Source: a virus
Length of the DNA: 46,339 bases
IMG/VR virus record: IMGVR_UViG_3300033388_002443
Location: 1-46,339 of that record
Strand: one strand, 5' to 3'
In this document: piece after piece, positions 1 to 46,339 of the stretch
How the letters are laid out: the number at the start of each line of letters is the position of its first letter
How positions within the stretch are numbered: the first letter of the stretch is position 1
Translations under genes and position numbers: made by a program
Notes under the pieces: model-generated
What the model was told of the DNA's origin: nothing
What the model saw: the letters and a program-made list of their open reading frames with translations, nothing else
Database searches by the model: none

Positions 1-2345
1 TTTCTAACAGTCAACGACAGTTGAACACGTTGACAAAAGAATTGTTTGAAATTTCAAACAGATCCAGAACAGATATCAACGCTACAACTCAAGCTTTCCA
101 ACGTTTCGACTTGGCACTTAAAGCAAGCGGCGCGTCACAGCGGGAATCTTTAAGGCTAACGGAAACGCTTAATAAGTTGTTGATTCTTTCAGGTGCAACC
201 ACCCACGAACAAACCTCGGCACTGTTGCAGCTTTCGCAGGCGTTCAATGAAGGCGTTTTGCGGGGTCAGGAATTTAGAATCATATCGCAAACCATGCCCG
301 CAGTCTTGAATAAGATTGCGGAATCGATGGGCGTTGCACGCGGTGAACTTAAAAAGATGGCATCCGAGGGTAAACTTACTGTTGAAGTTTTGCGGGATGC
401 TTTGCGCGATCTTGAACAGGACACAGATGCGCGTTTCAAAAAGACGACTTCGACAGTCGGGCAGGCGCTTATTGTTTTGAAAAATAATATCACCGCTGCC
501 ATAGGTGCAGTTGACAAATTCTTAGGCGCTACCAAAATTATTTCGGGCGCTATCATAGCAATGTCCAAAAACATGAAGTTGTTAGGGGTTGCCGTTGCTG
601 CTGTAGGTACAGCCTTGATAATTACCTTTGGTCCTGCGTTCTTAATTATGATGAAAGCTGCGGCTACTGCCGTGTGGGCGTTCACGGCAGCGATGGCATC
701 TAACCCTATTGGCCTTGCTGCTATTGCTATTTCGAGCGCAATCGCAGCCCTGACTATATTCAGAGATGATATCAAAGTAACAAGCGACGGCGTTGTTAGC
801 CTTGGCGATGTTGCGCGATCCGTTTGGGAGTTGATCAAAATAGGCTTCACTGAAGTAGGTAGGACTATAACCGACGTTTGGACTTTTGCGGTTAATTTCC
901 TAAACAAGCATCTTAAATCATGGGGTACATCTGTTGACGGGATTTTTGAGGATGTTGGAGTTAATGCCAAAATAATGGTAAATGGTTTTATAGCTCTTTG
1001 GGTAGGTGCCTACAATACCATTGTCAAGGGTTGGAAGCTGTTTCCCAAAGTCATGGAAGACATATTCATATTAGCAAACAACGCTCTTGTGAAGTCTATT
1101 GAAAGTTCAGTCAACAGCATTACCACGGGTTTGCGAAATGTAATCTCGATTATAAACATAGCGAGGAAACTTCAAGGCAAGAGCGAGTTTTTTGATGTAG
1201 ACAAGCTCAAGGTCAATTTATCTGAGTACGAAATGGAGTCAACCGGCGCACTTAAAAAGCTGGGAGGCTTGTGGGTAAGGGAGACGAAAAAGGCGTTCAA
1301 TGCTGATTTTGTTGGTAACATTCTTAATAGCTTGTCTAGCTCTTTTGGTAATGCTTACGATGAAATTTTACAGCGAGCACGGCAATTCGCAAATGCCCGC
1401 AAAGCAGCAGAGGGGGGCGGGCTTAGACCTGCGGGCGCTGGGACTAGTGGCGTCGGTCCAGCTAGCGAACATCCAATACGGGGGCTTGCAACTGGAGTAT
1501 TGAAAAAGCAGCTCGACTTGGCGCAGCAAATACGAGAAGACTCTACCGATTTTCAACTACGACAATTAGAAACCCAAAACGCTAGAATTAAAGAGCTTTT
1601 AGACAAAAGGCTGATAACTGAAAAAGAAGCGGCTGCGGCCATTGCAGACGTTTGGAAAAAACAAACAACGTTAACGCAAGCATCATTTCAAAACCAATTG
1701 CAAAATGCGTCGGTTGTGCTCAATATGACTGGCGACATAACCACAAGATTGGGTGAGATGGCAGGTGAGAGCGCAGATGCACAAAAGGCTGCGTTTGTCG
1801 CCCAACGAACTGTTTCAATAGCGCAAGCGGTTGTTAATACAGAATTAGCCGCAACGCGTGCATTAGCAGAGGGTGGAACGTTCTTAGGTATAAGTATGGC
1901 AAGCCTAATAAGGGGCCTTGGGTATTCTTCTATCGCAGTTATGGCAGGGCAGTCAGTGGCGCAAGCCGGTAACTTTACGCACGGTGGTATTGTGGGCGGA
2001 AATAGCTTTTCGGGCGATAACTTACAAGCTAACGTCAATAGCAGAGAAGGAATTTTCACCCTCGGTCAGCAAAAACAGTTGTTCCGAATGGCGAACGGCG
2101 CCACCTCGGGTACTTCTAGCGGAGCTGTTGAGAATCAAGTAATAGTAAACGTTGAAAATTACGGATCTTCTGAAATAAGCGTTGAGCAAATTAGCAGAAA
2201 TGAGATTAGAATCATAGCTAAAGACGTTGCCCGCGATGTTGTTCGCGAAGATACCGACGCGGTGACAGCCGCGAATATAGGCGTTCCAAACAGCAGAACA
2301 TCCGCCGCCCTTGGTCGAAGTACGAACGCACAAAGGAGGCGTTAA
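1..2345 (+). CDS. Tail tape-measure protein, C-terminal part (5' end missing)
   Basis: Partial gene, open from the first complete codon at position 3. The first 160 residues match the conserved tape-measure domain, with the pattern LFEISNRSRTD, a stretch on LSQAFNEGVLRGQEFRII and then KMASEGKLTVEVLRDAL. Hydrophobic helices follow near residues 165-245. The C-terminus has the usual Gly/Ser-rich ending (GGIVGGNSFSGDN, then GIFTLGQQKQLFRMANG). Tape-measure proteins set tail length, fill the tail tube and help DNA enter the cell. The TTG at 21 is only an apparent start, because the frame is open to the window edge. The N-terminal half is at 45704-46339; abutting the two ends directly would break the frame, so sequence is missing between them. 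Confidence 0.9.
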   Translation, partial: SNSQRQLNTLTKELFEISNRSRTDINATTQAFQRFDLALKASGASQRESLRLTETLNKLLILSGATTHEQTSALLQLSQAFNEGVLRGQEFRIISQTMPAVLNKIAESMGVARGELKKMASEGKLTVEVLRDALRDLEQDTDARFKKTTSTVGQALIVLKNNITAAIGAVDKFLGATKIISGAIIAMSKNMKLLGVAVAAVGTALIITFGPAFLIMMKAAATAVWAFTAAMASNPIGLAAIAISSAIAALTIFRDDIKVTSDGVVSLGDVARSVWELIKIGFTEVGRTITDVWTFAVNFLNKHLKSWGTSVDGIFEDVGVNAKIMVNGFIALWVGAYNTIVKGWKLFPKVMEDIFILANNALVKSIESSVNSITTGLRNVISIINIARKLQGKSEFFDVDKLKVNLSEYEMESTGALKKLGGLWVRETKKAFNADFVGNILNSLSSSFGNAYDEILQRARQFANARKAAEGGGLRPAGAGTSGVGPASEHPIRGLATGVLKKQLDLAQQIREDSTDFQLRQLETQNARIKELLDKRLITEKEAAAAIADVWKKQTTLTQASFQNQLQNASVVLNMTGDITTRLGEMAGESADAQKAAFVAQRTVSIAQAVVNTELAATRALAEGGTFLGISMASLIRGLGYSSIAVMAGQSVAQAGNFTHGGIVGGNSFSGDNLQANVNSREGIFTLGQQKQLFRMANGATSGTSSGAVENQVIVNVENYGSSEISVEQISRNEIRIIAKDVARDVVREDTDAVTAANIGVPNSRTSAALGRSTNAQRRR

Positions 2346-2346
2346 C

Positions 2347-2838
2347 ATGGCTTTAACTAAACTTACAATTCCTCCCGATCAAGCGTCGTATTCTACGAAA
2401 GACGGCAACGAAACTCTATCGGTCAAATTAGACGGCGGGCAGTCGCGTTACCGTAGAGATATTTTAGAAGCTTCAAGCGCTGTCACTGTCGTGTGGTCTG
2501 CAACCCCTGGTCAATTTCAATATCTAAGGGCCTTTTATAAAACAGTTGCTCTTCGCGGCGCTTTGCCTTTTTTAATCGATTTGTATTTAGATTTGCCCAC
2601 ACTAACAGAGCATGAGGTTCACTTTGTTCCCGGTTCGTTTGGTTTGACAGGGCAGCGGGGTTTGCAATTTACTGTTTCGGCTCAATTGGAAGTAAAGCCG
2701 CTTGAAGTTGATGACGAGTACAACGAAACTATCGTAATGCTTTACAATGAGTACGGGAGTCTTGAAGTAGCCAAAGCAACGCTTGATCAACTTGCACAAC
2801 TCGTAAACGTTGACATGCCGGGGAGTTTACCAGGATAA
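2347..2838 (+). CDS. Minor tail protein (gpM-like / distal tail candidate)
   Basis: A 163-residue protein directly after the tape-measure gene. The ATG at 2347 is chosen over upstream alternatives because AAGGAGG (2333-2339) sits at ideal spacing. Position and size fit the lambda gpM/distal-tail group that caps the tube below the tape measure. Its stop overlaps the next start (TAATG), so it is translationally coupled to the DUF1833 gene. The sequence is beta-rich with a motif on PGQFQYLRAFYKT. The family assignment rests mainly on order and length, so the role is likely but the family name is uncertain. Confidence 0.6.
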   Translation: MALTKLTIPPDQASYSTKDGNETLSVKLDGGQSRYRRDILEASSAVTVVWSATPGQFQYLRAFYKTVALRGALPFLIDLYLDLPTLTEHEVHFVPGSFGLTGQRGLQFTVSAQLEVKPLEVDDEYNETIVMLYNEYGSLEVAKATLDQLAQLVNVDMPGSLPG

Positions 2839-3338
2839 TGCCCGATTACGCTACATTCTTTTTGAATTCCCTTTCAAGCGTTGCTCAATTGGAATTATTG
2901 GAAATCACACACCCTGATTTCACGCAAGATTATTTCATTGTGCGAAATGCTACCAATGGGGTTACGGTCACGCTTGAAGATCTTTCGAGTCAGGACTTCA
3001 AATACTACCCTTTGAAAATCACATCGGTTGGAACTCGTGAAAATCTCGATTTTGGCGTTCGTGTGGACTTGGGCGACTTGGGTGAGGTTTTACCCGTAGA
3101 ACTTGACGCCGTGGCAGCAGCGGCCGGTTATGGCGTAAAACCGGTGGTAAAATACAGAACCTACCGCTCGGACGATCTAACCGCCCCGCTATACGGTCCC
3201 GTTACGTTGGAAGCGGGGGACTTTAGTTTCACTCGTGACGGTTGCAGCTTTGAGGCGAAAGCGCCCTCTTTGAATATCTCAGAAACCGGTGAAATATACT
3301 CTCTTGATAGATTCCCGATGCTAAGGGGTTTCCTGTGA
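2838..3338 (+). CDS. DUF1833-family minor tail protein
   Basis: A 166-residue protein beginning MPDYATFFLNSLSS. It shows the DUF1833 pattern: an N-terminal LELLEITHPDF segment, then a phenylalanine-rich FIVRNAT stretch and a C-terminal beta sheet ending LDRFPMLRG. DUF1833 proteins lie between the tape-measure/distal-tail and NlpC/P60 genes in many siphoviruses of Gram-negative bacteria and are thought to form part of the tail tip (lambda gpL position). The start overlaps the previous stop, and the last codons overlap the next start (GTGA), which indicates one coupled tail-tip operon. Confidence 0.7.
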   Translation: MPDYATFFLNSLSSVAQLELLEITHPDFTQDYFIVRNATNGVTVTLEDLSSQDFKYYPLKITSVGTRENLDFGVRVDLGDLGEVLPVELDAVAAAAGYGVKPVVKYRTYRSDDLTAPLYGPVTLEAGDFSFTRDGCSFEAKAPSLNISETGEIYSLDRFPMLRGFL

Positions 3339-3691
3339 GCATTGACCTTTTTCTTGGTAGAATATACAATAAAAAAACATACAACTGCGCCCATTTTGTA
3401 GCCGATGTGTTTCTCCATGAGGCAGGCAGGGACATAACCGAAACCCTTGCTGGCTTCCTGCTCCCACCTGGCAAAAGGACGGTCGACCCCTCCATTAAAA
3501 AGCTGTTTACCAAGCTCAGCAAACCGGCGGATAACGCAATTGTTTTAATGTCCCGCCCTCGCACTTCCCCTCATGTGGGCTTGTTTTTAAGGGGTAAAGT
3601 GTTACATTTAACTGAGCACAGCGGCGTGCAATTCATGCCGCTGCATATTGCAACGCTCGGCTTTAGAAAGGTCAGGTTTTACAGATGTTGA
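3335..3691 (+). CDS. NlpC/P60-like tail-tip peptidase
   Basis: A 118-residue protein starting with GTG inside the stop of the DUF1833 gene. The NlpC/P60 signature is visible: a catalytic Cys in YNCAHFVADVF (Cys18) and a His in SPHVGLFLRGKVLHL (around residues 83-97). Such tail-tip enzymes (lambda gpK N-terminal domain analogue) cut peptidoglycan cross-peptides during DNA injection. It is short, with no JAB-type domain. It is the only recognisable peptidoglycan-cutting enzyme in the window, so a second role in lysis cannot be excluded. The 3' end overlaps the J-like gene by 7 bases. Confidence 0.7.
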   Translation: MSIDLFLGRIYNKKTYNCAHFVADVFLHEAGRDITETLAGFLLPPGKRTVDPSIKKLFTKLSKPADNAIVLMSRPRTSPHVGLFLRGKVLHLTEHSGVQFMPLHIATLGFRKVRFYRC

Positions 3692-6618
3692 AGAAAGTCA
3701 TACTTGCTGAAAACGCACTGGATAAATCCACTTGGGAAACGTTCGAAGTTCCAAGTGTGCGTGAGTTTCTTTATTCCCGCTTCGATGCGCTTCCCGACAC
3801 TGCCCGAATTTATCACAATCAGGTTGCAGAAAGCAACGAAATATATTTTCACGATGATCCAGAGGGCAAGAAGCTTGATGATCTGAGCGGGACGTTTTAC
3901 GTCGTTGTTTATCCTGGTGGGGCAGCAATTCCTTATATCATCTATGCTGTAATTGCAATAGCGTCCTACTACTACGCTAAAAGTCAAATCCCTTCTGCGA
4001 CCGCGCGTAACGTCCAAAACCAGAGCCCTAACAACGAGCTTTCGGAGAGGACCAACAAGGCCCGCCCTCGCGCACGAATCCCCGATCTTTACGGCACGGT
4101 TCGCTCTACTCCTGACCTGCTATCACTGCATACCGCCTATGTGGACCATGTTGAAAAGGAGTATATGTATACGTGCGTCGGCCGGGGGGCTCATGAAATA
4201 CCCGCGAATGAAGTCAAAGACGAAACGACGCTTTATTCAGAGATTGAAGGGTCCGGCGTTGAAATCTATGCCCCGAATACCTCCCCGAATTCTGGCGACA
4301 GTCCTCAGTTGACCATAGGCGACCAGATAACAGAGGCGATCTACATCGCTAACCGAAGCAATGCGATAAACGGGCAGGTTTTAAAATCAGCAAACATAGG
4401 CGAGTCGTTTCAAGGGGACGGTGACACTATGTTTGGTTTTAATACCACATGGTCAGGGTCACCCTTCCTTGCGGGAGGTTCATTTCAAATACTAGGACCT
4501 GTTGATTTCGGAGACCTCTTTAATGTCGGGGATGAAATTGTAATAAGCAACGCTGTTTATGATGACGACGTTACGTTTGTTAATTTAGATGGAACTTATA
4601 CTATATTATACATAGCGGTTGGGCGTGATCCCCAAGGCACGCCGGTTCAGACCATTGTTCAGTTGGAAGACGTGGTTTCCATAACTACCGACTGGGAGTT
4701 GATGCCAAATTTTCTTAATGGAATAACCGGCCCGATTAGCCCATTAATAGAGTCCGCGTCAGATGGCTATGTCGGCCCGTTCAGGGTTAAAGCGCCTGAT
4801 TTAGAAAAGGTATATTGCAATTTTGTTGCGCTTAACGGACTGTATAGAGACGATGGGGTTACGCAAACTGCAATTAATATTGAAGTTGAGGTCAGTTTAA
4901 CACCGATTGACAGTCAAGGCGTTCCGTCTGGAGCGGAAATCCTAACACGCGGCGTTGTTATAGGCTCGGCAACTGAAAAATCATCAAGAGCACTTACCTT
5001 AAAAATAAGTTTTGGCACACAAACGACAGGCTACGAAGGGGCGTTTTCAATAAAAGCACGGAGAATCACCGACAAAATAACTGCAAACGGCACTGTCATG
5101 GACGAGATAAAATGGCGTGACGTTTACGCAATGGGTGAAGTGACTCAAAACGATTTCGGGGACGTTACAACAGTTCATTCAGTGACTCAGGCAACAGGGG
5201 GTGCATTAGTCGCCAAAAGCCGAAAATTGAACATGCTGGCTACGCGGAAACTCCCCCGTCGCATTTCCGGTTCAACATTCACAGTCGAACTTTACCCGAC
5301 AGATAGAGCCGACGAAATCATTTCTGCAATGTGCTTAGATCCGCGTATAGGCAACCGTTCAAAAGACGAAGTAGATTTTGACAATATTTACGACACGGTA
5401 GCCGAGATTGAGACATACTTCGGAATTGAAAAGGCCGTTGAGTTCGGCTATACTTTTGATTCAGACAACCTATCTTTTGAAGAAATGATTTCATCAGTTG
5501 TTCAAGCTATTTATTGCACCGCTTATCGATTCGGCTCGGTCATTCGAATCAATTTTGAGAAAGAAACTGATGATTCAGTTTTATTGTTTAATCATCGGAA
5601 TAAGCTACCGGGAAGCGAAAAGCGTTCGGTTCGATTTGGCAACCAAGATGATCAGGACGGAGTTGAGCTTGAATACGTAGACCCCGAAGACGACGCTGTT
5701 GTAACTATTTATCTTCCAAATGATCAAGCTCGAAACCCCAAAAAAGTCGAAACGATCGGGGTTAGAAACCGCATACAAGCGTACTGGCTGGCGTGGCGAT
5801 TGTGGAACAAGATTCAGCTCCAAAATACAGCAACCGAATTTAACGCCACGCAAGAGGCAGACTTGCTTGTTTTGAATGATCGAATTTTAGTTGCCGATAA
5901 TACGCGACCTGGAACACAAGATGGCGACGTAATTTCGCAAGACGGTTTGGAATTAACCCTTTCGCAGGCTGTTGTTTTTGATGTTGCTCAAACATATATA
6001 ATATTCTTGCAACACACTGACGGCTCAGTCGAATCGATAGGCGTTACAGCAGGTTCTACAAGTAGGCAAGTGTTGCTAGCACAAGCGCCCAAAGCGCCGC
6101 TATCACTGGACGTTGCAGCATATGCGCGGGCGACTTATCAGATTGTGGGCAGTGCGTCAACTAGAGAGCAAGCATTCCTTGTCACTGAAAAAGACACCCT
6201 TGATAATTTCACATCACGGGTTGTAGCCATAAACTACGACGACGAATACTATGAGCATGATTCGTGGTATGCAGACGGAATAATCAACGAAGAAGGCGAG
6301 TTTAACGTCGCAGGCACTATCTCATTCAGCCCCTTGCCGGAAGCTCTTGTTTATCTATCCTCAAGCTTCCCGGTTGCAGTGACCGTTAACCAAACCAACC
6401 CCGGCGACGAGATACGCTATTCAAAGACGGCAATGCCCACAAACATTACTGATGGAGCTGAATACACCGGACCGGTTGACGTTAACGACGGTGAGACGCT
6501 TTACGCGAGGCCGTTTAGCCCGATTAACGATGGGGTTGGCATAAGCGGAACATATAACTCAGTTCCAAATCTCGATTTCCAATTTGCAACTAATTCGCAA
6601 TATCTAGCAACAATGTAA
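3685..6618 (+). CDS. J-like tail-tip / central fibre (host specificity) protein
   Basis: A 977-residue protein. Near residues 75-95 is a hydrophobic segment after YVVVYPGGAAIP, typical of the lambda gpI/gpJ-like junction. A segment ERTNKARPRARIPDLYG follows, characteristic of phage tail-tip attachment proteins that build the hub. Long beta-rich insertions lie in the middle. The last ~90 residues contain a pattern typical of chitobiase/beta-hexosaminidase C-terminal repeats (NPGDEIRYSKTAMPTNI, then GETLYARPFS), likely a cell-surface binding module. The protein probably forms the tail-tip hub and the first receptor-binding element. It precedes two further surface proteins in the same unit. Confidence 0.78.
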   Translation: MLKKVILAENALDKSTWETFEVPSVREFLYSRFDALPDTARIYHNQVAESNEIYFHDDPEGKKLDDLSGTFYVVVYPGGAAIPYIIYAVIAIASYYYAKSQIPSATARNVQNQSPNNELSERTNKARPRARIPDLYGTVRSTPDLLSLHTAYVDHVEKEYMYTCVGRGAHEIPANEVKDETTLYSEIEGSGVEIYAPNTSPNSGDSPQLTIGDQITEAIYIANRSNAINGQVLKSANIGESFQGDGDTMFGFNTTWSGSPFLAGGSFQILGPVDFGDLFNVGDEIVISNAVYDDDVTFVNLDGTYTILYIAVGRDPQGTPVQTIVQLEDVVSITTDWELMPNFLNGITGPISPLIESASDGYVGPFRVKAPDLEKVYCNFVALNGLYRDDGVTQTAINIEVEVSLTPIDSQGVPSGAEILTRGVVIGSATEKSSRALTLKISFGTQTTGYEGAFSIKARRITDKITANGTVMDEIKWRDVYAMGEVTQNDFGDVTTVHSVTQATGGALVAKSRKLNMLATRKLPRRISGSTFTVELYPTDRADEIISAMCLDPRIGNRSKDEVDFDNIYDTVAEIETYFGIEKAVEFGYTFDSDNLSFEEMISSVVQAIYCTAYRFGSVIRINFEKETDDSVLLFNHRNKLPGSEKRSVRFGNQDDQDGVELEYVDPEDDAVVTIYLPNDQARNPKKVETIGVRNRIQAYWLAWRLWNKIQLQNTATEFNATQEADLLVLNDRILVADNTRPGTQDGDVISQDGLELTLSQAVVFDVAQTYIIFLQHTDGSVESIGVTAGSTSRQVLLAQAPKAPLSLDVAAYARATYQIVGSASTREQAFLVTEKDTLDNFTSRVVAINYDDEYYEHDSWYADGIINEEGEFNVAGTISFSPLPEALVYLSSSFPVAVTVNQTNPGDEIRYSKTAMPTNITDGAEYTGPVDVNDGETLYARPFSPINDGVGISGTYNSVPNLDFQFATNSQYLATM

Positions 6619-6628
6619 GAGGCTGAAA

Positions 6629-7912
6629 ATGACCACGTTAAAAATCAAAGACGGCGATGGCAATGACGTTTATTTGAACGGTGAAGGGGCTGGGACCGAA
6701 TTAGATCCTTTCAACCCACAGCAACACGTCTTGCTTAATACCAACAATGCTTCTGGTGATGCCTTCGGGCGTTTGCGCGTTAGTAATCCGGAGACTTTGT
6801 ATTCCCAAAAGTTCATTTACGGCGCTTCAAATGGAGTGTTCTTTGATGAGCAATTGAACGGGACCGGAACGGCTACACACAGTTTGCCAAACTCTTGTGT
6901 TGACATGGCTGTAACGTCTAACGGGGATTTTTCTATTCGCCAAAGCCGTCAAAGGATCAACTATCAGGCGGGAAAGTCTCAGCTTTTCTATTTCACCGGC
7001 ATACTGAACCCTGAAGCAGGAACAGATAAGCGCATTGGTTGCTTCCAAGGTGGAACCATAACCCCGTTCAATGTGCTCGATGGGATTTGTTTTGAAACCA
7101 TCGATACTGACTTGTATGTCAAAATATACAAGGGTGGCGCTGCTAATGGGTCAGCGGTCCAATCTGCTTGGAACCTCGACCCATTGGACGGAACCGGGCC
7201 TTCTGGAGTCACCCTTGATACATCAAAAGCACAAATTTTTATTGTCGATTTCGAATGGCTAGGCGTAGGGCGCGTGCGAATGGGCTTCAATATTAACGGC
7301 GTAACGCATTACGTTCATCAATTCTTGAACGCTAATAATGCAACTGATGTTTACATGCGTTCGCCAAATCAGCCAATTCGTTATGAGCTCCGTTCTACTG
7401 GCAGCGCCGGAACTATGAAGCAGATTTGTTGTTCTGTGCAGTCTGAAGGTGGCCGAGTTGCAGCAGGGTTAACAGCTTCATTGTCCACACCTGCCGCAAT
7501 TACCGTTGGAACGGGCTTTGAGCTCTTAAAGGCAATTCGCCTAAAAAGCTCTCAACTTGACGCAACTGTTCTTATTGAAAAGATAAACACAATAGCCTCG
7601 TCAAGTGGTGATTATGAATACGCGGTCTGTTGGAATCCCATCATTGCCGGAACCCCCGCATGGACGGACATCACCGGCGGAGCGCTCCAAGAGTGGAACG
7701 GTGACGGGTCAACGCACAACGTAACACCGCTAATTGTGATGGACGGCGGGTTTAACTCTTCAGATATTGATTCGAAAACAACCTTGATTGACAGTACACT
7801 AAGGTTAGGTTCAGGCATCGACGGAGTGCAAGACGTCATAGCCTTAGCAGTTCGCACATTGACCGCAACAGAAACATTCTGGGGCAGTCTTAATTTACGT
7901 CAATTAATATAA
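6629..7912 (+). CDS. Virion structural protein, putative tail/receptor-binding
   Basis: A 427-residue, mostly beta protein with RBS GAGG before the ATG. It contains a stretch near residues 50-115 (SQKFIYGASNGVFFDEQL, then SIRQSRQRINYQAGKSQLFYFTG) seen in many large-phage structural proteins of unknown exact role. The pattern suggests a jelly-roll or lectin-like sandwich. It sits between the J-like hub and the spike, so a fibre or spike-adapter role is inferred. No catalytic residues are recognised. The last ~140 residues (starting about LSTPAAITVG) look like a separate beta module. Confidence 0.55.
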   Translation: MTTLKIKDGDGNDVYLNGEGAGTELDPFNPQQHVLLNTNNASGDAFGRLRVSNPETLYSQKFIYGASNGVFFDEQLNGTGTATHSLPNSCVDMAVTSNGDFSIRQSRQRINYQAGKSQLFYFTGILNPEAGTDKRIGCFQGGTITPFNVLDGICFETIDTDLYVKIYKGGAANGSAVQSAWNLDPLDGTGPSGVTLDTSKAQIFIVDFEWLGVGRVRMGFNINGVTHYVHQFLNANNATDVYMRSPNQPIRYELRSTGSAGTMKQICCSVQSEGGRVAAGLTASLSTPAAITVGTGFELLKAIRLKSSQLDATVLIEKINTIASSSGDYEYAVCWNPIIAGTPAWTDITGGALQEWNGDGSTHNVTPLIVMDGGFNSSDIDSKTTLIDSTLRLGSGIDGVQDVIALAVRTLTATETFWGSLNLRQLI

Positions 7913-7924
7913 GGAATTTATACC

Positions 7925-10075
7925 ATGTCAGATGTAGTTACAAAACAAGAGCTTGTCGATGCTGGCGTTGACGCTGGGGATTTAGGCAAGGTGATGAACG
8001 ACCCTGCGAACCTATCCCCGGTATCGACCCGCCTCGGTCAGGACATAAAAAACGTTGCAAAAGCAATTGCAGAAATCTCTACATATGACGACAAAGGCCC
8101 ATGGGTTACTTTGGAAGACTACATTATCAAAGACCTTGTTCAAGAGGCCGGGATAACATACATCTGCACCGTTCCGCATGAGTCGGGTACATTTGAAACA
8201 GATAAGGCGGCTGGCAAGTGGGGTATTTTTCAAACCCAAACTCCTGAAAAACATCTATCCGAATACTCTGACTTAGCTGCCTTTTTGGCCGCTGTTGGGT
8301 CAACCCCTACTTCTTTGGTTATCGATGACGATGCCCCTCTAACTGCAAATCTCACAATACCTTCGACTGTTTCACGTCGTCATGTAAATGACAAAGTTAT
8401 CTTGACCGATGGTTTTGTACTCACGGACAATGGAATAATTAACGCAGGGTTGGAACGGCTGTATGATACCTCTGGGGGCGGGGCTGTTGTCGGAACGCTC
8501 AATAACCAGACTATTTATCCTCAGTGGTGGGGCGCAGCAGTAGGCGCGGCAGACAACACGGCCCCGATACGGTCGATGGCTCTCGCGCTTGAATCAAGGG
8601 GTGGCGGTAACACAGTATTCCCCCCGGGGACATATGTTGTAATGTCCTCAACAATTGGAACCCTTGTTGGTATTTCGGGTGTTGATGGAATAAACATACG
8701 TGGCTACGGTGCGACGATAGAAGTGTTGACAACCAAGACGGTAACCACCAGCGAAGGTAGCCTGTTTAGCTTTACGAACTGCAAAAACGTAACACTTGAA
8801 GGCTTCAAAACTAATGGGCCGGTGTTGGATGTGAGTCAGTCGGCAGTAAAGGGTCATGAGTTTTGCAGGGTGCAGCAGGGCTGTAAAAACATAGCACTCC
8901 GCAATAATTGGGTCCAAAACTCGGCTTTGGGATTAATCTGCGCTCGGGCGGTTGGCGATCCTGAATCTTACAGGTCGACCGGAATATCGGTGGAAAACCT
9001 TTTCGTCTCCAACTGTTGGTATGGGTGCAACTTCCAAAGGAGTGGCGACGACTCAACAGTGCGGGGACTAAGGACGGACACTGTGCATAGAAGTTTCACC
9101 ATGTCCAACGTTCGAAACCTCTCCGCAAGTATTTGGAGCAAGGACCACAAAGCCACAGATGTACCAATGTGGTCAACTAGGGGCGGTACGTTAGAAAACA
9201 TTGACATAAATTATTATTCCGACACAGATTCAATACTATGTGCTGCCTTCCCCAAGGTTAGGCTGGGATTTGATTATGGTGATATTGCCGCCGGGTTGGT
9301 TAGGAATGTAAGAATCAATCTAAACATTGAATTTAATGCAACTGGATCAACGGGCGGATGCGCGTTCGAGATAATGAAGCGCGCCTTTGACGGGTCGCCA
9401 GACCCAACCGACCGCGGGCATAGAATGGAAAATGTCACAGTTCGCGGTAGTGTGGTGGGTGCGGCAAGTGACGGTGGTGCGTACGGGTTCCGGTCCATAA
9501 TAACCAGCGCCAATGCAACGTGGGGTGGTGGCGACTTCTTTAAGTGTATGGCACTTGAAAACCTATATTTGGAAGACGCTCCAGTGGGCTTCTCTTTGCC
9601 GGGGCTTCTTGACCACATCCTGCTAAAGAATGTTTCCAGCAACACCACAATAGACATCACTCAGGGAGACGCAACGACGCAACCCCCGTCAAGCGGCAAG
9701 GTGACATTGCAAAACGTTACTTGCACCAACCGGTACGAGCGGGTTGGAACTAGCAGACCGCTGAACAGCCTTCGCGCCACATCCACAACCGACACCGTTC
9801 AGGTGGGGTGGTCGGGGAAAACCATCACCACAAATGGCGCGGGCGGCACGATGACTTGGCAGCTCCCACCTGCGGTTATCGGGCTAAACTATACATTTGC
9901 AAGGACTGAGGCGCAGTTGATGTTTATAGACCCTGACGGTACGGAGACAGTACGGGGCGGCACTGCTGGCCAAAGAGTCAGCTCAAACGACAGTGGCGCG
10001 CTTATAAAGCTGGCGTGCCATACTGATGGATACTGGGAAATAGAATGGAGTCAAGGAACATTTTCATATTCGTAA
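7925..10075 (+). CDS. Tailspike with pectin-lyase-like beta-helix
   Basis: A 716-residue protein, last of the tail block. The N-terminal ~110 residues are a probable virion-attachment part, including YDDKGPWVTLEDYIIKD. The sequence YPQWWGA near residue 200 starts a pectin-lyase-type right-handed beta-helix: LALESRGGGNTVFPPGTYVV, then short repeats of the form V.NIxVxN (residues ~215-590). A beta-rich C-terminal module follows. Such spikes bind or degrade capsule or O-antigen; no catalytic pair can be assigned by eye. The convergent polymerase gene follows after 47 bases with no clear terminator hairpin. Confidence 0.75.
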   Translation: MSDVVTKQELVDAGVDAGDLGKVMNDPANLSPVSTRLGQDIKNVAKAIAEISTYDDKGPWVTLEDYIIKDLVQEAGITYICTVPHESGTFETDKAAGKWGIFQTQTPEKHLSEYSDLAAFLAAVGSTPTSLVIDDDAPLTANLTIPSTVSRRHVNDKVILTDGFVLTDNGIINAGLERLYDTSGGGAVVGTLNNQTIYPQWWGAAVGAADNTAPIRSMALALESRGGGNTVFPPGTYVVMSSTIGTLVGISGVDGINIRGYGATIEVLTTKTVTTSEGSLFSFTNCKNVTLEGFKTNGPVLDVSQSAVKGHEFCRVQQGCKNIALRNNWVQNSALGLICARAVGDPESYRSTGISVENLFVSNCWYGCNFQRSGDDSTVRGLRTDTVHRSFTMSNVRNLSASIWSKDHKATDVPMWSTRGGTLENIDINYYSDTDSILCAAFPKVRLGFDYGDIAAGLVRNVRINLNIEFNATGSTGGCAFEIMKRAFDGSPDPTDRGHRMENVTVRGSVVGAASDGGAYGFRSIITSANATWGGGDFFKCMALENLYLEDAPVGFSLPGLLDHILLKNVSSNTTIDITQGDATTQPPSSGKVTLQNVTCTNRYERVGTSRPLNSLRATSTTDTVQVGWSGKTITTNGAGGTMTWQLPPAVIGLNYTFARTEAQLMFIDPDGTETVRGGTAGQRVSSNDSGALIKLACHTDGYWEIEWSQGTFSYS

Positions 10076-10122
10076 ATATGCTACAAAGTTGATGTTCTTT
10101 GATATCTCTGAGACTTAATCGA

Positions 10123-12087
10123 CTAAAAATCAAATAACACACCGCTTTCAGGGTGTCGCATAGAGCCGCAATCGAATAACATATCGGTTGCGGTTTTTAT
10201 GTACCAATTATAATCGACGTCGCTTGGCAGTTCGTCGGGCAGATCCATTAGCGGCTTTGCGCCGTCTGTTTTGGCAACCTTGTTCCCGCTGCCCACATAC
10301 TTAATACATCCTGTTTCCCCTTTGGCATAGTACCACCTGACAACTTTACCCAAATAAACGCCGTCTTTTTCACCTCCGCCTTTAACGTTTCGAACTGATA
10401 CAAAACGCCGAACATCTTTGCATTCTTTAATGGTCTTTTCTACGGATTTGCCCTCTGTTAAATATGCTATAACTCCATCTGTGCATATGTTGTGTTCGGG
10501 GTTTTTCGCTAGTGAATCTTGGGCGAAAGTGCCTTTCTTTTTAACGCCGTCTTTTTTCACTGCTATATAGTTGTTTACGTCTCTACTGTATACCGCCGCA
10601 TATTCAGTTTCTTCAGTCTTAAAAGCGGTCTTTTCTTCCCATTGTTTGATGATTCCCCGTACTTCATCATGCCTGCTTTTATCGTACATCGAAACAACGC
10701 CGTCGGTATTTCCTGATACGCAAGTAATGCCTTTTTCTTCTAACATTTCAATCAGCATTAACAAGGCAAGTTGCCCCGTTATCGTAACTTGCAACATCAA
10801 CTGAGGCGCATACAATATTGAGTACTTGCTACCAAGCTTCCCGAAACTCCCATTGATGACAATTTTGAGTGAGTCAGAAACGGCTTTATGCCCCTGCTTT
10901 TTCGCCTCTAGCCGTCTATTAACAATCGTCTCATATACCGACAAAAACGAATCGCCTAAATGAGGAGGAAACAGCCCTTGGTTTAATATGATCCTGGGGT
11001 AAAAGCTTTCAGCGTCATTGTCGCGATTGTATGTGTTTTCATCGGCGATATACGCAACTTTCTTTTCTTGCGAATGTAAACCGCCCATACCGAGCTTATA
11101 CACGCTTTTACCAATTCTGACAGATAGCTGCCATTTCCGGCCTGACTTTGTTTTGACGTATTCGCCCAAACCTTCCGGCCAAACAGGGGAGCCCCCGCCG
11201 TCTAATTGGAAACGCGCGTCTTGGACAGTCTCAAGCATTTCCTTTAAGTGTGGGCTGTTGAATTCAATGAAATCCGGAACGTTATACATCAAGATTTCGT
11301 TTTCGTCGAAATTTGGCTTTTTGGGATAGTAGCCTAAGACTTTTTTCAACTCACTGCCTAGTACCGCTTCGGCTATCTGTGCATCCGATTTAGATCTTAA
11401 ATCAACTCCGTACTCTTCAGACATTTCAATTCTGAGTTTTATCTCAGGTGCAAGCTTTTCAAACAACAGTTGGGTGTTGTCCAAATCGTTACAACAATAA
11501 GGGCGGAGTATGTCGGCGTCTTCTTTAGTTAGAACGTGCTCAGGTGGCAGCGGCAAATCCTGCATAGTCTTGCAGTGTAAACGACCTGCGTATAGTTTCA
11601 ACGATCCTTGAAGCGGCGCAACTTCGATTATGTCAATATGGTTGTATTTCTGGATCTTCAAACCGTATTGTTTTTCGAAAGCCCAAGGTGTGTTATTGAA
11701 CTTGATTATAAAATCAGTTGCTTGCTTCAACTCTTCACACGTCGCGCCTTTTAGAGCTAGTGATATTATAGGCAAATCGTAATTGCGGGAATTGAAGCCC
11801 ACAATACAAAAGCGCCATAGCACCCAAGATAGTGCGTCAGGGTTAAAATCGAAATCAGGTGATCTTTCAAAAGCAACATACTTGCCAGTAGAAAGACACT
11901 TGAACGCAACATAAAAGAAATTATGATAACATTCAACATCGAATATGAACACTTCGCCGGGAGGTGTATTTATAAGTTCGTCATAGCTCATAAACTCAAC
12001 AGGTTTTAGCTTTAGCCTTTTTGCCGACGACGTATAATCGATCTTTCGATTTTCTTTTGTTACTATGAAACCTAATTCTTGTTGCAT
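10123..12087 (-). CDS. Family B DNA polymerase with 3'-5' exonuclease
   Basis: A 654-residue replicative polymerase. Exonuclease motifs are visible: ExoI FDVE (Asp50, Glu52), ExoII FNSRNYD (Asn99-Asp104) and ExoIII YCCND (Tyr197, Asp201). Polymerase motif A is DAESFYP (358-364), motif B K408..N412-GSFG and motif C GNTDG (459-463). Motif C has Asn where the first Asp of DTD is usual; the essential second Asp (462) is kept. The protein is short for the family. Its last residues, VLFDF, resemble the C-terminal clamp-binding tail of T4/RB69 polymerases, and a clamp-like gene lies just upstream. RBS AGG precedes the start; it is the last gene of the leftward replication operon. Confidence 0.88.
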   Translation of the reverse strand: MQQELGFIVTKENRKIDYTSSAKRLKLKPVEFMSYDELINTPPGEVFIFDVECYHNFFYVAFKCLSTGKYVAFERSPDFDFNPDALSWVLWRFCIVGFNSRNYDLPIISLALKGATCEELKQATDFIIKFNNTPWAFEKQYGLKIQKYNHIDIIEVAPLQGSLKLYAGRLHCKTMQDLPLPPEHVLTKEDADILRPYCCNDLDNTQLLFEKLAPEIKLRIEMSEEYGVDLRSKSDAQIAEAVLGSELKKVLGYYPKKPNFDENEILMYNVPDFIEFNSPHLKEMLETVQDARFQLDGGGSPVWPEGLGEYVKTKSGRKWQLSVRIGKSVYKLGMGGLHSQEKKVAYIADENTYNRDNDAESFYPRIILNQGLFPPHLGDSFLSVYETIVNRRLEAKKQGHKAVSDSLKIVINGSFGKLGSKYSILYAPQLMLQVTITGQLALLMLIEMLEEKGITCVSGNTDGVVSMYDKSRHDEVRGIIKQWEEKTAFKTEETEYAAVYSRDVNNYIAVKKDGVKKKGTFAQDSLAKNPEHNICTDGVIAYLTEGKSVEKTIKECKDVRRFVSVRNVKGGGEKDGVYLGKVVRWYYAKGETGCIKYVGSGNKVAKTDGAKPLMDLPDELPSDVDYNWYIKTATDMLFDCGSMRHPESGVLFDF

Positions 12088-12096
12088 TTTCGATAC

Positions 12097-13224
12097 CTAA
12101 AATGGAATTTCGTCCGGGCTTGCTTCAATACCTAATACCAAACCTCTGCAATTCTTGCCAAAGAAGAATGCTTGAGACATACCGTTTTCTTGAACAAAGA
12201 ATTGAACCTTATCAAACGCATCTTTCACTAGCAACAAGTTTTTACTGTTGAATCTATGGCCGTTTGGCAATTCCGCCAGTTCGTATGTCGAAGCTTCTGT
12301 TTCAAGTTCGTTTGAGGCAAGCTTTCCGTTCTCAAAGTAAACTATACCGCTTTTTGTGAATTTGTCAATAGTTTTAACTGCTTTGAAAAATTCATTTGGG
12401 ATTTCAATTAGCTTTGCTTCGGTTATCGGTTGTTTGAATAACGTTTTATAATTTGGATACTGCTCTCCATATAGTTGTGTTTTAACAAAGCTATCGTCTT
12501 CAAACCAAAAAGTTGCGGATTGACCCGAGTAGCCGAAGCCTCTAAGCGACTTCTTGCCGTTCAAAATAGCCTTGATTGCGGCTTTTGGAATCAGCACATT
12601 AGGGGGCAAGTCGATGCCGTGATGATATTCCACAATCGCATGGCCGTTTGTAGCAACCGCAGTGCCCGATTGCAGCAACGCAGAGGCGTATTCCGCCCGT
12701 TCTGCTCCTTCGGTCACCAAAGGGTTGCAAATCATCAGAGCGAGCTTTATTCGGTCATCTATGACGGCGATTTCGGGATCGGGCGGGGTCATTTGTATTT
12801 GATCGGCAGTGACGCACGGAATAACAGCCTTAAAGTCACCGGAAACAACGGCCAAACTGTGTTCTGAAAGCTGAGTTATTGACAGCTCGCTACCAACCTG
12901 CTTTAGGGCTTCTTCAAGTTGAAGTGTTTGTGGGCAAGCGGCCAAACCTTCTTCAATCTTTGTCGCAATCATTACAATGCCGTCTGACGCGCCAATCCAA
13001 CCGCCCTGAATACAACAGTGTCGTTGCACAACCGTTCCTGTTTTTCGTTGACAGGGTTTAATGAACTTAATTGCTTCTAACAAATCGCTAGCGGGTGTTA
13101 CTTTCTTTTGCCGGCCCCTTCCCCTCTGTCTCTTTTTTGGCGTTTCAACAGGTTGCTTTTCTTCTTGGGGAATCGTATCGCCCCATGCATCGGTAGGGAC
13201 CGGAATGTCGTTTTCAATTTCCAT
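12097..13224 (-). CDS. Beta-sliding-clamp-like protein (DnaN fold)
   Basis: A 375-residue protein. After a basic N-terminal linker (KKRQRGRGRQKK, ~30-41) the sequence has clamp-like features: a domain ending TNGHAIVEYHHG (compare ATDGHRLA in DnaN), then LPPNVLIPKAAIKAILNG (compare the LPKK motif), and a C-terminal domain ending near SPDEIPF. A ring-shaped processivity factor for the adjacent polymerase is the likely role. The charged N-terminal ~45 residues are not part of the clamp fold and may bind DNA or a partner. No clamp-loader gene is recognised in the window. Only 9 bases separate it from the polymerase. Confidence 0.65.
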   Translation of the reverse strand: MEIENDIPVPTDAWGDTIPQEEKQPVETPKKRQRGRGRQKKVTPASDLLEAIKFIKPCQRKTGTVVQRHCCIQGGWIGASDGIVMIATKIEEGLAACPQTLQLEEALKQVGSELSITQLSEHSLAVVSGDFKAVIPCVTADQIQMTPPDPEIAVIDDRIKLALMICNPLVTEGAERAEYASALLQSGTAVATNGHAIVEYHHGIDLPPNVLIPKAAIKAILNGKKSLRGFGYSGQSATFWFEDDSFVKTQLYGEQYPNYKTLFKQPITEAKLIEIPNEFFKAVKTIDKFTKSGIVYFENGKLASNELETEASTYELAELPNGHRFNSKNLLLVKDAFDKVQFFVQENGMSQAFFFGKNCRGLVLGIEASPDEIPF

Positions 13225-13229
13225 TTTCT

Positions 13230-13385
13230 TTATCCTTTTATATTAGGTTCAATTCTTAACCAAAATTCATGTTCAGTGTTGCAATGCGCACAAGCAACAA
13301 TCGAAACTATGTAAAACGCATCGAAAGGAATCAATTCTATTTCAAATTCCTCTTTGCATTTTTTACAGACTGCATACATTTTCAT
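13230..13385 (-). CDS. Zinc-ribbon miniprotein (51 aa)
   Basis: A small gene between the helicase and clamp genes. The frame opens with ATG at 13385, one base after the helicase stop codon, and ends at TAA just before the clamp gene's start region. The product has two CxxC knuckles, CKKC (residues 7-10) and CAHC (32-35), with a hydrophobic stretch between. This predicts a zinc-bound miniprotein. It fills an otherwise empty 160-base gap in a tightly packed operon, which supports it being real. Function is unknown; a helicase or clamp accessory role is only an inference from position. Confidence 0.6.
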   Translation of the reverse strand: MKMYAVCKKCKEEFEIELIPFDAFYIVSIVACAHCNTEHEFWLRIEPNIKG

Positions 13386-13386
13386 T

Positions 13387-15012
13387 TCACCACTCGGCTC
13401 CTAATATTTCGGGATATTTCTTGTTTACCCACACTCTTATTCTTGCAGGTGTTCGAAGTTGAGAGCATTTTTGCAATGCTTGGTGAATTGTCGGGGGTGG
13501 CTCTTCCGCGTGCCTTTGTCGCCACCAATCACGAGCCCTCTTTCCTGTGAAACCGGGATGTTCCAAACAAACCCATTCACTGAACATTCTCAGATTACAC
13601 CAGTACGACACTTTCATAGAAGGCGGAGCGTTCTTTTTTTCATGCAACGCATACACGCACTTTTGAACTTGAAAATACTCAACGATAGGCATGTCACTTC
13701 GCAACAGCTTATCGGTTCCGGCGGTTGAAAATAGCTTGTTTTTGAAACTGAATTCAGCCCCGCACATTTCGCAAAATCTAACCGACGCGTGATTGTACAT
13801 TCCACAAGCCTCGCAAATTCTAACAGGGGCATCGCCCCCGCCTTGTCCTGGTTTGCGTGGTTTGACTGGATCGTTGATCGGTCCAAGCCGTCTTGTGTTC
13901 CCGGCAAAGTCCAATACTAAACAGTTTTCTTTACCCTCGCAAGGTCTCGTGCCTCTGCCTAACATTTGAACCCATAGGCCGGGCGATAGAGTCGGGCGCA
14001 ACATTCCGATCATGTCAATGGGGGGATGATCAAAGCCCGTTGTCAGTTTGTTGTTATTTACAATCGCCCTCAACTCGCCACTCTTGAAAGCTGCTATTCT
14101 TTCGTCGTTCACTTCGGCTTTCAGCTTACTATGACACGCGGCTGCTGATATACCAAAACTGTCGAGCATTGCGGCTATGTTCTCAGAGTTTTTTATACCA
14201 GATGCAAACACTAACCAAGCACGCCTATCTTGCCCTTGCTCCACCATTTCTTTTACAGCTTCGTAAGTGACTTCATCCGTGTCAACTGCTTCTTGCAATT
14301 GCTTAGAATTGAAATCACCCCTTGCCATTCCGACGTTGCTTGTATCGATCTCAATGTGTGTTCGTTTTGGTATCAGCGGAGCAATAAACCCCTCTGCAAT
14401 CAAACGATTAAATCCAGTTATGTTGGTGATGTCGTAGCATATATCTGTAAACAACCCGCCTTCGTCTGTTATCATCCCTTGCTTTAGTCTGTAAGGCGTT
14501 GCGGTGAGGCCGATTACTTTCAAATTTGGGTTGATCTTCAACAGCTCGTTTATGATGTACGAATACATAGTGTTCTCAGAAGGTCCGAGCAAATGACACT
14601 CGTCTATAATGACCAAATCACGCCAACCGAAATGAGAGTTATTGCCTAGCAAACCAGGCGTTTTTTCTACAACTTTCTTAATAGCTTTTGATACTGATTG
14701 AACGCCGCCGAAAACAATAGGTAAAATCATATCTCTTGATTTCAAACCGGCTGAATAAATGCCAAGCGGGGAAGTCGGCCAAACGGCTATTAGCTTTTCC
14801 GCGTTTTGTTGAATCAGCTCTTTTACATGCGTTAACATCATAACACGCTGAGTCGGCCATTTCTCAAATACGTGTTTGATGAAGTTTGCAATGATTATCG
14901 ATTTGCCCGTTCCGGTTGGCAACGCCAAAACAGGGTTGCCTTTGTTACCTTTTTCAAAGTAATCAAATACGGAATATTCAGCCTCGTCTTGATAGTATCT
15001 ATTAACAAACAT
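13387..15012 (-). CDS. SF2 DEAD/DEAH-type DNA helicase with zinc ribbon
   Basis: A 541-residue superfamily 2 helicase. Motifs in order: Walker A LPTGTGKS (31-38), DECH (137-140), TATP (170-173), TTGFDHP (324-330) and motif VI QMLGRGTRP (349-357). A zinc ribbon follows, with C400/C403 and C414/C417. A C-terminal ~110-residue domain contains WCNLRMFSEWVCLEHPG, common in phage helicases of this kind. It probably unwinds DNA or remodels branched structures during replication and recombination. The start overlaps the nuclease gene by 11 bases, which suggests coupled synthesis and perhaps a joint helicase-nuclease function. Confidence 0.87.
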   Translation of the reverse strand: MFVNRYYQDEAEYSVFDYFEKGNKGNPVLALPTGTGKSIIIANFIKHVFEKWPTQRVMMLTHVKELIQQNAEKLIAVWPTSPLGIYSAGLKSRDMILPIVFGGVQSVSKAIKKVVEKTPGLLGNNSHFGWRDLVIIDECHLLGPSENTMYSYIINELLKINPNLKVIGLTATPYRLKQGMITDEGGLFTDICYDITNITGFNRLIAEGFIAPLIPKRTHIEIDTSNVGMARGDFNSKQLQEAVDTDEVTYEAVKEMVEQGQDRRAWLVFASGIKNSENIAAMLDSFGISAAACHSKLKAEVNDERIAAFKSGELRAIVNNNKLTTGFDHPPIDMIGMLRPTLSPGLWVQMLGRGTRPCEGKENCLVLDFAGNTRRLGPINDPVKPRKPGQGGGDAPVRICEACGMYNHASVRFCEMCGAEFSFKNKLFSTAGTDKLLRSDMPIVEYFQVQKCVYALHEKKNAPPSMKVSYWCNLRMFSEWVCLEHPGFTGKRARDWWRQRHAEEPPPTIHQALQKCSQLRTPARIRVWVNKKYPEILGAEW

Positions 15013-16042
15013 TGTCAGTTATCGATTTGTAATTGCTGCAAGTTTCTGCTATTTCAAACATAGTATCTTTTGGAATTATGTTCCACCTTGCATCGCAAAC
15101 GTGTTCGCAAATCCATTGTGCGTTCTCAGCCGGAACAGCATGTAGGCAGCTTCTGCAATTCTTTTCACACAGTTCTTTTTTATGGCATATCCCATGCTTG
15201 CTGCAATACTTGCATTTCCAGAAAGTCGGATTTTCAGACAGTTTGGCGGGCGCTGTTTGCGAACATATCACCCGCTCCGCTTTCATTATCATCTGAGCGC
15301 CCAAGTTCCAATCAAGCTTTACAATCTCAGTGTAAATTTCATCAGTTTCTTTGCAAACGCACATATACAAGGCATGCGTCAAACTGTGCTTGTTGCCGTA
15401 TGTTGACATTTGAGCAAAGTGCTGAGGCTTTGCCAAAACAACGCCTTTCTTTTGCAGCTCCTTGAAACCTTTTGTATTTGACGTTTTGAACTCTTGTAGA
15501 ACCGGGACGGCAATTTGATAGCGCTCAGGTAATCTTGCAACGCCGTCAAGAGATCCGCCAAAATGACCGTTTACGGCACTGATGCGATATTGTGGGAAAT
15601 CTAAACCGTCTGCTTTTGCGCGGGCTATGTGTTGCTTATAGGTGCTCACATCGTCTTCAAGTTTGCTCTGTGTGTCGTCAATTTCTGCAAGTTCTTTGGT
15701 CGATAGAATGCGATATTTGTCAAGTTCTTCACAATAAAACAGCTTGTTATTCGTCAAATCGTCAGCCCACACTTTAACCCCGATTCCCTCAATCCATTCA
15801 ATTAAACGCGGTTCCTCTTTATGACCTCGATTAAAAAGTCTTAACAGTCGACCGCTAAATTGTTCTGCTTTTACCCATCGGAAAACATACCACAGCTTGC
15901 GCTCGCATTCGTCGCCTATAAGGCTCGCTCCTAAGTGTGTTCTGTGACCACCGTTGTACAGTTCAACGCAATATTCGTCAACGTCGTCCGATATGCGTTG
16001 CGCCAATGCAGCGGTTAAACCAGGGGAGTTAAGATCGTTCAT
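15002..16042 (-). CDS. Cas4/RecB-like PD-(D/E)XK exonuclease with Cys cluster
   Basis: A 346-residue nuclease. N-terminal GDECERKLWY (Cys46) and RGHKEEPRLIEW (His74, Glu77) lead into the core: SLDGV (Asp166) and LQEFKT (Glu184, Lys186), then KPQHFAQM, a typical Q-motif. C-terminal cysteines C277, C280 and C286 with Cys46 resemble the Fe-S cluster of Cas4/AddB-type enzymes. A further Cys group (292, 296, 299) extends it. It likely resects DNA ends for single-strand annealing or recombination with the downstream DUF669 and Sak4-like proteins. It overlaps the helicase gene. Confidence 0.83.
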   Translation of the reverse strand: MNDLNSPGLTAALAQRISDDVDEYCVELYNGGHRTHLGASLIGDECERKLWYVFRWVKAEQFSGRLLRLFNRGHKEEPRLIEWIEGIGVKVWADDLTNNKLFYCEELDKYRILSTKELAEIDDTQSKLEDDVSTYKQHIARAKADGLDFPQYRISAVNGHFGGSLDGVARLPERYQIAVPVLQEFKTSNTKGFKELQKKGVVLAKPQHFAQMSTYGNKHSLTHALYMCVCKETDEIYTEIVKLDWNLGAQMIMKAERVICSQTAPAKLSENPTFWKCKYCSKHGICHKKELCEKNCRSCLHAVPAENAQWICEHVCDARWNIIPKDTMFEIAETCSNYKSITDNVC

Positions 16043-16099
16043 TTGTGCAGCTCCATGTTAAGCAGTTTAACGTCATGCTTAGGACTTCTGACTAACTAC

Positions 16100-16795
16100 C
16101 TAGCTCTGAGCCCATGCGGGTTTATCACCAGCCGGGGCAGGTGCAGCGCCGGGAGCTGGAGCAACGCCGCCCTGAGCAGGAGCCTGCTGCCATCCCGCAA
16201 CCGGAGCTTGTTCCTGCACAGGTGGCTGAACTGCGGGCTGTTGCGCTGGCTGCTGAACAGGGGGTGCCTGCTGCCATCCTGCGGCACCGGGCTGTGCTGC
16301 TTGGTCGTAACCTGGAGCGGGAGCGGTGTTCTGCTGCTGAACGGGCGCTTGAGTCTGAGGCTGTGCGGCCTGCTGTTGCGCTGGCTTGCCGGGCTCATTG
16401 CCGTTCGCGTCATACACCTTTTTAACTTCAGTGTATTCAGGCTTGTCCTTTTGCGGGCCTACTTCAACAATGAAAGGCTTGTTGTGCAGCGCCGCAGTGT
16501 CGTCAAACTGAAAAACACCAATTGCATAGCTGTATGAAGAGAGGCGCTTTTGTGCAATCTCCACCGTTTGAGGGCTCGAATGATAGATATTCAAACGATC
16601 AACACCCATTGCGTTGGCGTGCGGACCTTCGACAACCTTCAGATTAAATTGCAAGAAAGCCGCATTCTTATCGTTAGCGGTCGCTTTGAGTTCGTCCGAT
16701 ACGATCATTACAAGATGCTTACCGATAGGCAATCCGCCTACGCCTTGCACAGGGTTAAATTGGGTCGCGTCGAAAGGTTGGACAAGTTTGGCCAT
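16100..16795 (-). CDS. DUF669-family ssDNA-binding-like protein
   Basis: A 231-residue protein. Residues 1-125 match DUF669, starting MAKLVQPFDATQFNPVQG with GxxxxxIVSDELKATANDKNAAFLQFNLKVVEG. The remaining ~100 residues are a disordered Gln/Ala/Pro-rich tail with the hexapeptide GWQQAP repeated, resembling long SSB tails, though it ends KPAWAQS rather than in an acidic tip. DUF669 genes are regularly found beside Sak4-like recombinases, and an SSB-like role is the common inference. The tail-coding part is more GC-rich than its surroundings. The start has a strong RBS (AAAGGAG). Confidence 0.75.
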   Translation of the reverse strand: MAKLVQPFDATQFNPVQGVGGLPIGKHLVMIVSDELKATANDKNAAFLQFNLKVVEGPHANAMGVDRLNIYHSSPQTVEIAQKRLSSYSYAIGVFQFDDTAALHNKPFIVEVGPQKDKPEYTEVKKVYDANGNEPGKPAQQQAAQPQTQAPVQQQNTAPAPGYDQAAQPGAAGWQQAPPVQQPAQQPAVQPPVQEQAPVAGWQQAPAQGGVAPAPGAAPAPAGDKPAWAQS

Positions 16796-16822
16796 GTTAA
16801 AGGCTCCTTTTTATTTTGTTAG

Positions 16823-17503
16823 TTAGGACATGCATTTAGTAAACAGGTTGCCTAAATGCGGGGGTTCGAATTCGGCAAGTTTGCCGCTGCGATCACGGGC
16901 TATTATGCCGAATGTTGCTTTTGTTCGTATTGCCAAAACGGCTTGAGTTTGACCGGGGACGTTAACCACATCTATATGTAATATTTCATCGTACAAATGT
17001 GGGATTTTAATGTTCAAGTCCTGGCCTGGAAAATAGGGTTTCTTTGTTGCAACTCCGTTTTCGTCTCCTGTTGCTTGTTTCGCAATCATGTAGACGTGTT
17101 TGTTTTCAAGATAGTACAAGGCGTTTGCTAAATCCATCACGCGCCTTGAAAGTTCGCCGTATGCTTTCCTCCCGTCTTTGTTTCGTTTCAATTCTTGAGT
17201 TAAGAAAATTTCACAAAGTTGCGATATCGAATCAATGCAAACTGTATCAAAGTTTTTAGCTTCGTTTGAACTTAAAATAAAAGTAAAAAACTCTTCTATT
17301 TTTTCAGGCGTGTTTGCCTCCCAAGCCGGAACATTAACAACGTCTCGCATTGATAGCGTCCCAGGCTCGACAACACACATAATAGGCCGGGGGCATGTTG
17401 CAGTTAAGGGCGTTTTTGCTGTACCAGGCTTACCATAAATCAGCGATTTCACGCCCCTTCGCCTTGCCAGTTCTGACACCGGTTTTAGTTGGTTTATGTT
17501 CAT
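16823..17503 (-). CDS. Sak4-like RecA-fold ATPase
   Basis: A 226-residue AAA/RecA-type ATPase with Walker A GKPGTAKT (24-31) and Walker B TVCIDS (Asp91). A polar segment on SQLCEIFLTQELKR follows. This is the form of phage Sak4 single-strand annealing/recombination ATPases, which work with a DUF669/SSB partner; that partner is the next gene. The start overlaps the preceding stop (ATGA at 17500-17503). It probably promotes strand annealing or exchange on DNA ends processed by the Cas4-like nuclease. Confidence 0.8.
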   Translation of the reverse strand: MNINQLKPVSELARRRGVKSLIYGKPGTAKTPLTATCPRPIMCVVEPGTLSMRDVVNVPAWEANTPEKIEEFFTFILSSNEAKNFDTVCIDSISQLCEIFLTQELKRNKDGRKAYGELSRRVMDLANALYYLENKHVYMIAKQATGDENGVATKKPYFPGQDLNIKIPHLYDEILHIDVVNVPGQTQAVLAIRTKATFGIIARDRSGKLAEFEPPHLGNLFTKCMS

Positions 17504-17844
17504 GCTTTTGTATCTACGTTGAAACAGAGTTTCATAAATCTGGTTGCGGCGTCGTTTCCTATTTTGTGCGCAACTTCTGTATCAAGTCTGGGGGTTTCTG
17601 CCTTAATCGCATCAAAGCACATCATTGCTACATTACAATGCCAAGAATGGGCATAACTTCCCGGTTTGCTCGGGTCGTCGGCTTCTAATTCCTTTTTAAG
17701 CCCTTCGAAATTGTTGCTAGAAGGCTCTTCGTTATCCAGCAATTCAACAATCGCAACTGCTTCTTTTGTAGAAAACACACCTTCTAGGATTCTTTTAGAT
17801 GTTAGATTGTTTACAGTGTGCTCAACTATAACTTTGTCTATCAT
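17500..17844 (-). CDS. Hypothetical protein in recombination operon
   Basis: A 114-residue protein, not recognised. It has a beta-rich start (DKVIVEHTVNNL), a central acidic stretch (LDNEEPSSNNFEGLKKELEADDPS), and a helical end with HSWHCNVAMMCFDAIKAE. RBS AGGAAG precedes the start. Coupled by ATGA overlap to the Sak4-like gene, so a role in recombination or replication is plausible but unproven. Confidence 0.7.
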   Translation of the reverse strand: MIDKVIVEHTVNNLTSKRILEGVFSTKEAVAIVELLDNEEPSSNNFEGLKKELEADDPSKPGSYAHSWHCNVAMMCFDAIKAETPRLDTEVAHKIGNDAATRFMKLCFNVDTKA

Positions 17845-17848
17845 GTTT

Positions 17849-17944
17849 CTACTTCTTCCTTTTAGAGAATAAGCCGACTATCGAACAACCGTAAGCGATT
17901 GCCGTTAGCATCCAATAGCCGACTTTTTCACATATACTTTGCAT
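17849..17944 (-). CDS. Putative 31-aa single-pass membrane peptide
   Basis: The start (ATG at 17944) overlaps the 3' end of the P-loop gene and the frame ends at TAG just before the RBS of the next gene. The product has one hydrophobic segment (VGYWMLTAIAYGCSIVGLF) followed by the basic end SKRKK, a positive-inside topology signal. It would fill the only gap in this part of the operon. It is very short and could be chance. Confidence 0.4.
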   Translation of the reverse strand: MQSICEKVGYWMLTAIAYGCSIVGLFSKRKK

Positions 17945-18200
17945 TTTCTTTTCGATCCATATGTGCAATTCTGAGCATTGTTTTCGGGTTTTCTTTGATT
18001 AGCCTTTTGATTAAAATTTCATCAACAGGGACGACACATTCAATCAAAACGTTTGATGTTCTTAATGCATTCGATATTCGGTCGAACTCGCGTTCAAGTT
18101 GAAGTTGATAAAATTCCTGATAATCATTAACATGGTCCGTTATTGCACTTTTACCTGAGCCGCTGGAACCGATAATAAGTAGTAAATAATTCATGCTCAT
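17928..18200 (-). CDS. Small P-loop NTPase/kinase-like protein
   Basis: A 90-residue protein with a Walker A motif GSSGSGKS straight after the first beta strand (MNYLLLIIG). The start at 18200 is chosen because its ATGA overlaps the preceding stop; ATG 18194 is a close alternative, and a longer frame reaches 18248. Two helical segments follow, with a C-terminal run of basic residues. It resembles the N-terminal half of a nucleoside/polynucleotide kinase or ATPase but lacks clear Walker B and lid regions. A truncated kinase-like or regulatory protein is possible. Confidence 0.65.
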   Translation of the reverse strand: MSMNYLLLIIGSSGSGKSAITDHVNDYQEFYQLQLEREFDRISNALRTSNVLIECVVPVDEILIKRLIKENPKTMLRIAHMDRKENAKYM

Positions 18201-18394
18201 TTCAGTCTTGCAAGATATTTCTTTGCTAGATCGACCCTGTCGGGGCAAGGGTTGTCGGGGTGTGTGGCTTCACAGGTGGCCCCGCCCCTACCTACAACGC
18301 AACTCTCACACTGGATGTTTTCAGGGTAAGTACACCTACCTCCTTGCTCGATCATGATTTCTGCGCTGTCTTTATGTCCTTGATTTGCGGTCAT
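18197..18394 (-). CDS. Cys-rich small protein (65 aa)
   Basis: Contains six cysteines, including CTYPENIQCESC and CEATHPDNPCP, spaced for one or two metal sites. RBS AAGGA lies before the start at 18394. Function is unknown; the pattern resembles short phage proteins that carry zinc. Coupled to the P-loop gene by ATGA overlap. Confidence 0.65.
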   Translation of the reverse strand: MTANQGHKDSAEIMIEQGGRCTYPENIQCESCVVGRGGATCEATHPDNPCPDRVDLAKKYLARLK

Positions 18395-18433
18395 AATGTT
18401 TCCTTATCCTGAACTACTTTGGTTATTTGAAAA

Positions 18434-18493
18434 AGTCAACAGGCGGCGCGGGCATCTTGCGTAAAGCGTGGCAGTCTGGCACACCTGTTGACT
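18434..18493 (-). other. 60-nt stem-loop between genes of the replication operon
   Basis: A perfect 10-bp inverted repeat (AGTCAACAGG at 18434-18443, CCTGTTGACT at 18484-18493) encloses a 40-nt GC-rich loop. In the leftward transcript the stem is followed by TTTTTC. It lies in the only sizeable gap of the operon, downstream of the 18503-19000 gene. It could be a partial terminator, a processing site or a structured RNA. It lacks the T-loop motif of a tRNA. Confidence 0.55.
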
Positions 18494-18502
18494 AAATTGC
18501 GT

Positions 18503-19000
18503 TCATTTCTTCGACTTAGGGGCAACAATGGAAAGCGTGGGACTTGCTTCTTTGGTAATGACAACCGCGTCGATAATTGCCTTGTGTGTTCCGCAAAGCT
18601 GTTTGTATTCGGACAGGGAAAGTGTCGGAGTCCATTTGACAAGACGCTCTGCAATGAGTTCACCGGCTGCACCGTCGCTTTCAATCAGGCACAATGCGGA
18701 ATCAATCGCTTTTTTATCAACCTTATCTTCTGAGTTCTTGATAAAGCTAAAGTTCAGCTTTTTAACTGCTTTTGCTTTGTAGCCGTTAGCTAGCTCGATG
18801 TTTTCAGTTCCGCTTTTCTGGTCCTGGTCGAAAGCAAAATCAACAACGCGCTTGCGCAATTCCATTTCGTTTTCTTTAGCAGCGGCAAGTGTTTTCTGCG
18901 CTGTTTCCCAAAGATTCAAAAGGCGTGTGCGTTCTGATGCGAAAGCCGTTTCGGTGTACTCTTTGACTTCGCCGGTTTCTTTGTTTGTGATTTGGATCAT
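18503..19000 (-). CDS. Hypothetical phage protein, first gene behind early promoter
   Basis: A 165-residue protein, not assigned. Residues 1-50 form a charged helix (TETAFASERTRLLNLWETAQKTL), which suggests a coiled coil. The middle carries KAVKKLNFSFIKN and the C-terminus is a Ser/Pro/Lys tail. RBS AGGAGC is well placed. A strong promoter (19036-19063) lies just upstream and probably drives this gene and the whole leftward operon. Being first suggests an early, abundant product. Confidence 0.75.
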   Translation of the reverse strand: MIQITNKETGEVKEYTETAFASERTRLLNLWETAQKTLAAAKENEMELRKRVVDFAFDQDQKSGTENIELANGYKAKAVKKLNFSFIKNSEDKVDKKAIDSALCLIESDGAAGELIAERLVKWTPTLSLSEYKQLCGTHKAIIDAVVITKEASPTLSIVAPKSKK

Positions 19001-19035
19001 TTTGAAAGCTCCTGTTTTGGTTGGTTTATGATTAT

Positions 19036-19063
19036 ACTATAGCTTCGGTTTTAAACTTTGCAA
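19036..19063 (-). promoter_or_regulatory. Sigma70-type promoter for the leftward replication operon
   Basis: On the minus strand: TTGCAA (19058-19063), 16-bp spacer, TATAGT (19036-19041). It shares the -35/-10 hexamers of the promoters at 24242 and 25849. The predicted transcript starts at an A seven bases after the -10 and has a 29-nt leader containing AGGAGC before the ATG at 19000. Confidence 0.65.
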
Positions 19064-19107
19064 ACGACTTTGATTAGAATTTGAAATAAAATGTGTTTAG
19101 ACTTCAA

Positions 19108-19593
19108 CTACTTATCTTGTTTAAGCATTTCGCGGATCTTGTTAACTTGGTCAAGGTCAACGAGGGCAGCTGCGTCCTTATGTGGGTTGCCTAGTGCCTC
19201 TGCTGCTTCCGGCCATCCTTCTTCGAGTTTCTTGAAGGTGGTGAAGGGTTTTAATGCAGCCCTTACTTTCCGGCGAAGTGTGCGGTGGTCGCTATCTGCT
19301 TGGTTGATTTCACCCGCAATAGACGGGACGTCCGGGTGCCTTGCAGGATGGGGGAGATACAACCCAGCCGGAAAACTGACGTTTTGGTGGGAGTCCTCCG
19401 CTCGCGCGTTGTCGGTGCTGGAGAAGAACTCGGGGTGGTCTTCACGACCTTTCAGTATCTCAAGAGGGATTAACTCTCTCGCTTTATCGTAGGCTTTTTG
19501 CCTGAGGTTGTTGACTTGTTCTTTGTAGCTCTCGTTAACATTCTGAGTGAGGGCGTTAACGATCTTTTCTCTGTGTGCATTTGTGATTCTCAT
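19108..19593 (-). CDS. Nmad5-like / hypothetical protein
   Basis: A 161-residue protein starting MRITNAHREKIVNALTQNVN, with a long charged helix (residues 20-60) and a C-terminal Asp/Lys-rich helix. The start pattern and length recall phage Nmad5 (nucleotide-modification-associated) proteins, but no catalytic residues can be named, so this is a weak resemblance. It is the outermost gene of the leftward block, next to the divergent control region at 19594-19732. Whether it is regulated separately from the 18503-19000 gene is unclear, since a second promoter lies between them. Confidence 0.55.
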   Translation of the reverse strand: MRITNAHREKIVNALTQNVNESYKEQVNNLRQKAYDKARELIPLEILKGREDHPEFFSSTDNARAEDSHQNVSFPAGLYLPHPARHPDVPSIAGEINQADSDHRTLRRKVRAALKPFTTFKKLEEGWPEAAEALGNPHKDAAALVDLDQVNKIREMLKQDK

Positions 19594-19652
19594 TTTCTTA
19601 ATCCTTTATTGGTTGTTTGCCCTACCGTAACGCTGAATTTGTCAAAGTCAAC

Positions 19653-19675
19653 ATGCTAGCATTGAAAGATAGCAT
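19653..19675. promoter_or_regulatory. Operator-like palindrome plus TAGCAT half-site
   Basis: A perfect 10-bp palindrome ATGCTAGCAT (19653-19662) is followed by a second TAGCAT (19670-19675); TAGCATT appears as a direct repeat with 13-bp period. It overlaps the -35 and spacer of the rightward promoter. The adjacent 63-residue HTH protein is the obvious candidate binder, which is an inference. Confidence 0.5.
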
Positions 19676-19689
19676 TTTGCGGTTATGTT
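19662..19689 (+). promoter_or_regulatory. Rightward promoter of the HTH-primase unit
   Basis: TTGAAA (19662-19667), 16-bp spacer, TATGTT (19684-19689). The TAGCAT half-site lies in the spacer, so binding there would block polymerase. A second weak leftward pair (TTGACT...TACGGT, minus strand) may serve the gene at 19593. Confidence 0.5.
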
Positions 19690-19732
19690 AGACTCACACG
19701 AAACCAAAATACCCACACTATAGAGGCTAAGA

Positions 19733-19924
19733 ATGAAAACCAGTTGGTTAGTCAACGCATTGAAACTATTGAAGGAGCGCCCGCACAATTTGACTTACGC
19801 AAAAATCGCTTCTGAAACAGATATAACCGAATCATGGTTAAGGGCCTTTGTCGGAGGGGGCATATGCAACCCAAGCGTGAACAAGATAGAAACGCTTACA
19901 AAGTATTTAGAACGTAAGAGATAG
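19733..19924 (+). CDS. Small HTH DNA-binding protein (Cro/YdaS-like)
   Basis: A 63-residue protein with a helix-turn-helix: the segment LTYAKIASETDITESWLRAF (residues ~20-39) gives helix-turn-recognition helix, followed by NPSVNKIETLTKYLE, typical of XRE/Cro/YdaS folds. RBS GAGG sits before ATG 19733. It lies alone between the divergent blocks and 10 bases upstream of the primase. It probably controls the TAGCAT sites on either side of its operon. No partner repressor or integrase is found, so it is more likely a Cro-like transcriptional switch than a lysogeny regulator. Confidence 0.75.
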   Translation: MKTSWLVNALKLLKERPHNLTYAKIASETDITESWLRAFVGGGICNPSVNKIETLTKYLERKR

Positions 19925-19934
19925 GGCGCAACTT

Positions 19935-22220
19935 ATGTCATTTGATGGAATCCCGCAGGAGATCCGCGAATACAACCAATGGGTGGTTTGGAGGTTTGAG
20001 GACATAAACGCCGCAAAACCTACCAAAGTACCGTATAACCCGCTTACAGGCGCGCTTGCAAACGTAAACAAACCCGAGACCTGGACTACTTTTGACCAGG
20101 CTGTGCAAGCATCGTCTTTAGATTGTTATGATGGGATAGGCTTTGTCTTAAACGAGAGTGACCCGTACACATTTATCGACTTGGACGACACAAAAGGCGA
20201 TAGCGCGGCGCTTGACAGGCAAATCAAAATATTTAATGAATTCGATTCATTTGCTGAACGTTCCCCAAGCGGAACGGGGCTGCACATTATCATAAAAGGA
20301 GCAATTCCAAGCGGTAGGCGGCGGGGATCTGTTGAAATATATTCAAGCGGTCGGTATATGACAATGACGGGCGAAGTTTACAGGGGCGCACCTATAAACG
20401 ATCACAATGAATTGTTGCAAAGCCTCTATTTGCAAATGTCAAACGGTAACAAAGCTGCTGCATTTTACGCGGGGCTCTCAGAAGCAAAGGAAACCGACGA
20501 AAAGATAATAGAAATTGCGACCAATGCTGCAAACGGTGAGAAGTTTGTTGATCTATATACAGGACGTTGGGAAGATCATTACCAGTCTCAATCAGAGGCC
20601 GATTTCGCACTGGTAAACATCATTGCTTATTATAGTGAAAATCGAGGTCAAGTGTGCCGGATGTTTCGCGCGTCGGGTTTAGGCAAGCGGGAAAAAGCGA
20701 AACGCGACGATTATATGGCCTGGATGCTTGATAGATGCTTTGACCGAATGCTACCTCCTGTTGATATGGATTTCCTAAAGGATCGACTTGACGAAGTATT
20801 AGCAAAGCGGGACATTCCCACAATTGCAAAACTGTCTCAACCTGAGCTTGAATCGGAGCCTGCGAACGTCTACAGCGTTCCACCTGGCTTAGTAGGCGAG
20901 ATCGCCCAATTCTTGTACGCGCAAGCCCCCAGACAGGTGCCAGAGGTCGCTTTAGCCGGAGCCCTTGCTATGATGGCCGGTATTGTGGGCAGGGCTTACA
21001 ATGTATCAGGAACAGGGCTAAATCAGTATGTTTTGCTATTGGCCAAAAGCGGGGACGGCAAGGAGGCTATGAATCGAGGTATTACGACGCTTTTTAACTC
21101 CATCACCAGAACTGTGCCGGCGGCTATGGAATTTCTAGGGCCTGCTGAAATTGCAAGCCCGCAGGCAATTATCAAATTCATGGCAAAGGGGCCAAAAAGT
21201 TTTTTGTCACAATCCGGCGAATTCGGGTTACACTTGCAACAAATGGGCAGCAAGAACGCACCCCCTCATTTGGCAGGGCTTAAACGCTTTCTCTTGATAG
21301 CATACAACAAGAGCGGTGAGGGTGATTCGTACATGCCTACTATCTATTCAGATGCACAAAAAAACACAAGCATTATCGATAGCCCCGCCCTATCCATATT
21401 AGGTGACACGACCCCCGAAAGTTTCTATGAAAGCTTACACGAAGGATTGATTGTAGAGGGGTTGATATCGCGCTGTACGATTATTGAATATCACGGAAAG
21501 CGCCCTCCTTTCAACAAACAATTCAAAAGCATAAAGCCCACCTTTGAACTAACAGAAAAGGCGGCGTCTTTGTGTGCTTACTCTTTGATGCTGAATAGCC
21601 AAAACAAAGTACTTCATACTGAGTTTGACGACGCGGCATTGACCTTGTTTGATAATTTTGACGTTCATTGCGATTTACAGATAAACAACGCAAACAAGGA
21701 AGTAGTTCGTAACCTCTGGACAAGAGGCCATATAAAAGCCATGAAGCTTGCCGCGTTAATAGCAATAGGCTGTGATCCATACAATCCCACAATAACGGCA
21801 GATGTTGCAAATTGGGCTATTGGTATAGTAGCCGCAGACGCAAAAAACCTACTTAATAGATTCAATGAGGGTGAAATAGGCATTGACAACGACGAAACTA
21901 AACAGCTCGCAAAAACCACCGACGCCGTGAAAACCTACGTTGTTTCAGCATGGCCTCAAGTTGTTAAATATGTAGGTGAAGGGTTTGGTGATTTGCACGC
22001 AAATAAAATCATTCCTTATTCATATCTACAGCGTAAACTTGCATCAATGGCAGTTTTCAGAAAGGATAGAATCGGATCGAGCGCGGCTATAAAAAGGTCG
22101 TTAACAACATTAGTGGAAAGAGGTGATTTAGAGGAACTGAGCAGGGCAATGTTGAAAAAAGAATACAACAAAACGTGCAAAGCGTACATGATATCAAACC
22201 CTAGGATTTTTGGAATATGA
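19935..22220 (+). CDS. PrimPol-DUF3987 primase/helicase
   Basis: A 761-residue replication protein. The N-terminal AEP/PrimPol domain has D82-L-D84 in FIDLDD, S110..H117 in SPSGTGLHIIIKG and E134 in VEIYSSGRYMTMTG, similar to NrS-1-type primase-polymerases. A helical linker (~200-275, ending AWMLDRCFDR) matches the NrS-1 helix-bundle region. A DUF3987 ATPase-like domain follows (~310-650) with a P-loop SGDGKE (372-377), where Glu replaces the usual Ser/Thr. The last ~80 residues form a wHTH-like domain shared with the protein at 29078-29692. It likely primes and unwinds at the origin and replaces a DnaB helicase. Confidence 0.82.
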   Translation: MSFDGIPQEIREYNQWVVWRFEDINAAKPTKVPYNPLTGALANVNKPETWTTFDQAVQASSLDCYDGIGFVLNESDPYTFIDLDDTKGDSAALDRQIKIFNEFDSFAERSPSGTGLHIIIKGAIPSGRRRGSVEIYSSGRYMTMTGEVYRGAPINDHNELLQSLYLQMSNGNKAAAFYAGLSEAKETDEKIIEIATNAANGEKFVDLYTGRWEDHYQSQSEADFALVNIIAYYSENRGQVCRMFRASGLGKREKAKRDDYMAWMLDRCFDRMLPPVDMDFLKDRLDEVLAKRDIPTIAKLSQPELESEPANVYSVPPGLVGEIAQFLYAQAPRQVPEVALAGALAMMAGIVGRAYNVSGTGLNQYVLLLAKSGDGKEAMNRGITTLFNSITRTVPAAMEFLGPAEIASPQAIIKFMAKGPKSFLSQSGEFGLHLQQMGSKNAPPHLAGLKRFLLIAYNKSGEGDSYMPTIYSDAQKNTSIIDSPALSILGDTTPESFYESLHEGLIVEGLISRCTIIEYHGKRPPFNKQFKSIKPTFELTEKAASLCAYSLMLNSQNKVLHTEFDDAALTLFDNFDVHCDLQINNANKEVVRNLWTRGHIKAMKLAALIAIGCDPYNPTITADVANWAIGIVAADAKNLLNRFNEGEIGIDNDETKQLAKTTDAVKTYVVSAWPQVVKYVGEGFGDLHANKIIPYSYLQRKLASMAVFRKDRIGSSAAIKRSLTTLVERGDLEELSRAMLKKEYNKTCKAYMISNPRIFGI

Positions 22221-22432
22221 GTGATGAAAAAATGAAAGCAACGGCAAAAGTAAAACTAACGCTTGAAATTCCAATTGGGTCAAGCTGGGGCAAAGACTGC
22301 ACGGTCGATCAAGTGATGAAACAAGCCAAAAACGAGGCAGCTGATATTGTGCATCGTGTTATTTATCGTTCAGGCTTGCATGTTAAAATTCTCTCAACTG
22401 AAGTTAAAGCGGTGTTTGCAAATGAGCAGTAA
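22217..22432 (+). CDS. Small hypothetical protein coupled to primase
   Basis: A 71-residue protein whose ATG overlaps the primase stop (ATGA). It has two beta strands (TAKVKLTLEIPI, then LHVKILSTEVKAVF) around a helix with KNEAADIVHRVIY. The form suggests a small single-domain protein, perhaps a primase cofactor. Not recognised. It ends just upstream of the terminator cluster. Confidence 0.65.
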   Translation: MSDEKMKATAKVKLTLEIPIGSSWGKDCTVDQVMKQAKNEAADIVHRVIYRSGLHVKILSTEVKAVFANEQ

Positions 22433-22438
22433 ACATAA

Positions 22439-22473
22439 AAATCCCCTTGCGGTTAAATACTCACAAGGGGATT
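22439..22473 (-). terminator. Terminator for leftward transcripts
   Basis: 10-bp stem AATCCCCTTG (22440-22449) / CAAGGGGATT (22464-22473), 14-nt loop. On the minus strand the stem is followed by TTTTAT, a rho-independent form. On the plus strand no T-run follows. Confidence 0.65.
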
Positions 22474-22495
22474 GCTGGGAAACATGGGATGTTCT

Positions 22496-22516
22496 ACTAT
22501 AGCATCAAATTAGCAT
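22496..22516. promoter_or_regulatory. TAGCAT pair and isolated TATAGT box between two terminators
   Basis: TAGCAT occurs at 22500-22505 and 22511-22516, the same hexamer as in the operator at 19653-19675. It overlaps a minus-strand TATAGT (22496-22501) that has no good -35. It may be an HTH-protein site and/or the start of a ~60-nt RNA ending at the 22439 terminator. Confidence 0.35.
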
Positions 22517-22520
22517 AAAG

Positions 22521-22557
22521 AAAACCCCCTCAATCGATTAAAACTGAGGGGGTTTTT
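22521..22557. terminator. Bidirectional rho-independent terminator
   Basis: 12-bp stem AAAACCCCCTCA (22521-22532) / TGAGGGGGTTTT (22545-22556), 12-nt loop, with T-runs on both strands. It ends the rightward primase unit and the leftward accessory operon. Confidence 0.9.
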
Positions 22558-22582
22558 CGTGATCGGCTTCTTTCGAGTTAGT

Positions 22583-22966
22583 TTAACATCGCATGTGGTA
22601 GGTTTGCAACCTGTATGGTTGACATGGCATAGCCGACGAAATAATGTTAATAAGGTAATTGGGCGACCGGTCATCTAAGGAACTGTTTGTATTCTTACCT
22701 CGGGAGATGCGAAAGCAACGTTTCTCCATATGACATACGGCAAGAAGTTTTCCAGTCCCGAACGACTGAATGCAAGCTATAGATCGCAAGCCACATTCCG
22801 ATTTGGTAAGCAGAACCTCAATCACCATTTGCTTTTCAACTGCAACAGCAGTCAGGCAAACAGATTTTTCGCTGTTCAACTCACTTTCGCTTTGACCTGC
22901 CTGAACGTCGACCGAACAGAGCATTGCCATAGCAAAAGCAAGCAAGAAGCAAAACAAAAATTTCAT
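22583..22966 (-). CDS. Secreted cysteine-rich protein with signal peptide
   Basis: A 127-residue protein. Residues 1-23 form a clear signal peptide (MKFLFCFLLAFAMAMLCSVDVQA|GQ). The mature part has about six cysteines, which suggests disulphides in the periplasm. The C-terminus is Tyr/Met-rich. A strong RBS (AAGGAG) and the best sigma70 promoter of the window (23018-23046) lie upstream, with a palindrome at 22991-23004. It stands alone before the double terminator. An export-related role such as superinfection exclusion or envelope change is inferred; no lysozyme-like motif is seen. Confidence 0.7.
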   Translation of the reverse strand: MKFLFCFLLAFAMAMLCSVDVQAGQSESELNSEKSVCLTAVAVEKQMVIEVLLTKSECGLRSIACIQSFGTGKLLAVCHMEKRCFRISRGKNTNSSLDDRSPNYLINIISSAMPCQPYRLQTYHMRC

Positions 22967-22990
22967 GTTTTGGACTCCTTTGGTTTGGGG

Positions 22991-23004
22991 TTAATGATCA
23001 TTAA
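22991..23004. promoter_or_regulatory. 14-bp palindromic operator candidate
   Basis: Perfect palindrome TTAATGATCATTAA, located just downstream of the predicted start point of the secreted-protein promoter. A repressor bound here would block the transcript. The binder is unknown. Confidence 0.5.
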
Positions 23005-23017
23005 TGAACGAAAGTCA

Positions 23018-23046
23018 AATATACCTGAATATCGGATCATAGTCAA
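23018..23046 (-). promoter_or_regulatory. Promoter of the secreted-protein gene
   Basis: Minus strand: TTGACT (23041-23046), 17-bp spacer, TATATT (23018-23023); each hexamer is 5/6 to consensus. It overlaps the end of the neighbouring small membrane-protein gene. Confidence 0.75.
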
Positions 23047-23237
23047 GTCCTCCTTTTAGGTGTTGCACAGTCAATGCAAAGCGGTTTGCCATTTAGCATA
23101 ACCGGGGCGGCTTTTGATTTATCTTTGCATTTGCTGCAAACCACTTCACGCGATTCGATCCATTCAAAAACGAAAATCATTATTGCGCAAAAGCTCGCAA
23201 TTAAAAGTGCAAATAAAATACAATATATTAGCTGCAT
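23043..23237 (-). CDS. Small membrane protein with zinc ribbon
   Basis: A 64-residue protein: one transmembrane helix (LIYCILFALLIASFCAIMIFV, residues 3-23) then a cytoplasmic CSKC...CIDC pair (33-36 and 54-57) and a basic end. Its stop lies within the -35 of the next promoter. It may tether a zinc-ribbon domain to the membrane. Function is unknown. Confidence 0.65.
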   Translation of the reverse strand: MQLIYCILFALLIASFCAIMIFVFEWIESREVVCSKCKDKSKAAPVMLNGKPLCIDCATPKRRT

Positions 23238-23620
23238 TTTACCTTTCTCCTTGCTTTGCGTTTGATTTCTTCCGTTTCAATTTCTCTAAGCTTTTCCAAG
23301 CTTTCCCGGTGCATCCGTCTGAATTCAATTCTTTCTTCGCCTGGCTCCATTAGGTGCATTGTTTGGATCGTTCCAATGTAGCCAGTCAACGCCCCGTTGT
23401 TGTCGTGAACCTGCCGACCGTTGCCGATGGATTGGATAGTCTGGACCAAGACCTCATTGATTGTGGGCAACGGTGCGGTCTTATCGGCGCACACCTCACA
23501 AATACCGTGCGTGGTGTCCTCCTGATGGCCATTGATGATGATTGGAGCGTCAACGAAGGTAATTCCCATAGTCTCACCGCACCAGCCGCAAATCGTCGTT
23601 AGTTTGTACATATCGCCCAT
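23228..23620 (-). CDS. Zinc-binding protein with CGWCG / HGICEVC motifs
   Basis: The start is uncertain. ATG 23620 (MGDMYKL) is preferred over ATG 23611 or the TTG at 23671. About 130 residues. The N-terminus has ICGWCGETMG and later THGICEVCADK, a four-Cys site common in phage proteins, and a His-rich middle. The C-terminus is a long charged helix (MHRESLEKLREIETEEIKRK) ending ARRKVKCS. Function is unknown; a DNA-binding or regulatory role is plausible. The end overlaps the next gene. Confidence 0.55.
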   Translation of the reverse strand: MGDMYKLTTICGWCGETMGITFVDAPIIINGHQEDTTHGICEVCADKTAPLPTINEVLVQTIQSIGNGRQVHDNNGALTGYIGTIQTMHLMEPGEERIEFRRMHRESLEKLREIETEEIKRKARRKVKCS

Positions 23621-23651
23621 TCCATAGTTAGTGATTGCCCACAATATACAG

Positions 23652-23882
23652 TTAGTTGTCGCTCGGAACAATTCTAAGTGACATTGCCATTGTCAAATCG
23701 CTCAGCCTGTCCCGGTGAGCTTCCAGCATTTCGCGCTGCGTTTCCAGTACACCGATGATTCTTTTTTCTCGCTCTGCCATATCTTTGATGATTTTGCCCG
23801 CTGCTATAACCTCCTTTTCCAAAAACGTCACCCTTTCTTGGAGGCACATTATTTGTAATTTCATTTTAATCCTGTCGAACAT
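23652..23882 (-). CDS. Coiled-coil small protein (76 aa)
   Basis: Almost wholly helical with heptad spacing (LQERVTFLEKEVIAAGKIIK, then REMLEAHRDRLSDLTMAMS). The ATG at 23882 has AAGGA upstream; ATG 23864 with AGGA is an alternative. Function is unknown. The coiled coil suggests a dimer. Confidence 0.6.
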   Translation of the reverse strand: MFDRIKMKLQIMCLQERVTFLEKEVIAAGKIIKDMAEREKRIIGVLETQREMLEAHRDRLSDLTMAMSLRIVPSDN

Positions 23883-23887
23883 TCCGG

Positions 23888-24043
23888 TTAATCCTTAATA
23901 TAAATCTTGTGACCTTTGGCCCGGTCGAATTTGTTGTTTGGGTTCTTACGATTGTAAGCTTTGATTGCTCCCGTAGCTCCGTTGACTGTTTTGAAGATTT
24001 GGCCGTTGATTTCAAATGTTCGTTTCGTGATTCTGTCTAGCAT
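23888..24043 (-). CDS. Small basic protein (51 aa)
   Basis: Start ATG 24043 has AAAGGAG seven bases upstream and the frame ends at TAA 23888-23890. The product (MLDRITKRTFEINGQIFKTV onward) is basic, with AYNRKNPNNKF and the end KGHKIYIKD; it looks like a small DNA- or RNA-binding protein. It fills the gap between the coiled-coil gene and the 24056 gene. Confidence 0.6.
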   Translation of the reverse strand: MLDRITKRTFEINGQIFKTVNGATGAIKAYNRKNPNNKFDRAKGHKIYIKD

Positions 24044-24055
24044 ATCATTGCTCCT

Positions 24056-24235
24056 TTAGCGACGTCGCATTGAACGGTTGAGTTCTCCGATTTGCTCACA
24101 TGCTTTATTGTAGGCGGTCCAATCGGCGGGCATCTTTTCAGCTTCTTTCATTACTTCTTCAAGTTCGGCGATTTTCTTGATTTTCTGGTTGCGTGTCATT
24201 TTGACTTGCTCCTTAATAGTGTTGGTTGCTTTCAT
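24056..24235 (-). CDS. Small charged helical protein, dual-start candidate
   Basis: Two in-frame starts are possible. ATG 24235 lies exactly at the predicted transcription start of the promoter at 24242-24270, so the mRNA would be leaderless (59 aa). ATG 24199 has AAGGAGC upstream (47 aa). The core is helical and charged (RNQKIKKIAELEEVMKEAEK) and ends RSMRRR. Function is unknown. The long start adds a Thr/Asn-rich 12-residue leader like those of three other early genes. Confidence 0.6.
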   Translation of the reverse strand: MKATNTIKEQVKMTRNQKIKKIAELEEVMKEAEKMPADWTAYNKACEQIGELNRSMRRR

Positions 24236-24241
24236 ATAAAT

Positions 24242-24270
24242 ACTATATACCACTGCGTTATAAGTTGCAA
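24242..24270 (-). promoter_or_regulatory. Early promoter with ATG at the predicted +1
   Basis: Minus strand: TTGCAA (24265-24270), 17-bp spacer, TATAGT (24242-24247), then six bases and ATG (24233-24235). The A of ATG is the expected start point. Confidence 0.7.
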
Positions 24271-24293
24271 GCCTTTTACGAAAGAAAAAGCTT

Positions 24294-24482
24294 TTAATCC
24301 TTTTTATGATACTTGAGCGTTTCGTTCAATACAACTTTAACATTTCCAACTGAACGCGAACCGGTGAAGTAAAAACTATTTTGATAAACATTGCCACCCC
24401 GTACAATGCCCTCAACTTTCATTTCGGCGGCTTTACCTAACGCATAAACCCAAATAAGTTCGCCGTGTGTTACGTTTCCCAT
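24294..24482 (-). CDS. Hypothetical small protein (62 aa)
   Basis: A beta-rich protein (THGELIWVYALGKAAEMKVE, then SFYFTGSRSVGNVKVVL). AAAGGA lies before the ATG. Not recognised. It belongs to the leftward early operon. Confidence 0.55.
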   Translation of the reverse strand: MGNVTHGELIWVYALGKAAEMKVEGIVRGGNVYQNSFYFTGSRSVGNVKVVLNETLKYHKKD

Positions 24483-24484
24483 TA

Positions 24485-24673
24485 TTAAATCCTTTCGCCT
24501 TTTGCGTTGTAACCGCGTTTCATCTTATTCAATAGATAGTTTACTTTTTTCTGACAACAGCGGTTTTTGCCGCAATCGCAATCAGGAACCTGACAAACTG
24601 AGTTTTTAATGTTCCCGCATACTTCGCATTTTGAATCTTTGCGAAATTGTCCGCAACACTTTTTGACACTCAT
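24485..24673 (-). CDS. Cysteine-rich zinc-binding miniprotein
   Basis: A 62-residue protein with nine cysteines: CC (residues 6-7), CEVC, and CQVPDCDCGKNRCC. ATG 24673 is chosen because it follows the stop of the preceding gene (TAA AA ATG); a longer in-frame extension overlaps that gene. Zinc binding is likely. Function is unknown. Confidence 0.55.
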   Translation of the reverse strand: MSVKKCCGQFRKDSKCEVCGNIKNSVCQVPDCDCGKNRCCQKKVNYLLNKMKRGYNAKGERI

Positions 24674-24675
24674 TT

Positions 24676-24885
24676 TTACCAGCTTATTTTCATTTGAAAG
24701 CCAATGACGAAATCCATAGCATAACAAATGTTCCAGAGATATTCGGACCAATGACTCTTATCAATACTGTCATCTTTATAGATATCATAGAGGGCGGTGA
24801 CGTTGCGGGCCGGGTGACGGTCGATGATTTTGTTTGCTTGTTGAATTGTCATTTCGTTTTCCAGTTTAGTTTCTGCTTTGTTCAT
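24676..24885 (-). CDS. Hypothetical early protein, dual-start candidate
   Basis: A 69-residue protein if ATG 24885 is used, which lies at the expected +1 of the promoter at 24892-24920. ATG 24852 (after CTGGAAAACGAA) is an in-frame alternative. The core carries a helical segment (TIQQANKIIDRHPARNVTAL), then a Trp/Tyr-rich end (HWSEYLWNICYAMDFVIGF). Function is unknown. Confidence 0.55.
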   Translation of the reverse strand: MNKAETKLENEMTIQQANKIIDRHPARNVTALYDIYKDDSIDKSHWSEYLWNICYAMDFVIGFQMKISW

Positions 24886-24891
24886 ATCGCT

Positions 24892-24920
24892 ACTATAGCT
24901 CACTACTAAACCGATTTCAA
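24892..24920 (-). promoter_or_regulatory. Early promoter with ATG at the predicted +1
   Basis: Minus strand: TTGAAA (24915-24920), 17-bp spacer, TATAGT (24892-24897), six bases, then ATG (24883-24885). Confidence 0.7.
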
Positions 24921-24924
24921 TAGC

Positions 24925-25179
24925 TTAAACGCTTTTTAGTCTTTTCTTTTTGACTGCTTTCAATCGTTTATTTTCAGCTTCGTTGATACGGTCGGCACGT
25001 TCGCTGGCAATGCGTCTCACCTTCTCTTTAGTAAAGTATCTGCAAATATCATTACATTGGTCACAAAGATCTGTATCATGCACCAGGGAGTGATAAACGG
25101 CCTCATTGTCGCAAAGTTCACACCCTGGGGTTTCTTCGTGCTCGGGCGGGTTAGTTCCTCTGTATTGACTGTAGGTCAT
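24925..25179 (-). CDS. Zinc-ribbon protein with basic helix
   Basis: An 84-residue protein with CELC (residues 20-23) and CDQC (39-42), plus CRYF, then a charged helix (KEKVRRIASERADRINEAEN) and a Lys/Arg end (KKKRLKSV). AAAGGAG precedes the ATG, and a GC hairpin (25194-25213) lies directly before the RBS. A nucleic-acid-binding role is likely. Confidence 0.65.
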   Translation of the reverse strand: MTYSQYRGTNPPEHEETPGCELCDNEAVYHSLVHDTDLCDQCNDICRYFTKEKVRRIASERADRINEAENKRLKAVKKKRLKSV

Positions 25180-25193
25180 GGTAGATCTCCTTT

Positions 25194-25213
25194 GCCCGGT
25201 TTAGCCGCCGGGC
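25194..25213 (-). repeat. RBS-proximal GC hairpin, copy A
   Basis: GCCCGG / CCGGGC stem enclosing an 8-nt loop, immediately upstream of the AAAGGAG of the 24925-25179 gene. It is near-identical (about 16 of 20 positions) to the inverted copy at 26871-26890. Confidence 0.5.
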
Positions 25214-25228
25214 TCGGCTGTTGTGAAT

Positions 25229-25552
25229 CTAGCCTGCTAAGCGCACTTCAAGGTTTCCGGCTTCCGCTAGCTTTACCATTTCTTCCGCTGTTTCTTTTGG
25301 CACGTATCCAGCAACGGCAGTTTCACCATCCTCAAAGAGTTCTGAGAACTTGACGGGTATGGCCCATTTGCCATCTTTGAATACGGCAATTTCTACTGCT
25401 TGGAATCCATTTAGATTGTCACGGTTCTCCTGTGGTGTGCTGTAGTGGAAGCGTGAGCCTTGTATTGATATGGCAATATCGTCGTTGAAGGTTAGCCGTT
25501 CAAACAAGGGGTGTGATTTGGTTCCAATGTTCACTTGGCTCGGTAGGGACAT
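25229..25552 (-). CDS. Hypothetical protein (107 aa)
   Basis: A beta-rich protein with a helical C-terminus (PKETAEEMVKLAEAG). It carries the pattern HYSTPQENRDNLNGFQAVEIAVF. GGAG precedes the start, and a small hairpin (25570-25582) sits just upstream of it. Not recognised. It lies in the early leftward operon. Confidence 0.6.
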   Translation of the reverse strand: MSLPSQVNIGTKSHPLFERLTFNDDIAISIQGSRFHYSTPQENRDNLNGFQAVEIAVFKDGKWAIPVKFSELFEDGETAVAGYVPKETAEEMVKLAEAGNLEVRLAG

Positions 25553-25569
25553 TTTGGCGTGCTCCGTTT

Positions 25570-25582
25570 GCCTCAGTGAGGC
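25570..25582 (-). other. Small RBS-proximal hairpin
   Basis: GCCTC-AGT-GAGGC, four bases upstream of the GGAG of the 25229-25552 gene. It has the same hairpin-then-RBS arrangement as the copies at 25194 and 26871, with a different sequence. Confidence 0.4.
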
Positions 25583-25602
25583 GGTTATTGGTGGTTGTGG
25601 AT

Positions 25603-25842
25603 CTAGCCCAAGTAGCCCGCGTCTAGGTCGGCTTGCTGTTGCTTGGCACGTTTAACGGCTGTTTTGCGCGATACGATGCAACTACCGTTGAAGATGTTTT
25701 TGCGGCCATTGGTCCAGATTGCAATAAAGCCTGTTGAAACCTCTTTAATGGCCGTGTCTTTTGTGATCGGCGTTGTGTAAGCGTCTTCGTTGATTTGGTT
25801 TGTCATTTTGGCTTGTCCGTTAGTTGTTGTTTCGTTGTTCAT
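25603..25842 (-). CDS. First leftward early protein, dual-start candidate
   Basis: A 79-residue protein if ATG 25842 is used, which is the expected +1 of the promoter at 25849-25877. ATG 25806 (after GGACAAGCCAAA) gives 67 residues. The first 12 residues (NNETTTNGQAK) resemble the leader of the rightward gene at 26579 (ERKTTTNQGQVE). The core has FIAIWTNGRKNIFNG and VSRKTAVKRAKQQQ, a small basic protein. Function is unknown; likely host takeover or regulation. Confidence 0.6.
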   Translation of the reverse strand: MNNETTTNGQAKMTNQINEDAYTTPITKDTAIKEVSTGFIAIWTNGRKNIFNGSCIVSRKTAVKRAKQQQADLDAGYLG

Positions 25843-25848
25843 ATAAGT

Positions 25849-25877
25849 ACTATATAGCCATGTGTTTTGAATTGCAA
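25849..25877 (-). promoter_or_regulatory. Leftward early promoter at the origin-like region
   Basis: Minus strand: TTGCAA (25872-25877), 17-bp spacer, TATAGT (25849-25854), six bases, then ATG (25840-25842). Confidence 0.75.
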
Positions 25878-26060
25878 TAGACTTTTTGATTAAATTTAGG
25901 TTTCAGTGTGATTAATGGAGTTGTTTAGACAATTTAGCCTAAAAAGGGGTGATTTGGCGTTATGAAATTATAAAATTATGAAATACTGTCTATTTTGCCT
26001 TATAAAATTATGAATCACGAAAATGCCCACAAAAGCATATAATAGACGGAGCCTTGACTA

Positions 26061-26133
26061 TCAACGACTTGCATTAAATTATAATAAGATTCCGAACCGT
26101 TATACGTTTTCTCGGAATCTGTAAGTTGTTGAC
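26061..26133. repeat. Two-stem hyphenated palindrome
   Basis: Outer stem TCAACGACTT (26061-26070) / AAGTTGTTGA (26124-26133), 9 of 10 Watson-Crick with one G-U in RNA. Inner stem AGATTCCGA (26087-26095) / TCGGAATCT (26112-26120). A TATAAT lies between at 26080-26085. It could form a cruciform or a structured RNA. Confidence 0.55.
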
Positions 26134-26214
26134 GTTACGTTAGTTAGCCCGTAATATATAACAAATATAACAAGTATAACAATATCCGGGCGACATATGG
26201 AGACATAAGGGCCC

Positions 26215-26277
26215 TTAAACATTAAACTTTATAGATTAAACATTAAACGTTAAACATTATAGATTAAACGTTAAACT
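26215..26277. repeat. Array of nine tandem heptamers (TTAAACN / TTATAGA)
   Basis: Nine contiguous 7-bp units start at 26215 and every 7 bp. Seven read TTAAAC plus one variable base; units 3 and 7 read TTATAGA, exactly 28 bp apart. The exact register is visible in the sequence. Likely iterons bound by a replication initiator. Confidence 0.75.
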
Positions 26278-26340
26278 CCTTAACTTCCTTATGAAAGTTA
26301 AAATGTTAATCTCCTAACGTAATAATACTATATGTATACT

Positions 26341-26372
26341 ATTATATATATTATATTTATTATATATATTAA
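26341..26372. other. Pure A/T tract (possible unwinding element)
   Basis: 32 bases without G or C, preceded by another ~20 AT-dominated bases. It lies about 65 bp after the heptamer array, as DNA-unwinding elements lie beside iterons. Confidence 0.5.
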
Positions 26373-26543
26373 GATAAAGAGAGAGTGGGAGGCTAGAGAC
26401 CTTGCTTTATGAAATTAACAATCATTATACTTTACCGCCTATTTGTATAACAGCACAAACCTAGAGCCGTTCTAATTTTATGAATCTTGGGAATCTATAA
26501 AGAAGTTGAGGCTAAAATAATGAGTTTAATTTCATAAAGGGGC

Positions 26544-26572
26544 TTGAAAGGGCTAAAAGATGGCTGTATATT
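26544..26572 (+). promoter_or_regulatory. Rightward early promoter at the origin-like region
   Basis: TTGAAA (26544-26549), 17-bp spacer, TATATT (26567-26572), six bases, then ATG 26579, the predicted start point. Confidence 0.75.
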
Positions 26573-26578
26573 GTAGTT

Positions 26579-26854
26579 ATGGAAAGAAAAACCACAACGA
26601 ACCAGGGACAAGTTGAAATGAAAAGACTATCTGAAAAAACATTATCGGCGGCACTAAAAAACCATGATCATAAAGGAGTGCAATACTGGGTTGCATTTGT
26701 ACCGAGTGGTTTTCACCTCTACAAGCGTTGCGTTGACGCGGTTAGAACCGGCTACCAAGTGAATGAAATGCAAGAGTGCTGCATTGAAAGGCTTCAAGAG
26801 TTAACCGGTAGCGATATCTACAAAGCTGACGAGGATGTTTGGCAACTCGCATAA
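26579..26854 (+). CDS. First rightward early protein, dual-start candidate
   Basis: A 91-residue protein if ATG 26579, the expected transcript +1, is used. ATG 26618 (after AGGGACAAGTTGAA) gives 78 residues. The leader (ERKTTTNQGQVE) resembles that of the divergent gene at 25842. The core KRLSEKTLSAALKNHDHKG and CCIERLQELTGSDIY look helical. Function is unknown; early host-control protein suspected. Confidence 0.6.
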   Translation: MERKTTTNQGQVEMKRLSEKTLSAALKNHDHKGVQYWVAFVPSGFHLYKRCVDAVRTGYQVNEMQECCIERLQELTGSDIYKADEDVWQLA

Positions 26855-26870
26855 CAGCCAACCAAACAAA

Positions 26871-26890
26871 CCCCGGCTTAACCGCCGGGT
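26871..26890 (+). repeat. RBS-proximal GC hairpin, copy B
   Basis: CCCGGC (26872-26877) / GCCGGG (26884-26889), 6-nt loop, directly before the GGAG of the next gene. Inverted near-copy of 25194-25213. Confidence 0.5.
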
Positions 26891-26907
26891 TGAATGGAGT
26901 AATTGAA

Positions 26908-27171
26908 ATGCCAACAGTTCAAGAAAACATAAAACGACTTGGCGAGCTTGAAGCAATAGTTGAAAAGCATTTAATAGGCGGTAAGTTTAAATACAACCCA
27001 ACACATGCACTGATTATCGCTTTTGATCTGTGGTCGGGTTTTAACGGTGTTCAAGTCTCACTTGATAAAGGTAAGATAAACGCACTTGAGATTATGATTA
27101 ATAAGCTTGATGAACTATACAACGCAGATAATCATTGGCGTTCGAACTTCAAACCTATAAAATCAATCTAA
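26908..27171 (+). CDS. Hypothetical early protein (87 aa)
   Basis: ATG 26908 is preferred because GGAG and a hairpin lie before it; the frame extends upstream to 26839. The product is helical with a central HALIIAFDLWSGFNGVQVS and an acidic end. Not recognised. Confidence 0.6.
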   Translation: MPTVQENIKRLGELEAIVEKHLIGGKFKYNPTHALIIAFDLWSGFNGVQVSLDKGKINALEIMINKLDELYNADNHWRSNFKPIKSI

Positions 27172-27173
27172 CA

Positions 27174-27335
27174 ATGAAACAAATCATAAGCATTAAACAG
27201 AATGACATTTGTTGGACTGCTCGCGTTGAAATGTTCGACGGTTCTATTGTGGGCATTGACTACAACGAAAAGCCAACAGCATACAAGATTGAAGCCGATG
27301 TAAACAAAATGTATCGTATAGCAAGGGAAGATTGA
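27174..27335 (+). CDS. Hypothetical small protein (53 aa)
   Basis: ATG 27174 is two bases after the previous stop. Beta-rich start (MKQIISIKQNDICWTARVEM), then EKPTAYKIEADVNKMYRIA. No recognised family. Confidence 0.55.
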   Translation: MKQIISIKQNDICWTARVEMFDGSIVGIDYNEKPTAYKIEADVNKMYRIARED

Positions 27336-27338
27336 ACA

Positions 27339-27575
27339 ATGAGTGTTGAACTAAGCAATTTTGAAATGTTGGATGATGGAACCGTTAAAGGCGAAGTCAA
27401 AGCAACTTTTGAAGATCCTGCGTTGTATGAGAAGTTCAAAGAAGGTGAGGCGCGCATGGCACCAACTGGTTTTGGTAAGTCGGCGCTCAAAAACAGAAAC
27501 TTTTGCATAGCGTGCGGGGAGCCGGTTTCAACAGGTGATCTTGTCTGCAACACTTGCTCAGAGGACGATTGGTAA
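27339..27575 (+). CDS. Small protein with C-terminal zinc ribbon
   Basis: A 78-residue protein. The N-terminal ~50 residues form a small domain (GTVKGEVKATFEDPALYEKF), then CIACGEPVSTGDLVCNTCSEDDW, a CxxC-CxxC ribbon at the very end. The layout resembles short phage proteins with a zinc ribbon tail. Function is unknown. Confidence 0.65.
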   Translation: MSVELSNFEMLDDGTVKGEVKATFEDPALYEKFKEGEARMAPTGFGKSALKNRNFCIACGEPVSTGDLVCNTCSEDDW

Positions 27576-27576
27576 A

Positions 27577-27858
27577 ATGAGTAACTTTTCGAAAGGTCTT
27601 GTGTTTATCTTGGCAATTATCTGCCTGCAAATCACGTTTAAGTGCGTTGATATTGGCTACAGCGCTGTGCTAGCCAACCGATTGACGCTCACGAACCGAC
27701 AGGGATCCAGGAATGTGCTCGTGCTGCGTCAAGAGCGCGCTGAGGCGGTGTCAGACCTGGAACGGCAGGTAGATGCCCTCAGAAGCCGATTAAACGTGAT
27801 CGAATCAACCAAGGCTCCGTGTGATCTCATGGGCTTTGTGTTCAAACAAGAGGATTGA
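27577..27858 (+). CDS. Membrane-anchored coiled-coil protein
   Basis: A 93-residue protein: N-terminal transmembrane helix (GLVFILAIICLQITFKCVDI, 7-26), then a charged helix with coiled-coil spacing (RAEAVSDLERQVDALRSRL). This topology matches i-spanins, but no lysis genes are adjacent and no o-spanin frame was seen. The inner part is more GC-rich than its neighbours. Confidence 0.6.
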   Translation: MSNFSKGLVFILAIICLQITFKCVDIGYSAVLANRLTLTNRQGSRNVLVLRQERAEAVSDLERQVDALRSRLNVIESTKAPCDLMGFVFKQED

Positions 27859-27861
27859 GTA

Positions 27862-28110
27862 ATGTTTATGCTGACTGAAGAGCAGCGGCAAAAGCTAATA
27901 ATGCGTGAAGCTGAGCTTGAAACTTCAAATAAACGGCTTCAAATCGAGAATGAGAAGCTTAGAGCGCAAAATAAAGAACTCGTAAAACTTTTATCAAAGG
28001 GGCTTGATTTGGTGAGGAACGGCGCAAGGCATTATTGCCGTGATGTAGGCGAAGAGTCGTGCGGGGCATGCCAATTCATAGAGAACTCAAAAGAAACACT
28101 AAATAAATAG
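27862..28110 (+). CDS. Coiled-coil protein with C-terminal cysteines
   Basis: An 82-residue protein. Long leucine-rich coiled coil (EAELETSNKRLQIENEKLRA) with the heptad pattern extending to LLSKGLDLV, then HYCRDVGEESCGACQFI, a Cys/His cluster that could bind zinc. Function is unknown; ATG 27868 is an alternative start. Confidence 0.6.
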   Translation: MFMLTEEQRQKLIMREAELETSNKRLQIENEKLRAQNKELVKLLSKGLDLVRNGARHYCRDVGEESCGACQFIENSKETLNK

Positions 28111-28123
28111 GACAGTTTTTATA

Positions 28124-28348
28124 ATGAAATATGCATTAGTTTATAGCCATTGTTGGCTGAGAGGTGACAAAGCACGAACTGCCAAAGTGATGAGCGTGCA
28201 CAAAACGGAAGATGCCGCACGAGGCGCTAAAACACGTTATGATATCAAAAACGGCTATAGCACTTCTCGCACAAACATTTTAGCAGTTGACAACAAAGTT
28301 AAGAAAGGCGATACTATCGAAGAGCGTTATATAGTCAAAGAAACATGA
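28124..28348 (+). CDS. Hypothetical small protein (74 aa)
   Basis: Basic protein (HCWLRGDKARTAKVMSVHKT) with a beta-rich middle and the end TIEERYIVKET. Coupled to the next gene by ATGA overlap. Not recognised. Confidence 0.6.
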   Translation: MKYALVYSHCWLRGDKARTAKVMSVHKTEDAARGAKTRYDIKNGYSTSRTNILAVDNKVKKGDTIEERYIVKET

Positions 28349-28476
28349 AAACACATCATAAGAAAGGCCGAAGCGTAAAGTGCAATCCTAACAATCCATC
28401 GGGTTATTTGCGAATGTCCAAGGATTGGAGCAAAATAACTTGTACGTATTGTTTAAGAAAAAAGCCTAAAACATGA
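28345..28476 (+). CDS. Basic zinc-knuckle miniprotein (43 aa)
   Basis: The frame runs ATGA-to-ATGA between its neighbours, a strong sign that it is real. His/Lys-rich start (MKTHHKKGRSVKC), then WSKITCTYCLRKKPKT with CxxC. Possibly nucleic-acid binding. Confidence 0.6.
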   Translation: MKTHHKKGRSVKCNPNNPSGYLRMSKDWSKITCTYCLRKKPKT

Positions 28477-28550
28477 AAGAAACAGTCATAATTAGCTTGA
28501 TATTCGCATGGTTTATGGTATGTTTAATAAACGCAATTAAGGAAACATGA
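28473..28550 (+). CDS. 25-aa transmembrane micropeptide
   Basis: ATGA overlaps on both sides (28473 and 28547) fix this tiny frame. The product is one hydrophobic helix (TVIISLIFAWFMVCLINAI) flanked by a short charged N-terminus and KET. It resembles phage membrane micropeptides. Function is unknown. Confidence 0.55.
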   Translation: MKETVIISLIFAWFMVCLINAIKET

Positions 28551-28861
28551 AAGAAGCTAATCTATACAACATTAAGTACCAAGAAGAAGTTTTAGAACGA
28601 ATGCTTAAAACAGGTCGTAGAAACTGCGCTATACACCGCCAACGACAATGGATTACCAAACTTAAAAAGGATTTGAAAAGAATAATGAATAGCTATGGTG
28701 TTGTTTGTGATAATTGTGGTTATGTCATCGCTAAGGTCAAATTGTCTGATGTTAGCGAAACTATAAAAAATCATGAGGTTCGCAGTTTTTGTAATGACCT
28801 GTGTTTTAATGCGTACGTAACGCGACATAACGCTATTGGTGAGCAAAAGGAAAAGAAGTAA
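28547..28861 (+). CDS. Zinc-ribbon protein with helical arm
   Basis: A 104-residue protein. Basic helical N-terminus (EVLERMLKTGRRNCAIHRQR), then CDNCGY (54-59) and CNDLC, giving a split four-Cys site. Likely nucleic-acid binding. Confidence 0.6.
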   Translation: MKEANLYNIKYQEEVLERMLKTGRRNCAIHRQRQWITKLKKDLKRIMNSYGVVCDNCGYVIAKVKLSDVSETIKNHEVRSFCNDLCFNAYVTRHNAIGEQKEKK

Positions 28862-29077
28862 ATGAATTTATTGTTTATGAGCGGCGTCATTATCTATATG
28901 ATTGCTAACGAAATGCAAAAGCGCGAACGAAACACAGCTATTAATAACGTTTTTAAAGCAGTGATCGTTGTAGTAGATGAACTTGACAAGCAAGGTATTG
29001 TCAACACGAAAGCAGGCATTGTATTGGCTGAAGTTCAAACGCGGCTAAACGAAAGAATGAACAAGGAACAAAAGTAA
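28862..29077 (+). CDS. Small protein with N-terminal hydrophobic helix
   Basis: A 71-residue protein: a short hydrophobic start (LLFMSGVIIYMIA), then an amphipathic charged helix (VIVVVDELDKQGIVNTKAGI). Possibly membrane-associated. Not recognised. Confidence 0.55.
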   Translation: MNLLFMSGVIIYMIANEMQKRERNTAINNVFKAVIVVVDELDKQGIVNTKAGIVLAEVQTRLNERMNKEQK

Positions 29078-29692
29078 ATGAGCGAACTTGAAGACGGAAT
29101 TGAAAAGACAAACTACTGCGACCCCTCGGGTGTAGCAAACTTCTATTTGAATCATGTTGCGGCAATGGTACCGGTTGAGGCTATGCCAGCGGGCAAGTCT
29201 TTGGCTGTGCCTTTGGAAGGCTACAGCCTATCCTTACTGCGTGATTTGGCAGCGAAAGCTAGTGTGGGCAAGAAAGCATTGGTTGTCATTGCATGGCCCA
29301 CGGGTTATGAGGTGCAGAGGTTACCTGATGGAAGTTGCACAAAACTCTTTTATCGATACTTGAACCAAACGGACGAAGGCGACCAAGCCAACGAATTGAG
29401 TGATACAATCTCAGAAGTCAAGCGCGTTGTTCAAGAGTATGTTGAAAGCTCGTTTGAAAAGTGTGTCAAGTATGACGTTGCGTTGCTACCGGAAGTCAAA
29501 GAAGCAAACGTTGTAAGCTATGCGTATATTCAGCGTCGGGTTGCTAACTTAAAAGCATTCCGCAATGCTCACGAGGGTTCGACAAAGCGTTTCAAAGCGA
29601 CAATTGAAGCGATAATCGGCGAAGGTTATTTAACTGAAGTAGACAAAGACAAATACAAAACAAGTGCAAAGCTATACAAGGTTGAAGTATGA
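29078..29692 (+). CDS. Protein sharing the primase C-terminal wHTH domain
   Basis: A 204-residue protein. Residues ~110-204 align by eye with the end of the PrimPol-DUF3987 protein: here VVSYAYIQRRVANLKAFR, there IIPYSYLQRKLASMAVFR; both then have charged helices, an I..G.L.E segment and a terminal Y..T.K.Y pattern. The N-terminal part (SGVANFYLNHVAAMVPVEA) is unrelated. The shared domain probably binds DNA or the same partner, so this may be an origin or primase accessory factor. ATGA coupling to the next small gene. Confidence 0.7.
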   Translation: MSELEDGIEKTNYCDPSGVANFYLNHVAAMVPVEAMPAGKSLAVPLEGYSLSLLRDLAAKASVGKKALVVIAWPTGYEVQRLPDGSCTKLFYRYLNQTDEGDQANELSDTISEVKRVVQEYVESSFEKCVKYDVALLPEVKEANVVSYAYIQRRVANLKAFRNAHEGSTKRFKATIEAIIGEGYLTEVDKDKYKTSAKLYKVEV

Positions 29693-29817
29693 AAAGAGCA
29701 AAGAGGCAAACACCGGCTAAAAGAAAACCACTCGGCAGCAGAAAGCCACGTGTCCAAGCTGGCGACGGAACTTGCAGCAGAAATGCAGAAAACCACCAAC
29801 TTAACAATCAGGCTTGA
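29689..29817 (+). CDS. Basic peptide (42 aa)
   Basis: Starts by ATGA overlap with AAGG upstream. Strongly basic (KRAKRQTPAKRKPLGSRKPR), then neutral. It overlaps in part an alternative frame at 29750-29869; only one of the two may be used, or both may be. Confidence 0.45.
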   Translation: MKRAKRQTPAKRKPLGSRKPRVQAGDGTCSRNAENHQLNNQA

Positions 29818-29869
29818 TAAGATTCAATCGGACTTGGCTTTGTTTACAAAAGGAAATCGCTTAGGATGA
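29750..29869 (+). CDS. Short helical peptide, alternative frame (GTG start)
   Basis: About 39 residues from GTG 29750 (ATG 29783 also possible), ending with an ATGA overlap onto the next gene. Amphipathic (SKLATELAAEMQKTTNLTI). The end coupling favours it; the weak start does not. Confidence 0.35.
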   Translation: MSKLATELAAEMQKTTNLTIRLDKIQSDLALFTKGNRLG

Positions 29870-30360
29870 ATATGATCTTAATTGCATTGTTTGTGTATCT
29901 CATTTGGTTGGTTGTATTGACAATCAGAGTTTTCAAGCCTAAAGGGAAAAGGTTTCGAAAAGGTGGTTATGTTCCGCAAAGTAGAGAAGGGGTTGTCAGC
30001 AAAGGCGTTGTTGATGATGCTGTGCTTAAATGGAGAATTTCAAACAAAAAACCGCCTAAGTTGGGAGTCACCGCAGAGGAGTTTGTGAGAGGTGCCAACC
30101 GCGTGGCAAAAGCTGGTTGTGGATCACCTGACAAGCCTTTTACTCCGCTTATAAAACACATTGGACCGACTAGGTGTGGCGATATTGAAGATCTTTACAA
30201 ACTCACTAATCATAAATTTGAAATTGACAAGTTAGATCCCGCTGAGGTTGATAGACTTGGGATTGAAACCCACATGTATAAATACTGTACAGAATGCGGG
30301 GGCATGCACTTCGAAGGCGGTCGTTGCAGGTTATGCCGAACAAAGGAGCCTAAAGGATGA
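29866..30360 (+). CDS. Membrane-anchored zinc-ribbon protein
   Basis: A 164-residue protein: transmembrane helix (MILIALFVYLIWLVVLTIRV, 3-22), a basic linker (KPKGKRFRKGG), a soluble domain including GVTAEEFVRGANRVAK, and a C-terminal ribbon CTECGGMHFEGGRCRLC. The anchor plus zinc domain suggests a membrane-bound regulatory or nucleic-acid-binding protein. Not recognised. Coupled to the VRR-NUC gene by ATGA overlap. Confidence 0.65.
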   Translation: MNMILIALFVYLIWLVVLTIRVFKPKGKRFRKGGYVPQSREGVVSKGVVDDAVLKWRISNKKPPKLGVTAEEFVRGANRVAKAGCGSPDKPFTPLIKHIGPTRCGDIEDLYKLTNHKFEIDKLDPAEVDRLGIETHMYKYCTECGGMHFEGGRCRLCRTKEPKG

Positions 30361-30860
30361 CTCCTGATAAACTCGCTAAATCGGGCACTGAGCATGCCCA
30401 CCAGGTCGCATTGTTTGCTTATGCCGCTGTTGCTCGCATGCATGGATTTCACATTGCTGATAAATGGGCTGAAAGTAAACTGTTACAACATCTTGTTTCA
30501 TTTGAAGTCAAGGTTCCTGCCCTTGAATGGCTCCATGCCATACCTAACGGCGGATCAAGGGGCGATAGCGTCAAATCGCGGAAAATACACGGTGCTCAAC
30601 TGAAAGCCGAAGGTGTACGCCGTGGTGTACCTGATATCTTCCTACCTTGGCCCAATTGTGGCTATAGCGGATTATACATTGAAATGAAAAAACCAAGTGT
30701 AAAGCCAAAACGCGAATCAAGCAAAGGCGGTTTAAGCAAAGAACAAATTAAATTCAAAAACTATGCTTTAGGTGTTGGATTTGGCTTCATTGTGTGCTAT
30801 AGTTGGAAAGAAGCCGCGAAAGCTTTACAAGGCTATATTGAAAACGATATTGAAAGGTGA
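30357..30860 (+). CDS. VRR-NUC-domain nuclease
   Basis: A 167-residue enzyme. The conserved run is AIPNGGSR (61-68), LKAEGVRRGVPDIFLP (Asp93), YIEMKKP (Glu109, Lys111) and LSKEQ (Gln130), as in VRR-NUC nucleases such as phage Holliday-junction-resolvase-like enzymes. About 55 residues precede the core. It may resolve branched DNA before packaging. It stands alone among early genes, away from the replication block. Confidence 0.85.
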   Translation: MTPDKLAKSGTEHAHQVALFAYAAVARMHGFHIADKWAESKLLQHLVSFEVKVPALEWLHAIPNGGSRGDSVKSRKIHGAQLKAEGVRRGVPDIFLPWPNCGYSGLYIEMKKPSVKPKRESSKGGLSKEQIKFKNYALGVGFGFIVCYSWKEAAKALQGYIENDIER

Positions 30861-30864
30861 AACA

Positions 30865-31134
30865 ATGCTTAAATTTGACTCTACTGAAGAAGACCACGAG
30901 AAGGCCACAAAAGCCCTGTACAAAGCCGTAGAAGTGGGCTTTCCTAAGTCACTAGTACTAGAGTGTCGTATGGACCTAGACGCGGTTCATTCTAACGGAT
31001 GCCCTTTAGATTTTGACAAGTTAGCGGGGTTTGATGAGGTAAGTCTTCTGCACGACCTGCACGGTATTCGGGCTAATCTTAATCGAACTACCGGTGTCCT
31101 GGAGAATTTCTTTTGCCCTAGATGCGCCGTATAG
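30865..31134 (+). CDS. Hypothetical protein (89 aa)
   Basis: ATG 30865 with AAAGG upstream. Acidic, helical (FDSTEEDHEKATKALYKAVE) with a C-terminal CPRC. The region LDFDKLAGFDEVSLLHDLHG looks structured. Not recognised. Confidence 0.6.
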   Translation: MLKFDSTEEDHEKATKALYKAVEVGFPKSLVLECRMDLDAVHSNGCPLDFDKLAGFDEVSLLHDLHGIRANLNRTTGVLENFFCPRCAV

Positions 31135-31174
31135 CAAACTCACATGACTTGCAATCACCCTGAAGGAAGAGTTA

Positions 31175-31336
31175 ATGATCAAAACGGCAAAGTGTTGCAA
31201 GACTTGTAAATTTGGCAAACATTGGGATTGCCGTATTGACCGGGTGGAGTGCGCAAAGGGTGTCTCAGGTGCAAATATCATTAACGTATGCGATAAATGG
31301 AAATTAAAAACGCTATTGAAAGGAACTAGAGAATGA
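31175..31336 (+). CDS. Cysteine-rich miniprotein (53 aa)
   Basis: The start has AAGGAAG upstream and the frame ends by ATGA overlap. Six cysteines (CCKTCKFGKHWDCRIDRVEC, then VCDKW) suggest a metal site or disulphides. Function is unknown. Confidence 0.6.
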   Translation: MIKTAKCCKTCKFGKHWDCRIDRVECAKGVSGANIINVCDKWKLKTLLKGTRE

Positions 31337-31509
31337 ATCAGTTTGAATTGCATGTAAAAGGCAAGCTTGCCGACCTTGTCAGTTTACCGCACGTGCCTAG
31401 AAAAGGTGAATATGTAAGAGTCGGTTATGACCACGAGTATACGGTTTTGGCCGTAGTTCATAAAGCCGAGACGAGTACCGTTATTTTGTATTGTAAAAAG
31501 GTAAAATAA
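31333..31509 (+). CDS. Small beta-rich protein (58 aa)
   Basis: ATGA overlap at the start, TAATG overlap at the end. Beta strands (FELHVKGKLADLV, then YVRVGYDHEYTVLAVVH) suggest an SH3/OB-like small barrel. Function is unknown. Confidence 0.55.
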   Translation: MNQFELHVKGKLADLVSLPHVPRKGEYVRVGYDHEYTVLAVVHKAETSTVILYCKKVK

Positions 31510-31796
31510 TGAGAAGCAAATCAAAACAAGCTGAAAAGTTCAAACGAAGAGTTCGCAAACTTAACAAAGACACTGAAAAGGCCAAATTCAAAGCAAAGCT
31601 TGCAAAGAAAGCTGAAGCGCTTATACGTAAACTTACCCGTGAAGACGGCAAACTTTCTCTTCATGAGCTTTTCAAAGAAATTGAAAAATGGGCAATTGCC
31701 GAAGTCCAAAAGAAGCCGCGCAATCGCAGCATTTACAGAAAGGCAATGTCTGAATGGATCAATGAGTTTATTGAACTAAACAAAGAAGGCAAGTAA
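31509..31796 (+). CDS. Basic helical protein (95 aa)
   Basis: Lys/Arg-rich helices (KQAEKFKRRVRKLNKDTEKA) in the first half, then LHELFKEIEKWAIAEVQ and a C-terminal helix. Likely nucleic-acid-associated. No family recognised. Confidence 0.6.
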   Translation: MRSKSKQAEKFKRRVRKLNKDTEKAKFKAKLAKKAEALIRKLTREDGKLSLHELFKEIEKWAIAEVQKKPRNRSIYRKAMSEWINEFIELNKEGK

Positions 31797-31797
31797 A

Positions 31798-32007
31798 ATG
31801 GCAGCAAACGACATGGAGATTGGCGAAGTTCGTGAATGGGACGGCAAACGGTATAAAGCTGAGGAAGCGCTTATAGGAATTTGCGACATGTGTGCGTTTG
31901 ATTCTTCAAGTGATTTGTGCGCTGCCAGTGACGCCTTTTTAGGTCGTTGCAGTGCAAGCCTTAGAAAGGACGGCAAACACGTATTTTTCAAAGTAGAATC
32001 CAAATAA
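31798..32007 (+). CDS. Cysteine-containing small protein (69 aa)
   Basis: Start MAANDMEIGEVREWDGKRYK, then ICDMCAFDSSSDLCAAS and RCSAS, four to five cysteines in a metal-site arrangement. Ends HVFFKVESK. TAATG overlap with the next gene. Confidence 0.6.
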   Translation: MAANDMEIGEVREWDGKRYKAEEALIGICDMCAFDSSSDLCAASDAFLGRCSASLRKDGKHVFFKVESK

Positions 32008-32240
32008 TGATTGCAACACTTGTCAAAGAAGTGCTAACTAAGAACATGGGTAAGACGATCAAGGTCTTTAGCGAGCATAGCGGCGAAACCCACAAAGGCT
32101 ATTTGCAGAAGCATGGCAGAAGTTGGCAATTAAAAATAACAGTAGACAAGAAGATCCAACGTTTGTTCTTTCCCACTTGCATCGTTGGTGTCGTGCAACA
32201 AAACCCATTAATCATAAGGTTGAAGAACAAACGCACTTAG
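32007..32240 (+). CDS. Small beta-rich protein (77 aa)
   Basis: Beta strands (GKTIKVFSEHSGETHKGYLQ, then SWQLKITVDKKIQRLFFPT) and a basic end (IIRLKNKRT). An OB-like fold is possible. Not recognised. Confidence 0.55.
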   Translation: MIATLVKEVLTKNMGKTIKVFSEHSGETHKGYLQKHGRSWQLKITVDKKIQRLFFPTCIVGVVQQNPLIIRLKNKRT

Positions 32241-32272
32241 TGTGGGCAAATAGTCAAAATAATTTCAGTGTG

Positions 32273-32310
32273 AGACTTGCGCGAAGTTAAAAGGAGCTTA
32301 ATGTAAGTCT
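32273..32310 (+). promoter_or_regulatory. Start-stop minigene in a hairpin loop
   Basis: A strong ribosome site AAAAGGAG (32289-32296) precedes ATG immediately followed by TAA (32301-32306). AGACTT (32273-32278) can pair with AAGTCT (32305-32310), enclosing the site. It lies upstream of the 32343 gene, whose own start has AGAAGG. A start-stop leader can trap ribosomes or regulate the next gene; this is inferred. Confidence 0.4.
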
Positions 32311-32342
32311 TGTTACAAAACCAAAACAGAAGGCGTATTCAA

Positions 32343-32918
32343 ATGAACAAAAAATCACTCGAAAAGTTGACCGAGATTGTAGAAGCAGGTCAAAACGGGA
32401 TTTTCACAACTGAAAAGCAGCACGGGCCGTTGCTTGAGCTCGGACTCGTTGAAGTTAACAAAAGTGTACCTGACCCTACAAACAAAAACAAGATTGCCAC
32501 GCGGGCAACCAGCAAAGGTATCGCAGCATTGAACATTGCCGCCGTTATCGAAGAAGGAAACGAAGACATGCCAGAACCAACAACCAAGCCTACTTTTGAA
32601 CTCGAAGACGACGTTGCCATTCCAACGGTTCGACGTGGTCGTAGCGGAACCTCGCGCTACCCATTTGATGCAATGACTGTTGGTCAGTCTTTCCATGTTG
32701 CTGCGACGGAAGAAACGCCCGATCCTGCAAAGGGTCTTGCGTCTACCGCTTCCGGTGCCAACCGGCGCTACAGTGTACCCGCTGAGGACGGTCGACTGCG
32801 GATCGACAAGAAAGGCAATGAAGTGCCAGTCATGGTCAAGACTCGCGATTTCATTGTTCGCCGTGTCGATGCGACCGATGTCAAGGGTGAAGGCGCACGG
32901 GTTTTCCGTATTGCATAA
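32343..32918 (+). CDS. DUF7303-like phage protein with N-terminal wHTH
   Basis: A 191-residue protein. The N-terminal part (TRATSKGIAALNIAAVIEEG) suggests a winged helix. An acidic Glu/Pro linker follows, then YPFDAMTVGQSFHV, a segment seen in small phage proteins of the DUF7303 type. Ends VKGEGARVFRIA. Likely single-strand- or DNA-binding in function, but unproven. It closes the early block; a terminator follows at once. Confidence 0.6.
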   Translation: MNKKSLEKLTEIVEAGQNGIFTTEKQHGPLLELGLVEVNKSVPDPTNKNKIATRATSKGIAALNIAAVIEEGNEDMPEPTTKPTFELEDDVAIPTVRRGRSGTSRYPFDAMTVGQSFHVAATEETPDPAKGLASTASGANRRYSVPAEDGRLRIDKKGNEVPVMVKTRDFIVRRVDATDVKGEGARVFRIA

Positions 32919-32938
32919 TTTCTCTTAGCAGAGAGAAA
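32919..32938 (+). other. Hairpin after early block
   Basis: TTTCTCT (32919-32925) / AGAGAAA (32932-32938), 6-nt loop, directly after the 32918 stop and before the terminator. Possibly a pause or 3'-end stabiliser. Confidence 0.4.
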
Positions 32939-32943
32939 GGAGG

Positions 32944-32976
32944 ACGCCCCTAGCGTAAAATCTAGGGGCGTTTTGT
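32944..32976 (+). terminator. Rho-independent terminator after early block
   Basis: 10-bp stem ACGCCCCTAG (32944-32953) / CTAGGGGCGT (32962-32971), then TTTGTTG. It separates early accessory genes from the late block. Confidence 0.8.
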
Positions 32977-33039
32977 TGCAAAGGCTGTATTTAGAGTTAG
33001 CGTAATTACAATTACCATTAATTCTAAAGGGTATTAATT

Positions 33040-33309
33040 ATGTTTAACGTTCTTGCAAATCTTGGAAAAGTAGCAACCCTCGTTGGTGGCGCAAATCCTG
33101 CAATCGCAGGTATTGCAGCAGCGCTTGAAGTGATTGAAGCTATTACCGGCGATGACGATGTTACCTCGTCGGCTCTATATATGGAACTTGCAGCGGATAT
33201 GTCCGAATTGAGCGCTGCTATTATCAGAGCTTCAAAAAACGGCCTTACCAAAGTCGAGCGGGAAGCAATTATTGAAGAGCTCAAAAAGTTGCTACAAGGT
33301 GTCGAATAA
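33040..33309 (+). CDS. Small hydrophobic/amphipathic protein, possible holin-related
   Basis: An 89-residue protein. Residues 5-35 are Ala/Gly-rich hydrophobic (NLGKVATLVGGANPAIAGIA), then acidic and helical to the end. AAAGGG precedes ATG. Next to an XhlA-like membrane protein, so a lysis role is considered, without endolysin support. Confidence 0.5.
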   Translation: MFNVLANLGKVATLVGGANPAIAGIAAALEVIEAITGDDDVTSSALYMELAADMSELSAAIIRASKNGLTKVEREAIIEELKKLLQGVE

Positions 33310-33536
33310 TGGCTGGCGTTACAATTGATCAATGCGACGAGCGTAACGGCAAAACACATGAGCGAATCGACGAAATATCAGATACAGTCTCCCAAATTAA
33401 AGGCGGTATTATCGTTGCTGCTTTTGTGATTGTCATATTTATCACAGGTGTTTTCTACCACATCAACTATCGTTTTTCAAATGTAGAAAGCACACTTAAA
33501 ACGATACAACAAACGTTGAGAACAAAATCGAAATGA
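33309..33536 (+). CDS. XhlA-like single-pass membrane protein
   Basis: A 75-residue protein: soluble helix (NGKTHERIDEISDTVSQIKG), transmembrane helix (GIIVAAFVIVIFITGVFY, 34-51), then an outer helix (SNVESTLKTIQQTL). This is the layout of XhlA/haemolysin-type phage lysis-associated proteins. TAATG overlap with the previous gene. Holin or antiholin-like function is inferred. Confidence 0.55.
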   Translation: MAGVTIDQCDERNGKTHERIDEISDTVSQIKGGIIVAAFVIVIFITGVFYHINYRFSNVESTLKTIQQTLRTKSK

Positions 33537-33760
33537 ATTATTCTAAATGTCAATGCGGCAAGGTTGAAAGCCGGTCTAGTCAAGGACATCGACCATGTGA
33601 GGGTTGCGAGGACTGCGGCACAACTTTTGCGCAAAATCCAAATGACCATAAGAAAAAAGAACCTCATGGGTGGGTGACCCGGACTACGCTTGAAGACGGC
33701 GTTCAAGTCGAAAATAGAACTTATTGCAAAAATTGTTTTAAGAGTAAACCCAAAACTTAA
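33533..33760 (+). CDS. Zinc-finger protein of the late-block start
   Basis: A 75-residue protein with CQCGK, CEGCEDCG and CKNC, enough for two zinc sites. His/Lys-rich middle (NPNDHKKKEPHGWV). Function is unknown. Coupled by ATGA to the membrane-protein gene. Confidence 0.6.
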   Translation: MNYSKCQCGKVESRSSQGHRPCEGCEDCGTTFAQNPNDHKKKEPHGWVTRTTLEDGVQVENRTYCKNCFKSKPKT

Positions 33761-34147
33761 ATGAGATCCCTACTCGACATTTATCAAAAAGACACGACCT
33801 GTTTCAAAGATAGCTCTTTCACAGACGGTGACGGCAACGCTTGGTCAGCGCCGTATCTTTATGAGCAGGTGAAAAAGCTAAAGCTAAAACCTGAAAAGGT
33901 TTGCTTGCGGCATTTGAATATTTGTCAATTACCTTGGTCAAAAGGCAGCATTGTGTCGATTGACGATTTTTTGTATCATTCTGTTAGAGTTCAAAATGCG
34001 GATGCTTCAATTCCCATTATTATCGGCTGGGACGGTTTCATAATGGACGGCTGGCATAGGATCGTCAAAGCCGCGCTTGAAGGTAAAAAGACAATAAAAG
34101 GGTACCGGTTCGAATGTTATGTTGAACCTGAAAACACAACAACTTGA
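33761..34147 (+). CDS. ParB/sulfiredoxin-like domain protein
   Basis: A 128-residue protein. The segment IPIIIGWDGFIMDGWHRIVK near residues 85-105 matches the ParB-N/Srx motif (DG.HR). ParB-like proteins of this size occur beside phage terminase genes. No CTP-binding or HTH domain is present, so it is a stand-alone ParB-N fold. It may act in DNA packaging or as a nuclease; uncertain. Confidence 0.65.
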   Translation: MRSLLDIYQKDTTCFKDSSFTDGDGNAWSAPYLYEQVKKLKLKPEKVCLRHLNICQLPWSKGSIVSIDDFLYHSVRVQNADASIPIIIGWDGFIMDGWHRIVKAALEGKKTIKGYRFECYVEPENTTT

Positions 34148-34595
34148 CTTGAAGCTTGCATTTGCAAAGCTGCTATTAAAGACGCCTGACGATCCGTTCA
34201 AGGCAGCTTTAGCGTTACTTCCTGCAAAGGAGGATTTGAGCACTGCGCTCAAAATTGCTCATGAGTGGCCTGTTGACCCTGACGTGATAGCAGCTAGAGA
34301 CGGAGCGCTAAAAGACGACGGGCCGCTTTCGTTTTTGCCCACAAAAGCAGAGGCTTGCCGACATATTTGGGATAAGGCGACTAAAGGGATAATGGAACCT
34401 GACGAGTATACAAGGATGATGAAACTCTATTGCGATACAATGGGCTTTATAGAGAAACCTCAGACTACCGTTCAAAACAATGTTCAAAACGTGCAAAGTA
34501 ACGTAATGGTCATTAAGGACGGTGGATCGGATGAAGACTGGGAAACGGGTTTAAGAAAACAACAAGAGACGTTGCTAAATGTCAGCACCTCTTGA
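34119..34595 (+). CDS. Putative terminase small subunit
   Basis: A 158-residue, mainly helical protein overlapping the ParB-like gene by 29 bases and the large terminase by 17. Residues ~15-60 (LLLKTPDDPFKAALALLPAK) and a C-terminal Asn/Gln-rich tail fit small terminases by position and size. No clear HTH can be seen. The assignment is by context. Confidence 0.6.
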   Translation: MLNLKTQQLDLKLAFAKLLLKTPDDPFKAALALLPAKEDLSTALKIAHEWPVDPDVIAARDGALKDDGPLSFLPTKAEACRHIWDKATKGIMEPDEYTRMMKLYCDTMGFIEKPQTTVQNNVQNVQSNVMVIKDGGSDEDWETGLRKQQETLLNVSTS

Positions 34596-36231
34596 CGAAG
34601 AATTACTTACTCAGCTAAAAGCAAAAGGGCTAAGCAACCCTAACGTTGTTTGGCGACCGATCCCGAATAGCTCTCAGCAGTACGCTATTGACACGCGCTG
34701 CCACCATACCTTGTATCACGGGACACGTGGACCCGGTAAGACAATCACGCAGTTGATGCGGTTTAGGCGTCGTGTGGGGCTTGGATACGGCTCGTTCTGG
34801 AGGGGTGTAATTTTCGATACGGAATTTAAGAACCTATCAGATTTGGTCGCTCAATCAAAGCGGTTTTTTAGTCAATTTGACGACGGGGCAAAGTTCCTTG
34901 CGTCCGCCTCAGAGTATAAATGGGTTTGGCCAAGCGGTGAACAACTGCTGTTCCGGCATGTCAAACGGATTGGTGACTACGATAGCTTTCATGGTCATGA
35001 GTACCCGTTTTTAGGTTGGAACGAGCTCACGAAGCACCCTACCGCCGAACTGTACGACAAAATGATGAGTACTAACCGTTCGTCATTTGTTCCAGAAATC
35101 CACACCCCGAAGGATTCAAAAGGCAATTGGCTAACGCCGAACGGCGAACCTCTACCCCCAATTCCATTGGAAGTATTCAGCACCACAAACCCAAGTGGAG
35201 GCGGTCACAATTGGGTTAAACGCAGGTTCATAAATTGCGCTGAAAATGGCGAAGTTGTTCGAAGGACGTTCGAAGTGTTTGACCCACGAACACAGCAAGA
35301 CGTTGAAGTTGTCAAAACGCAAGTTGCTATATTCGGATCGTATCGGGAAAACATTTACTTGTCAGCCGACTACATTGCAGAGCTCGATAGGCTAACGGAT
35401 AGCGATCCAAACTTGAAACGAGCTTGGTTGTTTGGCGATTGGAATGTGACAGCAGGGGGCGCAATCGACGACCTTTGGAACATCAAAGTTCACTCTATCG
35501 ACAGGTTTCCTATTCCGAGCAACTGGTATGTTGATAGATCGATGGATTGGGGCAGCGTGCATCCCTTTAGTGTGGGCTGGTGGGCAGAAGCAAACGGCGA
35601 AGAAGTGACTTTGGAAAACGGTTCGACATTTTGCCCCGAACCTGGTAGCTTAATTCAAATCGCAGATTGGTACGGAACTAAAGAAATTGGCACAAATCGA
35701 GGTTTGAAACTAAGTGCCAATGACGTTGGAGCGGGCATAAAGGCACGCGAAATTGAATTAATGGCTAAGGGTTGGATTTCGCGCCAACCTAATATAGGCC
35801 CCGCTGATACAAAAGGCGGCGGAAATACCGATACTACAGAAGAAAGCATAAACGACAAAATGGCCAAAGTCGGTATTCGTTGGTCAAATCCGAACAAGAA
35901 GAAAGACAGCAGGATTCAAGGATTGCAGTTGTTACGCGACAGGCTAGAGGCTGCAAACAGAGGTGAGGGGCCGGGTATATATTTTATGCGCAATTGTGTA
36001 GGATCAATTGAAACACTACCTCCAATACCGCGCGATCAGATTAAAATCGATGATGTGGATACTCATTCAGAGGATCACTGCTATGATATGGTAAGATATC
36101 GTGTTTTGAAAGGCAACAAAAGACCCATATCCGGCGGCGGTTGGTTTTCTACTCCTGCTCCAATTCCGGTTTTATCGGAAGCCGAGCAGCAGGTTCAAGC
36201 CGCTCGTCGTTCAAGTGGAAGTTATTACTAA
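34579..36231 (+). CDS. Terminase large subunit
   Basis: A 550-residue packaging motor. ATPase: GTRGPGKT Walker A (~48-55) and FLGWNEL as Walker B with Asn148 before Glu149 instead of the usual Asp-Glu pair. Nuclease: SMDWGS near residue 320 and further acidic residues towards DTHSEDHCYD. Packages DNA into the prohead through the portal. Whether the WNE variant is typical of this subgroup is not certain. RBS lies inside the small-subunit gene. Confidence 0.88.
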   Translation: MSAPLDEELLTQLKAKGLSNPNVVWRPIPNSSQQYAIDTRCHHTLYHGTRGPGKTITQLMRFRRRVGLGYGSFWRGVIFDTEFKNLSDLVAQSKRFFSQFDDGAKFLASASEYKWVWPSGEQLLFRHVKRIGDYDSFHGHEYPFLGWNELTKHPTAELYDKMMSTNRSSFVPEIHTPKDSKGNWLTPNGEPLPPIPLEVFSTTNPSGGGHNWVKRRFINCAENGEVVRRTFEVFDPRTQQDVEVVKTQVAIFGSYRENIYLSADYIAELDRLTDSDPNLKRAWLFGDWNVTAGGAIDDLWNIKVHSIDRFPIPSNWYVDRSMDWGSVHPFSVGWWAEANGEEVTLENGSTFCPEPGSLIQIADWYGTKEIGTNRGLKLSANDVGAGIKAREIELMAKGWISRQPNIGPADTKGGGNTDTTEESINDKMAKVGIRWSNPNKKKDSRIQGLQLLRDRLEAANRGEGPGIYFMRNCVGSIETLPPIPRDQIKIDDVDTHSEDHCYDMVRYRVLKGNKRPISGGGWFSTPAPIPVLSEAEQQVQAARRSSGSYY

Positions 36232-36245
36232 AGAGAGATTGAAAA

Positions 36246-37697
36246 ATGCCAGCTAAAAAAAGTCTAGTTGTAAACGACCAATACGCGAAATTTGCTAACG
36301 TTTGGTCAAAAATGCGCGATAGTTTGGAAAGTGAAGAGCATATGAAAAACCGCTCTTTGCAACAAAACACAGGTAACTTGGACGGTAGAGCCGAACTAAA
36401 GGCAATTACTACATTTACGCAATACTTACGCCCTACTGATTCAATGCGCAGACTTGGCGAACTAGGCTATCAGCGTTTTTGTGATTACATCTATAGGGCG
36501 AAGTATTACCCGTTCCCGGCTGAACTTCGCTCACAGTCTTTGGGGTTGATTGAAAACGAACCTGCTGTGTTTGACTTGCCGCCGCGAATGGAATTTATGC
36601 GCGAAGATGCAACAACTGATAAAGAATCGCTTGCAAAAGTAATGAGTATCATCAACACAGAGCAGCTTGAAGTTGCCCGAGTAGGTTTGTTGCTCAATCC
36701 TAGCAACGATGCGGAAAAGCCGTTTAACGTCGGCACTTATCATGCTGAAACAATTCTGGATTGGAATGAAATTGTATTAGCGAATTCGGAAACCACATTG
36801 GACTGGATTAAGATTCAAACGGACGAATGCGATTCGGAAGGCAATGTTATTTATTTGATTTTGGCGCTCGATGCAGAAAGAACCGTCTATTTCCAATACA
36901 AAACGACAAACGACAAAACACAATACGGCGAGGGTTTCGCCGAAGATGACAAGTACATTGTGGATAGTTACATTGAACCTAAAGCGGCAGAATCAACTTT
37001 AGATCAAATTCCGTTTGTAATCATCAACGTTATTAAATTGGGCTCTGACATTGAAAGGCCGTTTTTAGAATCAGTAACAGACGCGGCCGTTTCGCTGTTC
37101 AGAGCATCCGCACACCACGAAGACGCCTTGTTTTGGGGCGGTGAAAGCTCGCTATTTACAAAAGGCTACGGCCTGGATGAAAAGGACGACACTATATATG
37201 TAGGCAACGGTGCGAGTAACAAATCAAATGCCGATTATGCTGACGCCAAATATGTTACAATGGGGACGGACGGCATTGAACCTAGAGCAAGCAACACAAA
37301 AGCGTTGTTTGAGTATTGCGTAAGCCTTGGCGTTGATCTGTTGAATAAAGGCACTGAGAGCGGTGCTGCGCTGAATATTCGTTCAAACGTTAAAACAGCC
37401 TCACTTAAAACGTTGGCTTTGACTGGTGCTTTGGGTCTTCAGACTCTTTTGCGGATCGGCGCTAAGTGGCTGAGTTTGGACGTTGACGCTGTAATCGTAA
37501 CAGCAAATACTACTTTCGCCGACGTCAGGTATACAGCAGAAGACTTTGAGAAGTTCTCTTTAATGGTCAACGTTGGCGCAATGAGAGCCACTGATTTGTA
37601 TCAACTCCAGAAAAAGCACGATATCACCACAGCTGAGAATTTTGAAGATTGGGAGAAAGATCTTAAAAATTCAGAACCTGCAAACAACAGTGAATAG
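36246..37697 (+). CDS. Portal protein (DUF4055-type)
   Basis: A 483-residue protein. It begins with a basic segment, then YLRPTDSMRRLGELGYQRF and AKYYPFPAELRSQSLGLI, hallmarks of DUF4055 portal proteins. The C-terminal helix is acidic. It forms the dodecameric vertex through which DNA enters. Fourteen bases separate it from the terminase. Confidence 0.85.
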   Translation: MPAKKSLVVNDQYAKFANVWSKMRDSLESEEHMKNRSLQQNTGNLDGRAELKAITTFTQYLRPTDSMRRLGELGYQRFCDYIYRAKYYPFPAELRSQSLGLIENEPAVFDLPPRMEFMREDATTDKESLAKVMSIINTEQLEVARVGLLLNPSNDAEKPFNVGTYHAETILDWNEIVLANSETTLDWIKIQTDECDSEGNVIYLILALDAERTVYFQYKTTNDKTQYGEGFAEDDKYIVDSYIEPKAAESTLDQIPFVIINVIKLGSDIERPFLESVTDAAVSLFRASAHHEDALFWGGESSLFTKGYGLDEKDDTIYVGNGASNKSNADYADAKYVTMGTDGIEPRASNTKALFEYCVSLGVDLLNKGTESGAALNIRSNVKTASLKTLALTGALGLQTLLRIGAKWLSLDVDAVIVTANTTFADVRYTAEDFEKFSLMVNVGAMRATDLYQLQKKHDITTAENFEDWEKDLKNSEPANNSE

Positions 37698-37714
37698 AAA
37701 TTGGAATATTATAC

Positions 37715-37743
37715 TTGACAAATTTCATTTGTTGAGCTAAATA
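37715..37743 (+). promoter_or_regulatory. Candidate promoter before the capsid genes
   Basis: Perfect TTGACA (37715-37720), 17-bp spacer, weak TAAATA (37738-37743). A hairpin GCGGA-TGT-TCCGC (37780-37792) lies before the RBS AAAGG of the scaffold gene. Confidence 0.4.
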
Positions 37744-37805
37744 TTAGATATTAGGATGTTTCCTACAATATCAATTAATGCGGATGTTCCGCTAAAAGGT
37801 GAACG

Positions 37806-38513
37806 ATGAGATTACAAGCAAGTTACGACACCGCGTCGGATGTTCCGGCAGGCTACGAAAGCGCATACACTGAGCAAGACGGCAAGTCCGTTTTCAACGG
37901 TGGCGAGTTCGAATTCAAAAGCGAAGCAGATGTTTCGTCTATGAAAACGGCAAAAGACCACGTAAAAAGCCAACTATCAGAAGCAGAAACAAAGCTCAAG
38001 GCTTTCGCGGGCATTGACCCGAAAAAGCATCGCCTTATGCTTGATGAAGTTGATGTTTTGCGGGCCAAGTCTAAAGGTGGTGGTAACGATGAAGAGACAA
38101 TCAAAGCAATTGTTGATGCTCGTGTAGCTCGCGCTACTGAAGATTTGACAACTGCCAACGGCACTCTTACGGATAAAAACAACAAGTTGGAAGGCTTCAA
38201 AAGTAAGACTGAAAAGAGTTCTGCCATTAATGAAGTGTTGGGAAAACACGTCAGCAAAGACGCCCTTTCCGATGCTAAATTTATCGTAGGCTCTGCAATC
38301 GAACGCCAAGCCGATGGTAGCTTTATGAGCAACGGTGAGGCGGGTTTTGAGAAAGGTCTTACTGTCGAGCAGCTTGTTGCGAAAGGTTTGGAATCTCGTC
38401 CTCACTGGAAAAAGCAGAACACACCGGGACACGGCGCAGGCGGTGCTAACGGCGGTGGCGCTTTGAATAAACGTACTCAGCTTGACGGTTGCAGGTACGG
38501 CAACGAGAGCTGA
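37806..38513 (+). CDS. Capsid scaffolding protein
   Basis: A 235-residue, charged, helical protein between portal and capsid: SEADVSSMKTAKDHVKSQLS, a long coiled-coil-like stretch, then a Gly-rich tail (GHGAGGANGGGALN). Scaffold proteins of this type are removed on maturation. After the stop, another frame is open to 38571 with a helical product, so a late frameshift or sequencing slip is possible; no slippery site was found. Confidence 0.75.
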   Translation: MRLQASYDTASDVPAGYESAYTEQDGKSVFNGGEFEFKSEADVSSMKTAKDHVKSQLSEAETKLKAFAGIDPKKHRLMLDEVDVLRAKSKGGGNDEETIKAIVDARVARATEDLTTANGTLTDKNNKLEGFKSKTEKSSAINEVLGKHVSKDALSDAKFIVGSAIERQADGSFMSNGEAGFEKGLTVEQLVAKGLESRPHWKKQNTPGHGAGGANGGGALNKRTQLDGCRYGNES

Positions 38514-38572
38514 AAAGACAGAAATGACAACGCTAGCCGCTGAAATCAAAGCGGAGCAACAAGGACAATAAA

Positions 38573-39739
38573 ATGAGTTTCGAACTAGGTATTTTTACCG
38601 ATCTTGATGATGCAAACTCGATTGCCGATCCCATGGTAATGGTTCGCGCCGCTGCTATTAAATTGCCGATGAATAAAGGCAGAGTGTGGGAAGACGCAGC
38701 AATTGAAACAGACCCTGATTCCAACCGTAAGTTTGATATCTATTCCCGCAGTGAGACCCCGCGTGCAGGTACGATCGGTACGGGTGGTGTTGACGATACC
38801 GTTGTCGTCTTCCCGATTACTGCTACCGCCGGTTTGATCAAGGGCCTTGTATTGAATGTAGCAGGCGAGTACGTAGTTATCAAAACAGTCGATAGCGCAA
38901 CGCAAATTACAGTTCGCGAACGTGGCGCTGCTGGCACCACCGCAGCTGCCCACCTTGTGACAGTTGCCTTTACTGTTGTTGGTTCTGCAATTGATGACGT
39001 TGACCTGAAGGATATCAGTTCGGTCAATGAAATCACCAACGTTTATCAGAATTACATGCAGACGACCGCAGAGCCCATTGATTATACGCGCGGCGGTACG
39101 CTTGACCCTCGTAAGGGTTTAACCACCACCCAGCTTGCACTGTTGGAAGAAGAAGCACTCTTGCGTGTTGCAAAGGGCATTTCGACGACTGCAATCTTTG
39201 GTTTGAAAGCCACTAAGGCCGGTGACAACCCTTGGATGACTGCCGGGCTTCTCCAGCAGCTTTCCGACGCTACTGGTGGTCGTTTGGTTATGACCTATGC
39301 TGTTGACGGTGCTTTGACTGAAGTAGCGCTCAAAGCGGCTTTGCGTGAAGTCACCGACCGTGGTACGCCGACCGATATCTATTGCTCCAGTGCAAACAAA
39401 GATATCTTCAATGAGTTCCTTGGCACATCCGCTGCGACTCAGATCAGTGTTAATACTGAAATGGTCAACACGACCGCCGGGTATTATGTTGATTCGTACA
39501 ACTATGAAGGTCTTGTCCTTAACGTCAAGATTGACGCCGATATGCCCAATGACCAAATTGCAATTTGCAATATGAATCAGGTCTTTAAGGGCTGGAAGAA
39601 GGGCGACGCGTTGCAACTCGAAAAGCAACCTGACGCCTCTAGCCGTGAACATCGCGCCGCTTACAACGGCTCGTACTTCCTGGCTGTTGAAAACGTAGGG
39701 TATGAGCATATCCTGCTGACCGGTATCACCACGTCGTAA
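38573..39739 (+). CDS. Major capsid protein (DUF5309, SU10-type)
   Basis: A 388-residue protein. The pattern TRGGTLDPRKGLTTTQLALLE is followed by GRLVMTYAVDGALTEVALKA and a C-terminal RAAYNGSYFLAVENVGYEHI. The family is the DUF5309/SU10-like HK97-fold capsids. The early part (VFPITATAGLIKGLVLNV) forms an inserted domain. A strong terminator follows, which suits a highly expressed gene. Confidence 0.85.
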   Translation: MSFELGIFTDLDDANSIADPMVMVRAAAIKLPMNKGRVWEDAAIETDPDSNRKFDIYSRSETPRAGTIGTGGVDDTVVVFPITATAGLIKGLVLNVAGEYVVIKTVDSATQITVRERGAAGTTAAAHLVTVAFTVVGSAIDDVDLKDISSVNEITNVYQNYMQTTAEPIDYTRGGTLDPRKGLTTTQLALLEEEALLRVAKGISTTAIFGLKATKAGDNPWMTAGLLQQLSDATGGRLVMTYAVDGALTEVALKAALREVTDRGTPTDIYCSSANKDIFNEFLGTSAATQISVNTEMVNTTAGYYVDSYNYEGLVLNVKIDADMPNDQIAICNMNQVFKGWKKGDALQLEKQPDASSREHRAAYNGSYFLAVENVGYEHILLTGITTS

Positions 39740-39748
39740 AGCTGATTG

Positions 39749-39779
39749 AAGGGCGGTTGAAATACACCGCCCTTTTTCT
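39749..39779 (+). terminator. Rho-independent terminator after capsid gene
   Basis: 9-bp stem AAGGGCGGT (39749-39757) / ACCGCCCTT (39766-39774), 8-nt loop, followed by a T-run. It may partly terminate or set the capsid:tail ratio, since late genes continue. Confidence 0.85.
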
Positions 39780-39816
39780 TTCCCTTTCCTTTTCAATACC
39801 AAAACGAGCGATTTGT

Positions 39817-40263
39817 ATGAGTCCGTCAAAAAGCGCAGAAGAAGTAAAAGCAGCATGGGTGCCTAATGTACCCGAAGATGCTAAGCAACTCGGCACGCCT
39901 CCCGAAGAAACGGGCGAAGCTAAAGCCAAAGAAGCAGACACAAACAACAACGGCAATGTTGACAGTTTTGAACTGCCCGAAAGGACCGACGGCGCAAAAA
40001 AGCTGATTAAAGAACATCAGATTTCCGACGAAGATGTTTTGAAAATCAAAGCTTCCGGCAAAGAAGGCAAGCTTACGCAAGCCGACGTTGAGGAGTTTCT
40101 TGCTGCCAAAGATGCCGAGCCTGAATGTGCAATGGCTTTGATTTTCTCCTGTTCGGGCTGGTGCGAAAAGCTCAAACGTTCCTATCGACAGGGTGTTTAT
40201 CATCCCAAGACGAAAGAAGAGTTTGAAGCTTTGAAACGTCATGGCAAAGTGTTCAAAGGTTAA
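39817..40263 (+). CDS. Virion-region protein with EF-hand-like loop and E3-binding-like segment
   Basis: A 148-residue protein (ATG 39817; the frame extends upstream to 39757, through the terminator's T-run, so the later start is preferred). Residues 41-52 (DTNNNGNVDSFE) match the EF-hand calcium loop at all main ligand positions. Residues 55-97 (GAKKLIKEHQIS..KASGKEGKLTQADVEEFL) resemble the peripheral subunit-binding (E3-binding) domain. The C-terminal part has CSGWCEKLKR. It lies between capsid and connector genes, so a head-associated, perhaps Ca-dependent, protein is inferred. Confidence 0.6.
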   Translation: MSPSKSAEEVKAAWVPNVPEDAKQLGTPPEETGEAKAKEADTNNNGNVDSFELPERTDGAKKLIKEHQISDEDVLKIKASGKEGKLTQADVEEFLAAKDAEPECAMALIFSCSGWCEKLKRSYRQGVYHPKTKEEFEALKRHGKVFKG

Positions 40264-40328
40264 AGTGATTTTAGAGCACATTGTTAATTCAGTGTGTTCA
40301 ATAAACTACTTTAGCTAAGGTTTTAATT

Positions 40329-40859
40329 ATGGCATTGAACGTACAAAACGACACAGGCACGCAAGCCGATGCGAACAGCTATGTAACGGTTGCTGAGTTC
40401 CAAGCATACTGGACAGCACGAGGCGTTGATTACACAGCGAAATCCGATCCTGAAATTGAAGCCTATTTGATTCCGGCTTTGACCTACCTTGACAGTCGCT
40501 TCGTGTGGGCAGGTTACAAAACGAACGGCCGCGATCAAACAACCGAGTTTCCGCGTGAAGAGCTTTACGATTGCAGCGGTGAAACACCTGTTTTAGTTGA
40601 AGGCGTACCGCGTGAAGCAAAAGAAGCTCAAAACGAATATGCCCACATTTACGCAACTCAAGGCACGCTACAGCCAAACGGCTCGATTGGTGGCAACATT
40701 AAAAAGAAAAAAGAAGTAATCGGGCCAATTGAGGAAGAAGTTGAATACAGTCCGCCCGGTGAATCAGGCGCTGTTGTAGCGTATCCCCAAGCCGATAACA
40801 AAATTCCTAATTGTTTTATTGCAACTTCGTCTTTCAGTGGCATGGCGGTACATGTATAA
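40329..40859 (+). CDS. DnaT-like head-tail connector
   Basis: A 176-residue protein. N-terminal SYVTVAEFQAYWTARGVDY then EAYLIPALTYLDSRFVWAGY is typical of the phage DnaT-like/head-tail connector family (gp6/gp15-like). The C-terminal half (residues ~120-176) is variable. Likely adapter below the portal. Confidence 0.72.
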   Translation: MALNVQNDTGTQADANSYVTVAEFQAYWTARGVDYTAKSDPEIEAYLIPALTYLDSRFVWAGYKTNGRDQTTEFPREELYDCSGETPVLVEGVPREAKEAQNEYAHIYATQGTLQPNGSIGGNIKKKKEVIGPIEEEVEYSPPGESGAVVAYPQADNKIPNCFIATSSFSGMAVHV

Positions 40860-41260
40860 TGGGCATTTATGATTCAAAAGTGGCATTGGCTTTAAGACTG
40901 ATTGAAAAATACGGTCAATCGGTCATATGGCAACAGTTAGCAGACGGTGTACCTCTTGATCCCGCAAAGCCTTGGAAACCTTCTGAAGGGACACCTACTG
41001 AACACACTGTAAGTATTGCTTTTCTTCCTCGTGAAAAAGAGAACGAAAAATCTTCCCAGTACATGAAAGAAAGCGAAGTCCCGAAAGGTTTGCTTTTGGG
41101 TTACATGGGGCAAGTCAGTTTTACACCTGAATTAAAAGATGTCATTGTTAGAGGCTCCATTCAATATGTCGTTGAAACAATTGACACGGTAGAACCAAAT
41201 GACGAGGGTGTGATTCTGTATACAATAGAACTTGGTGCGCCCAATACGGTTTCATCTTAG
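40859..41260 (+). CDS. Head-closure / neck protein candidate
   Basis: A 133-residue protein, TAATG overlap with the connector gene. Beta-rich (LLGYMGQVSFTPELKDVIVR) with an acidic end; resembles stopper/head-closure proteins by position. No family is certain. Confidence 0.6.
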   Translation: MGIYDSKVALALRLIEKYGQSVIWQQLADGVPLDPAKPWKPSEGTPTEHTVSIAFLPREKENEKSSQYMKESEVPKGLLLGYMGQVSFTPELKDVIVRGSIQYVVETIDTVEPNDEGVILYTIELGAPNTVSS

Positions 41261-41272
41261 GAGTTTTAAGCG

Positions 41273-42490
41273 ATGGCTAGAAAATTTCGAAATTTGGTTA
41301 CAAGTCGGAGGCTGCGAACTGTCAGAAAAGCGGCTTTGTGGATGACGAATCGCGACCGAGCTAAGATTGAAGGCTCTGCATTCCAGCGGCAGTATAACCA
41401 GGCCAAGGTAGTCGGCTCTGCTGCGTTACCTCTTACCTGCGACCGAGATGATCCGCGTAAATCCATCATCGATGGCACTGATGTACTCGCGGATGTCGCA
41501 GGCCTTCGGCTGGTGAACGGTATATTTGTTGTCGATCCGCTCAAGGGTGATGAGAATCTAGTTGACACAGACATAACAGCCGTCGGGTGGAATAAAGGCG
41601 ATTCTACGGTCTCAGTTACCGACTACGAATACAAAATCACAGTTTTGGACTTTTCTAACAACTTACGCTACTCACTCGTGACAACCCCCGGCGAGTCGTA
41701 CTGCCTTACCTTCCTCTGCAAAAAAGGCACGAAGACGGTTTACAACACACGCGTTCACGATTTTACCGCCGCTGCGGAGGTGGCTTTTACGATCAACGGA
41801 GACTCGTCAGCCACAGGCCCCCGCGCGTTTACGACTGAGATAGATGCTACCAGCTATTCATTGATCACTGTAAAGTTCACCGCACCTGCAGGATCGGTGT
41901 CTTGCGGCGTCTACCTATCGAATGACGACTCGGTTGGCACACAGTTTATTAAAAATGTCCGGTGTGTTGAATCTTCGGCGTGTGCTGCTGGGTTCCCGGA
42001 CGGCTCGCCCGCGCTTACAGACTACGCTAAGGACATTCTCACCTTCCTGCACACCTTTACAGCGACCGCTACGCTGCAATTTACGGCTACGCCCTACGGC
42101 TGGAGCGATGACGGAAACCCTGTTGACGCCGAGTGTGTATTATTTGAGTCCGGTGCGTTCCGGCTGAAACTCTCCGCCGCTGGGTTTATCGAAATTGATG
42201 GTACGGTCACCTCTACCAAGAAGCTCCTCGCAAATACGCTCAGCGTCATCACGGTCAAGTATGATGGTGTGAACCATACGCTGCAAGTGGATGGAGAAAC
42301 CCCGGTGGTTGCTGCTTCAGCTATCATCCCCTCCGGTACATCCTATGTAGGTGATAACGCTGCTGGCACCAAGACAAGCCACGCGGTGGAGCACATTGCA
42401 ATCTACGACGACAAGCTCATGACAGCCGAACAGATAACAATCGGCGAAGAAGGTTATCAAGCCAAGCTGGGAGATTTGGAACTGACATGA
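41273..42490 (+). CDS. LamG/concanavalin-like protein inserted among neck genes
   Basis: A 405-residue protein. A basic N-terminal ~35 residues (MARKFRNLVTSRRLRTVRKA) is followed by two beta-sandwich-like parts. The C-terminal one has a typical LamG pattern (VKYDGVNHTLQVDGETPVV, then VEHIAIYDDKLMTAEQI). Such proteins bind sugars. The gene interrupts the expected order between head closure and tail terminator and uses more GC-rich codons than its neighbours, which suggests an acquired decoration protein. Coupled to the tail terminator by ATGA. Confidence 0.65.
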   Translation: MARKFRNLVTSRRLRTVRKAALWMTNRDRAKIEGSAFQRQYNQAKVVGSAALPLTCDRDDPRKSIIDGTDVLADVAGLRLVNGIFVVDPLKGDENLVDTDITAVGWNKGDSTVSVTDYEYKITVLDFSNNLRYSLVTTPGESYCLTFLCKKGTKTVYNTRVHDFTAAAEVAFTINGDSSATGPRAFTTEIDATSYSLITVKFTAPAGSVSCGVYLSNDDSVGTQFIKNVRCVESSACAAGFPDGSPALTDYAKDILTFLHTFTATATLQFTATPYGWSDDGNPVDAECVLFESGAFRLKLSAAGFIEIDGTVTSTKKLLANTLSVITVKYDGVNHTLQVDGETPVVAASAIIPSGTSYVGDNAAGTKTSHAVEHIAIYDDKLMTAEQITIGEEGYQAKLGDLELT

Positions 42491-42936
42491 TCACATACGA
42501 AGAAGCGATTGATGAAATTTTCAGCATCTTCAAAATCAACTGGGAAGCCAACAGCGCGGCTGTTGTGGGCTATACTCCCGAGGTCCGTTGGTACGGTGTT
42601 GAAAAACCAAAGACGCCACCCATGGATAAATTTTGGGCAAGAGTTTCACAGCAGACCGTTACAGATGAGCAATCGACACTGCGAAACGGCGAATGTACTC
42701 GCTACACAACGGACGGGCTTGTTTTTGTACAGTTGTTTTGTCCCAAATCCGATAGTGAAGGCATGGAAAAAGGCAGAAAACTAGCTATGTTAGCTAGAGA
42801 CGCATATAGAGGCAACGCAACGTCAGGAAAAGTATGGTTTCGAAATGCCCGAATTAAAGAATTATCGTCCAAAAAAGATATGTATCGGTTAAACGTCGTT
42901 GCCGAATATGAATACGACGAAGCAAAGGAGGCGTAA
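42487..42936 (+). CDS. Tail terminator protein
   Basis: A 149-residue protein with the pattern YEEAIDEIFSIFKINWEAN, PPMDKFWARVS and a C-terminal beta segment (MYRLNVVAEYEYDEAKEA). This is the shape of lambda gpU-like terminators that cap the tail tube. It directly precedes the tube gene. Confidence 0.7.
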   Translation: MITYEEAIDEIFSIFKINWEANSAAVVGYTPEVRWYGVEKPKTPPMDKFWARVSQQTVTDEQSTLRNGECTRYTTDGLVFVQLFCPKSDSEGMEKGRKLAMLARDAYRGNATSGKVWFRNARIKELSSKKDMYRLNVVAEYEYDEAKEA

Positions 42937-42938
42937 CA

Positions 42939-44474
42939 GTGCCTTGTGATATTAATAAAATCGACAGCAACGCGACTTCCGGTGCGTATGCTGAGGAAGA
43001 CTGCCTAAAGGAGCTTCCGGTTACTCCCGAATGGTTTGATCTCGAACCTAATTCATATAGCGATTTCGGCAGTGAGATTACCAACGTAGCTCGTGCGCCT
43101 ATCGACCCTTCACGCCAGCGCAAGAAAGGTACGATTACCGACCTTGACGCGTCAGGTGGTTTCAACAGTGACTTGACTCAAAATAACTTGACGCGCCTTA
43201 TGCAAGGATTTTTCTTTGCCGATGCTCGTGAAAAGGAATCAACTGCGCCGCTCAACGGTACACCTGTTGCGTTGAGCGCTGTTGTCACCGGCGCAAATGA
43301 AGAGTTCCAAGCGGCAAGCGGCCTTGGCAGCTTCCTCGTTGGTCACCTTATCAAAGGTTCTAATTTCGGCGATGCGTCGAATGACGGTCTGAAAACGGTC
43401 ATCACAGTTAGCGCAACGGCTATTGAAGTTTCTGAAACTTTGGTTGCCGAAGCCGCCCCGCCTGCTACATCGTTTATCGAAGCTTGCGGCTTCCAGTTTG
43501 CGGCCGGTGATCTCGATATCGTTGCAAGTGCGTCAAGCATTACGCTAACGACTATCATTGCCGATTTGACAACCCTGGGGTTGAACGTTGGCGAATGGAT
43601 TTTCGTAGGTGGTGATGCAACGATTAACCAATTTGCAAACAACGATCCTGGTTATGCCCGCGTTAAGTCGATTGCTGCAAACGTAATCGAACTCGACGAC
43701 ACAACTTGGACACCACTCACGGAAAACACCACAACCGAAGAGCTGCAAATCTTCTTCGGAACTGTTATCCGCAATGAAAACGATCCTGCTTTGATTATTC
43801 GGCGTTCTTACAGCCTCGAACGTCAATTAGGTCAAGATGCAAACGGCACGCAGTCGGAGTATCTGGAAGGCGCGATTGCAAACGAGCTGACATTGAACAT
43901 CCCACGAGCAGACAAGCTCAACGTAGACTTGGGGTTTGTTGCAATGGACAGTGTGCAGCGTAACGGAACGACCGGCATTAAGAGCGGTAATCGTAACAGC
44001 TTGGTAAATGAAGACGCTTTCAATACGTCGAGCGACTTTTACCGTATTAAAATGTCTATTGTTGATCCAGTCACCTTGAACCCTACCGCCTTGTTTGCGT
44101 TCGTTTCGGAAGCTGACATTTCAATCAGCAACGGTGTAACAGCGACTAAAGCAATTGGTGTTTTAGGCGGGTTTGACGCAAGCGCGGGCGACTTTGAAGT
44201 TTCCGGCTCGCTGACTGCATTCTTTAGCGACGTTGCCGCAATGGCAGCGGTTCGCAACAACAGCGACGTTGCACTGAATATGATTGCAGCGTCACGCAAT
44301 TCAGCGGTTGTTTTTGACATGCCTTTGATTGCCCTTGGCGGTGGTCGTCTGAATGTCGAGAAGGACGCGCCTATCATGATTCCGGTTGAAACAAACGCAG
44401 CAGAGTGCCCACAAGGCTACACTCTGTTAAGCGCATGGCTTCCATATGTTCCTAGTGTGGGCATGCCTTCATAA
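42939..44474 (+). CDS. Major tail tube protein
   Basis: A 511-residue protein with a GTG start and RBS AAAGGAG. Starts MPCDINKIDSNATSGAYAEE; the tube-protein core continues (RKKGTITDLDASGGFNSDL, then NLTRLMQGFFFADARE) with duplicated beta-rich halves. It ends VPSVGMPS. It is long for a tube protein, with an inserted domain around residues 100-260. A hairpin and repeats follow. Confidence 0.75.
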   Translation: MPCDINKIDSNATSGAYAEEDCLKELPVTPEWFDLEPNSYSDFGSEITNVARAPIDPSRQRKKGTITDLDASGGFNSDLTQNNLTRLMQGFFFADAREKESTAPLNGTPVALSAVVTGANEEFQAASGLGSFLVGHLIKGSNFGDASNDGLKTVITVSATAIEVSETLVAEAAPPATSFIEACGFQFAAGDLDIVASASSITLTTIIADLTTLGLNVGEWIFVGGDATINQFANNDPGYARVKSIAANVIELDDTTWTPLTENTTTEELQIFFGTVIRNENDPALIIRRSYSLERQLGQDANGTQSEYLEGAIANELTLNIPRADKLNVDLGFVAMDSVQRNGTTGIKSGNRNSLVNEDAFNTSSDFYRIKMSIVDPVTLNPTALFAFVSEADISISNGVTATKAIGVLGGFDASAGDFEVSGSLTAFFSDVAAMAAVRNNSDVALNMIAASRNSAVVFDMPLIALGGGRLNVEKDAPIMIPVETNAAECPQGYTLLSAWLPYVPSVGMPS

Positions 44475-44477
44475 GAA

Positions 44478-44551
44478 TTGTTTTGGTTGGTCGGGCTTCG
44501 GCCCGGCTTACCATTACTTAACCCAAACCAAAACAAACCCAAACCAAAACG
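44478..44551 (+). other. Hairpin and tandem-repeat leader before chaperone gene
   Basis: A CGGGC-TTCG-GCCCG tetraloop hairpin (44492-44505) and two 16-bp tandem repeats (44520-44535, 44536-44551) of AACCCAAACCAAAACR. TTGTTTTGGTT (44478-44488) can pair with AACCAAAAC in either repeat. The alternative pairings enclose the tetraloop just upstream of the chaperone start. Confidence 0.45.
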
Positions 44552-44560
44552 AGAACTATC

Positions 44561-44956
44561 ATGAAAGCACTAATTAAAAAATTCGGCACGAATCAGCAAA
44601 CCGAACAAGACGGCGCTTGGATTCATTACGATGAAGACCTTGCTTTCAAAGTCAAACGTTTATGCAAACGTAACAAGGCATACAAAGTTGCAGTTGAGCG
44701 CGTAGAGAAAGAACTACGACGCAACAAGATCACCGAAGCCAAAAGTGACGAAAAGCTTGTTGAAATCTTTGTTGACAGTGCTTTGCTTGATTGGAAAGGT
44801 GTGACGGATGATGAAGAAAAGCCCATTAAGTTTAGTAAAAAAGCAGCGATGGCTTTGTTTACCGATCCGCGTTGGCCTGAGTTTTTTGATGACCTGCACC
44901 TAAAAGCGTTTGACAACGATTATTTCAATGACCTTGAGACTGAATCAAAAAACTAG
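44561..44956 (+). CDS. Tail assembly chaperone, short form (gpG-like)
   Basis: A 131-residue acidic/basic mixed protein after the tail tube gene. Contains WIHYDEDLAFKVKRLCKRN and VDSALLDWKGVTDDEEKP, and the end LKAFDNDYFNDLETESKN. Position, size and the A AAA AAC site before its stop identify the lambda G-type chaperone that coats the tape measure. A minority of ribosomes should continue into the -1 frame at 44947-44953 to make the longer form. Confidence 0.82.
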   Translation: MKALIKKFGTNQQTEQDGAWIHYDEDLAFKVKRLCKRNKAYKVAVERVEKELRRNKITEAKSDEKLVEIFVDSALLDWKGVTDDEEKPIKFSKKAAMALFTDPRWPEFFDDLHLKAFDNDYFNDLETESKN

Positions 44957-45003
44957 TTGACGTTCTGCTCTATAAACTCGAAATGGGTCCAATAGAGCAG
45001 AAC
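44947..45003 (+). promoter_or_regulatory. -1 programmed frameshift site with stem
   Basis: Slippery A AAA AAC (44947-44953), in frame, immediately before the zero-frame stop TAG. An 8-nt spacer is followed by a perfect 12-bp stem GTTCTGCTCTAT (44962-44973) / ATAGAGCAGAAC (44992-45003) with an 18-nt loop. The -1 frame reads through the linker LVDVLLYKLE into the next ORF without a stop. Confidence 0.85.
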
Positions 45004-45267
45004 ATAGTTGATCAATGTTTACGATTCAAAACACCGATACCTGAAAGGATTGCAAACAAGCCTGAATTGTTAAAAGGTTTAGATATTTACCTTCAGGCGT
45101 TTTTAGATTTAAGTTCGGATAGAACAAATGAAGTTATTGCATGGTCAAGTATTGTCACATACGCCGGTTATTACGGTTTTGATTTTGAGCAAACCGAAGA
45201 CTTGATATTTTTTGTTCGCGCAATGGATGAAGAATACTTAAAATACGTAAACAGAAAGAATAAGTAA
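44983..45267 (+). CDS. Tail assembly chaperone T-extension (gpGT-like)
   Basis: A 94-residue frame starting at ATG 44983. It is more likely translated as the C-terminal part of the frameshift fusion (about 130 + 10 + 94 residues). The ATG lies inside the frameshift stem-loop and lacks a clear RBS, so independent starts are doubtful. Helical, with IVDQCLRFKTPIPERIANKP. The longer product recruits tape measure and tube subunits in lambda. Confidence 0.75.
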   Translation: MGPIEQNIVDQCLRFKTPIPERIANKPELLKGLDIYLQAFLDLSSDRTNEVIAWSSIVTYAGYYGFDFEQTEDLIFFVRAMDEEYLKYVNRKNK

Positions 45268-45701
45268 TGGCAAGAAGTCTTTTAGATTTAGCAGAAAGTC
45301 TTGAAAGGCGTGCGGGTGCATACGGCAAGGAAGGAAGCAAGCTTGCCGTCAAAGTTGCCGTTACTGTTGTGACCGATCTTGCTTACGAAACCCCTGTTGA
45401 TACTACTCAAGCGCTATCAAACTGGCAAGTTGCTTTGGGTAGTCCGGTGAACAAAGCAATTGATCCTTATTTTCCTGGCGACTTTGGTGACACACAACCC
45501 GCAAGCGCAGCGGCTACTATAGCAGCGGCAAAGCAGATCCTAAAAGGTAAGAAGCCAGGACAGACTATATTCATAAGTAACGTTGTGGATTACATCGGTG
45601 ATCTTAATGACGGAAGTTCAAAGCAAACACCTGCCGGTTTTGTTGAACGCGCCGCGTTGCTCGGAAGAAAGCAAGTTAGAAAAGCGAAGCTAAAGGTTTA
45701 A
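45267..45701 (+). CDS. HK97 gp10-like / tail completion protein
   Basis: A 144-residue protein: helical start (ARSLLDLAESLERRAGAYGK), then VVTDLAYETPVDTTQALSNW and an end FVERAALLGRKQVRKAK typical of HK97-gp10/tail completion proteins. It lies between chaperone and tape-measure genes, an unusual place for gp10. TAATG overlap with the chaperone gene. Confidence 0.55.
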   Translation: MARSLLDLAESLERRAGAYGKEGSKLAVKVAVTVVTDLAYETPVDTTQALSNWQVALGSPVNKAIDPYFPGDFGDTQPASAAATIAAAKQILKGKKPGQTIFISNVVDYIGDLNDGSSKQTPAGFVERAALLGRKQVRKAKLKV

Positions 45702-45703
45702 TT

Positions 45704-46339
45704 ATGCCTGACGAAAGAATCGACATTGAAATTAGAGATAAAGTTTCGTCTAATGTCGCTAAAAAGCTTTCCATTATTGCTTCTAATGCTAGAAAAGCAA
45801 ATGGCCATGTAAAGAACTTAAAGAAAAGTTTGGCTACAATCAACACTACGCCCTTTAGCCGAATTGCCGCCGCACAAAGTAAAATGGCGTTGGGGCAACA
45901 GAAAGTCAAAACGGAAATCGAAAGGACCACAGCGGCAAGACAGCGGGCCATAGGTGCAACAAAGCAGGCGGAGATTGCAGCAAGCAAACTCGCCCTTGGA
46001 CAACATAAAGTTAGAACAGAAATTGAAAGAACAACGGCAGCGAGACAACGGGCGCTAGCAGCAACACAAGGAACTGCGGCTGCAAGACAGAAAGTCAGAA
46101 CGGAGCTTGAAAGAACGGTAGCGGCAAGACAAAGAGTTAGGACAGAAATTGAAAAAACAATCACCGCTGAACGAAGGGGGCGAACTGAGCTTGAAAGGAC
46201 GACGGCAGCAAACCAGAGGGCAGCAGCGGCAACGCAAGGAACGGTAGCAGCGAAGCAGCGTTCGATAAGCGCAACAAAAAGGGCAGAGCTTGCCACGTTG
46301 AGACTAAAGACAGCCAAAGAGAAGTTGGCATTGGCAAAT
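45704..46339 (+). CDS. Tail tape-measure protein, N-terminal part (3' end missing)
   Basis: Open from ATG 45704 to the window edge (212 codons). The start IEIRDKVSSNVAKKLSIIA is the usual tape-measure beginning. From residue ~67 a highly charged coiled region is built of repeats of the type VRTEIERTTAARQRA. The other half of the gene is at the window start; joined directly, the frame breaks within 8 codons, so bases are missing. Confidence 0.85.
   Translation, partial: MPDERIDIEIRDKVSSNVAKKLSIIASNARKANGHVKNLKKSLATINTTPFSRIAAAQSKMALGQQKVKTEIERTTAARQRAIGATKQAEIAASKLALGQHKVRTEIERTTAARQRALAATQGTAAARQKVRTELERTVAARQRVRTEIEKTITAERRGRTELERTTAANQRAAAATQGTVAAKQRSISATKRAELATLRLKTAKEKLALAN
45902..46261 (+). 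repeat. Degenerate internal repeats in tape-measure gene
   Basis: At least five repeats of a 15-24-residue unit (K/R-V-R/K-T-E-I/L-E-R-T-x-A-A-x-R, often followed by AxAATQ) with strong nucleotide similarity. The window ends about 80 bases after the last clear repeat, which suggests an assembly break caused by them. Confidence 0.75.

Follow-up and report, generated by a model that had tools for sequence, protein, structure and literature searches.

In-frame ATGs at the predicted 5' ends of early transcripts in an uncultivated phage: a duplicated promoter-leader cassette and a possible dual start

The virus record IMGVR_UViG_3300033388_002443, which represents an uncultivated phage and was analysed over its whole length of 46,339 bases (the window), contains four early promoters, termed P1-P4, in which an ATG stands exactly where the transcript is predicted to begin. 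The question raised by this locus is whether the ATG serves as a start codon, alone or together with a second in-frame ATG a few tens of nucleotides downstream, or whether it is brought along by the promoter. A previous sequence-only reading had proposed a family of leaderless or dual-start early transcripts.

The four cassettes and their surroundings

The P1 promoter (24242-24270, minus strand) consists of TTGCAA (24270-24265), a 17-bp spacer and TATAGT (24247-24242), which is followed by ATTTAT and the ATG at 24235. The P1 gene, read from this 5'-terminal ATG, occupies 24056-24235 of the minus strand with the leader MKATNTIKEQVK, and its second in-frame ATG at 24199 (+36) is preceded by the Shine-Dalgarno (SD) sequence AAGGAG. 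In P2 (24892-24920, minus strand) the arrangement is TTGAAA-17-TATAGT-AGCGAT-ATG, with the ATG at 24885; the gene (24676-24885, minus strand) has the leader MNKAETKLENE and a second ATG with a weak SD at 24852 (+33). P3 (25849-25877, minus strand) reads TTGCAA-17-TATAGT-ACTTAT-ATG, the ATG being at 25842, and its gene (25603-25842, minus strand) has the leader MNNETTTNGQAK and a second ATG, again with a weak SD, at 25806 (+36). P4 is located on the plus strand (26544-26572) as TTGAAA-17-TATATT-GTAGTT-ATG 26579; the gene (26579-26854, plus strand) has the leader MERKTTTNQGQVE and a second ATG at 26618 (+39) with the weak SD GGGA. The related fifth promoter, P5 (19036-19064, minus strand), can be read as TTTGCA with a 17-bp or TTGCAA with a 16-bp spacer before TATAGT, and it has an ordinary 29-nt SD leader to the ATG at 19000.

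The promoters, 17-bp spacers, six-base gaps and ATGs were found at the coordinates given by the sequence-only reading, which was also correct in that all four ATGs share the frame of the gene, that a second in-frame ATG follows 36, 33, 36 and 39 nt on, and that the fifth promoter has ATA (19029) at +1 in place of ATG. No stop codon separates the first and second in-frame ATG in any of the four cases. The claim that the second ATGs carry SD-like sequences held well for P1, where the calculated value of -8.4 kcal/mol is among the best in the window, while P2, P3 and P4 (-3.3, -3.2 and -4.8 kcal/mol) have weak GGA-type sites compared with about -5.4 for a typical window gene, and are weaker than most. 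The leaders, 33-39 nt long, are A/C-rich and mostly unstructured. Since a Thr/Asn/Lys-rich peptide is expected from A/C-rich RNA, the composition of the leader peptides, which had been taken as a sign of coding, was rejected as evidence.

The window can be placed near the genera Septimatrevirus (phage 73) and Kilunavirus (KL1) and more distantly near Titanvirus (Rhodobacter phages), because its primase and DNA polymerase are 60-64% and 64-67% identical, respectively, to the homologues in these relatives, and because of the order of its replication genes; in these genes and their synteny it is Septimatrevirus-like. Most of its early region (22.5-27 kb) is private. To the right of the primase, phage 73 and KL1 have all their genes on a single strand; in the window a minus-strand gene block is followed there by an AT-rich region and then by plus-strand early genes. 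None of the four P1-P4 proteins matched a family in PHROGs or Pfam (0/4) or had a homologue among the related loci (0/4), and searches of phage records and IMG/VR with the P3 and P4 proteins found nothing closely related.

P3 and P4 point away from each other, and between them lies an AT-rich (29-32% GC), non-coding stretch at 25880-26545, in which 14-nt iterated repeats of the TTAAACATTAAACG type (26215-26270), several copies of TTATGAAATTA and a 14-nt perfect inverted repeat could be observed. The cumulative GC skew has its minimum at about 25.2 kb, near this stretch, which looks like a replication origin.

The initiator of the phage group and chance estimates

The position of the ATG was compared with the predicted start regions of 90 dereplicated promoters that precede an SD-led gene, collected from the window and 93 related loci. 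Position -1 was C or T in 70, +1 was A in 51 and +2 was T in 42 of the 90, i.e. a pyrimidine-A-T (Y-A-T) sits six bases after the -10 hexamer, in the same place as the ATGs of P1-P4. When ATGs were counted by their distance from the -10 hexamer, the maximum also fell at six bases (17, as against 1-9 elsewhere). This pattern suggests that Y-A-T is the transcription initiator, which would fix the start six bases after the -10, and therefore that the AT comes along with the promoter. Because the initiator lies at exactly this position, the earlier claim that the mRNA begins with AUG gained comparative support insofar as the A of the ATG is the base predicted to be +1.

The third transcribed base is free across the group (ATC 13, ATG 9, ATA 7, ATT 4), and G at +3 is not enriched overall (9 of the 33 ATN). 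In the other relatives, carrying an AUG does not make a leader more likely to be in frame; the leaders there are frame-shifted or contain stops. Homologues of the P5 promoter have either ATA (phage 73, L032, L034) or ATG (L012, L028, L030, L033, L041), and all frames occur among them. Several of these homologues facing away from the primase (L012, L028, L030, L032, L041, phage 73 (L002) and others) have a predicted stem-loop beginning 2-4 nt from the 5' end of the mRNA, for example GCCGUCGG-AUAAC-CCGGCGGC; its sequence differs and its pairing is kept, and it is absent in the window. It may stabilise the 5' end or act as a regulatory hairpin.

Dinucleotide shuffling of the stretch between the -10 and the second ATG gave a probability of about 2e-8 for an ATG at exactly +1 in 4/4 cases, the frame uncounted. 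This value was dropped, since group promoters favour Y-A-T at -1/+1/+2 and such a null is too generous. Once the initiator is allowed for, the combined probability of a G at +3 in four of the five window promoters and of four out of four leaders being in frame and open was about 2e-5 if the cassettes are treated as independent. However, the cassettes are paralogous, thus the AUG and the frame are not four independent events; an estimate that allows for duplication and counts the AUG as one inherited event was approx. 0.0003-0.002.

Recurrence in L039 and the contrast in Titanvirus

The 13 known-phage loci examined first had no cassette of the P1-P4 kind, and it was a wider primase search that brought in both contig L039 and the Titanvirus contrast. 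Among the relatives, only L039 has the minus-strand early module in common with the window: a homologue of the gene after the P1 gene (80% over 45 aa) adjoins a cassette there. The promoter of this cassette is TTGAAA-17-TATTGT-AGTAGT-ATG, the next in-frame ATG lies at +33, and the leader MERQTTTKGNT resembles that of P4 and stands before an unrelated protein. All five cassettes (P1-P4 and L039) have G at +3 and leaders that are in frame and open, with lengths of 33, 36, 36, 39 and 33 nt; of the group's other leaders, 14/75 would be in frame and open (about 0.19 expected each). A profile built from the five gave significant E-values for P1-P4 and L039 only, the next hit (E 0.04) being an unrelated contig, and a further scan of viral and genome contigs for carriers of the early module returned only the contig of L039 again. 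Sites of the form TTGNNA-17-TANNNT-6-ATG number four in the whole window record versus one in each of five relatives. L039 also has a similar AT-rich stretch, at about 5310-5760, in the same place as that of the window.

The behaviour of Titanvirus is different, as one promoter precedes early genes that differ between phages and reads ATG, ATC or ATA at its start. RcTitan has TATATT-CAAGAC-ATG with a 30-nt in-frame leader, while RcHartney, in front of the same gene (ATGCAAGCCCAAGC...), has TATATT-CAACTT-ATC and a leader of 29 nt, one base shorter; ATC is found at +1 in RcThunderbird and RcSpartan as well, and ATA in RcMotherGoose. Since these triplets interchange, a 5' AUG cannot be a required gene start at this promoter. 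The records give the gene shared by RcTitan and RcHartney different starts, the +1 ATG in RcTitan (L122, gp44, 619-819) and the internal, SD-led one in RcHartney (L123, 44, 648-818); the upstream start call for RcTitan gp44 is probably wrong. Among the related phages, an in-frame ATG at this distance from the -10 was thus kept in L039, while elsewhere the ATN triplet was free and the frame random.

Dual start, its alternatives and known systems

The explanation we prefer, with about even confidence, is a duplicated promoter-leader cassette whose mRNAs would begin with an AUG and carry an SD-led start in the same frame, so that translation may begin at both. P1-P4 would be copies of one sigma70-type cassette placed before four unrelated small early genes, RNA polymerase would start at the A of the Y-A-T initiator, six bases after the -10, and because the base after the initiator AT is G at P1-P4 these transcripts would begin with AUG. 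The leader would keep this AUG in frame with the internal one, whose ribosome binding site (RBS) is strong in P1 and weak in P2-P4. Binding of 70S ribosomes to the 5' AUG would produce a form longer by 11-13 residues, SD-led initiation at the internal AUG would produce the shorter form, and both starts are most likely used. The weak SDs of P2-P4 are in line with this, and CA repeats or CA-rich sequence after a start codon are known to enhance both initiation modes (PMC9031893). In such an in-frame arrangement ribosomes loaded at the 5' end would not clash with the internal start. Keeping of the frame is to be expected if the 5' AUG is active, either because the extended form is useful or because an out-of-frame overlapping 5' ORF would be harmful. 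The analysis shows the anatomy, the position of the initiator, the frame and the recurrence in L039; where transcription begins, whether either AUG is used and whether there is any benefit are inferred from these. A more far-reaching version, rather unlikely in our estimation, would have the cassette force an in-frame 5'-terminal AUG on unrelated early genes, so that leaderless 70S and SD-led synthesis would run side by side, early synthesis would perhaps be sustained when canonical initiation is limiting, and each gene would give two proteoforms.

The chief alternative, quite conceivable although short of an even chance, is that only the Y-A-T initiator is kept, that the G at +3 and the frame are chance features inherited by duplication, and that the SD-led ATG alone is used. 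The free third base across the group, the interchange of ATG, ATC and ATA at one Titanvirus promoter together with the 1-nt leader change, and the ATG or ATA in every frame among the P5 homologues are all in line with it, as is the fact that the second ATGs keep a GGA...AAATG-type site, with ATGACA common to P1-P3. What it accounts for poorly is that all five cassettes keep the frame and stay open although their leaders come in three lengths, that the SDs of P2-P4 are weak, and that some activity is usual for 5'-terminal AUGs in E. coli (PMC4965119). Truly leaderless genes, started mainly or solely at the 5' AUG and with the second Met as an internal residue like any other, would also agree with the weak SDs of P2-P4, with the +1 on the A of the ATG and with the CA-rich, weakly structured start regions. 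Such genes are nevertheless clearly unlikely here, considering the strong SD at the second ATG of P1 and the context AAATGACA, which is repeated at the second ATGs of P1-P3 while the leader peptides diverge. Finally, the bases around +1 might form a DNA element, an operator or a melting/escape determinant, and have no role in translation. The T at -1 and the ATG are common to P1-P4, and in L039 (GTATG) a T also precedes the ATG, but the neighbouring bases differ between cassettes, which have neither a palindrome nor a repeat in common, and the in-frame leaders would be left unexplained, which makes this highly improbable.

Of the leaderless or dual-start family proposed before, the dual start therefore remains plausible. 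Purely leaderless transcripts are not supported because the second ATGs keep an RBS, a strong one in P1 only, and a conserved leaderless family across the group is not supported in view of the variable third base, the leaders that shift the frame or contain stops, and the Titanvirus swaps. The free third base and these swaps suggest that the initiator largely brings the AUG at +1 with it as a by-product, and that there is no family-wide leaderless system.

The nearest known parallel is found in E. coli, where 115 of 3,456 transcripts carry a 5'-terminal AUG (Beck, Fleming and Janssen 2016, PMC4965119); in the window, four of the five strong early promoters are predicted to give one. On the E. 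coli mRNAs 70S ribosomes bind the 5' AUG and translate, 30S subunits act at the internal start, and the effect of removing the 5' AUG on downstream expression ranged from -93% (ptrB) and -69% (rcnR) to +52% (mngR) (PMC4965119). These 5'-uAUG mRNAs, such as ptrB, rcnR, iscR and fucP, have the AUG at the 5' end or within 3 nt of it and an SD-led start tens of nucleotides downstream on the same mRNA. The transcripts predicted here would resemble them, with an SD that is strong in P1 and weak in P2-P4. However, that study was deliberately limited to out-of-frame uORFs, in-frame cases being excluded as giving longer isoforms (PMC4965119), while the window cases are all in frame and belong to duplicated phage early cassettes. 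If their 5' AUGs are used, they would represent a phage module of dual-start early mRNAs, the very in-frame case that was set aside. The leaderless genes of Deinococcus-Thermus have the same distance between the -10 motif and the ATG and depend on this motif, which precedes the ORF by about 6-7 bp (PMC12340547), but in the window the promoters have both a -35 and a -10 and are followed by an internal start with an RBS.

Among the papers searched there was none on phage early promoters with leaderless transcripts. The cI mRNA transcribed from PRM of phage lambda is leaderless, and like the transcripts predicted here it is a phage mRNA starting with the AUG of an open gene; the window differs from it by the second in-frame, RBS-bearing ATG within 39 nt and by the small early genes concerned. 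Ordinary early promoters of Septimatrevirus, Kilunavirus and Titanvirus (phage 73, KL1, RcTitan, RcHartney) have in common with P1-P4 the 17-bp spacer, the Y-A-T six bases after the -10 and an A/C-rich SD leader of 20-50 nt, but their third transcribed base is free and the frame is not kept. Caution is needed in phage groups that initiate at Y-A-T, as about one quarter of such promoters would by chance give a transcript that begins with AUG. Gene callers may pick the upstream ATG in these cases, as the different start calls for RcTitan gp44 and its RcHartney homologue illustrate.

Scans of IMG/VR with promoter-ATG patterns returned 13 stretches each, none of them related to the window, and most look like chance occurrences. 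The exception is a leaderless-looking gene of an unrelated phage, present in the near-identical contigs L017, L020 and L027, where TTGCAA-17-TATAGT-GAAGAT-ATG precedes a 64-aa ORF (1598-1827 in L017). This ORF has no internal in-frame ATG within its first 20 codons, and it is a candidate for a truly leaderless gene.
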